Assembly (NCBI GenBank): GCA_003023365.1
Contig: PXTG01000068.1
Span: 1 to 43,080, forward strand
Reading direction: 5' to 3'
DNA from: Bacteroidetes bacterium QH_7_62_13
GTDB lineage: Bacteria; Bacteroidota; Rhodothermia; Rhodothermales; Salinibacteraceae
DNA: 43,080 bases
The notes under the pieces were generated by a model. The model saw nothing but the letters and a program-made list of their open reading frames with translations. It did no database searches and had not been told where the DNA came from. The translations under genes and the position numbers were made by a program. Positions 1 to 43,080 of the stretch are shown piece after piece (the stretch's first letter is position 1; every line of letters begins with the position of its first letter).

Positions 1-611
1 AAGATCCCGTCCAAGTTGATGACACCCATCAACTTAGTACCTGAAGAACCTCCAGAAATCCTCTTGGCGAAGAGTTGAGTCCCCGAAGCGTCCACGCGCT
101 CGGGACGAAATCCTGATTCGTAAAACGTGAGGCTCTCCAACGGCCCTTTCGTGACGTCGAAGCGGAGGAACTTGGCCTGGTTGGGTTCGGCGAGATACAC
201 GACATCGTCGTCCGTAATCGTGGTCCCGCTGAGCTGTTCGAATTCTCCAGGCCCCTCTCCGCGAAGAATCCGAAATTTGCGGGCCATTTCGGCGGAGCGG
301 AGGTCGTAGATGCAGAGAGTGTCCGTGTGGGTCTTCTTCCATACGAGATACCGACCATTGGTCGTGAACAGAGAGTGGTCGGCCTTTCGGGGAAATCGGG
401 CACCATTGAGTGTTCCCTTGAACGTGAGACTAACTCGGGAATCAACAGCCTCCTCTTCTCCCATCGGCCGGACCTCGACAGAGAGGGATTCAGCAGGTGC
501 GGTTTTCTCCACTGCTCGGTTTGCAATGGATGAATCGCTCCCCTCCCGCCCACAGCCGGTAACTATGACAAGGCACATCACCAAAAGAAACCTGGTGATT
601 CGCACACTCAT
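1..611 (-). CDS. 6-bladed beta-propeller lipoprotein, 3' end outside window
   Basis: The frame is open from an ATG at 611 to the left edge of the window, about 203 residues, so the C-terminal part is missing from view. The N-terminus is a lipoprotein signal with lipobox VTGC at about residues 17-20. The mature part carries the motif RGEGPGEF, which is the GPGEF/GPGEL loop seen in the other propeller genes here, and blade-like stretches such as DDDVVYLAEPNQAKFLRF. By family these are periplasmic or surface-anchored 6-bladed beta-propellers of unknown ligand. It is the last visible gene of a tandem group, 54 bp downstream of the 666-1766 gene and on the same strand, so probably co-transcribed. 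Function beyond the fold is unknown. Confidence 0.8.
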   Translation of the reverse strand, partial: MSVRITRFLLVMCLVIVTGCGREGSDSSIANRAVEKTAPAESLSVEVRPMGEEEAVDSRVSLTFKGTLNGARFPRKADHSLFTTNGRYLVWKKTHTDTLCIYDLRSAEMARKFRILRGEGPGEFEQLSGTTITDDDVVYLAEPNQAKFLRFDVTKGPLESLTFYESGFRPERVDASGTQLFAKRISGGSSGTKLMGVINLDGI

Positions 612-665
612 CAGCTCACCTATTCGTCCGATTTAAATTGCTCAACTCCCCAGGACCCGTCGCCG

Positions 666-1766
666 TCACGGCTCTCGGATGATCTCGTACGCGAAGAGCT
701 CCGTGTCCCCGAGTACGAGGAGACGCCCGTTGTGCACGTCGATCTGGTACCCGCGACGACTGGGAAAAGGGGGCAACTCGTCCTCCAACAGGCGCGCGAG
801 ATGCGTGCCGTCCGCGTCGAACACGTCGATCCACTGATTCAGCTCGTCTCTCTGCTCCTCGCTCAGACTCCCGTCGAATGTGCCGACGCTCACGAAAATT
901 GTGTTTTTGGAGTCGACTTCAATGTCGGCAACAGCCCCTTCCCCCATGCTCGCGTTGTATTTCTTCTCTCCCATACGAACAACCTGAGCGGCATGAGGGG
1001 ACCTCACTGGCTCAAACGTCATCTCGCGTCGCCACTTTTGCCTACCATTGGACAAGTGCTTCTCGAGCACGTAGTCTCCCCGGTGCCCCACGATGAGGTC
1101 TCCGTTCTCGTCGACCGCAAGTCGGATCTGATAGTTATTCATCAGCGTGGCCACCCGCTCCTGGGTACGCTCAGGCGTCGAGTGTGCCTCCTGTACCTCC
1201 TGGTAGGACCGGAAGCGATCCTGAGGCAGGAAGCTCTCGACGAACGCGCCCTCCCGATCAAAAACCTGCACCTTGTCTCGATTGTAGTACCAGACCCGGT
1301 CCGTTAGGTAGATGCGATCCTTGCCGTCGATCGCCAGGTCCAGGGGAATGCCGAAGCCCCGATCCTGAGGCGTTCCCGACACCTTCAGGTCCTTCTGTAT
1401 GAAAAACGAGTCCCGGTAGTCTCCGTCGAGCGAAAAGAAGTGGACGGTGCGGTCCCATTTTTCCAGCGCGGCGAGTTCCCCTGCGGGCGAGACGAACAGG
1501 CGCGTCACCGCCCGGTCGAACTCGCCGGGCCCCGGTCCGTCCCGGCCAAAAGCGAACTGGTGATTGAAGTCGTCGTCGAAGACGTGGATGCGCTTGGCGC
1601 CATTGTCAAACAGGTATACCGTGCCGTCGTCGTCGGTGGCGAGCGCCCGGGGCTCGAAGATCTCGTGCTTCGCGAGCGTGTCCGAGAGGTCCGCCATTTT
1701 CTCCACGTCAATCGAGTCGGCTACACTAACTGGAAGCACCGTGAGAACGAGAAATATCTTAATCAT
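666..1766 (-). CDS. 6-bladed beta-propeller (NHL-like) exported protein
   Basis: 366 residues with an N-terminal hydrophobic signal (MIKIFLVLTVLPVSVADS) but, unlike its neighbours, no lipobox cysteine, so it is probably periplasmic or secreted. Repeated blade motifs are visible: ALATDDDGTVYLFDNG, RIHVFDDDF, GRDGPGPGEF, DLAIDGKDRIYLTD, KVQVFDREG, IRLAVDENGDLIVG and WIDVFDADG. They give the NHL-like pattern of a six-bladed propeller. It lies 70 bp after the 1837-2928 gene and 54 bp before the <1-611 gene on the same strand, consistent with one operon. No enzymatic residues can be assigned; a binding role is inferred from the fold only. Confidence 0.8.
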   Translation of the reverse strand: MIKIFLVLTVLPVSVADSIDVEKMADLSDTLAKHEIFEPRALATDDDGTVYLFDNGAKRIHVFDDDFNHQFAFGRDGPGPGEFDRAVTRLFVSPAGELAALEKWDRTVHFFSLDGDYRDSFFIQKDLKVSGTPQDRGFGIPLDLAIDGKDRIYLTDRVWYYNRDKVQVFDREGAFVESFLPQDRFRSYQEVQEAHSTPERTQERVATLMNNYQIRLAVDENGDLIVGHRGDYVLEKHLSNGRQKWRREMTFEPVRSPHAAQVVRMGEKKYNASMGEGAVADIEVDSKNTIFVSVGTFDGSLSEEQRDELNQWIDVFDADGTHLARLLEDELPPFPSRRGYQIDVHNGRLLVLGDTELFAYEIIREP

Positions 1767-1836
1767 GAGAGGGTGTACTACTTCAGTCTATACAGCTGCC
1801 GGTGATCGGGCGATATGGAGCATGCTCTCCATTTGT

Positions 1837-2928
1837 TCACGGCCACTGGACATCGTAAATGCCAATTTTTCGGTTGTCCGGCGTCGGATTAAGCTCGACA
1901 TACAGTCGACCCATTTCGTCGCGGGCAAACACGCGTCCCGGTAGTTTAAGGGCCTTTTGTTCCTGCGAGCCGATCCGGCCGAGGATGGCGTAGTGATGAC
2001 GTTCCGATTCGGCTTGGTTTTCGTAAAAGGCCTCGGTGCGATTGTTGAACACCTGCACCACGGTGCTGTCGCTCAGGAGGAACGTTTGCCACACGAAAGA
2101 GAGATCAATTGCGTACTCCTGGAGCTCTGATCGAGGCATATCCATGGGAAGCGGCTCGTCGGGCTCGGTAAAGACCGGATGGGCGAGTTCGACGGTCTCG
2201 ACGAGAGAGGGCTTCGGCTGTGTTACATCGTAAATTTGGACGTCGGGGACTAGGTAGTACCCGACCGCCGCGAGGCCTTCATTAACGTCGAGGGTCGTGT
2301 ATCGCCACACGTACTCGCTCTCCTGGTATAGATTAGGATATGTGCCAAAGGTTCTGACGGGATCGAATTGGCTATCGAGCTCAGCCATCACAGCCTGATC
2401 CGGAGTGGCCTTGAGTCCCTGTGCTCGCAGATCGACGTCCTGAATGGCTACGTACAGCCCGCTATCGGCTGCCGTGAGAGACCACATGCCGCCCCGCCAA
2501 ACTCCCTCAGGCAGACGGTCGCGGCGCTTGAATTCACCGTCGGCAGTGAAAACAGAAAACTGGGTATTCGTATCTTCGACGATGATGCTGTCACCAGCGC
2601 GGACAGCCCGCTGTGGATCCTGCAGTTCCCCGGGTCCCTGGCCCTGCTCCCCGATAAGTCGAACGATTGCGCCGCTTCGATCCACGACCGCAACTCGGTG
2701 AATCTCCCGGTCGGCGATGTACATGCGAAACGGATCGAGAGTGACGTGTGCAGACTCAAACTGCCCGACAAATCGTTCGTCAGTCTCTTGGATTTTGATG
2801 GTGCCGACTTGCTCTAAGGCGTTCGTTTGTGCAGCAGAGGTGATGTTGGACTCGTCAAATTCGCACCCGATACAGAGCAGCGGGATCAGAATAAGAGAAA
2901 GAACCCAAACTCCAAAAGAAGTCCGCAT
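1837..2928 (-). CDS. 6-bladed beta-propeller lipoprotein, signature subfamily
   Basis: 363 residues. Signal peptide with lipobox LCIGC near residue 22, then an N-terminal region IKIQETDERFVGQF...PFRMYIADREIHRVAVV, the loop GEQGQGPGEL and a C-terminal signature ELNPTPDNRKIGIY followed by DVQWP. The same start and end patterns occur in the 7134 and 8254 genes, so these three are paralogues of one subfamily. Its ATG is only 29 bp from the end of an IS5-type element at 2958-3892, which probably cut it off from its original promoter. It leads the group 2928-1837, 1766-666, 611-<1. The ligand is unknown. Confidence 0.85.
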   Translation of the reverse strand: MRTSFGVWVLSLILIPLLCIGCEFDESNITSAAQTNALEQVGTIKIQETDERFVGQFESAHVTLDPFRMYIADREIHRVAVVDRSGAIVRLIGEQGQGPGELQDPQRAVRAGDSIIVEDTNTQFSVFTADGEFKRRDRLPEGVWRGGMWSLTAADSGLYVAIQDVDLRAQGLKATPDQAVMAELDSQFDPVRTFGTYPNLYQESEYVWRYTTLDVNEGLAAVGYYLVPDVQIYDVTQPKPSLVETVELAHPVFTEPDEPLPMDMPRSELQEYAIDLSFVWQTFLLSDSTVVQVFNNRTEAFYENQAESERHHYAILGRIGSQEQKALKLPGRVFARDEMGRLYVELNPTPDNRKIGIYDVQWP

Positions 2929-2957
2929 TACAAAACGTTTTTATATCAGGGGTCTAA

Positions 2958-3892
2958 GAGGCTATTTGAAAATTACCCATCAGGAGCAAGGCGCTTTGTC
3001 ATCGTGTGGATAGAGGCGAGGTAGATCATTCCCTCGCTGCTTCGGATGGTACGCTCATAGTCTTTGCTGAGCCGACGGTATCGGTCAAGCCACGCAAACG
3101 TGCGTTCGACCACCCCGAGGAAGCACTTTGAAGCCGTCTTGATCCTCATCACGTTCTACGATCTCAAGCACGGCGTCGAGGTTTTCCTGCACTCAATCGG
3201 TTTTCCTACACCCAATCGATGAGTTGGCCAGCGTAGGCCCCATCGGCCTAAATTTTCTCAATCTGCTCTTGGGTTTGCTCCCACAGGCGCCCGAGAAGGC
3301 GACGAGCCCCGTCTCGATCCTGTACGTTGGCAGCATGAACAAATCACATCAAGGTCTCCAACTGTGTCGACGATCACGTGGCGTTTGCGGCCCCAGACGC
3401 CCTTTCCGACGTCGTAGCCACGCGGGCCGCCTGCTTCAGTGGTCTCGACGCTTTGGCTGTCGAGAATGGCTCCAGTTGGCTCCGATTCTCGGTCGCGTCT
3501 AGCTCGCTCCTGTCGACGTAGGACCCGATTAATCCGGCGCCAGGTCCCATCGAGGCACCATTTCCGATAATGATAATAGACGCTATTGGCGTTTGGAAAG
3601 TCACTTGGGAGGTTTCCCCACTGGCATCCGGTCCGCAGGACGTACGAAATTACGTTGACGACATTGCGTTGGCAACCTCTCGAGGCTCCAGCTCCATCGG
3701 CCGGCCCGGCCCCGCTTGTTCGGTCGGAAGGAGCGGGCGATCAGATCCCATTGCTCGTCGGTCAAATCGGTGGAATAGCGGTTTGACATAGTTCTATCGC
3801 TGCTTGGCATTCAGAGAAGCTCTGGTTGAGTACAATTCTCTGGGTATCCAAGCAGGGATTTTTTTACAGCCCGCACAATTTCAAATAGCCTC
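2958..3892. mobile_element. IS5-family (IS1031-like) insertion sequence, decayed
   Basis: The ends are perfect 14-bp terminal inverted repeats, GAGGCTATTTGAAA at 2958-2971 and its complement at 3879-3892. They are flanked by the direct repeat TAA at 2955-2957 and 3893-3895. A 935-bp length and a 3-bp TNA-type target duplication fit the IS1031 group of the IS5 family. The transposase inside is broken (see the pseudogene entry), so the element is not autonomous. It sits between two propeller lipoprotein genes and directly upstream of the start of the 1837-2928 gene. Confidence 0.88.
2973..3789 (-). pseudogene. IS5-family DDE transposase, several frameshifts and stops
   Basis: Read from the ATG at 3789, the product starts MSNRYSTDLTDEQWDLIARSF, the usual IS5/IS427/IS1031 N-terminus. 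The frame then shifts (RPMELEPREVANAM) and again into YVLRTGCQWGNLPSDFPN and ILDSQSVETTEAGG, which includes the first catalytic Asp. After another shift it reads HAANVQDRDGARRLLGRLW and ADGAYAGQLIDWV with two in-frame TAG codons where Trp is expected. The last piece, [20 protein letters not shown], contains the catalytic Glu and ends at a stop at 2973-2975. All parts are present in order, so this is a full-length transposase killed by small lesions. An alternative start at 3810 exists. Confidence 0.88.
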
Positions 3893-4052
3893 TAAGGTCC
3901 TTGATGCTCTCCTCATTGTGTGAGGGGTGATCTGATCGAGGCATTCCTCCTGCGGGAAACCAGACATGGGGTGCGTCGCGAATGATTTCGATTGGGAAAT
4001 AAAGACGGTAATATTGCGCTGTTGCTCGTTCATTATTCGATCAGTACAGTAT

Positions 4053-5162
4053 CTACCTATTCGTTTTTTCGTTTATAAAAGAATAATGGAGAATGTGAGG
4101 GCCATCTGGTCTGTGACGAAGTACGTACAAGTACTTATCGTTGACGGCAATCTTACGGGCAGCTGTGGGAAGCTGAATCTCGTACGCGAAGGCCCCCTCC
4201 TCTCGATCATAAACGTGAAGATGAGTTGATCGCTCTGTTTGGGCCGAAAGCTCGGCCTGCTTCGTTGAAGTGAGCCGACCCGAAAGATCAAGTGTCCGAA
4301 CCTTCGAACGGGAAACGTGCTTGCCTGAAAAGAGGGAGTAGATATGCGAGCTATCGCATGCTAGATCGAGAGTCCCTTTCGGGTTGAACCAGTTCGGAAG
4401 ACGAGCTTGGCCCTCCTGGACAGGAAAGGGCACGGAAGTGGGGGGCTCCAGTACGTCGATCGTATCCTTCCTGGCCCGAATCAGGAAGGACGAAAATTCG
4501 AATCCTACGATCACAGAGCCTCCGCAAGACGCTGAGGGGCCATACCTCAAGGCGTAGTTTTGACCGACAGGTTCAAATTTCTTGGAGGTGCCGGCAGAAT
4601 AGGCTCGTTGTACTGCGTCTGGACGAGTTCCCTCGATACGGGCTTGGGACCGTTGGAGGGGCCGTATGTCTACGACGCGATCACCAACGCGAGGCACAGT
4701 GACGAGGAGTGAGTCTTTCACAGGGAGGGTCCGCATCGACCCGGAAATCGTGATATCCTCGAGTGTATTCAGGGCTGCGTCGAAAATCGTAACGCGCCCC
4801 TGCTGGCGATCGTGGAGCCAGATTCGTCTACCGCTGAGGGGGGCTAAGAAGTAGGCGCTCTCATCACGAATTTGACCTGGTCCCTGCCCAATGCCCGTTC
4901 CCGAAGAAAGGGTTCCGACGCTGGTGCTATACCTGTGTAGGCCGTTTAAAGACCAATCTATAAAGTAGAGGGCAGTATCGGTTGGGGACATTAAACTCCT
5001 TGGGTTGCCGAGGCCACCGATGCTGTCGGTTCTCTGTAGGAGAGAATCGCCCCGTATCACTTTCCAATCCCCTTCAACTGTTGTCTCTGTTTCGTCACAT
5101 CCGACCAACGTCGAAACGAGAAGAATGAAAAGGCAGAATCGTGTTCGTGAGGCGTTAGCCAT
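4053..5162 (-). CDS. 6-bladed beta-propeller lipoprotein, divergent
   Basis: 369 residues with a lipoprotein signal ending in LVGC near residue 22. It has the propeller loop in the form GIGQGPGQIRDE, and blade-like segments (DTALYFIDWSLNGLHRYS, RIWLHDRQQGRVTIFD, KYLYVLRHRPDG). It lacks the ELNPTPDNRKIGIY C-terminus, so it belongs to a different subfamily from the 1837, 7134 and 8254 genes. It is isolated by an IS5-type element downstream (2958-3892) and an IS200/IS605-like element upstream (about 5258-5749). Beyond the latter lies a small peptide gene (5818-6069) on the same strand that may have been its upstream partner. Ligand unknown. Confidence 0.8.
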   Translation of the reverse strand: MANASRTRFCLFILLVSTLVGCDETETTVEGDWKVIRGDSLLQRTDSIGGLGNPRSLMSPTDTALYFIDWSLNGLHRYSTSVGTLSSGTGIGQGPGQIRDESAYFLAPLSGRRIWLHDRQQGRVTIFDAALNTLEDITISGSMRTLPVKDSLLVTVPRVGDRVVDIRPLQRSQARIEGTRPDAVQRAYSAGTSKKFEPVGQNYALRYGPSASCGGSVIVGFEFSSFLIRARKDTIDVLEPPTSVPFPVQEGQARLPNWFNPKGTLDLACDSSHIYSLFSGKHVSRSKVRTLDLSGRLTSTKQAELSAQTERSTHLHVYDREEGAFAYEIQLPTAARKIAVNDKYLYVLRHRPDGPHILHYSFINEKTNR

Positions 5163-5257
5163 CGGAGGTTAATACTTTTTCGAGGAAACTGGCTCGGGGC
5201 AATAAATCTCTCCGAGACGGGCTCTGGTTAGATTATTGAGTAGAGCGCGAGAAGAGC

Positions 5258-5749
5258 TATAAACCCTCCGGTTTCAACCGGGGGATATGAACCTGTCGGT
5301 TCTGGACTCTTCTCGCCCAGCAGGACGGAGTGAACCGGAAACACGGTTGGCTCCAGTCTGTGCATATACACGCAGTTCTTTGACGTGGTAAACGGTTGGC
5401 TCCCAAAGCCCTGGGAGCTTGGTAAAACCACACAGGCATTTGCCCAGAGGGCTGGTAGGCAAGCGGCAATGTGAAAGCGTTCAGCGTTTTCCGACCGCGC
5501 CGAAAAATAGGTTCTCTCGAAGGAGAGGACGTACCAAAGCCTCGGCCCAATGAACTGACAGGTTCAAAGAGCAGGAAGTATGTCGGGCACGAACCGACAG
5601 GTTCTATGACCCGTCTACCTGGTGTCATGGCTTCACCCTCTGTATTGAGCATCAAATGCAGTGTAACTCGCGGAGCAGCGACCTCTGCATGTCAAGTCGC
5701 TGTGTCGAACGCGAAGAATCTCCCGGCTTCAGCCGGGGGAGAAGTCAAG
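5258..5749 (+). mobile_element. IS200/IS605-like non-autonomous element with omega-RNA-like 3' end
   Basis: The stretch is bounded by two palindromes in the same orientation: CCGGTTTCAACCGG at 5268-5281, and the stem around CCCGGCTTCAGCCGGG (5719-5742) followed by GAAGTCAAG. Subterminal palindromes without inverted terminal repeats, and a right end of the form GAAGAATC...GGGGAGAAGTCAA, are typical of IS200/IS605 elements and of the omega RNA of TnpB. No TnpA, TnpB or IscB coding sequence is recognisable inside in any frame. It contains three 14-bp repeats (5289, 5552, 5591) and a small hairpin at about 5515-5528. The plus orientation is preferred because of the right end, but not proven; exact tips are approximate. 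Confidence 0.42.
5289..5604. repeat. Three copies of a 14-bp repeat GAACCTGTCGGTTC
   Basis: GAACCTGTCGGTTC is at 5289-5302. Its exact reverse complement GAACCGACAGGTTC is at 5591-5604, and a one-mismatch copy GAACTGACAGGTTC is at 5552-5565. The first and last can pair in an RNA spanning the element; each is also nearly palindromic in itself. All three lie inside the IS200/IS605-like element. Confidence 0.75.
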
Positions 5750-5817
5750 ATCCAGTCAATGCTATTTACCTTATACTTTCGTTGCCACACCCTTTACACT
5801 TGCGGGTAGTGGGACCT

Positions 5818-6069
5818 TCACAGTAGCAGGAGAACCAGCCGCATTCCCGGTTGGCCGCGCGAAAGCACTTGGGCAGCTTGCGCTTCATTACAGGTCTGTA
5901 CAGCACTTATAGGGGACCCTGAAATCCCGGCTGCTCCAGCACTAGACTGTACCGTGAGTCCGAAGCCACCAACGAAGGGAAGGAATGCTAACACAGTGGC
6001 CGTCATCCCCTTTTCAATAAAACTCGTGATATTGCTTTTTTTATTGGAGGAAGGTGATTTTTTATTCAT
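5818..6069 (-). CDS. Small secreted or membrane peptide, unknown
   Basis: 83 residues starting with an ATG at 6069 in an AT-rich context. The N-terminus is lysine- and serine-rich (MNKKSPSSNKKSNITS), followed by a hydrophobic segment (MTATVLAFLPFVGGFGLTV, about residues 22-40) and a small, Ala/Gly/Ser-rich tail with one Cys. The layout of a basic head, one membrane span and a short polar tail is that of small exported peptides. In Bacteroidales, short peptides such as the NVEALA family often sit beside 6-bladed propeller lipoproteins, and here the next gene downstream is such a propeller (4053-5162), with an IS200/IS605-like element between. The last residues (MRLVLLLL) look odd and could be past an original end. 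Coding status is plausible, not certain. Confidence 0.45.
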   Translation of the reverse strand: MNKKSPSSNKKSNITSFIEKGMTATVLAFLPFVGGFGLTVQSSAGAAGISGSPISAVQTCNEAQAAQVLSRGQPGMRLVLLLL

Positions 6070-6193
6070 TGATAAAAAAAATGAGAAAAACGTTCAAGGA
6101 AAAATATTGACTTATGTGATGGTCTGTAATGGTGTACAGGACTGGTATGTGCTCCAGTGCACTCAGCGAAGAGATTCGCTGGTCTTCATCTAC

Positions 6194-6490
6194 TCAATGC
6201 CAGTACCGGTACTCCTCCATCGTCAGTCCGGTCTCCCGCTTGAACGCCCGGATGCCACTGCTGTCGCTCGGAAATCTGACCTCCCAGCAGATGACGTACA
6301 CCGGGTCGTTCGTGTCGAGGAGCAGCCGCCGGGCCTCGTTGATTCGTTGCTGCCGGAGGTACTGTCCGATCGGTACACCCTTCTCCCGCCGAAAGCGCTT
6401 GCGAAGGGTCTCGTAGGTCACGTCCACTACATGAGCGAGCGCCCCTGCGGAGTTGATGTCTCCGAAAGACGTTTCTTTTGAGGAAGAAGA
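6194..6490 (-). pseudogene. AraC-type HTH regulator, C-terminal DNA-binding part only
   Basis: The frame reads GDINSAGALAHVVDVTYETL, RKRFRREKGVPIGQYLRQQR, INEARRLLLDTNDPVYVICW and ends RETGLTMEEYRYWH. This is the double helix-turn-helix of AraC/XylS regulators. An in-frame TGA at 6491-6493 lies just before the domain and there is no upstream ATG; the only possible starts are GTG codons inside helix 2 (6427, 6421). The first helix and any sensor region are missing, so the gene is probably a 5'-truncated remnant. A start piece of a very similar gene is at 9843-9941 on the same strand. Confidence 0.7.
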
Positions 6491-7133
6491 TCACCGCTGC
6501 CACTCAAGAACATCTGAGATGTCTAAACTCGATTCCGAGCCCACCTGACAATAGATACGGTTTTCCTAAGTGGCTGGCGGGAATCCAGAGTAAGTCCGGA
6601 GCGACGATGATGCCGTTGCCAGCCGGCGAAAAAGGAGACGCATGTCGTTCATGGATGACAAAATGCGTTCTGAAAAACCGTGGATGTGGTCGTTTTGGGA
6701 ATTGGCGAAGTCGCAAGTCAGGACGTTCGGCCTTCAGTCCGGCCCGGCGGGTGTACCTCCCCTCTGTTACCGACGTGTCGCGGGTGAGCGTGAAGTGATG
6801 AGGATGGCGATCCCTTTTCGGCGGCGTCGCCCTCGGGACGCGCCCACACAATCCGCCCGAGGGGCCCGTCGGAATACACCGTCTACGGCGAGCGAGTGGG
6901 GCCCCCCAGGTTCGTCAGCAGGGCCCCCGGTAGCCACACGCGCCACCGCGACGAGGCCTACGAGGGGAAGCATCACGGAGCAGACGGGCATCGGACGATG
7001 GAAGCAGGATGGAGGCGATCGGACAGGAGTCCCGAGTTCACGAGGGAATATAAAATGTGAGCGTCACGGAGAGAAGAAACAGAAATCTTGTTTCCGACGG
7101 TAGGAGGTCACGCTGACGTCCGAGACCGACGGA
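6491..7133. other. 643-bp stretch without a recognisable gene
   Basis: Both strands contain open frames of 74-153 codons, but they overlap each other, are Arg/Pro/Gly-rich in the manner of out-of-frame GC-rich sequence, and match nothing I recognise. No tRNA, terminator or clear repeat is seen. It lies between the stop of the 7134-8246 propeller gene and the truncated AraC gene. Confidence 0.5.
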
Positions 7134-8246
7134 CTACGGCCAGTTTACCTCGTAGATGCCGATCTTGCGGTTATCCGGCGTTGGATTGAGCTCCACGTAG
7201 AGCCGGTCCTTTTCGTCCCGGGCAAGAACGGGACCGGGGAGCGAAAGGGGAAGTCTCTCGTCGGAATCGATCGTTCCCAAGGTAGCGAAGTGCTCCTGCT
7301 CAGACGGTTTAAATTCGGTCTGTTTATAGTACCCTTTAGTGTGATTGGCAAAGACCTGCACCACGATGTCATCTTGAAGCAGCATCGTTTCCTCTACGAT
7401 GTCGTAATTGGCCAACCGTTCGTATAATTCATCATCTATCGCAATGTCTAGTGGTGTCTCCTCTTGGGGAGGGCGAAAGTCAGGATGATCGAACGACAGC
7501 GTTTGTAGATGCGGATCGCCCTGTCTGGTAAGATCATACAATTGGACGTTCGGGACGAGCCGATACCCCACCGCCGCGAGCGAGTCGGCCCGAAGGTCCA
7601 TGGTTCGCTGCTGTGAATAGTACTCCCCGTCCCGATACAGCGAGGGAAACGTTCCAAACGTCTCTTCGACTTCAAACGTGTCGTTCAGTGTTGCAACCGT
7701 GTTTTCGCCGGACGGAACCCGTAGGCTACCCATTCTCTGAGGGCTAAAGCTGGTGACCGGCATTACGTATCCGTCTCGGATCTGGAAAAGATCGTATCCC
7801 CCCACATAGTGCTCGCCGGGCAGGCGATGGTCGTCGATGGGCGTGCCAGATGTGTCGAACACCGAGAACCCCCGCCAGCGCCGTTGAGCGACGACAACGC
7901 GATCTTCGTCAACCGACAGAAAGATGGGACGGCCAAGTTCTCCCGGGCCTCTGCCTGCTTCTCCGATAAAATGGTCAATCGAGCCGTCGGCCGTGATCAC
8001 GGCGATACGCTGCATCTTCCGGTCGGCCACGTAGATGCGAAGCGGATCGAGTTCGATGTCAGCGTCGGCGAGCTCACCAATAAACCGTTCATCTGTCTCT
8101 TGTATCTCAACGGTATCGACCTGTTCGAGGGCAGCCGTCTCGTCGAGAGATGTGACCTCGGACCCCGACGGGCCGGAGGAGCAACCGGTTGTGAGGAGGA
8201 TTCCCATCACCAGAGAAACAGTGAGGCTGCAGCCGATTGGTCGCAT
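7134..8246 (-). CDS. 6-bladed beta-propeller lipoprotein, signature subfamily
   Basis: 370 residues with a lipoprotein signal (LLTTGC, Cys near residue 22). Mature part: TVEIQETDERFIGELADADI, PLRIYVADRKMQRIAVI, the loop GEAGRGPGEL, and the C-terminal signature ELNPTPDNRKIGIY followed by EVNWP. It aligns along its whole length with the 8254 gene and clearly with the 1837 gene (shared ETFGTFPSLY/TLY, AVGYRLVP, VQLYD, YERLA), so it is a tandem duplicate. Its ATG is 7 bp after the stop of the 8254 gene, so the two are almost certainly one transcript. The ligand is unknown. Confidence 0.87.
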   Translation of the reverse strand: MRPIGCSLTVSLVMGILLTTGCSSGPSGSEVTSLDETAALEQVDTVEIQETDERFIGELADADIELDPLRIYVADRKMQRIAVITADGSIDHFIGEAGRGPGELGRPIFLSVDEDRVVVAQRRWRGFSVFDTSGTPIDDHRLPGEHYVGGYDLFQIRDGYVMPVTSFSPQRMGSLRVPSGENTVATLNDTFEVEETFGTFPSLYRDGEYYSQQRTMDLRADSLAAVGYRLVPNVQLYDLTRQGDPHLQTLSFDHPDFRPPQEETPLDIAIDDELYERLANYDIVEETMLLQDDIVVQVFANHTKGYYKQTEFKPSEQEHFATLGTIDSDERLPLSLPGPVLARDEKDRLYVELNPTPDNRKIGIYEVNWP

Positions 8247-8253
8247 GACTCTG

Positions 8254-9384
8254 TTAGTCGTTGGTCCGGGCCGACGACGGCCACTTCACCTCATAGATAC
8301 CGATCTTGCGGTTGTCCGGTGTCGGGTTGAGCTCAACATACAGCCGATCGTTCTCGTCGTGGGCAAGAACACCTCCCGGCAGCTTAAGGTGCAAACGGGT
8401 GTTCGCGTCTACTTTTCCAAGGATAGCGTAGTGGGTCTGCTCTTCTTCGTCGAATTTGCTCTCATAGAACGCTTTGGTCTGGTTCGCAAATGCATGGACG
8501 AAAATCCCTTCTTCGAACAGAGCGGTGTATTCGACCCCAGAGACCTCTGCCAACCGTTCGTATAGCTCGTCTTCTTCTCTTGCGATCTCCATTGGGATCT
8601 CTTCCTTTGGAACCTGAAATTTAGGATGAGACAGAGAGAGGGTCTTTCTCTGTTTGACCTCCTTCGGGCCTATGTCGTACAACTGGATGTCGGGAACGAG
8701 TCGGTATCCAACGGCCAAAGTAGAGTCACCGGCAACGTCCGCAGTGCGCTGGCGAGCAGCGTACTCTCCTTCTTGATACAGGGTCGGAAACGTTCCGAAT
8801 GTCTCTACAATCTGGAAATTCCTGTTGACTGCTGCGATGGTTGCTTGCTCCGCTGAGGCTTGTACGCCGTGCTCGCGAGGATCTACGCTCGTGAGTGGCA
8901 GAAGATAGCCGTTGTCGATTGCGTGCATTGAAGAATACATCCCCTCGAACCAATTGCCGGCGGGAAGATGATAGGTTTCCTTGTACGCTCCTGATCGGTC
9001 GAACACTTCAAATCCGGCTCGTTGTCCTTGGCGCACAATAGTGTAATCCTCACCAACGAGAACGTCCGATGGGCTTTGCAACTCACCGGGACCTTTTCCA
9101 GGGCGTCCAATCAACTTCTTGATCTCCCCGTCTCTTGAAACCACGGCCACCCTGCCCATCTCCCCATCAGTGATGTAGAGCCGGAACGGGTTTAGCTTGA
9201 CATCGACACCAGCGACCCGTCCAATGAACCGATCATCGGTCTCATGAATCTCTACGGAGTCGATCAGTTGGATGGCGCTCGTTTTGTTGAGAGGGACGAC
9301 ATCTGGGTCGCTGGCTCCGCACGCTGATAGAAGGAGAAAAAGTATAGATGTAAATAGGCAAATGTTTAGGGTTTTTGGAGGCAT
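8254..9384 (-). CDS. 6-bladed beta-propeller lipoprotein, signature subfamily
   Basis: 376 residues. Signal with lipobox LLSAC at about residue 22. It has the subfamily N-terminus (DSVEIHETDDRFIGRVAGVD, PFRLYITDGEMGRVAVV), the loop GRPGKGPGEL and the C-terminus ELNPTPDNRKIGIY then EVKWPSSARTND, slightly longer than its paralogues. First gene of a two-gene unit with 7134-8246. Upstream are a hairpin terminator (9412-9452) and a small membrane-peptide gene (9542-9736) on the same strand, so it is probably expressed by read-through from the peptide promoter or from a weak promoter of its own. Function beyond the propeller fold is unknown. Confidence 0.87.
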   Translation of the reverse strand: MPPKTLNICLFTSILFLLLSACGASDPDVVPLNKTSAIQLIDSVEIHETDDRFIGRVAGVDVKLNPFRLYITDGEMGRVAVVSRDGEIKKLIGRPGKGPGELQSPSDVLVGEDYTIVRQGQRAGFEVFDRSGAYKETYHLPAGNWFEGMYSSMHAIDNGYLLPLTSVDPREHGVQASAEQATIAAVNRNFQIVETFGTFPTLYQEGEYAARQRTADVAGDSTLAVGYRLVPDIQLYDIGPKEVKQRKTLSLSHPKFQVPKEEIPMEIAREEDELYERLAEVSGVEYTALFEEGIFVHAFANQTKAFYESKFDEEEQTHYAILGKVDANTRLHLKLPGGVLAHDENDRLYVELNPTPDNRKIGIYEVKWPSSARTND

Positions 9385-9411
9385 AACTAATCAGGGTTAT
9401 CATCGTGTCTC

Positions 9412-9452
9412 AAAAAGGCCACGGGGCCCTATTGAAGGAGCCCGTGGCTTTT
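9412..9452 (-). terminator. Bidirectional hairpin terminator/attenuator
   Basis: Perfect 8-bp stem GCCACGGG (9418-9425) and CCCGTGGC (9441-9448). It is followed by TTTT on the plus strand and, on the minus strand, by a run of five T (complement of 9412-9416). It lies between the small peptide gene ending at 9542 and the propeller gene starting at 9384, all on the minus strand, so in that direction it would act as a partial terminator inside the unit. Confidence 0.75.
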
Positions 9453-9541
9453 CGATGCTCTTTGGCCGCTATGTCCTATCGGGAGAAGTTATTGTTGCTC
9501 GGGCGTTATAACGATGTCACAGTAGCAACTAATCTTAGGTC

Positions 9542-9736
9542 CTACACAGGCCGGACCCATGCTACGTCGGTGGCAGCGAGATCGGATGGCCCTTCGGGTT
9601 TGTTCTCTACGGTCCACCACACGGCCGTACTGGTCACCAGCACAGCGAAGCCAATCCCGGGGCTTGAGAACCGTACGAACCATCCTTTTCCGGACGACTG
9701 ATTTACAGGTATTTCTTTATCTTCCTCAAGAGTCAA
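9542..9736 (-). CDS. Small membrane peptide, NVEALA-like layout
   Basis: 64 residues, from a TTG start directly after a stop codon; a later GTG inside the hydrophobic part is also possible and no good ribosome site is visible. The peptide has a charged head, a hydrophobic segment (SPGIGFAVLVTSTAVWW, about residues 25-41), then ENKPEGPSDLAATDVAWVRP. The span followed by an S-D-L-A...V pattern recalls NVEALA-type peptides of Bacteroidales (span, then SDLALANVEALA). In my recollection those often lie next to 6-bladed propeller genes, as here. Sequence similarity is too short to prove homology. It is the first gene of the 9736-7134 unit, separated from the propellers by a hairpin terminator. Confidence 0.45.
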   Translation of the reverse strand: MTLEEDKEIPVNQSSGKGWFVRFSSPGIGFAVLVTSTAVWWTVENKPEGPSDLAATDVAWVRPV

Positions 9737-9842
9737 TTACGGAAAAGAAGCGAAAATAAGAAATGAACTTTACTGTTCAGAACAATATGCAGAATTAATA
9801 TTCAATTCTAGGGTCGAAGAGTGGAGCTGTGCGCATCGGTCT

Positions 9843-9941
9843 TCAGTCGGCGACCTCCCGGGCCGTTTCGATGTCCCCGATGTGTTCTTTGATGTGCGCG
9901 GTGACCCGGTCGATGCGTTCCTCCCACGTGGAAGCAGACAT
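9843..9941 (-). pseudogene. AraC-type HTH regulator, N-terminal piece
   Basis: An ATG at 9941 opens 32 codons: MSASTWEERIDRVTAHIKEH then IGDIETAREVAD and a TGA. This matches the beginning of a short AraC-type DNA-binding protein (V..HI.....I....VAD), ending in the first helix-turn-helix. Sequence beyond the stop does not continue the domain in any frame. It would align just before, and overlap by about 11 residues with, the C-terminal piece at 6194-6490, but the overlapping DNA differs, so they come from two related genes or a diverged duplication. Confidence 0.55.
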
Positions 9942-10000
9942 GATGGTACGTCGCGCATGATTTTGGAACGAGGAAATGAAAGAAGCCCAGGACGCTTCGG

Positions 10001-11254
10001 TTACTTCAGCGTCATCTCCCGTACCTCCCCCACCGCCACCGGCGCGTCGTGGGCGAGGGCGAAGTGGCCGTCCACGGCAATCGTGTCGCCCGGCGCCACG
10101 CCGTCGGTAATCTCGACGTAGTCGCCCGACCGCGCCCCGAGGTCTACGTAGGACCACTGTGCGTGGCCCTGCTGCACGACGAAGACCAGGTCCCGCCCCT
10201 GCCGCACGAGCACCGCGTCCTCCGGTACCACGAGGCGATCCGAGAGGCGCCGCGTCTCGAGCCGCACCTCCGCATAGAGCCCCGCCACGAGGCGGCCCTC
10301 CGGGTTGGGGATCGAGACGGTCACGCGCCCCGTCCCGCTTTTTGTGTCCACCTGCGGGTTGACCGACCAGACGGTGCCGTCGATCCAGGCCGTCGAGTCG
10401 CTTTTGGACCCGAGGGCGGGCACGTGGACCTGGGCCGTCGCCCCTTCGTCGACGTGCACGACGTCGCTCTCCAGCACATCCACCTCCACCTTCAGGCGGC
10501 GATCCTGCAGGAGAATCGCCATCTGCTCCCCCTGCGCCACGTACTGTCCTTCTTCCACGGTCAGGTTGGCGACCCGTCCCGCAAATGGCGCCGTGAGGCG
10601 GGTCCGCCGCAGGTTCAGGCGGGCCCGTTCGACGGCCTGTTCGGCCTCGGTGAGGCCGCTGGCGGCCGCCTGCGTGGCCCGGCGGGCGGCGAGGGACGAG
10701 TCGGCCCGAGCGGAATTGGGAACGGCGGCCGTGGACCCGTCGTCGCCTGGGGGGCCTGCGTACTTGGCCCGATACTCGGCCCGGGCCTTCAGCAGTCGGG
10801 CCCGCGCCTCCTTCAGGGCGATGCGTTCCTCCCGGTTTTCGAGACGGGCCAGGAGGGCGCCCTCCCCTACACGATCGCCTTCATTGACGGCCCGCGTCCG
10901 GACCTGTCCGCCGGCCTCGGCGTGGAGCTGGGCCCGTTGCCACGGCACGAGGTGCCCGCTGGCGCGGGTGCGCAGGGGAAAGTTGGTCCGGCCGGCCACC
11001 ACGACGTCCACTTGCGCCTCGGACGAGGGGGCCTCCGCCTCTTCTTGGGCCGGGTCCTCGTTGGACTGGCCGGTGAGGACGGGCCAGAGGCCGTAGAGGC
11101 CCAGCCCCAGGACGGCGCAGACGAGAACCCCTCCCGCTACGTGCCAGGCCTGGACGCCCTGGGTCGGCTCGGGGGCGGGGGAAGAGGTGTTTTGCCCATC
11201 AGTGGCGGGCATGGATTCGGGGATCGGGTCGGTCGAGGAACGGTCGGCGGCCAT
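10001..11254 (-). CDS. RND efflux periplasmic adaptor (HlyD/AcrA-type membrane fusion protein)
   Basis: 417 residues. A soluble N-terminus of about 35 residues is followed by one membrane segment (about residues 38-58, AWHVAGGVLVCAVLGLGLYG). Then come the lipoyl half-motifs (ASGHLVPWQRAQLHAEAGGQ and LTAPFAGRVANLTVEEGQYV), an Ala/Arg-rich helical hairpin between them, and the beta-barrel and membrane-proximal domains ending with DGVAPGDTIAVDGHFAL. These proteins bridge an inner-membrane RND or ABC pump and an outer-membrane channel. Neither pump nor channel gene is adjacent: downstream is only the 32-codon AraC piece, upstream a 600-bp stretch without an intact gene. It may pair with a pump elsewhere or be left over from a deletion. 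Confidence 0.88.
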   Translation of the reverse strand: MAADRSSTDPIPESMPATDGQNTSSPAPEPTQGVQAWHVAGGVLVCAVLGLGLYGLWPVLTGQSNEDPAQEEAEAPSSEAQVDVVVAGRTNFPLRTRASGHLVPWQRAQLHAEAGGQVRTRAVNEGDRVGEGALLARLENREERIALKEARARLLKARAEYRAKYAGPPGDDGSTAAVPNSARADSSLAARRATQAAASGLTEAEQAVERARLNLRRTRLTAPFAGRVANLTVEEGQYVAQGEQMAILLQDRRLKVEVDVLESDVVHVDEGATAQVHVPALGSKSDSTAWIDGTVWSVNPQVDTKSGTGRVTVSIPNPEGRLVAGLYAEVRLETRRLSDRLVVPEDAVLVRQGRDLVFVVQQGHAQWSYVDLGARSGDYVEITDGVAPGDTIAVDGHFALAHDAPVAVGEVREMTLK

Positions 11255-11854
11255 TGGTTAGAAACAAGTGCCTGTTGGCTTGCCGGGTGCCGGTACGGGC
11301 CCGAACTGAAGTCGGGCACGGCAAGAACGGATCTATAACCTCCAATAAAGAAAAGACAAACATTTAGATCAAGATAAATTAGTGTGTCCTGTCACTCGGG
11401 GGCGGGCCTTGCCGAGGTGGGCGTGCGTGTGGTCACCCACGAGCAGGCCCGGGAGATTGCACAGGCCATCCGGGAGCTGGGGGCCACCACTGCCGGAACG
11501 TCGCTCGCCATTGAGGGGGGGGCGGTCGGTTTCCCATAGAGTGAACGCAGGCCTCACGCGACCTATGGCGCCGGGCCCGCCGCGCCGGCGATTTGCTGGA
11601 GCTGGACCTGAAGAAGGAGCGCCCTGCTTGTCCTCCTTATAGCCCAACCTCCACTTCCGGAACGGCCTTCCAATACGAGTCGCGCTGAGTCGGCTACCCC
11701 TCCCTTTAACAACCCGTAGAACGAAGAATCCTTCGAACTCTGCAACGGGTGCCTCAAGAAGGGGGCCAACGACCCGGGCGCGCCTATGGACGTAAGACAG
11801 GAATACTTAACGATGACCGGTCGTCCGTACTACAATGTCGACCGGTCAACCGAT
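11255..11854. other. 600-bp stretch with only a coding-like remnant
   Basis: No intact gene is visible. On the plus strand a 51-codon open frame at 11384-11539 has well-formed protein-like sequence (EVGVRVVTHEQAREIAQAIR...TTAGTSLAIEGGAVGFP) and looks like the tail of a lost gene; I do not recognise the family. The AT-rich 11335-11380 stretch may hold the promoter of the minus-strand adaptor gene. Confidence 0.4.
11384..11539 (+). pseudogene. C-terminal remnant of an unidentified gene
   Basis: GTG at 11384, TAG at 11537-11539. The residues VGVRVVTHEQAREIAQAIRE form an amphipathic helix after a strand, and the tail ends GGAVGFP. Base composition is that of the GC-rich host genes. No homologue is recognised; it could be chance. 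Confidence 0.25.
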
Positions 11855-12382
11855 TTACTTTTGAACCTCGGCCGGCACGTCACACGCCTGTCGGCGTGTA
11901 TCGGTCAGCTGCAAAATCCTCCATCCTTCTGCTTGTCGCACCAGCTGCACGGTGTTCACGCCGCAGTGGGAGAACTCGTCGCCGAGGTAGAAGGCGTACG
12001 GCACCCAGGCGCTCGCGAGGGGGCCGTCGACGCGGATCTCCACGTCCCAGATGCGTTCGTCCCAGACGGCCTCGCGGGGCTGCCCCGCGGCCTGAACGAA
12101 GTCGTCGACCGGGGTTGACTGCACGGTCGTCGAGTCGGTGGGGCCGAGCGCCGTATGCAGGCGGGCGTCCGGGTGAAAGACCGATCGTACCGCCGAGCTG
12201 TCACCCGCCCGCATGCCGTCGAAGAGGGCCTCGATCGTGGCCCGAACCTCCGTCGCGGCGTCCCGGATCGGGGGCTGCGGCGGGTCGGGTTGCGCACGGG
12301 TGGAAACGGCGAAGAAGCCGATTGCCGCCACTAGAAGCAGGGTGCGGGATCGCCGTAGAGACCGACAGAAGATGGAAGTCAC
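11855..12382 (-). CDS. Secreted SnoaL/DUF4440-like (NTF2 fold) protein
   Basis: About 175 residues from a GTG at 12382 (an in-frame ATG at 12442 would add 20 residues before the signal). A hydrophobic signal (TLLLVAAIGFFAVSTRAQ) ends in a signal-peptidase I site. The mature part follows the SnoaL-like/DUF4440 pattern: ATIEALFDGMRAGDSSAVRS, VFHPDARLHTAL, the long VWDERIWDVEIRVDGPLASA strand, then VNTVQLVRQAEGWRILQLTD. Such cone-shaped domains bind small ligands or act as isomerase-like enzymes; the substrate cannot be told. The GTG start is chosen because it gives a normal signal peptide. It lies downstream of the M1 aminopeptidase gene on the same strand. Confidence 0.72.
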   Translation of the reverse strand: MTSIFCRSLRRSRTLLLVAAIGFFAVSTRAQPDPPQPPIRDAATEVRATIEALFDGMRAGDSSAVRSVFHPDARLHTALGPTDSTTVQSTPVDDFVQAAGQPREAVWDERIWDVEIRVDGPLASAWVPYAFYLGDEFSHCGVNTVQLVRQAEGWRILQLTDTRRQACDVPAEVQK

Positions 12383-12488
12383 AATGTGATCCCGATCATT
12401 TATTGCAGTACCGACGGAGGGGACCGATGCCCGCACCCTCACCGAACGGCGAGGAAGAAAGCGGTTCCCAGGGGGAGCCCCTTCCTCC

Positions 12489-14144
12489 TTACTGCGCTCG
12501 TTCCATCGAGAACTCGCCGAGGAGTCGGGTATACGGGTCGAGGGTGACGGACGACGGGGCCCGAGAACACGCCAGTCGGGTGTGTGTCTCGCGGTCGCGC
12601 ATGGTCACCGTCGTGGTGCCGGGCCGGTCGGTCTCGACGGCCACATCCACCGACACGTGGAAGGGAGGAGCATCCTGTGTCTGACGCAGGTGCACCACAC
12701 ACTCGTCGGCGTCCGCGTCGTACTCCCACGTCCCCTCGATCGCGGGATGGCCGGCCCGCCGCGTCCACTGGTCGAAGAAGGCGTTCAGGTCCTGTCCCGA
12801 GACCTCTTCCATCACGCGCCGAAAGTCGCGGGTGCTGGCGTTCCGGTGGCGGTACCGGTCGTAGTATGCGCGAAGGCCTTCCCAGAACGTCTCGGTGCCC
12901 ATCTCGTGGCGAAGCATATGCAGCACCCACGCGCCTTTCTGGTACGGGTTCGTGTTGAGAAGCTCGTTCGGGTCCGCGAACGTGGTGTCCACGAGCGGGG
13001 TCGCCGGCTGCTCATCGTGGAATTGAACCACCTGCCGGCGGGCCCCGGTCATGTGTTTCGTAAACGCTTCCTTCCCGCGGGCGTGCTCCAGGTATAGGCC
13101 CGTCAGGTAGGTGGCGAAGCCTTCGCTCAGCCAGAGGTGCGACCAGTCGGCCTCCGTGACCGTGCTGCCGAACCACTGATGGGCGATCTCGTGGGCCAGA
13201 AGGGGGGTGTCGTCCTCCCCGTCGGCCACCGCGTCCTCGCTGTAGAAGATGGCGGCGGCGTTCTCCATGCCGCCGTAGCGCGTGGCAGACTGTACGTTGG
13301 CGAGCTTCTCGTACGGATACGGGCCCAGGTTTTCCTCGAAGAAACGGAGGATGGGCGGCGCCTGTCCGAGGTCCGCGAAGCCCGCGTCGCGGTCGTCCGG
13401 GTAGACCCAGCTCTGCACCGGCACCCCGTCGACGGTCGCCACCGTGTCGATGGCGAAGTCGGCGACGCCGATCACCATCACCTTCGTCGGCAGGGGCCCG
13501 CCGGTCCGCCAGTGGGTCGTGCGGGTGTCACCCGCCGTGGAATCGCTCACCAGTGCGCCGTTGCTCACAACCTCGTACTCGGCGGGAGCCGTCACGCGGA
13601 ACTCGACGGTTGCTTTGTCGGAGAGGTGGTCCACCACCGGCAGCCAGTGACGGGCCCGGTTGGGCCAGTTGTCGCCGAAGAAGGTCCGGTCGCCGTGTCG
13701 ATTGGTGCCGATGATGAGGCCGTTGGTTGGGATCCCGGCGTAGCGAATGCGAAAGGTCTGCGTCGCCCCGTCGGCAAGGCCGCCGTCCGGTGTGATGCGC
13801 AGGATGTCGTCGGCGTGCGTGTGAGGGACCGCGGCGCCATCCCGGGTGACCGACGCTACCCGCATACCAGGATTCCCCGTCTCCATCGGCGGACCCACGA
13901 GGTCGAGCCGGACGGCCGTGAGGGTGTCGGTCGTTACGCGGAGGCGGACGGTGGCCGTGCCCTCGATGCGGTCCGTCGTGTCGGCCAGGGTGAGGTCAAA
14001 GTCGTAGTCCTGCACGTCGATGCCGGGCTGCGGCTTCGCGGCGGGACCGGGAGAAGGCTGGGCACAGGCGGCACCGGTAAAGAAAAGGACGCTCCCCCCG
14101 ATCAGAAGGAGCGTCCACCACCAGGAACGTCGATCAAATGGCAT
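12489..14144 (-). CDS. M1-family metallo-aminopeptidase, exported
   Basis: 551 residues with a signal peptide (LLLIGGSVLFFTGAACAQ). The N-terminal beta domain (about 40-210) is followed by the thermolysin-like domain. The substrate-binding motif is GGMEN at 291-295 (GAMEN variant), and the zinc site is HEIAH at 318-322 with the third ligand Glu at about 341 (WLSEGFATY). The family removes N-terminal residues from peptides. At 551 residues it lacks the long C-terminal helical domain of E. coli PepN and resembles the short secreted M1 peptidases common in Bacteroidota. The signal places it in the periplasm or outside the cell. The upstream neighbour is the chimeric junction at 14.2-14.4 kb, the downstream one the SnoaL-like gene. 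Confidence 0.93.
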   Translation of the reverse strand: MPFDRRSWWWTLLLIGGSVLFFTGAACAQPSPGPAAKPQPGIDVQDYDFDLTLADTTDRIEGTATVRLRVTTDTLTAVRLDLVGPPMETGNPGMRVASVTRDGAAVPHTHADDILRITPDGGLADGATQTFRIRYAGIPTNGLIIGTNRHGDRTFFGDNWPNRARHWLPVVDHLSDKATVEFRVTAPAEYEVVSNGALVSDSTAGDTRTTHWRTGGPLPTKVMVIGVADFAIDTVATVDGVPVQSWVYPDDRDAGFADLGQAPPILRFFEENLGPYPYEKLANVQSATRYGGMENAAAIFYSEDAVADGEDDTPLLAHEIAHQWFGSTVTEADWSHLWLSEGFATYLTGLYLEHARGKEAFTKHMTGARRQVVQFHDEQPATPLVDTTFADPNELLNTNPYQKGAWVLHMLRHEMGTETFWEGLRAYYDRYRHRNASTRDFRRVMEEVSGQDLNAFFDQWTRRAGHPAIEGTWEYDADADECVVHLRQTQDAPPFHVSVDVAVETDRPGTTTVTMRDRETHTRLACSRAPSSVTLDPYTRLLGEFSMERAQ

Positions 14145-14227
14145 GGGACGATCGGGTTCGGCCTTGAAGAGCGAACACGGGCAGAGTGGGACGGGCGCGT
14201 CCCTACCAAGGATGACCGAGGGGGCAA

Positions 14228-14431
14228 CCCGCTACGCTATTCGGCGGATTTTTCCTCCTGGGTGCGGTCATCCAGCCGATCTCGGGCTCGCTGATGGACC
14301 GGATCGGCGTGCGCGGGACGCTGATCGGCTACATGAGCGTCTGCGTGCTTGCGCTGTGTCTGCTCCCGTTCGCCGAGGGGCTCGCTCCGATCGCCGGCGT
14401 CCACTTGCTGAGGTCCACGTTGTGGAGGTAA
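14228..14431 (+). pseudogene. Fragment of an MFS transporter
   Basis: On the plus strand the frame reads ATLFGGFFLLGAVIQPISGS, LMDRIGVRGTLIGYMSVCVL, ALCLLPFAEGLAPIAGVH and then runs to a TAA at 14429-14431. Two hydrophobic helices joined by GSLMDRIGVRG, the conserved cytoplasmic loop motif of the major facilitator superfamily, make this a clear two-helix piece. There is no start and the protein is less than one sixth of normal length. Its 3' part overlaps the end of the minus-strand lipoprotein gene (14329-15012), whose tail is the antisense reading of this fragment. Confidence 0.7.
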
Positions 14432-15012
14432 AAGTCGAGCATGATCCGTTCCGCGCCCGCGCCGCTGTAGGTTCCCTTCGGTCGGCTGTAGATGACGGCC
14501 GGGTCGTCTTCGTTCAGCATGAAGTCGCCGCTCTCCTCGCCCACGTAGAAATTAATGTAGTCGTAGCTGGTGTCGCTCTTCACGCTTTCGTGGTACGACC
14601 GACTCGGGAAGGCGACCAGCGTGTGGGCCCCGGGCTGCAGTTCGCCGACATCAAAGGACGCGCCCGCCTCGTAGTTGGCCATGTACGGGTCATTGTCGAG
14701 AATGAGATGGAAGTGCTGGCCATTTCCGGAGTTGGCAATTTCTTCGGCCCGGTCGGTGTCGGTCTGCACCCCCGTTTCGAAGCTATCGGCCTCAACGGTG
14801 GCCGCCACGTCGGCGCTGTCGAGAACGGCCTCATCGGCCGGGGATGTGATGCGGGCGTTGGCTTCTTCAATGGTGGAGGAGCGTTCGCCCTTCTGAATTT
14901 GGACGTCGCTCCCACTGTCGCCTCCGCCGCCGCAACCGGCGAGGAAGAACAGGCCGCCGGCCAGAATGAAGAGAGAGGCGGAGAAGGCGCGCGAGATCGA
15001 AAATCGGAGCAT
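14329..15012 (-). pseudogene. Lipoprotein gene with C-terminus replaced (truncated)
   Basis: From the ATG at 15012 (a TTG at 15027 is also possible) the product has a lipoprotein signal with lipobox LAGC. It continues with ANARITSPADEAVLDSADVA, NSGNGQHFHLILDNDPYMAN, GAHTLVAFPSRSYHESVKSD and LDFYLHNVDLS. This resembles DUF4399-like secreted proteins. After NVDLS (about position 14410) the sequence becomes KWTPAIGASPSANGSRHSAS, which is the antisense of an MFS transporter fragment and not a normal ending; such proteins usually continue for about another 80-100 residues. The gene is therefore truncated at a rearrangement junction but still open to a stop at 14329, so a protein may be made. Confidence 0.65.
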
Positions 15013-15179
15013 GGCTGACGAGAACAAATCTACGAAGGATGGGTGATAGCGGGACTGCGGTGTGGAAATCCGTGTAGACGGACGCCGGAAACGGCAAAGT
15101 AGACAGTACGGCGGGGCTTGTCAACGACCCGTCCTTAGCCCCCGAGGCCCCCGGGCGCTCACGGCCGTGTGCGTCCGTC

Positions 15180-16448
15180 CTACACAAGCAGCGCGAGCCG
15201 ACGGGAGGGACGGGTCACGGCAACGTACAGGAGCGCGCGTCGCTCGTCCGGATCCCGGCAGGCCTGCAGGTCGCGGCGATCGACAAACACGGTGTCGAAG
15301 GTAGAGCCCTGAGCCCGGTGGACGGTCGTCGCGTAGGCGTAGTCTACCCGGGCGAACTGCTCACGGAGCTCAAAGAAACGGTCCCACTTCGAACCATCTT
15401 CCTCGGCCCGCTCGCGGCGACGCTCTAAGGCCTCCTCGTAGCGCTCGAATTCATCCTCGTGGAGCACGTAGGCGGTCCGGGTAAGCCCGCGACCGGGTGT
15501 ACGGACCTTCAGTTTCCAGGCTTTCCATTCGCTCTGATTCTCGGCCTCCAGGGTGTCGACGGTGGCTGTCTTAACCCGGATCTCCTCGCTGTTGGTGAGG
15601 CGGGGAACCCCCTCGTGGAGCCACGTCTCGGTGGCCACCAGCCATTCGCCCTCCACGAAGCGATCGGCGTCGGTCCCGTAGCGGGCGGCGCGGATCTCAC
15701 GGTTGTAGCGGCGGACCCGCTTGTTCCGGTACGCCAGCACACGGGCGTGGGTCGCGTCCGCCGCGAAGGCGTCGGTGTCGAAGGCGCGGAGAACGCTGTC
15801 GAGGAATTCGTCGCGGTCGTGGGTGATCGCCACGCCCTTATCGTCCTCGAATTTGCTCCCGAAGCGACCGTTGACGCCCCTCCGAATCTTCGTGGCAAGC
15901 TCTAAGATTGGGTTATCGGCCGCCTGGCGGTGGATCGTCTCCAGGGTGGGGCCGGGAACGTCGAGGGCAGGCGAGGGGTCCTCGTTGACGGGGGGAAGCT
16001 GAGCGGGGTCGCCCACGAACAGCCACTGGACGAAGATGGGCGACTCCTCGATGTGGGTCCACTCTTCGCGTCCGATCATCGACGCCTCGTCGACGATCAC
16101 GACTCCCTCCGTGAAGTCCCGGCCGCCGTCGGGCACAAGTTCGTACTCGCCGTCCTGTGTGGGCTGGAGGCGCAGCCCCAGGAATGAGTGAAGCGTCTGC
16201 ATCTGGACGGGGACCTCGCCGAGTTCGTCGCTCAGCACCTGGACCGCCTTGTGGGTGGGGGCACAGACCGTGACGGTGCAGTCTTCCTCGACCAGCTGCT
16301 CCACCAGGCGGCTCACGAGGTACGTCTTGCCGGTGCCGGCGTATCCACGGAGGCCGGTATACTGCTCTCCACGAGCGAGCCGGTCGTACACCTCGTCGTA
16401 GGCTGCTTCCTGATCCTCGGTAAAGGGGGTGTCGGTGGAGGTCGCCAT
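15180..16448 (-). CDS. RecD/Dda-like SF1 DNA helicase
   Basis: About 422 residues. Walker A GYAGTGKT at about 36-43, QMQTLHSFLGL, Walker B VVIVDEAS at about 117-124, GDPAQLPPV (motif III), and near the end YAYATTVHRAQGSTFDTVFV with YVAVTRPSRRLALLV (motifs V and VI). This order is that of superfamily 1B helicases such as RecD2 and phage Dda, in a compact form without a RecD2 N-terminal region. It unwinds DNA 5' to 3' by family inference. It stands alone between the lipoprotein gene and an SDR gene; there are no RecB or RecC partners nearby. A double Met (16451, 16448) leaves the start uncertain by one codon. Confidence 0.88.
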   Translation of the reverse strand: MATSTDTPFTEDQEAAYDEVYDRLARGEQYTGLRGYAGTGKTYLVSRLVEQLVEEDCTVTVCAPTHKAVQVLSDELGEVPVQMQTLHSFLGLRLQPTQDGEYELVPDGGRDFTEGVVIVDEASMIGREEWTHIEESPIFVQWLFVGDPAQLPPVNEDPSPALDVPGPTLETIHRQAADNPILELATKIRRGVNGRFGSKFEDDKGVAITHDRDEFLDSVLRAFDTDAFAADATHARVLAYRNKRVRRYNREIRAARYGTDADRFVEGEWLVATETWLHEGVPRLTNSEEIRVKTATVDTLEAENQSEWKAWKLKVRTPGRGLTRTAYVLHEDEFERYEEALERRRERAEEDGSKWDRFFELREQFARVDYAYATTVHRAQGSTFDTVFVDRRDLQACRDPDERRALLYVAVTRPSRRLALLV

Positions 16449-16558
16449 CATCGAAAGATTGAGCCCGCGAGACGCAGGCAGATGAAGAAGTCAGCGTTGG
16501 GGGGTTCGCGGAGGCAGGGAGGGGACGTCGGATTCTCTCGATTCCGGACGGCTCCTTC

Positions 16559-18034
16559 CTACCGTGAGTCGGCCGATGGTTTCCCCGACGCCTGCCGCTG
16601 GGACAGATTCTCCAGGTGGCGACGGAAGCGGCGCATCACGAGTAGATGCGCGAGCGCCTGCGTGCCATTGTAGATGTACCACGGCAGGCGCGGGGAAAAG
16701 TCGTGCAGGGCCGCCAGGATGGTGTCTCCCCCCAGTACCTGGCGAAATTCGAGTCGCCCAGATCGTTCCCCGCCCCCCGCGAGCTGCCCACCCGTCACGT
16801 GGAAGAGTTGGCGTCCTTCGGGACTGCGGTCGGCGGCAAAGCGAAGCGTCAATAACGTGAGGCCGAGGGGCCTCAGTTTGAAGTGAGCCACCCGCCCGTG
16901 CTCCACGTGGACCCGCAGCACCGGCCAACCGAGGCGAGGGAGCCAGCGCAGATATTCATTGGCCACGTTGCGGGCCGTAAAGTCGGGCGGACAGGGCATC
17001 CGCTGTACGGAGCGAACCACACTCTGATCTTGAATAACGGCGTCGTCCTGGGGCCGAAGCTCGTCCCGTGGGTTCGGAAGGGGACGACCGTGGTCGTCGA
17101 CGGCCGCGGACAGGGCCTCCTCGAAGGACTGAGCGTCCTGTTCCAGCCAGTCCTGCATCTCGTTCGGCTCGACGCGCGTCTGGTAGCGCAGACTATCAAC
17201 GATGGGGCTAACGAGGGCCCACGGCTCGCCGCCGAACAGGCGGACCCAGAGCTTTGACAGGCGGGGCGACTCCATGGGAACCGTCAATGTCCGCCGGTGC
17301 AGGCCCAAAACGTCGGCCGTACGAAGGAGCATCTCCCGGTAGCTCATGGGCTCGGGGCCCCCTACATCGTAGGTCGCGTTGTGCGTGGCCGGGTTGGCGA
17401 GGCAGTGTCGCAGGGCCCGGACGACGTCCCGGCGGGCGATGGGCTGCGTTTGGGCCCGGGTCCAGGACGGAAGAATCATCGCGGGCAGGCGCCGCACCAG
17501 GTTGAGGAGCAGGCGCAGCCACGTGCCGCCCGCCCCTACGATGAGGCCGGCCCGGAGGGTAGTGAGGGGGACGCTCGTGGAGCCGAGCGCGCGTTCAATT
17601 TCCAATCGGCGACGGAGGGGGAACGGCAGGTCGGACGTGTCGTCCGGCACCAGTGCGCCGAGGTAGAGAATCTGCTCGACCCCCTGCGCCTCCGCGGCCC
17701 GCGCGAAATTGTCTGCCTGAAGAAGGTCGAGGTCCGCCACGCGCCCCTGCGTGAGCCGGGCCGACGGGAGCATGGAGTGGACGAGGTAGATTGCGTGATC
17801 GGCGTCTTCCAACCCGTCCTCCACGGCGTACGGGTCGAAAAGATCGCAGTGTCGCCACGACTCTCCGTCCGTGGAGGGATTGGCGCGGGCCCGGACGGGG
17901 GAACGAGTGAGCCCGACCAGGTTGTAGGTGGATCGAAGGGCCTCCCGCAACGCCGTGCCTACAAATCCCGTAGCACCGGCGATAGCAACGGTCGCCTGGT
18001 CGTCGGTCGTCCGGCAGTCCGAGACCTCGGCCAT
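16559..18034 (-). CDS. NmrA-type NAD(P)-binding SDR protein with DUF2867-like C-terminus
   Basis: 491 residues. The N-terminal Rossmann domain shows VAIAGATGFVG with GxxGxxG at residues 20-26, then AIYLVHSML, ILYLGALVP, TTLRAGLIVGAGG and TYDVGGPEPMSYREMLLRTA, the pattern of atypical SDR/NmrA epimerase-like proteins. The last 150 residues (from about VANEYLRWLP, with LFHVTGGQLAGG and FSPRLPWYIYNGTQALAHLL) correspond to the DUF2867-type domain fused to this SDR class in many bacteria. The catalytic Tyr-x3-Lys is not evident, so it may be a regulatory or binding protein. It is followed on the same strand by the helicase gene 107 bp away. Confidence 0.83.
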   Translation of the reverse strand: MAEVSDCRTTDDQATVAIAGATGFVGTALREALRSTYNLVGLTRSPVRARANPSTDGESWRHCDLFDPYAVEDGLEDADHAIYLVHSMLPSARLTQGRVADLDLLQADNFARAAEAQGVEQILYLGALVPDDTSDLPFPLRRRLEIERALGSTSVPLTTLRAGLIVGAGGTWLRLLLNLVRRLPAMILPSWTRAQTQPIARRDVVRALRHCLANPATHNATYDVGGPEPMSYREMLLRTADVLGLHRRTLTVPMESPRLSKLWVRLFGGEPWALVSPIVDSLRYQTRVEPNEMQDWLEQDAQSFEEALSAAVDDHGRPLPNPRDELRPQDDAVIQDQSVVRSVQRMPCPPDFTARNVANEYLRWLPRLGWPVLRVHVEHGRVAHFKLRPLGLTLLTLRFAADRSPEGRQLFHVTGGQLAGGGERSGRLEFRQVLGGDTILAALHDFSPRLPWYIYNGTQALAHLLVMRRFRRHLENLSQRQASGKPSADSR

Positions 18035-18207
18035 CGGGCGGAGAGATCGTGGAGGAGTGGGAATACTGTACGCCCTTACGGACGCTCGGTCGAAAAGTCG
18101 CCGGTTTTGAGCAAGCTGGTTCCGTTTCGGAGGGTTGTTTCAACTTAGGAACGTTTCGGGGAGCTATCAGAGCGGACGTGGAGGCGCCGACCCGCTGCTC
18201 GAAAAAC

Positions 18208-18233
18208 AAAAAAAGCCCGTCTCGACGACGGGC
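18208..18233 (-). terminator. Rho-independent terminator after tRNA-Ser
   Basis: Stem GCCCGTC (18215-18221) and GACGGGC (18227-18233) with a 5-nt loop. On the minus strand it is followed by seven T (complement of 18208-18214). It starts about 43 bp after the 3' end of the tRNA-Ser gene, the expected place. Confidence 0.85.
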
Positions 18234-18276
18234 GGGATTTTTCCAACGGAAGCAACCGATACCGAAACTGAAAGGG

Positions 18277-18366
18277 CGGAGAGGGGGGGATTCGAACCCC
18301 CGAAACGGCTATAAACCGTTTACTCCCTTAGCAGGGGAGCGCCTTCGACCACTCGGCCACCTCTCC
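18277..18366 (-). tRNA. tRNA-Ser (anticodon GCU)
   Basis: The 90-nt minus-strand sequence folds with acceptor stem GGAGAGG/CCTCTCC. It has a D arm (TGGCCGAGTGGTCGAAGG), an anticodon stem-loop CTCCCCTGCTAAGGGAG (anticodon GCT in DNA), a long class II variable arm (AAACGGTTTATAGCCGTTT) and a T arm with GGTTCGAATCC. The discriminator base is G and CCA is not encoded. Its own terminator follows at 18208-18233. The gene lies between atpG (upstream) and the SDR gene (downstream). Confidence 0.96.
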
Positions 18367-18481
18367 GGATAGTCGTACCTTTCCTATGGCCCTGCGTCGC
18401 CAATGTTGCAGCCTGTTCGTTGCACGTACACACCCATCCTGGTCGGGCACGGAAGGGGGTAGGAATTCCCGCGACGGCCGA

Positions 18482-19408
18482 CTACTCGGACTCCTCAAGC
18501 GCTTCGGCCCCGGTGGTAATGTCGAGAATCTCCATCGTGATGGCGCTCTGGCGAGCCCGGTTGTATTCGAGGGTGAGGTCGTCGATCAGCTCCTCGGCGT
18601 TTTCGGTCGCGTTGTCCATCGCCACCATGCGGGCGCCCTGCTCGGCGGCATTCGATTCGAGGAGCGCGCGCCACATCTGGTAGTAGAGGAAGCGCGGCAC
18701 GAGCTCATCGAGCAGCCCGCGAGCGTTCGGCTCGAAGATGTAGTTGATCGCCTGGCCGTTCTCCGGAAGGTCGGCAAGATTGGCCTCTTCCTCCATCACC
18801 GGCGTCTCAAACTGCTCCTTCGGAATCGGGAGCAACGGCTCAACGATCTGGTTCTGGACAATCGTGTTTTTGAACTCGTTGTAGACGAGCTTCACTTCGC
18901 TCCAGATGCCCCGCTCGAAGCCTTCCACCGCGTCCTGCACGATCTGCTTGGCAGTCGAGAATTGGAGGTCGTCGAAGACCCCGCGGTAGTCGCTCACCAT
19001 CCGGTAGTTCCGGTTTTGGAAGTGGCGGTGTCCTTCCTCACCCACGCAGAGCAGGAAGAGGTCGTCCCGCCTCTGATGCTCTTCGTACTCCCTCGCAATG
19101 AGCGTCTCGGCAGTGTCAATGATGTTGCTGTTAAAGGCACCGCAGAGGCCGCGATCGGCCGTCACGACGATCACGAGGACCCCTTCTGCGTCCTCGGGAG
19201 GCTCGAAGAAGGGGTGGACCGTCGGGTCAAGCTCTCGCTTCAGGTGACTGATGAGCTCCCCGACCTTGTAGGCGTAGGGACGTGTGTCGAAGATCCGGTC
19301 CTGAGCCCGTCGCAGCTTCGCCGCCGCCACCATCTTCATGGCGCGGGTCACCTGCTTCGTGTTCTCGACGGATTCGATCCGGTTGCGGATGTCGCGAAGA
19401 TTCGCCAT
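18482..19408 (-). CDS. atpG: ATP synthase F1 gamma subunit
   Basis: 308 residues, the usual gamma length. The N-terminal helix MANLRDIRNRIESVENTKQV, TRAMKMVAAAKLRRAQ and the C-terminal helix LTLEYNRARQSAITMEILDI are the diagnostic coiled-coil shaft that turns inside the alpha3beta3 hexamer. The central VIVVTADRGLCGAFNSNII is the conserved Rossmann-like part. Last gene of the atp operon, 145 bp after atpA; that gap contains a strong hairpin (19455-19472). The tRNA-Ser gene follows about 115 bp downstream. Confidence 0.97.
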   Translation of the reverse strand: MANLRDIRNRIESVENTKQVTRAMKMVAAAKLRRAQDRIFDTRPYAYKVGELISHLKRELDPTVHPFFEPPEDAEGVLVIVVTADRGLCGAFNSNIIDTAETLIAREYEEHQRRDDLFLLCVGEEGHRHFQNRNYRMVSDYRGVFDDLQFSTAKQIVQDAVEGFERGIWSEVKLVYNEFKNTIVQNQIVEPLLPIPKEQFETPVMEEEANLADLPENGQAINYIFEPNARGLLDELVPRFLYYQMWRALLESNAAEQGARMVAMDNATENAEELIDDLTLEYNRARQSAITMEILDITTGAEALEESE

Positions 19409-19454
19409 AACTCAGGCGGTTCAGTTGATCAGTGAATCCAGGAACCAATCAGGT

Positions 19455-19472
19455 CGCCCGTCGGGACGGGCG
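19455..19472. other. Hairpin in the atpA-atpG gap
   Basis: An 8-bp perfect stem CGCCCGTC/GACGGGCG with a tight GG loop (or a shorter stem with a 6-nt loop). No T-run follows on either strand, so it is more likely an mRNA stability or processing structure than a terminator. Confidence 0.4.
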
Positions 19473-19553
19473 TGCCCCGAGTGGGAGGACACAGGCAGTG
19501 ACCCGTGAGAAACGCCGGGCGGAGGGGGCGTCAGCGGCCAGCCGACGGGTCGA

Positions 19554-21203
19554 CTACTCGGCGCTACCCGCCAAAACGTCCTCTTGCTCCTCTTCCTCCT
19601 CCTCGGCGTAGACCTCGGACAGGTCCTCGGCGACCGATTCGAACGCCTCCTCGACCGCATCGGTAAGCTCTTCTGTGTCCCGAATCTCTTTAAGCGTCTC
19701 TTCGTGCTGGAGCCGGAGTCGTTCGACGTACTCCTCTTCGAACTCCTCGATGTCGTCCACCGGTATCGGATCGAGATAGCCGTTGATGGCCGCGTAGATA
19801 ATGGCGACCTGCTCCTCGACGGGGACCGGGGAGAACTCATTCTGCTTCAGAATCTCGACCAGGCGTTCACCGCGACTAAGCTGTTGCTGCGTGGACTCGT
19901 CGAGATCTGATCCGAACTTGGCGAAGGCCTCCAGCTCGCGGTACTGCGAAAGGTCAATTCGGAGCGTGCCAGCCACGTCCTTCATCGCCGAAATCTGGGC
20001 CGAGCCCCCGACGCGGGACACCGAAGCCCCGACGTCGATCGCCGGACGAATGCCGGAGTTGAAGAGGTCGGTCTCCAGGTAAATTTGCCCGTCGGTGATT
20101 GAGATGACGTTGGTCGGGATGTAGGCCGACACGTCCCCCGCCTGGGTCTCGATGATGGGGAGGGCCGTGAGCGAGCCACCGCCCTCAATCTTGTCCTCAA
20201 GGGGCTCCGGCAGATTGTTCATCTGCGCGGCTACCTCGTCATCTTCAATGATCTTGGCGGACCGCTCCAGCAGGCGGCTATGCAAGTAGAAGACGTCGCC
20301 GGGGTACGCTTCTCGTCCGGGCGGACGTCGCAGCAGCAGTGAGAGCTCGCGGTAGGCGACGGCCTGCTTCGAGAGGTCGTCGTAGCAGACGAGTGAGTCG
20401 CGGCCCGTGTCACGGAAGTATTCGCCAATGCAGGCCCCGGCGAAGGGGGCGATGTACTGCAGCGGCGTCGGCATGGAGGCAGAGGCGTTGACGATCACCG
20501 TGTACTCCATCGCGCCGTTGCGCTCCAAGTCCCGCTTTACCTGGGCCACGGTCGAGTCTTTCTGACCAACGGCGACGTACACGCAGTAAACCGGATCGCC
20601 GCTGTCGACCTCGGGATCGTGGGTGTCCTTCTGGTTGATGATCGTGTCGATCTGCAGCGCCGTCTTTCCCGTCTGGCGGTCCCCCACAATGAGCTCGCGC
20701 TGCCCACGCCCGATCGGAATCATCGAGTCGATGGCCTTGACCCCGGTTTGCAGCGGGTCCTCAACCGGCTGGCGGTACACAACACCAGGGGCTTTCCGTT
20801 CAAGGGGGAGCGTCATCTTGTCGCCCTCGATCGGACCTTGGCCGTCGAGGGGGCGCCCGAGCGGGTCGATGACGCGGCCCAGCATGTTCTCGTTAACGCC
20901 CAACGAGGCAATCTCGCCGGTGCGACGGGCCTCGTCGCCCTCGCTGACCGCGTTGACGTCACCGAACAGAATGACGCCAACGCTGTCCTCTTCGAGGTTC
21001 AGAACCATGCCGTCCACGTTCTGCTCGGGAAACTCCACGAGCTCGCCGGCCTGGACGTTGCTTAGGCCATAGAGGGTTGCAATACCGTCGCCGGCTTCGA
21101 GAACCGTGCCGGCCTCGTACTCTTCGGCCTCGGTTTCGAAATTGCCAAGCTCGCGGCGAAGAACGTCGGTGACTTCGTCGGGTCGGATGGAGCCGTTGGA
21201 CAT
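19554..21203 (-). CDS. atpA: ATP synthase F1 alpha subunit
   Basis: 549 residues, slightly longer than the usual 500-515 because of an acidic tail ([20 protein letters not shown]). The Walker A-like loop GDRQTGKT is at 174-181. Other alpha landmarks are [48 protein letters not shown] and [18 protein letters not shown]. Alpha carries the non-catalytic nucleotide sites and the Arg finger ([11 protein letters not shown]). Gene order atpH-atpA-atpG is normal, but atpD (beta) and atpC (epsilon) do not follow, as in other Bacteroidota where they sit in a separate locus. The acidic tail fits a halophile with acidic proteins. Confidence 0.98.
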
Positions 21204-21283
21204 AAGATGCTCGCAAATCAGTTGATCGAGTCGTCGAAAACGACGGGGCCGAAAAACTCAGCCCCGGCTGGACGGGGGCAGTG

Positions 21284-21868
21284 TTACGCCGCCTGCCCAT
21301 CGGTATCGAGCGCAGTATCGAGCGCGAGGGACGATTCGCGCAGGCGGTCGTGGAGGTTGGTAAGCTTGTTGCGCACACTGGCGTCGAAGACGTGGTCGCC
21401 GAGCCGAATGATAAGTCCCCCAATTAGGTCGGCGTCTTCCTCCACGTGCAGCCGAACCGTCTTTCCCGTTTTCTCTTCCAGGGCCTCAGTGAGCGCCTCA
21501 CGGTCCTCGTCCGCAAGGGAACGGGCAACCGTCACGTCGGCGTCCACGATGCCGCGCTGCTCGTCCCGGAGAGATTGGTATTCGTCGAGAATGGGCTTCG
21601 TCAGGGTTTCCCGATCCTTCTGAATCAGCAGTCGAAGAAAGCGAAGCGTGAGATCTTCGACTCGGTCGGAGAGAAGCTCACGAACCACCGTGTCTTTTTT
21701 CTCCTGCGAGATCACCGGACTCTTGAAGAACCGGGCGAGTTCGCCGTTCGAGTTCAGCGTCTCGCGAAGCATGAGAACGTCGTCGTCGACGGGTTCGAGC
21801 ACGCCGGTCGCCTCCGCTTCTTCGTAGAGCGCTCCGGCGTATCGTCGGGCAACAGTGCGGTGGCTCAT
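21284..21868 (-). CDS. atpH: ATP synthase F1 delta subunit
   Basis: 194 residues. The N-terminal helical domain starts MSHRTVARRYAGALYEEAEA, with FFKSPVISQEKKDTVVRELL and RFLRLLIQKDRETLTKPILD in the middle. The C-terminal part IGGLIIRLGDHVFDASVRNK is diagnostic for delta/OSCP, which links the top of F1 to the b-subunit stator. It lies between atpF (77 bp upstream) and atpA (80 bp downstream), as in the canonical order. Confidence 0.96.
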   Translation of the reverse strand: MSHRTVARRYAGALYEEAEATGVLEPVDDDVLMLRETLNSNGELARFFKSPVISQEKKDTVVRELLSDRVEDLTLRFLRLLIQKDRETLTKPILDEYQSLRDEQRGIVDADVTVARSLADEDREALTEALEEKTGKTVRLHVEEDADLIGGLIIRLGDHVFDASVRNKLTNLHDRLRESSLALDTALDTDGQAA

Positions 21869-21945
21869 ACAGCTACGGGGGTTAGAAGGTTGAGCGTCAG
21901 AACGCCGGAACGTTCAATCCCCAAACGCTCCAGTGGTCGACGCGA

Positions 21946-22437
21946 CTAGTTCTTCGGGAGGTCGTCAATGGCGTCGTGCACCAACTGTCGGTGCTGGTCG
22001 GCGTCCAGGTCCTCCTCAATGATCTTCCGGGCGGCCTGGATGGCGAGGTCGGCCACTTCGTCACGCAGTTCCTGAAGGGCCGCCTGCTTTTCGCGCTCAA
22101 TTTCGGCCTGGGCCTGTTCCTGCATTTGCTGGATGCGCCGCCGCGTCTCGGCCTCTTCCTCCTCCCGCAGCTCCTCAGCCGACTCGCGCGCGTCCCGCAG
22201 GATCTGCTGGGCCTTCTGTTCGGCCTTTCGCCGGGCCTCCTCGTTCTCGGCCTGAATTTCCTTGGCCTCCTGGAGGGCTTCTTCGGCTCGTCGGATCGAG
22301 CTGTCAATCTCCTCCTCTCGTTGCTCTAGCGACTCGGTAATCGGTCCCCAGCCAAATCGATAGAGCACGTACAGGAAGATCAGAAACGAGACGGACTTCC
22401 AGAAAATAAGTCCGGGTTCGGGCGCAACGAGTTCCAT
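21946..22437 (-). CDS. atpF: ATP synthase F0 b subunit
   Basis: 163 residues. One N-terminal membrane span (LIFWKSVSFLIFLYVLYRFG, about 10-29) is followed by ILxxRxxxI-type sequence (ITESLEQREEEIDSSIRRAE) and a long charged coiled coil, then the delta-binding end (VADLAIQAARKIIEEDLDAD). This is the peripheral stator stalk. The FW after the N-terminus and the E/R-rich heptads are typical of the Bacteroidota form. The 157-bp gap to atpE is longer than other gaps in the operon. Confidence 0.96.
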   Translation of the reverse strand: MELVAPEPGLIFWKSVSFLIFLYVLYRFGWGPITESLEQREEEIDSSIRRAEEALQEAKEIQAENEEARRKAEQKAQQILRDARESAEELREEEEAETRRRIQQMQEQAQAEIEREKQAALQELRDEVADLAIQAARKIIEEDLDADQHRQLVHDAIDDLPKN

Positions 22438-22594
22438 AAAGGCAGGGAAAGTTGTACGCGGGAGAAAACCGTCGCAGGGGGATCCAAACCGCGGCCCCGA
22501 GAGAGCCTCCAGGTGTGCGGCAACGAAGGTCCGGAGACGCCCATCCGAGGCCGGGGGGCAGATCCGCTAAGGGGCGGCGGGGCCGTCACGCGTC

Positions 22595-22825
22595 CTAGGC
22601 CGTAAAGACGAGGAGCAGGCAGATGATAAGCGCAAAGAGGGCCACACCCTCAATCAGGGCGGCGGACACAATCATGAGCCCTCGAATGTCGCCGGCCGCC
22701 TCGGGCTGACGGGCCGCCCCGTCCATCGAGGAGCTCGCCAGCCAACCAATTCCAATTCCAGCCCCGACGGCCGCGATACCGGCACCGAGACCTGCAGCGA
22801 GATACGCAAGAGCAGCAGCTTCCAT
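22595..22825 (-). CDS. atpE: ATP synthase F0 c subunit, proton-type
   Basis: 76 residues, two membrane helices joined by the conserved loop ARQPEA. The ion-carrying Glu is in SAALIEGVALFALI. Compared with the Na+-binding c subunit of Ilyobacter, the helix-1 Gln is Ile here (GIGIGW), and the Ser-Thr after the Glu are Gly-Val with the later Tyr replaced by Phe. The Na+ ligands are thus missing and the ring should carry protons (inference from known motifs). Confidence 0.97.
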   Translation of the reverse strand: MEAAALAYLAAGLGAGIAAVGAGIGIGWLASSSMDGAARQPEAAGDIRGLMIVSAALIEGVALFALIICLLLVFTA

Positions 22826-22914
22826 GACAAGTTGTTCTTAGTGAGGTAGGAGTTCAGCTATGGTGAGAATGCAAGGTGTAATCGAGGCCCCGCCCAACCG
22901 GCGAGGGCCCGACG

Positions 22915-24057
22915 CTACGCGGGTGTCGGCTCGATGGCGTCTTCCACCGCGTCGAGACGGCTTTCGAGGTCCCCCTCGGAAGCGGACGTATCCGCATCTT
23001 CGTCGTAGTGATGCTCTTCCGCGGACATTCCGATGAACAGAGCCGACAGAATGGTGAAGACGTACGCCTGAATGAAGGCGACGAGCAACTTCACCAACAA
23101 GATGAAGACCGTGAATCCTATACTAATGATGGTGCTTCCCCAGGCGGCCGCCTCCCCAAAGATCACGTTCATGATGAAGATGAGCCCCAGGAGGCTGAAA
23201 ATGATGAGGGAGCCCCCCAGCATATTCGCAAACAAACGGATGGCCAGCGCCAGGTGCCGCATGACGAGACCAATAATCTCGATGGGCACGAGAATGATAC
23301 GGGCCAGAATGGGGGCGTCCGGCGGTCCCGTGAGGAGCTCCATGTAGTGGTCCTTGGAGCCGTACAGGAGACCGATGACGAACGTCATGACGGCCAGGAC
23401 GGCGGTCACGGCAAGGTTGGAGGTTGGCGCCCCCGCAAAGGGCACGAGGCCGAGAATGTTGGCCACGAGGATGAAGAAGAAGGAAGAGAGAAGATAGGGC
23501 AGAAAGGTGCGGGCTTCTGTACGTCCGACGCCCCTCTCGTAGCGCTGGGCCAGGGTGACGAAGATGACGGTAACGATCAGGAAGGCCAGAATCGACAGCA
23601 CGAGGTGTCGAGAGATCGAGAAGTCGGTCACCACGTGACCGCTGGTTCGCGCAACGGAGCTGTGGAGGTGTTCACCGGTGCCAATGGCCTCGTTCAGCTC
23701 AGCGGTTTCCGTTTTGAGGGCCGCCTGTCCGTGGTCGCCACTCCCGTTCCCGTCGTGAGCCTGAAGACCGTAGGGGCCGTTTCGAAGCAGGCCAGCCGTG
23801 CTCCCGTACGCCTCGACGGTAAGGGCCCCTTCCTCAGTCCGGGCGAGCATGATTCGCGGGAGCTCGACCTGAGCAAAAGGCTTGAGGTTAAGATAGTAGC
23901 CGTCGGTCGCGTGTCCCAGAATCGAGTTGTTAACAATGCCTTCCAGGGTCACCTCACCCTCTTCGGCGGCCGCCTGAGCCGGGGAAGTGGAGACGGCCAG
24001 GGTCAGGCCCAGTGCGAGGAGTCCAAGCACTGCGATTGAGCGAAGGCGTGCGATCAT
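22915..24057 (-). CDS. atpB: ATP synthase F0 a subunit, long form with signal peptide
   Basis: About 380 residues from the ATG at 24057, chosen because it starts directly at a normal signal sequence (MIARLRSIAVLGLLALGLTL, ending PAQA). Starts at 24102 and 24132 are also open. A periplasmic extension of about 130 residues (EVTLEGIVNNSILGHATDGY, His/Gly-rich around DGNGSGDHGQ) precedes the five or six membrane helices. The essential Arg is in LALAIRLFANMLGGS. The C-terminus has an acidic cytoplasmic tail (EHHYDEDADTSASEGDLESR). Long a subunits with a cleaved signal are known in Bacteroidota. Subunit a forms the proton half-channels against the c ring. Confidence 0.95.
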   Translation of the reverse strand: MIARLRSIAVLGLLALGLTLAVSTSPAQAAAEEGEVTLEGIVNNSILGHATDGYYLNLKPFAQVELPRIMLARTEEGALTVEAYGSTAGLLRNGPYGLQAHDGNGSGDHGQAALKTETAELNEAIGTGEHLHSSVARTSGHVVTDFSISRHLVLSILAFLIVTVIFVTLAQRYERGVGRTEARTFLPYLLSSFFFILVANILGLVPFAGAPTSNLAVTAVLAVMTFVIGLLYGSKDHYMELLTGPPDAPILARIILVPIEIIGLVMRHLALAIRLFANMLGGSLIIFSLLGLIFIMNVIFGEAAAWGSTIISIGFTVFILLVKLLVAFIQAYVFTILSALFIGMSAEEHHYDEDADTSASEGDLESRLDAVEDAIEPTPA

Positions 24058-24210
24058 ACCGATCCGCGGAAAAGTGTGTAGAACAGTGTTCTCTCGTTCC
24101 ATGTCTTCATTACTCTCGATACAATTCAGCAATATTCGCTATGTTTGCCCGGATCGGCGCCTCGTGTGACGATTCAGGCACGTTTTGCCGAGTTGGTGAG
24201 CGGGACGCGC

Positions 24211-24519
24211 TTACCGACGCAGTGTCCCGGCATCCATCCGGCGGATCACTGTGCGCGCCTCAACGCTCATGCTCAGTATGAGCAAGACGAGCACCGTTGC
24301 GATGAACGCACCTTCGTGCACCGGCGCGTACGCCAATCCCAGCGCGACGCCTACGAACGCAATCACCATTCGTCCCCCAAGCCCGCCGAGTTCGACGAGC
24401 AAGAACATGCGCCGGTCGGAGACGTGCAGGGCGAACCGATGGGTGAGCACGCGGAGCGCCGCGTGCAGGCCCATCACGAGGCCACCTGCTCCAATGCTGA
24501 GCCACCAAGAGAGGCTCAT
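24211..24519 (-). CDS. AtpI-like small membrane protein of the ATP synthase operon
   Basis: 102 residues with about four hydrophobic segments (WWLSIGAGGLVMGLHAALRV, MVIAFVGVALGLAYAPV and AFIATVLVLLILSM among them) and the pattern LVELGGLGGRMVIAFVGVAL seen in AtpI/UncI-like proteins that help c-ring assembly. Its position directly before atpB on the same strand supports this. Sequence conservation in the family is low, so the call rests mainly on size, topology and place. Confidence 0.65.
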   Translation of the reverse strand: MSLSWWLSIGAGGLVMGLHAALRVLTHRFALHVSDRRMFLLVELGGLGGRMVIAFVGVALGLAYAPVHEGAFIATVLVLLILSMSVEARTVIRRMDAGTLRR

Positions 24520-24707
24520 ACGGTGCGTTGGCGTCTCACCACGAAGACCCTGAGGGGATCAATCAACTCTATCCAGGAGGAGGCTTCCCCAAACGTCATT
24601 GCCGACTGTTGAAGGTAGGGGTTCGGTCAATGGGGGACTTATGAGAAGCGGTGAATCGCACATGAAAGAAATGCGCAGGAGAACATGCAGCCTCCCCACG
24701 TCTCCGT

Positions 24708-24995
24708 TTATTGTCCGAATTCCTCCTGCAAGCGTTTAAGTTGGACGGCCGCAGCCGCCAGGCCTATTCCTCCCCCCACCAGGATCCCCCAGGGGGTTGT
24801 GCCGAGCCCCCAGTCTACGGCAAAGCCGAGCAGGGGCGGGCCGGCGGCCGCAGCGGCGAGGGTCCACCCGAGGTGCAAGTGCGGAGCCATGTCCCGCAGG
24901 GCGTCCGTCCAGGCGGCCATCCCGTCGGTGCCCGCATTTCGCTCATCGTGGTCGTCGGAGGGAGGAGAAGTGTTCGGGGGAGTGGACGGGGTCAC
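24708..24995 (-). CDS. AtpZ/ATPase_gene1-like membrane protein
   Basis: About 95 residues from a GTG at 24995; an internal ATG at MAAWTD is an alternative. A Ser/Pro/Asp-rich head precedes LHLGWTLAAAAAGPPLLGFA and VDWGLGTTPWGILVGGGIGL, two helices with the D-x-x-L-G-T-x-P-W motif of AtpZ (F0F1-ATPase gene 1). That protein accompanies AtpI in many ATP synthase operons and has been linked to ion supply or assembly. First gene of the visible atp cluster, 54 bp after the CapA-like gene. Confidence 0.75.
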   Translation of the reverse strand: MTPSTPPNTSPPSDDHDERNAGTDGMAAWTDALRDMAPHLHLGWTLAAAAAGPPLLGFAVDWGLGTTPWGILVGGGIGLAAAAVQLKRLQEEFGQ

Positions 24996-25048
24996 GGTAC
25001 GGTCTTCGTGTTGAGAAGCGTCGGCAATTCGGAACCGCGCTGGCCTCG

Positions 25049-26347
25049 TTACCGACTCCGTCCGGCGGTCGGGGAAGACGTACTTCCTGAGGGCAGGTTG
25101 AAGTACGCTCCTTTGACGTACGGGCTTACGCCGCTGCGCCAGGTCGAGTCGGTGACGGGCGTCCAGGTTCGGTTGGTCGGGACGGCTGCGGGGGAGGGGG
25201 CATCCGCGAAGCTGGCCGTGGCGCCGTCCGTGGCGACCGAGATCGCCTGCACCTGCCGCACGCGCAGTGTCTCGCGGTCGAGCAGAACGCGCCCGATCAG
25301 ATTCTTCCGCTCGGCCGCCAGCTCTGGATGTAGAAAGTTTCCCAAACTTTGGAAGAGCACACCCGGCTCGCCGGACGAGGACTTGATGATGCGCACGTCG
25401 CGCCACACGTGCGGGCCGTGCCCAAAGACGATGTCGCCCTCGTAGTCGCGCAAGAACGTTTCCCCGGTTTCTACCAGTTGCTGCTGCGTGGCGGCGTTCC
25501 AGCTGTGGAGTGATAGGATGCGCAGGTCCGCCTCCGCCGTTTCCATGGACCGGAACACCGTCTGCCGGGCGGCCCCACACACGACGAACGGACATCGCTT
25601 GGCTGCCACGTAGAGGCTAGCGAAGGCCACTCGTACCGTGCGATCCCCGAGGGCCAGTGTTCGAACCCGTACGGCGTCCCGTGGGCCTACCCCATGCCAG
25701 AGCCAGTCTGCGCGGAGGGTCCGCTGGAGTTTGTCCATCCACGTTGCCGATCGTCGGGCCCCATTTACGCTGTCTGGGGCGCTCGCGCAATCCTGGCTGT
25801 GGTTGTTGGCCAGTCCCACCATGTTGAAACCGTAGAGGCGGGCGTCGAGAAGATTTTGGGGGTCGGAGACGAAGGCGTACGAGACGGGGCCGGGCTCTCC
25901 TGAGAAGTGATCACATTGTGTACCGACAACGCTCTCCCAGTTGATGAACGAGAGGTCGCCTCGATACGAGAGCCCTGTCGGGTCGAATGCGGTCAGTCGC
26001 TCCCCGAAGCGCGCCTGTTTTCCGGACGGAAGGGTGTCGGTTGGAGCAGGAGGCTGTTCGTAGGTGACGGCCATGCCTGCGTCGCCGACGCCCCGTACGT
26101 CGAGCAGGCCGGCGGCCCGAGCCGTCCGGGCGTCCAAGGGGACGGGCGCGAGGGCGTCCCGGCCGGGGGTTGACGTGTCCGGGGGGCGCAGGGATAGTGA
26201 GGGCGTGGCGTGTTTATCGGCGGCGATAGGGGGAGGGCGCTCCGTGGTCGCCGAGCTGGAGTTTGAATCAAAAGAGAGGGTGCCCCCGACAAGAGTGAAT
26301 ATGCTTCCACAAAGGAGAAGGACTCGCAGTTGTTCGGGCACGCGCAT
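25049..26347 (-). CDS. CapA-family (poly-gamma-glutamate synthesis-like) metallophosphatase-fold protein
   Basis: 432 residues, N-terminal hydrophobic anchor or signal (LLLCGSIFTLVGGTLSF), then a Ser/Pro-rich linker. The CapA landmarks are in order: DVRGVGDAGMAV, LSFINWESVVG, NMVGLANNHSQDC, ILSLHSWNAA, DIVFGHGPHVWRDV and GVLFQSLGNF. CapA-type proteins act in poly-gamma-glutamate export or related envelope functions, with a dimetal phosphoesterase-like site. The usual first strand motif GDxxL is GDAG here. No capB, capC or pgs genes are near, so the real role is open. Lies between the bactofilin gene and the atp cluster. Confidence 0.85.
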   Translation of the reverse strand: MRVPEQLRVLLLCGSIFTLVGGTLSFDSNSSSATTERPPPIAADKHATPSLSLRPPDTSTPGRDALAPVPLDARTARAAGLLDVRGVGDAGMAVTYEQPPAPTDTLPSGKQARFGERLTAFDPTGLSYRGDLSFINWESVVGTQCDHFSGEPGPVSYAFVSDPQNLLDARLYGFNMVGLANNHSQDCASAPDSVNGARRSATWMDKLQRTLRADWLWHGVGPRDAVRVRTLALGDRTVRVAFASLYVAAKRCPFVVCGAARQTVFRSMETAEADLRILSLHSWNAATQQQLVETGETFLRDYEGDIVFGHGPHVWRDVRIIKSSSGEPGVLFQSLGNFLHPELAAERKNLIGRVLLDRETLRVRQVQAISVATDGATASFADAPSPAAVPTNRTWTPVTDSTWRSGVSPYVKGAYFNLPSGSTSSPTAGRSR

Positions 26348-26526
26348 GCAATCTTAAAAGGACATATAGTCTTAGGAATTGTGGAGGCCGGGCATCTGTC
26401 TGATGGCGAGCCGGATCGGTGGGGAAAAAGGTCCCCCGTGGGAAGGACGGGGCCGGAAGCGGGCCCCCGAGACGGACTGCCTCGCGAGGCACAGGGAGAA
26501 CGGAGTGTGCACGTCCGCCCGCAGAG

Positions 26527-27027
26527 TCAACTGGAGGACGGTTCCGTTGGCGAAGACTCGTCGGCGGCCTCGGTGGTGGAGGCCTCAGCGACATCATCTG
26601 TCGGGGTCGTTTCGCTGGAGGACTCCCCGTTCATAGAAATGGGGGTGTCCATCTTGCACTCGCCCGTGAATTGGGCGCCTTCCTCCACGACCAGACGATC
26701 CGTTTCGATATTGCCGTCGACGCGGGCCGTACTTTTGAGGACGAGAAGCTCCTCGACCTGAATTTCCCCCTGCACGCGACCGGCGACGTCGGCGTTGGTC
26801 GCAATGATTTCTCCGTCCACGGATCCACTCTCCGCAATCATGGCTTTTCCTTCGACCTGAAGTGTGCCAACAACTTGGCCACTGGCACGAACGTCGCTGT
26901 CGGCGCGGACTGTGCCTTCAAACACGGTCCCTTTTCCGACGAGGTTGATCTGATCCTGCGCGGGAGCCTTCTGATCGGCCATGGAAGACGAGTTGTGGTC
27001 TGATGAGGAGTTGTCGAAGAGTCCCAT
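26527..27027 (-). CDS. Bactofilin (polymer-forming cytoskeletal protein)
   Basis: 166 residues from the ATG at 27027; the frame is open further upstream but the protein proper starts MGLFDNSSSDHNSSS. The DUF583 beta-helix core is clear: INLVGKGTVFEGTVRADSDV, RASGQVVGTLQVEGKAMIAE, SGSVDGEIIATNADVAGRVQ and GEIQVEELLVLKSTARVDGN. It is followed by an acidic Ser/Thr/Glu-rich tail. Bactofilins form non-polar filaments at the membrane and guide cell-wall enzymes. The gene is 276 bp after an M23 endopeptidase gene on the same strand, a well-known functional pair in cell-shape control. Confidence 0.92.
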   Translation of the reverse strand: MGLFDNSSSDHNSSSMADQKAPAQDQINLVGKGTVFEGTVRADSDVRASGQVVGTLQVEGKAMIAESGSVDGEIIATNADVAGRVQGEIQVEELLVLKSTARVDGNIETDRLVVEEGAQFTGECKMDTPISMNGESSSETTPTDDVAEASTTEAADESSPTEPSSS

Positions 27028-27303
27028 AAGAAAGGGGGGTTGCGAAAGGAAAACAAGTGAGACGGGGACGGGTGCGTAACGCCAGCGATCGTTCCCGAGC
27101 AGCTTGTTTCCCCTCCAGGGTTCGGGGGTCAAGCTAATTTACGTTGCGGTGGGCTCGACCTCGATTTCGTCACGGCGAGATCTTTCGTTGCGAAGGAGGT
27201 CCGCCTCTGCGAATCGGAGCGGAGGGGAAGTCCCTTCCCCGAAACTGTGTACGTACGCAACGATCCGGTCACGCATGAGGTTCAGAGAGAAATTCGAGTA
27301 GCA

Positions 27304-28215
27304 CTACCAGCCGGTAACGTAGGGGCGTGGATCCTGAGCAAGGCCGTTCTGCCATAGTTCAAAGTGTAGGTGAGGTCCCGTTGTCACTTCCCCCGAACTT
27401 CCACTTACGGCAACAGCTTCCCGGGCCTGAACACGATCCCCCGTCTGCTTCAGCAGTCGCTTGTTATGTTTGTAAACCGAAAGATATCCATCGGAGTGTT
27501 GGACAGCAACCGTGTAGCCCGCTCCCTGGGTCCAGTCGGCGAGGACGACGTATCCTTCCCCGACAGCACGCACGAGGGTGCCCTCCGATACGGCAATGTC
27601 AATTCCGTAGTGGGCGTCGCCGGCATCGAAGTCACGGGTTGGAAACCCTGTGTTGACGGGGGCCCGCACGGGGAGTGACAGGCTGGGCAGGACATAGGCG
27701 GATTCCTCCTCGCCGGCTGGCTCCGACGCAGGAAAGCTCGAGACGGAGACGGCCGGTTGCTCGTGACGCTGCCGACCATTGTCGGAGACGTCGGTGGAGG
27801 GGAGAGGTTCGGAGGGAGGCTCCCGTCGAGACGGTTGGGGGGGAGGAGATTCCTGTACCGCGGCGCGTCGCCCGATGGAATCCACTCGCCCCGTCACCAA
27901 TTGTTGCAGGCGCTTGATGTAATGCTGTTGAACGGCCACGGAGTCCTGAAGCGCGTCCACCCGAAGGGCATTAAGACGAGCCTGTTGCTTAAGTTGCTTC
28001 GTGCCGTACCCGGGAATGAACGTCCGAAGTGGGGTGAAAGCCACGAGGCTGGACCCCAAAAGCCCAATCACCAAAAGGCTCGCTCCCCAGGCAGTCAGCA
28101 TGTGGGAGGGCGTGACCTCGTATCGTTGTGTGCTCCCGACCTCCTCCGAGTCCATGACAACGACCGTGTGCGTCGTTCCTGGACGCCGAAAAAGGTGGGA
28201 CAGAAACGACCACAT
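27304..28215 (-). CDS. M23/LytM-type peptidoglycan endopeptidase
   Basis: 303 residues. One membrane span at about 41-62 (TAWGASLLVIGLLGSSLVAF), a coiled-coil stretch 72-110, a Pro/Ser/Glu linker, then the LytM domain. Zinc ligands H202 and D206 lie in HYGIDI, and the second pair H282 and H284 in GPHLHFEL. All catalytic residues are present, so it should cut peptide cross-links of peptidoglycan. By gene context it works with the bactofilin downstream. It is divergent from rpsT, with 372 bp between the two starts. Confidence 0.93.
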   Translation of the reverse strand: MWSFLSHLFRRPGTTHTVVVMDSEEVGSTQRYEVTPSHMLTAWGASLLVIGLLGSSLVAFTPLRTFIPGYGTKQLKQQARLNALRVDALQDSVAVQQHYIKRLQQLVTGRVDSIGRRAAVQESPPPQPSRREPPSEPLPSTDVSDNGRQRHEQPAVSVSSFPASEPAGEEESAYVLPSLSLPVRAPVNTGFPTRDFDAGDAHYGIDIAVSEGTLVRAVGEGYVVLADWTQGAGYTVAVQHSDGYLSVYKHNKRLLKQTGDRVQAREAVAVSGSSGEVTTGPHLHFELWQNGLAQDPRPYVTGW

Positions 28216-28587
28216 GTGTAGGGCGAAACGCCTAGTAGAGAGCGATACGCGAGAGGGACGCTCTCCGGTATAGCACCGGTGAACGTTGGATCCCTGAGAA
28301 ATCAGTGTTCTCCTACGTCCGATCGTGGCGCCCGGTTTCCCTTCGTTGAATGGAGAGTGTCTTACTCACCTCCAGAAAGGGGCAGATCTCCGCGCCGGAA
28401 TGAAGGAATCGGGGGTCTTCGACACAGGGGACGGAGCCAGGATAGAGCGTTCCCGGACGGAAAAAGATCCCGTCGATTCGAGGGTTCATTTTCGCTGCGG
28501 TGGAACTATCGGCGTGAGATAAACCGTTCGGAGACAACTGTACTTACGTCTCAATCTTCTTCACGCAAGTAAAGAAACGAACTACCC
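28216..28587. other. Divergent intergenic region, M23 gene / rpsT
   Basis: 372 bp between two genes read in opposite directions, so it should hold both promoters. Several short overlapping open frames occur on both strands but none looks like a protein. No repeat or hairpin stands out; I cannot assign promoter boxes with confidence. Confidence 0.5.
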
Positions 28588-28845
28588 ATGCCTACACACC
28601 AGTCGGCCGAGAAGCGAATGCGGCAGAATGAGAAGCGACGAAAGCGAAACCAGTCTCGGAAAAGCCGCGTCCGAACAAAAATTAAGCGCCTCAAGGCAAT
28701 GGAGGAAGAAGAGGATGCGCGAGACCTCCTCAATGACGTGAAGGGAGAGCTTGATCGTCTCGCGGCGAAGGGAATCATCCACAAGAATAAGGCGGCCAGG
28801 CGGAAGAGCCAACTTGAGAAGCATGTCGATGAGCTTGGGGAGTAA
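28588..28845 (+). CDS. rpsT: 30S ribosomal protein S20
   Basis: 85 residues, highly basic, starting MPTHQSAEKRMRQNEKRRKR, with IKRLKAMEEEEDARDLLNDV, LDRLAAKGIIHKNKAARRKS and QLEKHVDEL. This is the three-helix S20 pattern. It binds 16S rRNA early in 30S assembly. Stand-alone gene, as in most bacteria. Confidence 0.96.
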   Translation: MPTHQSAEKRMRQNEKRRKRNQSRKSRVRTKIKRLKAMEEEEDARDLLNDVKGELDRLAAKGIIHKNKAARRKSQLEKHVDELGE

Positions 28846-29386
28846 GGTCCCTGCTTCTCCTGAGGGGGGCAACGTACGTCCGCCGAGAAGGGGCGAGTGA
28901 TCAGGGAACGGAGGCAGCGGGACCAATGAGGGCAGAAAGATTTTCCGTCAATCATACAAATTACTTGCAATTTCATCCCTAGACTCGCACAATTGTAATG
29001 GCCGGAGTTGTTGTTTTCGGGGCGTACCCGTAGTCTTCCCCCTCACCGCAAAGTTGATATCCTCCCACTACGACTCTAGACTTGATTGGCGGAGGAGCCG
29101 TCCAAATCTCAGACTGCTCGAAATTTGGTTTGCGAACGCATCCCACCACGGCGTAGAGTGGAGCAACCAGTGAGTTGTGAAGCGACGACCTCCTGCCGCG
29201 GATACTTCCGGGGACATGGCTCCAGTACATGGGATTGAGTGTTCGACTCCTAGCCTATTTCTTGGATGTGCGACGCCGCAGGAACGGCTTTCCTCCACTC
29301 GAATACTTTTCTTTCACTCGGAGTCTTCGAGACTCCTCTCCTTTCGGTTTTCGCTCCCTCTGACGCACCGCAACTACTTTACACTT
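28846..29386. other. 541-bp region between rpsT and the PKD-OmpA gene
   Basis: No convincing gene. A minus-strand open frame of 83 codons (28979-29230) ends with protein-like sequence (SRVVVGGYQLCGEGEDYGYA, PKTTTPAITIVRV). Its start half is weak and I recognise no family, so it may be a remnant of a longer gene. The AT-rich 29340-29386 stretch probably includes the leader of the downstream lipoprotein gene. Confidence 0.4.
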
Positions 29387-30367
29387 ATGACACGATCAAC
29401 ACCCGTGAATACAAAATTTCTTTCTTCACTCTGGCTGCCTGTTCTTCTCGTCTTCGGTGGGCTCCTGTTGTCCGGTTGTGGGGCTACGGCACCGGTTATA
29501 AACTCAACCAATACGCCGGATACCCTCGAGACGGGGGAATCTGGGACCTTTGAGGCGGACATAGAGAACCAGGAGGATGCCGATGAGCCCCTGACCTACA
29601 CTTGGGAATACGGAGACGGTTCGACCGGCTCGGGGCTTCTCACCAACAAGAGCTACAACTCGACCGGTCGGTATACCGTGCTCTTCCGGGCAAGCAACGA
29701 GGGAGGCGCCGACTCGTCGCGAGCGACCGTGCGCGTGGTGGAGCCGCCGCAGCCGGCCCAGATCACATCGGTGAACGCCACGCCCAACCCCGTGGACGAA
29801 GGGGAGCAGGTCCAGTTCGAAAGCAACGTCCAGGGAGATGGCTCCATTGATTATAACTGGAGCTTCGGCGACGGAAGCAGTGGCTCCGGCCAGTCACCGT
29901 CTCACACCTATGACTCGTCGGGTCAGTACACTGCACGGCTTGAGGCGTCCAACAATATTGGGTCGGACCAGAGTTCTGTGACTGTGCGGGTCGAGCGGGC
30001 GCTCCCGGAGATCTGCACGTCGGTGAGCGAAATGAACTCGGCCTTCTTCAATCGAAACTCCAGCACCCTCACCAATGAGGGCGAAGAGAGCCTAACGGAG
30101 AACGCCGATATTCTCTCGCAGTGCTCGAACCTGAGCGTGACGGTCGAAGGGTTTGCGGCACCGGGTGAGCGAAACGCTCAGTCCCTCTCCGAGGACCGCG
30201 CGCAGGCCGTTGTTGACTACTACACGAACAACGGGGTCGACGCGAGCCGCATCAGCATGAGCGGAGAAGGACAGGTCGAAAGCGTGACCTCGAAGAAGGG
30301 GGGCACCCGCGAGTACCGCCGGGCCGACTCCATCCCGCAGCGTGAAGGCGACATGGGTAACATGTAA
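29387..30367 (+). CDS. OmpA-family lipoprotein with two PKD domains
   Basis: 326 residues. The ATG at 29387 gives a proper lipoprotein signal with lipobox LLSGC. Two PKD domains follow: LTYTWEYGDGSTGSG...GRYTVLFRASNEGG, and IDYNWSFGDGSSGSG...GQYTARLEASNNIG. The C-terminal OmpA domain runs from about residue 210: FNRNSSTLTNEGEESLTENA, LSVTVEGFAAPGERNAQSLS, EDRAQAVVDYYTNNGVDASR. OmpA domains bind peptidoglycan and PKD domains mediate adhesion or spacing, so it is probably an outer-membrane lipoprotein tethering the wall. Its tail (GTREYRRADSIPQREGDM) departs slightly from the usual RRV ending. A strong terminator follows. Confidence 0.9.
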   Translation: MTRSTPVNTKFLSSLWLPVLLVFGGLLLSGCGATAPVINSTNTPDTLETGESGTFEADIENQEDADEPLTYTWEYGDGSTGSGLLTNKSYNSTGRYTVLFRASNEGGADSSRATVRVVEPPQPAQITSVNATPNPVDEGEQVQFESNVQGDGSIDYNWSFGDGSSGSGQSPSHTYDSSGQYTARLEASNNIGSDQSSVTVRVERALPEICTSVSEMNSAFFNRNSSTLTNEGEESLTENADILSQCSNLSVTVEGFAAPGERNAQSLSEDRAQAVVDYYTNNGVDASRISMSGEGQVESVTSKKGGTREYRRADSIPQREGDMGNM

Positions 30368-30402
30368 GCCTGATCCCGTTCCGCTACGGAACGAACAGCC
30401 TC

Positions 30403-30436
30403 GGGCGGATCCACCACACGGTGGGTCCGCCCTTTT
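30403..30436 (+). terminator. Rho-independent terminator after the PKD-OmpA gene
   Basis: A 13-bp stem GGGCGGATCCACC/GGTGGGTCCGCCC with one T-G pair and an ACAC loop, followed by TTTTCTATTT. It begins 36 bp after the stop codon. Confidence 0.93.
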
Positions 30437-30588
30437 CTATTTGGTCGCCCCCTGCGGCGTACGTAAACCGAACGTCTGCTCCGTCGCATCCACTCGTCAG
30501 CGCAGGGGCGCAACAGTACGCGTCTACTGCGGGGAGTAGTTGGGGACGTGTAGACGGCGCGCACCTGATCCTGGGGACAGAAGGATCA

Positions 30589-31434
30589 CCGTGACGAGTC
30601 CACGGAGCGGGTTGCCGCCGGTGGCTCGTTGGTCAGCGCTGCCTCCTGAGCTTGGGCGTGCTGCTCTCGTGGCACAACGACGAACAGCCAGGCTAGCCCA
30701 CTGGCGACTTGGAGGAGGCCGAAAGCAAGGATGGCTTTCTCACGCGTAAGCCAATCCGGTTCAAGCAGTCCACTTCCTACGAAAATGAAGATGGACTCGG
30801 CGGTCATCACGAGGAGCCACTCCGTGGAAAAGACCCGTCCTCGGTAGTGGTCCACCGTCCGCTTCTGAAGGGGGACGGTACTGAGGTCTCCGTTCCCCCC
30901 GCTCGCCGCGTGCCCGAGCACCACTGGTGTGCAGATGGCGACAAGGATTGGAGAGGTGGACATCCAGGGCACGAGGACCACGGCCGCATAGCAGAGGCCG
31001 CAGAGCGATACGGCGTCCCCCCTCACACGGGGCCATTGACGGCGATCGGTGAAGAGAGCACGTACGACCACCGGCCCGACGCCGGTACCAATCCCTCGGG
31101 CCATGAAGAGCACACCAATGCCGGCCGCTAGCGACGAGGGAGCAATGCGGGCCCAGAAACGCCAGCGTGTAGACGAGGGCGCCGCCCGGGATGGCCCCGG
31201 TTGCTTTTGCGAATGCGAAGCGACCGATGCGGGGATGGGCCCGCCGGTACCGCCATCCGTCAGAAATCTCGCGAAGGGCGGAACGCAGGAGGGAGGTGGT
31301 GGCTGGTTTCGTATCCTGCGGAATGGTGGGCCCAAAGACGAAGACGGCCGAGACAACGTACGTGGCCCTGTCGATCCAGAAAACGGCCTCCGTTCCGAAC
31401 GCTTCGACCGCGAGTCCCCCGACGGCACTTCCTC
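30589..31434 (-). pseudogene. MFS exporter, 5'-truncated and frameshifted
   Basis: Reading right to left, one frame gives GSAVGGLAVEAFGTEAVFWI, DRATYVVSAVFVFG and GWRYRRAHPRIGRFAFAKAT...VYTLAFLGPH. It then shifts to APSSLAAGIGVLFMARGIGT, VVVRALF, SPILVAICTPVVLGHAASGG and DHYRGRVFSTEWLLVMTAES, with SGLAWLFVVVPREQ at the end. These are the second half of an MFS_3/EntS-type drug or siderophore exporter. The first 150 or so residues are absent: the recognisable part begins within a few bases of the lysS stop (31433), so a deletion joined it to lysS. A shift lies near 31150. Confidence 0.82.
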
Positions 31435-32998
31435 ACGACTGTTCGGGGCGAAGCAGGGGGAAGAGAATGACGTCGCGGATGGAGTCCTGCCCGGTGAGGA
31501 GCATCGTAAGTCGGTCGATCCCAATGCCGAGTCCAGCGGCCGGGGGCATGCCGTACTCCAGGGCGCGGAGGTAATCCTCGTCGATGAGATCCGCCGGGTC
31601 GACGTCGGCGTCAACCTCCGCGGCGCGCTGGCGGGCCTGCTGCTCGAACCGCTCGCGTTGGTCCTGCGGGTCATTGAGCTCGCTGAAAGCGTTGGCGATC
31701 TCGCGCCCCGCCACGACGAGTTCGAAGCGCTCCACGAGGCCGTCCTTCTCGCGGTGCTTCTTGGCGAGGGGGCTCAGTTCGACGGGGTAGTCGGTCACGA
31801 AGGTGGGCTGGATGAGGGTGGGCTCCACCGTTTCACTGAACACCTCGTCGAGCAGTTCACCCAGGTCCATGTCGGAATCGACATCCTCCGCCAGGCCCAG
31901 CTCATTGGCGGCCACGTCGTGTACCCGATCCGCATCCTCCTGGTAAAGGTCGAATCCCGTTGCGTCCTCGATGGCGTCGAAGAAGGGAACGCGCGTCCAG
32001 CTGCCTCCCATGTCGATCTCGTGTCCCTCAAATGTCAGGGTCGGTTCGTCGTGCAGCGCGGTCGTGACGGTGCGAAGGAGATCCTCTGTCGTGTCCATCA
32101 TCCACCGGTAGTCCTTGTAGGCCACGTAGCACTCCATCATCGTAAACTCCGGGTTGTGGAAGCGGCTGAGGCCCTCATTCCGGAAGTCCTTCCCGATCTC
32201 GTAGACGCCCTCCAGGCCGCCGACGAGCAGTCGCTTCAGGTAGAGCTCGTCCGCGATGCGGAGGTAGAGGGGCATGTCCAGCGCGTTGTGGTGCGTCTTG
32301 AAGGGGCGGGCGGAGGCCCCGCCGTAGACGGGCTGGAGGACCGGCGTCTCCACCTCCAGGTAGCCCCGATCGTCCAGAAAATCGCGCATGGTGGAGAGGA
32401 GCGTCGCGCGCCGGCGGAAAATGTCCCGCGTGTCGGGATTGACGAAGAGGTCGACGTAGCGCTGCCGGTAGCGAAATTCTTTATCCGTGACCTCGTAGTG
32501 TCTCTCTACGACGTCACCGTCTTCCGTTTCTTCCTTGACGGGCGGCGGCGGGCGCAGCGACTTGGCCAGGAGTTGAAAGTCGTCGGCGGCACGCACGGTA
32601 ACTTCACCCATGCCGGTGCGGAAGGCAAAGCCCTCAATCCCCACGACATCACCGATATCGAAAAGCTCCGTGAAGACCTCTTCGTAGAACTCCTCTCCCA
32701 GGTCCTGGGACCGAACGTAGACCTGAATCGTGCCCGACTCATCCCGGAGATCGAAGAAGGCCGAGCCCCCCATTACACGGAGGCCGACGATGCGGCCCGC
32801 GATGGAGACCTCGTAGGAACCGGCCTCCCCATCCGCTGGCTGATGCTTCTCGTCGTCGAACGTGTCAAGGATCTCCTCGGCGCGGGCATCCACCTCCCAG
32901 GCATAGGGATACGGGTCAACGCCTCGGTCTTCAAGTTCGGTGCGCTCCTCGCGCCGGCGCTGCTCCTGTTCACTCAGATCGGCGGGCGACGTGGACAT
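31433..32998 (-). CDS. lysS: Lysyl-tRNA synthetase, class II
   Basis: 521 residues from the ATG at 32998 (MSTSPADLSEQEQRRREERT); the open frame extends upstream but without homology. The N-terminal OB domain (VSIAGRIVGLRVMGGSAFFD) is followed by the class II core. Motif 1 is around YLEVETPVLQPVYGGASARP, motif 2 is FRNEGLSRFHNPEFTMMECY and motif 3 is GLGIGIDRLTMLLTGQDSIR. AFSELNDPQDQRERF is the lysine-site region. It charges tRNA-Lys with lysine. Length is normal and all motifs are intact. The stop lies right at the junction with a truncated MFS gene. Confidence 0.97.
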   Translation of the reverse strand: MSTSPADLSEQEQRRREERTELEDRGVDPYPYAWEVDARAEEILDTFDDEKHQPADGEAGSYEVSIAGRIVGLRVMGGSAFFDLRDESGTIQVYVRSQDLGEEFYEEVFTELFDIGDVVGIEGFAFRTGMGEVTVRAADDFQLLAKSLRPPPPVKEETEDGDVVERHYEVTDKEFRYRQRYVDLFVNPDTRDIFRRRATLLSTMRDFLDDRGYLEVETPVLQPVYGGASARPFKTHHNALDMPLYLRIADELYLKRLLVGGLEGVYEIGKDFRNEGLSRFHNPEFTMMECYVAYKDYRWMMDTTEDLLRTVTTALHDEPTLTFEGHEIDMGGSWTRVPFFDAIEDATGFDLYQEDADRVHDVAANELGLAEDVDSDMDLGELLDEVFSETVEPTLIQPTFVTDYPVELSPLAKKHREKDGLVERFELVVAGREIANAFSELNDPQDQRERFEQQARQRAAEVDADVDPADLIDEDYLRALEYGMPPAAGLGIGIDRLTMLLTGQDSIRDVILFPLLRPEQS

Positions 32999-33085
32999 TC
33001 GGTCGATGGGTGTCGATGGAAAGAGGTCGGGCGAACGGAACCGTCGAACAGGTCGGGAACGGGCGGTTCCAGCAGCCCCGTTCCA

Positions 33086-33127
33086 AAGAAAAAGACGCCC
33101 CCCGATGAGATGGACCGAGGTGCGTCT
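33086..33127 (-). terminator. Terminator of the 33153-33767 gene
   Basis: On the minus strand AGACGC (33127-33122) pairs with GCGTCT (33098-33093), extended by CC/GG and CG/CG pairs with a few unpaired bases, and is followed by TTTTTCTTT. It lies between the stop of the upstream gene (33153) and the lysS start (32998), so lysS is probably transcribed separately. Confidence 0.65.
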
Positions 33128-33152
33128 CTGGCGTTGACTCTCCGTCGAAGAA

Positions 33153-33767
33153 TTACGAGATCCAATCGTCGGCTTCCAGCAGGAGTTCATCGTGGTGGCC
33201 CCGGAGCAGCTGTGTGATGAGTTCACTTAGCTCCCGGGCGGGGCTGCCGGTGGGCTGGGCCGTCGTGAGGGACGCCATTTGGCCGGTGCCTTCCTCCAAC
33301 ACCTCCAGCGCGTCGGTCAGTGCAAACCACCAGGGCTGACTGTCGCCGGGCATGGCTTGATCCTCCTCGGCACACAGGTGCATGACCTTGGATCCCTGTG
33401 CGTTGAGGGCATTTCGCAGGACGCCCGCAGTCCGTTCCACGGTCTCTACCATCGATCCCAGCTTTTCCTGCTGACCGAGTGAAAGCGCTGCCTCGGCCGC
33501 CTCCCGCTCGTAGCAGAGTGCTCGTTCGAGGATTTGCACGGCAGCGACGGCCACGGACTGAAAGGCTGTTCCGTTCTGGTCTGCGGCCTCGACGAGCCCC
33601 TGAAGGGCATCGACGTCCGGCTGAGCCGTCTCGGGGTTGGGGGCGTCTTCTTCGTCTTCCGTACTGTCGAGGAGAAGAGAAGCCCGTTTAAGCCGCTCCC
33701 GGTGGGAGGTATGCTTCTGGCCGGGAGACGATTGCTCAGGCCGGACGTTGCCAGTGCCGGTACTCAT
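33153..33767 (-). CDS. Hypothetical helical acidic protein
   Basis: 204 residues, cytoplasmic by composition, with no signal or membrane segment. The first 60 residues are polar and probably disordered (SPGQKHTSHRERLKRASLLL, DSTEDEEDAPNPETAQPD). The rest is predicted helical: ALQGLVEAADQNGTAFQSVA, VAAVQILERALCYEREAAEA, MVETVERTAGVLRNAL, and LSELITQLLRGHHDELLLEA at the end. I do not recognise the family. It has its own terminator before lysS and reads as an independent gene. Codon use is like its neighbours. Confidence 0.65.
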   Translation of the reverse strand: MSTGTGNVRPEQSSPGQKHTSHRERLKRASLLLDSTEDEEDAPNPETAQPDVDALQGLVEAADQNGTAFQSVAVAAVQILERALCYEREAAEAALSLGQQEKLGSMVETVERTAGVLRNALNAQGSKVMHLCAEEDQAMPGDSQPWWFALTDALEVLEEGTGQMASLTTAQPTGSPARELSELITQLLRGHHDELLLEADDWIS

Positions 33768-34049
33768 GATGGTGTACTGCTATGAGACATCCACGATAAG
33801 CGTTACTCATCGCGTTGCGACATCGAGTTGTCGCAACTGAAAGTAGGAGTACGTCCTCTCCTTTGCGTAACGCGGTCTTGTCATCGCTTCCTTGTGGCGG
33901 AAAGCGCGATCCCTACGGGCGCTGCTGTTCCGTTTCGGCGATAACAAAATAACGGCTTCTGGTATCGAGCACGATTCGGTTTTCGTTCCCCATAAGTCGC
34001 GTGCTCCACGAAGAAAACAGCATTCTTCCAGAGAATCAACGCAAAGCGC

Positions 34050-34982
34050 CTACGAGTCGCTCTCGGACGGGGACGATTGGAGGACTTCTCGTAGCCTGTG
34101 GAGAAGGTTCTCGGCGACGTCTGCGTCTAGCTGTCCGCCCCGGACGGCCGTCCGGGCCATTTCGGTCGAGAGGGCGGCGTAGAGGGGAACGAGATTCGGG
34201 GCGTCGTCCCGAAGGGTGTCGAGGTGCCTGTTGACGGTGGCCTCATCCCCTCGGGCGACAGGGCCTGTAAGGGATCCCTCCGGCGTTCCCGATGCCAAGT
34301 TGCCCCACGTTTGCTCCACGAGAGGAGCCATCAGATCGACGGCCGAGGCATTGCGATCCCCAAGGTCCGCAGCCCCAAGAATTTCTTCCACGACTGCCAT
34401 GAGAGCCACGAGCCCATTCGACGCCAGCGTGGCGGCACAGTGGTATAGGGCCTTGTCCCGCGCCGTGAGGGCGAGGGGGCGGGCCCCGAGTCCGCGGGCG
34501 AGTGCCCGTCCAGCAGATACCGCGTCGGGGGTCCCCTCAATCCCCACGACAATGTCGTCGAAGGCATCCGGGGGCGTATCGGGGGTGAATGTTTGGAGAG
34601 GATGGAAGCTGAAGGGAGACGCCCCTTTTTGGGCGAGGGGGGCGAGGGCCTCGGCCGTTCGGGCGCCGGAGGTATGCCCCACGAGGGTGCGGGTCCAGGG
34701 ATGAGAGACGGCTGCCAGCGCAGTGGCTACGTCAGAAATCGCGTCGTCCGGTACGCAGAGCATCACGAGGCGGATGTCCGCGGGCAACGCGCCCGCTTCC
34801 GCCGATGCGATCGGGGCCCCGACGCGGTCCGCAAGGGTGCGCGCGGCGGTCTCATTCCGAGTGAGGATGGCGCGGACCGGTGCGCCGCGGGCAGAGAGCC
34901 GACGGGCCAAGGCGGTCGCTACTGCACCCACCCCGACGACGGCGATCGGAGACGCGTCGTCAAACGCCGTGTCGTCGCTCAT
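34050..34982 (-). CDS. Rossmann-like/DUF2520 NADP-binding protein
   Basis: 310 residues. The N-terminal nucleotide-binding fold is IAVVGVGAVATALARRLSAR. It is followed by RLVMLCVPDDAISDVATALA, TLVGHTSGARTAEALAPLAQ and SPFSFHPLQTFTPDTPPDAF, with the conserved H-P-L-Q-T-F of the Rossmann-like/DUF2520 family. The helical second domain has ALYHCAATLASNGLVALMAV and LTGPVARGDEATVNRHLDTL. The family resembles pyrroline-5-carboxylate and ketopantoate reductases; the substrate is unknown. The gene stands alone. Confidence 0.87.
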   Translation of the reverse strand: MSDDTAFDDASPIAVVGVGAVATALARRLSARGAPVRAILTRNETAARTLADRVGAPIASAEAGALPADIRLVMLCVPDDAISDVATALAAVSHPWTRTLVGHTSGARTAEALAPLAQKGASPFSFHPLQTFTPDTPPDAFDDIVVGIEGTPDAVSAGRALARGLGARPLALTARDKALYHCAATLASNGLVALMAVVEEILGAADLGDRNASAVDLMAPLVEQTWGNLASGTPEGSLTGPVARGDEATVNRHLDTLRDDAPNLVPLYAALSTEMARTAVRGGQLDADVAENLLHRLREVLQSSPSESDS

Positions 34983-35679
34983 GAGCGGAAAAGGAGGTTT
35001 CGAAGAGAACAGCGGTGCCCGCCACGAACGTGAATGATAGCACCCGCAGGGGAGAACGTCTATCGGGCGCCGCGGTCCGCTCAGTACTCACACATGGGGT
35101 GTCGGTTTGAATGACGGGGCCCGGCGTTCTTGGGAGGGGGGAGGAGAATTCAGGGGCTGCGTCGAGGGGGATCGCCGTGAACAGACTTCCTGACCGTCAT
35201 AGGGTCGAATAGGGGAAATGCCTTTGTTTCTCCAGACTCTTCTCCTGCGCCGTTGTCGTGAACCGTCACCTGCCGCGAGCGTCGGATGGGCGAGCCCCTC
35301 TTCGTCGTTTCGGAGAGCCTCCGAGTTGAGCCCGACGATGCGCAGGCCCTGGTGGTCGAGGTGGTAGACCGTCTCCTTCACCCCCTCCGGGCCGGGGCAA
35401 TTTGGGTCTTCGCGTCGGACGGCCCCGGAGGGAATCCCCGTCCCACCCACGCACCATCGGGTACAAAGCCCAGATTCCCGCCGTAGAACCTCCGTATCTC
35501 GATACGTTGACGATTGTGTTCTCGAACTGCAGACCGATGATGACTCCTCGACCAAGCCTCTCGGGTCGAGAAAATCATCCCCGTTCCCCGACTTTCCACT
35601 CAGGGCCCGCGTCCCGGTGGAGAATCTCCAGAGGAACCACTCTTTAGAGGGTATTCTCTTCTGCGTATCTGCACGTCAA
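34983..35679. other. 697-bp stretch with gene remnants
   Basis: No intact gene. On the minus strand it holds a metallophosphoesterase-like fragment (about 35283-35420), a 40-codon frame that begins like a histidine-kinase ATPase box (35150-35269) and, at about 35466-35520, a diverged copy of the element found upstream of the TonB receptor at 40.5 kb. Confidence 0.5.
35283..35420 (-). pseudogene. Calcineurin-like phosphoesterase fragment
   Basis: The minus-strand frame reads REDPNCPGPEGVKETVYHLD, HQGLRIVGLNSEALRNDEEG and LAHP. The pattern of a strand with Y-x-L-D-x-x-G-L-R-x-V-x-L-N-S is the centre of calcineurin-like phosphoesterases, where the metal-binding GNHD loop would precede and H-x-P follow. 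Neither flank is present. It lies about 260 bp downstream of an intact phosphoesterase gene (35680-37326) on the same strand but is not a copy of it. Confidence 0.5.
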
Positions 35680-37326
35680 TCACTCCGATGCGTCGGCACC
35701 GGCTTGTGCTTTTACCTCGACGAGCGTAGACGTGGTATCCGTCCGGCCAAACTCGTTCGTGCTCACCACGGTTACCTTGTGAGTACCGGCCTGCAGGTCG
35801 GCGGGAAGGGGAGCCTTCCAGAGATGGGAAGAGGGTTCGGGACGGGCCACCGCTTCCGGGGTTTCCTCAACGCGTTGATGCAAGCGCTCCATGAAGGGGT
35901 CGTTTTCGATGGTCCGCTCCATAGAGACGGGCTCACGGTCTCCGACGAGGTACCGTACGGTCGTTTTCGGGCCGCCGTCGAAGACGTTCACGAACAAAGT
36001 GGGAGGAGACCACTGGCCCGCGTGAGCCTGGTACTCCCCCCCGGTCGGCTGGTGGACGGTTACGCGCATCTGCCAGTCCGACGGTCGGCTCGCTGCCTTG
36101 AACTGAGCCTCGTAATCCGTACCGTCAAAGTGAAGTGTGTAGTACCCGTTCGGGGTGCCGTCCTCCATCGTGGCCGCCGGAACGTTTCGGTCGTCACGAG
36201 GTCCTTCCCAGCTTCCCCCACGCACCTCGGCCAGAACGTGATGGTGGAGCGTGCCCGGACCGGTCCAGCCGTTATCGTCGTCGAGGTAGACGTGCCAGCT
36301 GTTACTGGTATCGTGGCCCGAAATGCTGTAGACCGAATACGCCGACAGGAGATCCATCAGGGCCCCTAAGTTCGTCGTACCCGGGAGCCAGGACGAGGTC
36401 GTATCGCCGACGGCGTACGTTTTTAGGGGAATATGCGTGGCAATGACGACGAGCTTGTCTTTCGGAACGGAGGCCAAGTCCTCCTCGATCCACGCCAGCT
36501 GTTTCTCGTTTACGTAGCCGCGGTAGATGCCGCTGTACTCAAAACTCTCGCCCTGCCCCTTGTACTGCACGTTGTCCAGGGCGATGAAGTGGACGTTTCC
36601 GTACTCGAACGAATAGTTGGTCGGCCCGAAGTGGCGCTTGTATGTCTCCGTCGCGTGCTTGTCACTGGGGACCTGATAGTTCATGTCGTGATTTCCGGGC
36701 ACGCGCCACCAGGGAATGCCGACTGCGCCCACGTTACGGAGATGCCGAGGGTACAGCGATAAGTCATCCGCTACGACATCACCGACAGTGATCCCGAAGG
36801 CAGCGGTCGTGCCGGTTGCCTCGTTGAGCACATCGTCCCGAACGAACCGGAGGTCTTCGTGGCTGCCCGCTTGGGGATCGGCGAACGCGAGGGCCCGAAA
36901 CGACGTCTTGGGGTCCTGTTGGTAGAGGGGGAAGTTCACGGAGTCGGGAAGTGCCCCGGTCGGCTCAACGCCCGGAAACTTGAGATCGAGACTATCGGGG
37001 GTCCCGTCGGGGTCGTGGAGGTGGTAAAACTGCGGCCGGTTGTGTTCGTCGACCGGCACCATGTAACCGGCTGGCTTCGTCACAAAGAGGAACTCCCCCT
37101 CGCGGACCGGAAGAGTATATTGCCCGTCGTCATCCGTTTGCGTTACCGTCCGTCCATTCGAAACTGAAACGCCGGGGATGCCCTCCTCCCCCGGATCTCG
37201 CTGCTGATTTTCATTGCTGTCGTGATATACTGTCCCCCGAGCCGTTTCTTGGCTGTTCGCGTCGAGTGCGAGAACGACCGGGAGGACTGTAAGAAGAAGG
37301 ACCAAGAAGGAAACCTGATTCTGCAT
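35680..37326 (-). CDS. Exported calcineurin-like metallophosphoesterase (MetallophosN/C type)
   Basis: 548 residues from the ATG at 37326 (MQNQVSFLVLLLTVLPVVLA), chosen because it opens a normal signal peptide. Residues 28-90 are a SdrD-like/MetallophosN beta domain (GTVYHDSNENQQRDPGEEGI). The core has ALAFADPQAG (D150, Q152), TVGDVVADD (D183, D187), VPGNHDMNY (N212, H213), ATHIPL (H298) and SISGHDTSNSWH (H338). The last loop is normally GHxH; here the second His is Thr, so one metal ligand seems missing or moved. A C-terminal MetallophosC-like domain follows. It probably cleaves phosphoesters outside the cytoplasm and is likely co-expressed with the TonB receptor upstream. Confidence 0.88.
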   Translation of the reverse strand: MQNQVSFLVLLLTVLPVVLALDANSQETARGTVYHDSNENQQRDPGEEGIPGVSVSNGRTVTQTDDDGQYTLPVREGEFLFVTKPAGYMVPVDEHNRPQFYHLHDPDGTPDSLDLKFPGVEPTGALPDSVNFPLYQQDPKTSFRALAFADPQAGSHEDLRFVRDDVLNEATGTTAAFGITVGDVVADDLSLYPRHLRNVGAVGIPWWRVPGNHDMNYQVPSDKHATETYKRHFGPTNYSFEYGNVHFIALDNVQYKGQGESFEYSGIYRGYVNEKQLAWIEEDLASVPKDKLVVIATHIPLKTYAVGDTTSSWLPGTTNLGALMDLLSAYSVYSISGHDTSNSWHVYLDDDNGWTGPGTLHHHVLAEVRGGSWEGPRDDRNVPAATMEDGTPNGYYTLHFDGTDYEAQFKAASRPSDWQMRVTVHQPTGGEYQAHAGQWSPPTLFVNVFDGGPKTTVRYLVGDREPVSMERTIENDPFMERLHQRVEETPEAVARPEPSSHLWKAPLPADLQAGTHKVTVVSTNEFGRTDTTSTLVEVKAQAGADASE

Positions 37327-37384
37327 GAGGCCGAGAATACTGAGGGAGAAACAAGCGACGGTTCCAACTGCCCGTCCGGAATAA

Positions 37385-37408
37385 TCGCCCGGTGCCTCCA
37401 CCGGGCGA
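37385..37408. other. Hairpin between TonB receptor and phosphoesterase genes
   Basis: A perfect 10-bp stem TCGCCCGGTG/CACCGGGCGA with a 4-nt loop. On the minus strand only TTATT follows, so it is a weak terminator at best and may lower expression of the downstream phosphoesterase or protect the receptor mRNA. Confidence 0.5.
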
Positions 37409-37443
37409 CCATTCAGGGACGAAATCGATGTCCGATGCGGAGG

Positions 37444-40395
37444 CTAGAATCGTGCCTTGATGCCGAACCAAAACTGACGGCCTTTCTGCTGGACCTGCCA
37501 CGTCTGACTGGGGTCGCCCTGATAGATCCGGAGTGGATTCTCGGACAGGTTTTCGGCGGACAGGTTGACGGAGTAGTTCGGCGTGATGTCGTAGGTCACC
37601 TTTAGGTCCAACGTCTCCCGGGCGTCGAGAAACCGATCTTGTGGAGCCGCGCCGGAAAAACGGGTTACGAAGTCGTCCGTGTAGCTGTAGTTGAGCCGAA
37701 TGTCCAGCCCCTGCCAGATGAAGAAGGGACCAATGCTGGTGATCAGATCCGGCTGCTGGAAGAAAGGAAGATCTTCATTCTCTCGACCAGGTACGTTGAG
37801 TTCGGACTCGATGAAGGTGGCGTTCGCTTGAATGCCCAGTCCATCGAGCGGCTGCGGTAGAAACCTGAGTGTCTGCTGGAGTTGGGTCTCAAGCCCGAAG
37901 ATCGTACCGCTGTTCGCGTTGACCGGTCGTGAGACCTCAGCCTCCCGAAAGGTGACGCCCCCGGCGTCTACATTCTCTCGGGTAATCGTCTGGGTAAAGA
38001 TGGGATCGTTGATACGCTTGAAGAAGAAGTTGGCAACGTACAGGTCCGACGCGCTGGGGTAAAACTCCACGGTGGCGTCGAAATTCAAGGCCCGAAAGGG
38101 GCTCAGGCCCGGATTTCCACGCGATACATTTCCCTGCCGGACGACGCCCGGCTGCACCTCGTCCCCAGGGTCGTAGTTCACATTTTCACTTCCCGCAATC
38201 TGCGACAGATTGGGACGCGCAATCGTCTTGGCCGCCGACACGCGCGCCTGGAGACGGTCACTGAACTGGTATCGAAGGTGCAGGTTAGGGAAGAGGTCGA
38301 GGTACTGATTGTCCTCAATGCGCTTCGAAAATTCACCGGTGGTCGAGTTGTAGGACCTCACCGTAGCGTCGGTGACCGTATTTTCAACGCGCAACCCACC
38401 GCGCACCGTCAAGCTTCCCCACTCGTTCCCGACCATGACGTACCCCGACGTGATGGTTTCGTCTACGCCGTAGTCGCCCAGAATTGAGTCCTCCTCGTCC
38501 TTGCTGGACCGGAACAGTTCCGGTCGTTCCTCCCGAAGCTCTCGTCCCCGATTCGGGTCGACCGTCGGACCAATGGGAAGCCCCTCGACGTCCCCAGGGG
38601 TGGCCACAATTTCGTACTCCGAAAGTAGGAGTACATTGTTCGGGTTCGGCGAAACGTCTACTCTTTCAGCGTCGAGATCCGTAGTGGTCCGCTGTCCCCG
38701 AAGCCCAGTCTTCACGAATCCATTTTCGCCCCCAAGCCAGTCCAGGTTGTACCGGAGGTCCGTGGAGGCCTCGTAGGACTCAGAGGTTGCCTCCTTGGTG
38801 TCGATGCCGAGTCCGTCGAACGCGTAGACGGACGGATCCTGATACATTCGCTCGTTCACGGGGTAGCCCCAAACCTCCGCTCCGTCATACCGCACAACGC
38901 TCTCGAAATTATACGGATCGCCCGGGGTGAATGGGGTCGTGCTCGGATCCCCGTCGAATTCAGAGAGCGAATTGTTAAACTGCCACTCGCGGACGGTCTC
39001 ATCTTTTCCGGCGCGGACGTAGCTTGCCCGTGTGGTCCAGTCAACGGAGCCGAATCGAACTTCGCTCGATCCGATTGTGAAGAACATGCGCTCCTCCTGC
39101 CGGTCGAGGTCCGACTCCTTGTCGTTTCGACCGATGGTGGCCCGGTAGCGCTCGTTGGGGGAGACCCCAGGGATGGGCTCAAACAGAACCGAGTCCGGCT
39201 CTCCAAAACTGTCGTCGGAGTAGTTCCACTCCGTTTGAAGGTCTCGCTGATTGTCAACCGTTTGCGCGTAGGAGGTAACGAGACCAAACTGCTGGTCGGG
39301 AGTGGGATGCCACTCGACGTTCATTGTCCCCCCAAACTGGGTAAACTGCGACCGTCCCTGCTCCAATCGTGTGCCCTCGGGGACGGTCACATCGTCTGAG
39401 AAGTCGGGATGGTTGACTTGCCGCCACTCGTCCGGCTGGATGAGCGTAGTGGTGAACGCATCCCACTTGTAGTTGGCCGTGAAGGCTACCCCCAGATCGT
39501 CGTCGGGCCCGAACTGGGTTCCCCCTCTCGCCCGAAGATTAATCGGCTGGCCGTTCACTGCTATGGAGCCAATTTCATCGCGATACGCGCCCTCAGCGCT
39601 GGCCGTCAAGAAGGATCCCCTTTGGCTGAAGGCGCTCAACGGGACAATGTTGGTGACACCGCCGATGCCGTTGGCACTCCGGTCGGACGTAGGCGACTTT
39701 ACGACCTCTACCTGTGAAGCCACATTTGCGGGCAGTACATCGAGCGCCACCGCACGGTCACCGGTGGTGGAAACCAGGGACTGTCCCAAAACCGTTGTGC
39801 TGTTTAGGTCCGGTTGAATACCGCGCACAACGATGAACGAGTTCTTGAAGCCGCGGCCGGCGGTTCCGGTAATGCCCTGTCCGAGATTGGCCTGGGTGAA
39901 CACGCCGGGCAACCGGTCGAGCGACTCGGCCAGGGTTTGGTCTGGATAGCGCTCAAGCGTTCGAAGGTCCAGCACGTCCACGACCGCATCGTCTCCCTTC
40001 TTGGTTTGATTGGTGCGAATGGTCCCGCGCTGTCCCTCCACGATGATCTGCTGGGACTGCATGGTTGCGCTACGTAGCTGAAAGTTCTGAGTCACAGTTT
40101 CTCCGGCCGAAACGGTGACGGTCGTATCTACGGCCGAGTAGCCGACAAAAGAGGCGGTGACCGTGTACTGTCCAGCGGGGATGTCCGGCAGGCGATAGCG
40201 ACCATTTTGGTCCGCTGCCCCCCCAGCCTGAGTATTACGAACGACGACGTTCGCTCCGGGTAGCGGCTCTCCACTACCGTCGACGATCTGCCCCGTGATC
40301 GTGCCTGTTGACTGAGCGATAGCGGTAGCTGGGAGCATCCAGAGGGGCAGAGCGAGAACGAGAAAAAGTGAGAGGTATCGATACCGAGTAAACAT
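37444..40395 (-). CDS. TonB-dependent outer-membrane receptor (Xanth-Caul type)
   Basis: 983 residues from the ATG at 40395, where a signal peptide starts (MFTRYRYLSLFLVLALPLWM, cut after ATAIAQ). Residues about 30-110 are a CarboxypepD_reg-like domain (ITGQIVDGSGEPLPGANVVV). The plug has ESLDRLPGVFTQANLGQGIT and RGIQPDLNSTTVLGQSLVST, then LPANVASQVEVVKSPTSDRS. The barrel ends with the usual aromatic residue (FWFGIKARF). The plug motifs match the TIGR01782-type receptors of Caulobacter and Xanthomonas that import complex nutrients. The phosphoesterase gene follows on the same strand, so an organic phosphate substrate is possible but inferred only from context. Confidence 0.93.
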   Translation of the reverse strand: MFTRYRYLSLFLVLALPLWMLPATAIAQSTGTITGQIVDGSGEPLPGANVVVRNTQAGGAADQNGRYRLPDIPAGQYTVTASFVGYSAVDTTVTVSAGETVTQNFQLRSATMQSQQIIVEGQRGTIRTNQTKKGDDAVVDVLDLRTLERYPDQTLAESLDRLPGVFTQANLGQGITGTAGRGFKNSFIVVRGIQPDLNSTTVLGQSLVSTTGDRAVALDVLPANVASQVEVVKSPTSDRSANGIGGVTNIVPLSAFSQRGSFLTASAEGAYRDEIGSIAVNGQPINLRARGGTQFGPDDDLGVAFTANYKWDAFTTTLIQPDEWRQVNHPDFSDDVTVPEGTRLEQGRSQFTQFGGTMNVEWHPTPDQQFGLVTSYAQTVDNQRDLQTEWNYSDDSFGEPDSVLFEPIPGVSPNERYRATIGRNDKESDLDRQEERMFFTIGSSEVRFGSVDWTTRASYVRAGKDETVREWQFNNSLSEFDGDPSTTPFTPGDPYNFESVVRYDGAEVWGYPVNERMYQDPSVYAFDGLGIDTKEATSESYEASTDLRYNLDWLGGENGFVKTGLRGQRTTTDLDAERVDVSPNPNNVLLLSEYEIVATPGDVEGLPIGPTVDPNRGRELREERPELFRSSKDEEDSILGDYGVDETITSGYVMVGNEWGSLTVRGGLRVENTVTDATVRSYNSTTGEFSKRIEDNQYLDLFPNLHLRYQFSDRLQARVSAAKTIARPNLSQIAGSENVNYDPGDEVQPGVVRQGNVSRGNPGLSPFRALNFDATVEFYPSASDLYVANFFFKRINDPIFTQTITRENVDAGGVTFREAEVSRPVNANSGTIFGLETQLQQTLRFLPQPLDGLGIQANATFIESELNVPGRENEDLPFFQQPDLITSIGPFFIWQGLDIRLNYSYTDDFVTRFSGAAPQDRFLDARETLDLKVTYDITPNYSVNLSAENLSENPLRIYQGDPSQTWQVQQKGRQFWFGIKARF

Positions 40396-40961
40396 CGATG
40401 TGTATGGACTTGATGGGGTGTGAAGAACGAAGGCAGCACTTAGGAACGGAGGCACGCGACGCAAATGCGGCCCGTCCAAAACGTCGTCCTATAGATAGAA
40501 AGCCCATGTTATCTCCGTAGAACCCGTGCATTGCGATACCGTAACGGTAGTATTTTCGAGCCGTAAAGCTGAGTGGACCGGATAGGACGTTTCTGGCCTA
40601 ATCGTGCCACTGCTCAATCCTGTATGAGGTACGCGACCTGGGTGGGAGGGCCCGACAGTCGGGGGGTAGGAAAGCAGGCTGTTTCACAGGATCCACAGCA
40701 GGGAGGCTGGGGGGTACGTAGCGGTCGGCTCGTACATAGGGGAAAGGACAGACACAGAGACGGAAACGCCGAGAAAACCAACCCGGACGGTGGCCGACGG
40801 CCCGAAAAGCGTGGTTTCTCGCTACCACCTCTGCATGATCGAAGTGTCCTCTCGCGGTTGGCACACGAAGGCCAGGGAGTCGAAGGACTGCAACTGTCCG
40901 TTTACTGATTTCGTACAGGGGACGCTTCGTCGGTTGTTGAATCGAATCCCACCATGGACGC
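40396..40961. other. Divergent intergenic region, TonB receptor / helicase
   Basis: 566 bp between genes read in opposite directions. It holds the repeat element at 40495-40555 upstream of the receptor and, further right, only short overlapping open frames without protein character. No tRNA or terminator is seen. Confidence 0.5.
40495..40555 (-). promoter_or_regulatory. Conserved upstream element of the TonB receptor gene (copy at 35466-35520)
   Basis: The minus-strand sequence about 100-160 bp before the receptor ATG contains GTATCG, then GGTTCTACGG and TGGGCTTT at fixed spacing. The same order and spacing, with about two thirds of bases equal over 55-60 bp, is found on the minus strand at 35466-35520 before a phosphoesterase fragment. 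The receptor copy also contains the small palindrome ACCGTTACGGT. It could be a regulator-binding region, a leader RNA or a shared upstream gene remnant. Confidence 0.4.
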
Positions 40962-43080
40962 ATGGCCGACGACCCGACGACGTTGCTCGTGCAGGGACTC
41001 AACGGTGAAGGACCCGGTGACATCGTGGGGGCCTTCGCGAACGAAGCGAATGTGGATCCCGACGCCATCGGTGCCATCGACATCGACGACGGCACGGCCA
41101 CGGTGGCCGTACACGCCGGCGCGGCCGACCGCATTGCGCAGCACCTCGACGGGGGGCGCATCGGTACCGCAACGGTGTCGATTGCGGCGCTCGACGAGGG
41201 GACCGAGGCGGCCCGGCGGTACGTCGACCGGCTCACTGGGCTCGTGGAATTGGAGCGCGGGGAGGAGATGCGCCGGCACGAGCAGGAGATCAAGACGCTC
41301 TCGGGGCGGGAGCGGGAAGAGTGCGGCCGGGCCCTTCTCCGCATGCGGGGCCGAGATGAAGGGGATGGACTGGGCGGCCACCACGTCAAGTTTATGCGGG
41401 CGAACAAAGGCGAGCCCCTCCCCGACCACGAGATTCGGGTGGGCGACCTCGTCATGATCTCGAAGAAAGACCCGCTCCGCGACGACAACCCGACCGGCAC
41501 GGTCACGCAGGTGACGAACTACTCGATCACGGCGTCCTTCGACCCCAAGCCCGACGGATGGGTGTTTGGAAAGGGGCTTCGGGTGGATCTCTACGTCAAC
41601 GACATTACCTACCGGCGCATGCAGAACGCGCTGGCCCGGCTCCCAACGGCGGGCGGTCCCCTCCGGCGCCTACGGGACGTGTGCACCGGGGTCGAATCGG
41701 CGGGGGCGACCGAGGCCGCGGAGATTGACGCCTGGCACAACCCGGCGCTCAACCCCTCCCAGCGGCAGGCCGTCCGCGAGGCCCTAGCGACCGACGACGT
41801 GCACCTCATCCACGGCCCGCCCGGCACCGGCAAGACGACCACGGCCATTGAGGTGCTGCAGCAGTGCGTGGACCGGGGCGAGTCGGTGCTCGCTACCGCC
41901 GCCTCCAACACTGCCGTAGACAACATCGTCGAATTCCTCGCGGAGCAGGGGGCGGACGTGGTGCGCCTGGGTCATCCCGCCCGGGTGAGCGACCGGCTCC
42001 ACGCCCACACGCTCGACGCCCGCATCGAGGACAACGAGACCTACCGGTGTTCGCAGGCGCGTCGCGAGGAGGCGTTCGAGGTGCTCGACGAGCAAGACGC
42101 CCTTACCCACCCCTCAGGTCGCTGGCGCCGGGGCATGAGTGACGGCAAGATCGAGGACCTGGCCGAGCAGGGGCGCAGCTCGCGCGGCGTGCCCGCAAGC
42201 AAGATCAAAGAGATGGCCGAGTGGCTGGAACTGCGGGACCGGGCCGACACGCTCTTCGACGAGGCCGAGCGGCTGGAGCGGGAGGCCATCGACGAGGTGT
42301 TGTCGGCCGCCGACGTGGTGTGCAGCACCAACTCGACCGCCGGCAGCGACCTCCTAGAAACCCAGACGTTTGATACCCTCGTCATCGATGAGGCCACCCA
42401 GGCCACCGCGCCCTCCTGCTGGATTCCGATGACGCACGCCCGCCGCGCCCTCCTGGTGGGTGACCACAAGCAGCTCCCCCCTACCATCCTCAACCAGGAG
42501 GCGGCGCGGAGTGGATTGCAGCATACCCTCTTCGAGCGGCTGGCCCGGCACCACGAGACGGATCCCGATAAGCCCAACTCGATCCGCAGCCTGCTTCGTA
42601 CGCAGTACCGCATGCACGAGACGATCATGGGGTTTTCCAGCCGGACCTTCTACGACGACCGGCTGGAGGCCGACGACGCCGTGCGGCGCCACACCCTGGC
42701 CGACCTCGGCGTGACCCGTACGGCGCTCCCCGCCGACCGGCGCACCATCCTCGATCCGGCGGCCCCGCTCGTCTTCGTGGACACCCCCGCCGTCGACGCG
42801 CCGGAGCACCAGCGCGCGGGGTCCCACTCCCGCGAAAATCCCCGCGAGGCCGAGCTCGTGACGCGCCTGACCACCGCCCTCGTCGAGGCCGGGGTGGCCC
42901 CGGAAGAAATTGCGGTCATTGCCCCCTACGAGGATCAGGTGGACCGGCTGGAGCAACAGATCGACATTGAGGGGGTCGAGGTCGACACCGTCGACGGCTT
43001 TCAGGGGCGAGAGAAGGAGGTGGTGCTCGTCTCGCTCGTTCGCAGCAATGATCAGGGTGAGATCGGCTTCCTCGACGAGC
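40962..43080 (+). CDS. SF1 helicase (IGHMBP2/Dna2-like) with N-terminal DbpA-type RNA-binding domain, 3' end outside window
   Basis: Open from the ATG at 40962 to the right edge, at least 706 residues. Residues about 6-75 (TTLLVQGLNGEGPGDIVGAF...IGAIDIDDGTATVAV) match the RNA-binding domain normally found at the C-terminus of DbpA-type DEAD-box helicases. A coiled stretch and a beta-barrel like that of IGHMBP2/Upf1 follow. The helicase core has Walker A HGPPGTGKTTT (about 283-293), ATAASNTAVDNIVE (Ia), TLVIDEATQA (about 473), LVGDHKQLPPT (III), LLRTQYRMH (IV) and VDTVDGFQGREKEVVLVSLV (V). Motif VI is outside the window. It should unwind RNA or DNA 5' to 3' by family inference. Confidence 0.93.
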   Translation, partial: MADDPTTLLVQGLNGEGPGDIVGAFANEANVDPDAIGAIDIDDGTATVAVHAGAADRIAQHLDGGRIGTATVSIAALDEGTEAARRYVDRLTGLVELERGEEMRRHEQEIKTLSGREREECGRALLRMRGRDEGDGLGGHHVKFMRANKGEPLPDHEIRVGDLVMISKKDPLRDDNPTGTVTQVTNYSITASFDPKPDGWVFGKGLRVDLYVNDITYRRMQNALARLPTAGGPLRRLRDVCTGVESAGATEAAEIDAWHNPALNPSQRQAVREALATDDVHLIHGPPGTGKTTTAIEVLQQCVDRGESVLATAASNTAVDNIVEFLAEQGADVVRLGHPARVSDRLHAHTLDARIEDNETYRCSQARREEAFEVLDEQDALTHPSGRWRRGMSDGKIEDLAEQGRSSRGVPASKIKEMAEWLELRDRADTLFDEAERLEREAIDEVLSAADVVCSTNSTAGSDLLETQTFDTLVIDEATQATAPSCWIPMTHARRALLVGDHKQLPPTILNQEAARSGLQHTLFERLARHHETDPDKPNSIRSLLRTQYRMHETIMGFSSRTFYDDRLEADDAVRRHTLADLGVTRTALPADRRTILDPAAPLVFVDTPAVDAPEHQRAGSHSRENPREAELVTRLTTALVEAGVAPEEIAVIAPYEDQVDRLEQQIDIEGVEVDTVDGFQGREKEVVLVSLVRSNDQGEIGFLDE

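Follow-up and report, generated by a model that had tools for sequence, protein, structure and literature searches.

How does an element without transposase genes move, and what does it carry where its relatives carry genes? The question is raised by a 517-bp stretch of a contig from Bacteroidetes bacterium QH_7_62_13, a salt-loving relative of Salinibacter, of which we analysed 43,080 nucleotides (hereafter the window). An earlier note on this DNA had proposed a transposase-less element similar to IS200/IS605. Judged by its sequence, the window element is a non-autonomous member of the IS200/IS605 group, i.e. a palindrome-associated transposable element (PATE), because the same ends flank tnpB in relatives, and both tnpA and tnpB in at least one of them. 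This kind of element is already known. The structured RNA core that we describe in its middle appears to be new.

Extent and type of the element

The note had set the element at 5258-5749. An element does lie there, but its ends are elsewhere: alignment with relatives and with a pair of copies from G002, another genome of the genus, gives 5232-5748 on the plus strand, with the left tip 26 bases further out and the right tip on TCAA. The two copies of this pair (L075 and L083, both gene-less) are alike exactly from TTAC to TCAA (494 columns, with 2 mismatches and 44 gap positions) and differ in their flanks, which fixes the tips. There is no target duplication, the homology between the two copies ending at the tips with no second TTAC. 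Among copies and relatives the left tip reads AGTATTGAG or a variant, after TTAG, TTAC or TTAT; copies C48 and G005C9 have ATAG instead of TTAN at this place. Right tips end in TCAA, except in C48 (TCAC). The target- or TAM-like tetranucleotide to the left of the window element is TTAG (5228-5231, plus strand). The left end (LE, 5247-5316, plus strand) contains an inverted repeat, is predicted to fold into a long imperfect hairpin around the subterminal palindrome CCTCCGGT/ACCGGGGG at 5265-5284, and resembles the left ends of tnpB-bearing relatives. Both subterminal palindromes of the earlier note are present, the right one being TCTCCCGGC/GCCGGGGGA at 5719-5740, and so is the right end (RE) that it had given as GAAGAATC...GAAGTCAA. 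Taken together, the 516 nt at 5245-5760 fold with a z of -7.15, as good a value as in none of 100 shuffles.

When 60 relatives were searched, scoring up to 10 candidates in each genome, matches turned up in at least 20 genomes (that of the window included), mostly to pieces of LE or RE. We read ten LE-RE pairs that lie 1.4-1.8 kb apart; six have a TnpB frame of at least 397 aa and four have shorter or broken frames. An element of G002 (L039, 337-2107) has a Y1 TnpA upstream of TnpB, as seen by eye and in Pfam matches (TnpA at G002:C1:266515, TnpB at 267739). At G007:C68 LE, TnpA and TnpB are followed by the first part of the tail, where the contig ends. G012:C90 (L035, about 620-2367) is of the IS605 type, with TnpA, a window-type RE and a tnpB apparently interrupted, presumably by a 260-residue frame that by eye resembles a homing endonuclease. 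Relatives share LE and RE around tnpB, or around tnpA and tnpB in G002, which supports the earlier reading of a transposase-less element of the IS200/IS605 group. The claim that frames for TnpB and TnpA are missing stood only in part: the genome of the window (2.07 Mb, 62% complete) has no match to TnpB (PF07282) or to Y1 TnpA (PF01797) at E<=0.001, but the element has kept a remnant of tnpB at 5573-5641.

The PATEs of Haloquadratum walsbyi are related to IS605-type transposons, have no transposase, carry palindromes near their termini and cause no target duplication; HqIRS71 keeps C-terminal tnpB sequence, and some others have been cut to 52 bp by repeat-mediated deletion (from part of PMC3119063). 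The likeness to our family includes the kept tnpB C-terminus and a counterpart of the 52-bp forms, a 60-bp copy in the genome of the window (G000:C114, L005 3261-3320) in which LE and RE are fused through two similar palindromes. In that part of PMC3119063 no conserved RNA core is described, whereas the window element has a core and a tail with covariation of the reRNA kind. Its genome holds a second full-length copy, C48, which is 69% identical to it.

The near-identity of L075 and L083 in different flanks points to recent movement or copying of gene-less relatives without genes of their own. G002, which carries this pair, also has TnpA. To the right of L075, sequence homologous to G011 starts directly after TCAA. 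Since G011 does not match L075 on the left side, the boundary is seen from one side only and does not amount to a full empty site. This copy also lies directly before a coding sequence (L075 1809 onwards), which it apparently interrupts and which we take to be like DUF433. As for the window copy, a search for its empty site matched the flanks in none of the 26 other family genomes. In searches of plasmids and phages, the window element matched a Salinibacter ruber plasmid with one piece of its left end, and no phage.

A tail resembling reRNA

In ISDra2 and IS608 an RNA tail is made of the 3' end of tnpB and the RE, takes its guide from the right flank and forms an reRNA of about 150 nt; the reRNA of TnpB is described in cis, being formed by the 3' end of the tnpB gene itself (from part of PMC8612924). 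The likeness to the elements of that account lies in LE, RE and the make-up of the RNA tail, with TTAC as the target of IS608 and TTAN here. The elements in the same part of PMC8612924 carry TnpA and TnpB, whereas the window element has neither gene and has an extra structured RNA upstream of the tail.

The tail of the window element (5573-5748, plus strand), delimited by its fold and by alignment A4 with relatives, aligns with their tnpB 3' end and RE. It starts with the tnpB remnant, RKYVGHEPTGSMTRLPGVMASPS (5573-5641, plus strand), 23 codons that match the TnpB C-terminus of relatives at E 1.6e-5 and 3.2e-5 (tblastn with 7 TnpB frames). The predicted structure, all on the plus strand, comprises a closing helix (5629-5634/5741-5746), a hairpin (5640-5661), a helix (5668-5672/5710-5714), a second hairpin (5675-5703) and the RE hairpin (5719-5740). 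The alignment has 11 sequences: four non-autonomous copies, one piece at a contig edge (G023) and six that adjoin a whole, partial or interrupted tnpB. The window structure pairs in 90.4% of cells over these copies. Doubly changed cells, with both sides of a pair altered and the pairing kept, number 19 versus 5.9 in shuffles, with none of 500 shuffles reaching this value and slid controls giving at most 9; further pair types are no more numerous than in shuffles (194 of 500). These compensatory changes bear out the suggestion that a guide-RNA scaffold is kept at the right end. In the window copy the main hairpin is intact in a variant of its own, GCAGCGAC/GTCGCTGT; in C48 one arm of the closing helix is gone. 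If the tail were used as an reRNA, the flank at 5749-5768 (plus strand) would be its guide, by analogy with the about 16-20 nt of ISDra2. By the same likeness, taken from part of PMC8612924, TTAG would serve as the TAM, with the guide taken from the bases that follow 5748.

We searched the element for known RNAs. HEARO, or IscB omega RNA, is a structured RNA within an IS200/IS605-like element. The window element likewise holds structured RNA, but with no Rfam match of that kind. In the covariance-model search proposed earlier, HEARO (which we take to be RF02033) and all other Rfam families stayed below the gathering score at the element; the sole match in the window at that score is a tRNA, outside the element. 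A permissive scan, with E up to 5, gave sub-threshold matches to eL15-Euryarchaeota (E 3) and, over the right end, to HgcC (E 0.24). HEARO, an IscB-type RNA or another known RNA was hence rejected as the identity of this RNA, and five other loci with the core described below gave no HEARO or omega-RNA match in Rfam.

A structured RNA core in tnpB-less elements

Between LE and tail, non-autonomous copies with different ends have a stretch in common that was not found in tnpB elements. It contains a conserved, multi-branched RNA core (5445-5552, plus strand), which is supported by covariation in 9 and in 20 sequences and by the covariance models R1 and R2. This core is the most unusual part of the element and had escaped the earlier note. 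The helices, again on the plus strand, are 5449-5454/5543-5548 and 5457-5460/5539-5542, then 5463-5466/5495-5498, 5473-5479/5485-5491 and 5511-5518/5523-5530. They include helices closing the multiloop, a near-invariant GCGG/CCGC helix and a hairpin with matched changes on its two sides. The stem sequence of the 8-bp hairpin differs in most copies and its loop is usually GAAG; the motifs CAAUGYG and ACCAAA (plus strand) are conserved and unpaired.

Nine copies aligned by sequence alone have 93.8% of their cells paired, and 41 cells are doubly changed versus 13.6 in shuffles (0 of 500 reach this value; slid controls at most 12). In 20 copies there are 83 doubly changed cells versus 27.5 (again 0 of 500), in an alignment that leans towards the model because it was fitted to it. 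The number of doubly changed pairs in these 20 copies is reached by 27 of 500 shuffles, and kinship among sequences can inflate all such counts of double changes. As to the strand, G-U cells outnumber A-C cells in the core (53 versus 15) and in the tail (35 versus 2); therefore the folded strand is the one in sense with tnpB. A further three-way junction (5387-5445, plus strand), predicted by RNAalifold from 6 copies and confined to window-type ones, is conserved and shows no compensatory changes; we do not claim it. Copy L083 lacks the ACCAAA motif and the hairpin matching 5511-5530 and is otherwise intact, so that neither would be strictly needed for movement, unless they were lost after insertion.

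Could the core be a remnant of tnpB coding sequence? The distance from AAGCGGCAATG to CCGACCGC ranges from 32 to 49 nt and takes all three remainders modulo 3 (20 of the 22 strong copies measured), so the core is not coding. Outside the C-terminal tail, tblastn with 7 TnpB frames gave only weak pieces, for instance WAY-like residues in G006 at an E of about 0.02. In tnpB elements, a profile of the element's middle part had no match below E 2.9. Of the 53 TnpB matches listed in family genomes, 30 tnpB loci were scanned with the core RNA model, with nothing below E 3, and the core was likewise absent from another scan of tnpB loci. It is not a usual part of tnpB elements by this RNA model. Given the length remainders and the lack of a convincing match to TnpB or to tnpB loci, we rejected a coding remnant. 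A promoter scan found no sigma-70-like promoter.

The covariance model built from 9 copies was run on 100 genomes, of which 12 gave 29 matches at E<=0.1. Counts below use the 22 strong ones (E<=1e-4), which come from 9 of the 100 genomes, all of the family; 7 matches above this threshold were left out, among them L078, which lies in protein-like sequence and looks false, and L087 and L097, which may be decayed true copies. Thirteen strong copies are outside the model, e.g. L075 (2.3e-22), L086 and L088 (4.6e-15), one of the 13 (G023C21) being already known as a truncated copy. An RE motif lies downstream of 17 of the 22, with 2 of the 5 misses at or near a contig end. An LE motif, short enough to occur by chance, lies upstream of 16, in three of them as a different motif (GATTRAAGG). 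At least one end motif is present in 20, and the other two (L091 and G023C21) have a variant left tip by eye. Within 700 bases on each side of the 22 cores, the longest TnpB match is an 89-aa C-terminal part; the tblastn used 29 automatically picked frames, of which that of L107 is probably not TnpB. The match near the core of G012C79 is a 25-aa piece of the 5' leader of its frame. Farther off, at 1.2 kb from the core at G002:299983, there is a partial TnpB match (G002:C1:301249) on the other strand and beyond the tips of the core's element.

In GTDB species genomes, a pattern scan picked up 7 core stretches from Salinibacter, Salinivenus or Bacteroidetes MAGs, all on contigs that match family genomes in length, namely G005, G006, G012, G017, G023 (two) and G025. 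A scan of the phylum found the core in 3 of 395 drawn genomes, all of the window's own genus, a weak negative given 9 candidates scored per genome. Two pattern scans of IMG/VR found no core, and a search with the L075 element found none in plasmids or phages. In the open-access literature we found no report of such an RNA in Salinibacter elements; other journals may hold work on TnpB or PATEs. The core is thus a candidate RNA family absent from Rfam 15.

TnpB is present in 13 of 27 family genomes and TnpA in 14. TnpB occurs in 5 of the 9 genomes that hold strong cores (G002, G005, G012, G017 and G018), and all of these except G017 also have TnpA. G006, which is 99% complete, has a core copy and neither gene; the genome of the window, G023 and G025 (56-62% complete) have strong cores and no match to TnpB or TnpA. 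In G010, which has 6 TnpB matches, neither TnpA nor the core was matched.

How core and tail might be used

We think it probable that the window element is a PATE mobilised in trans, whose core, reRNA tail and flank guide form an RNA working with a TnpB from elsewhere. That the tail is part of a composite guide RNA is moderately supported, and the mechanism that we infer around it would run as follows. A Y1 TnpA supplied in trans would excise the element and insert it as single-stranded DNA beside TTAG. The sense strand would be transcribed as one RNA made of the core, the reRNA tail and about 16-20 nt of the right flank. The TnpB of an autonomous element would bind this RNA and cut the restored empty site, and the element would then be copied back. 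The core, kept instead of tnpB, would most likely be the 5' domain of the trans-acting guide RNA, with a role in stability, at the 5' end or in protein binding; such a domain might be needed because the RNA no longer derives from the tnpB mRNA. Several of the above results are at odds with a guide acting in trans, namely the lack of TnpA and TnpB matches in the element's own incomplete genome and in core-bearing G006, the lack of TnpA in G017, the empty promoter scan, the losses in the core of L083 and in the closing helix of C48, the TCAC end of C48, the lack of an empty site for the window copy, the fit of the 20-copy alignment to the model, and the 27 of 500 shuffles.

Alternatively, the element might be an ordinary PATE, left in decay after deletions in a tnpB element and moved because its ends are intact, with tail and core as passive passengers. 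In Haloquadratum, some PATEs keep C-terminal tnpB sequence and others consist of the termini only, in 52 bp (from part of PMC3119063), the 60-bp copy at C114 consists of LE and RE, and L083 is otherwise intact despite the loss of part of its core. Yet, the core does not look tnpB-derived, either to its RNA model in the 30 tnpB loci or in the profile search, and many double changes keep its helices between copies, which is not expected of neutral passengers; we thus consider this explanation unlikely. It is somewhat harder still to believe that the core acts as folded single-stranded DNA in peel-and-paste transposition, and not as RNA. IS200/IS605 elements do move as single strands (from part of PMC8612924), and wobble pairs on the sense strand cannot tell RNA from top-strand DNA. 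But the core is about 200 bases from either end and its conserved unpaired motifs look like contacts of RNA or protein. In addition, predicted folding weakly favours RNA over DNA, with z -3.52 under RNA parameters (5446-5545) versus -1.15, little better than shuffles, under DNA parameters on the slightly different stretch 5445-5552. Finally, the core might have no relation to TnpB and be a captured regulatory RNA of the host or of other origin, such as a terminator or an element that confers stability. The absence of detectable sequence common to the core and tnpB elements agrees with such an origin, but the core has no Rfam match, no host locus is among the strong matches, and nearly all strong copies lie near an element-end motif, with variant left tips by eye in the remaining two. 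This makes a captured RNA very improbable.

With a covarying RNA domain that was found in tnpB-less elements only, beside a kept reRNA tail, the core-bearing elements offer a natural test of whether non-autonomous elements use TnpB in trans, and of what else a trans guide RNA needs. We would suggest, tentatively and with more doubt than confidence, that a nuclease-less IS605 lineage of Salinibacteraceae evolved its own composite guide RNA. Its new 5' domain would have replaced tnpB, spread between TTAG, TTAC and compact types, and let these parasites exploit TnpB and TnpA made by others, perhaps with altered specificity or in competition with the parent guide RNA.

Some smaller features of the window deserve mention. 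A short palindrome, GAACCTGTCGGTTC/GAACCGACAGGTTC, recurs in these elements (in the window at 5289-5302, 5552-5566 and 5591-5604) and also occurs at 4563-4572; within the TnpB tail it is read in frame, as EPTGS, and a part of it lies in the gene at 4053-5162 (FEPVG). The sequence ACCTGTCGGT occurs 16 times in the genome of the window versus 3 for its reversed control. The palindrome resembles a small dispersed palindromic repeat. Around the element, the frames at 666-1766, 1837-2928, 7134-8246 and 8254-9384, all on the minus strand, encode proteins of similar size (363-376 aa), most with lipoprotein-like starts and three of the four with ELNPTPDNRKIGIY near their end.
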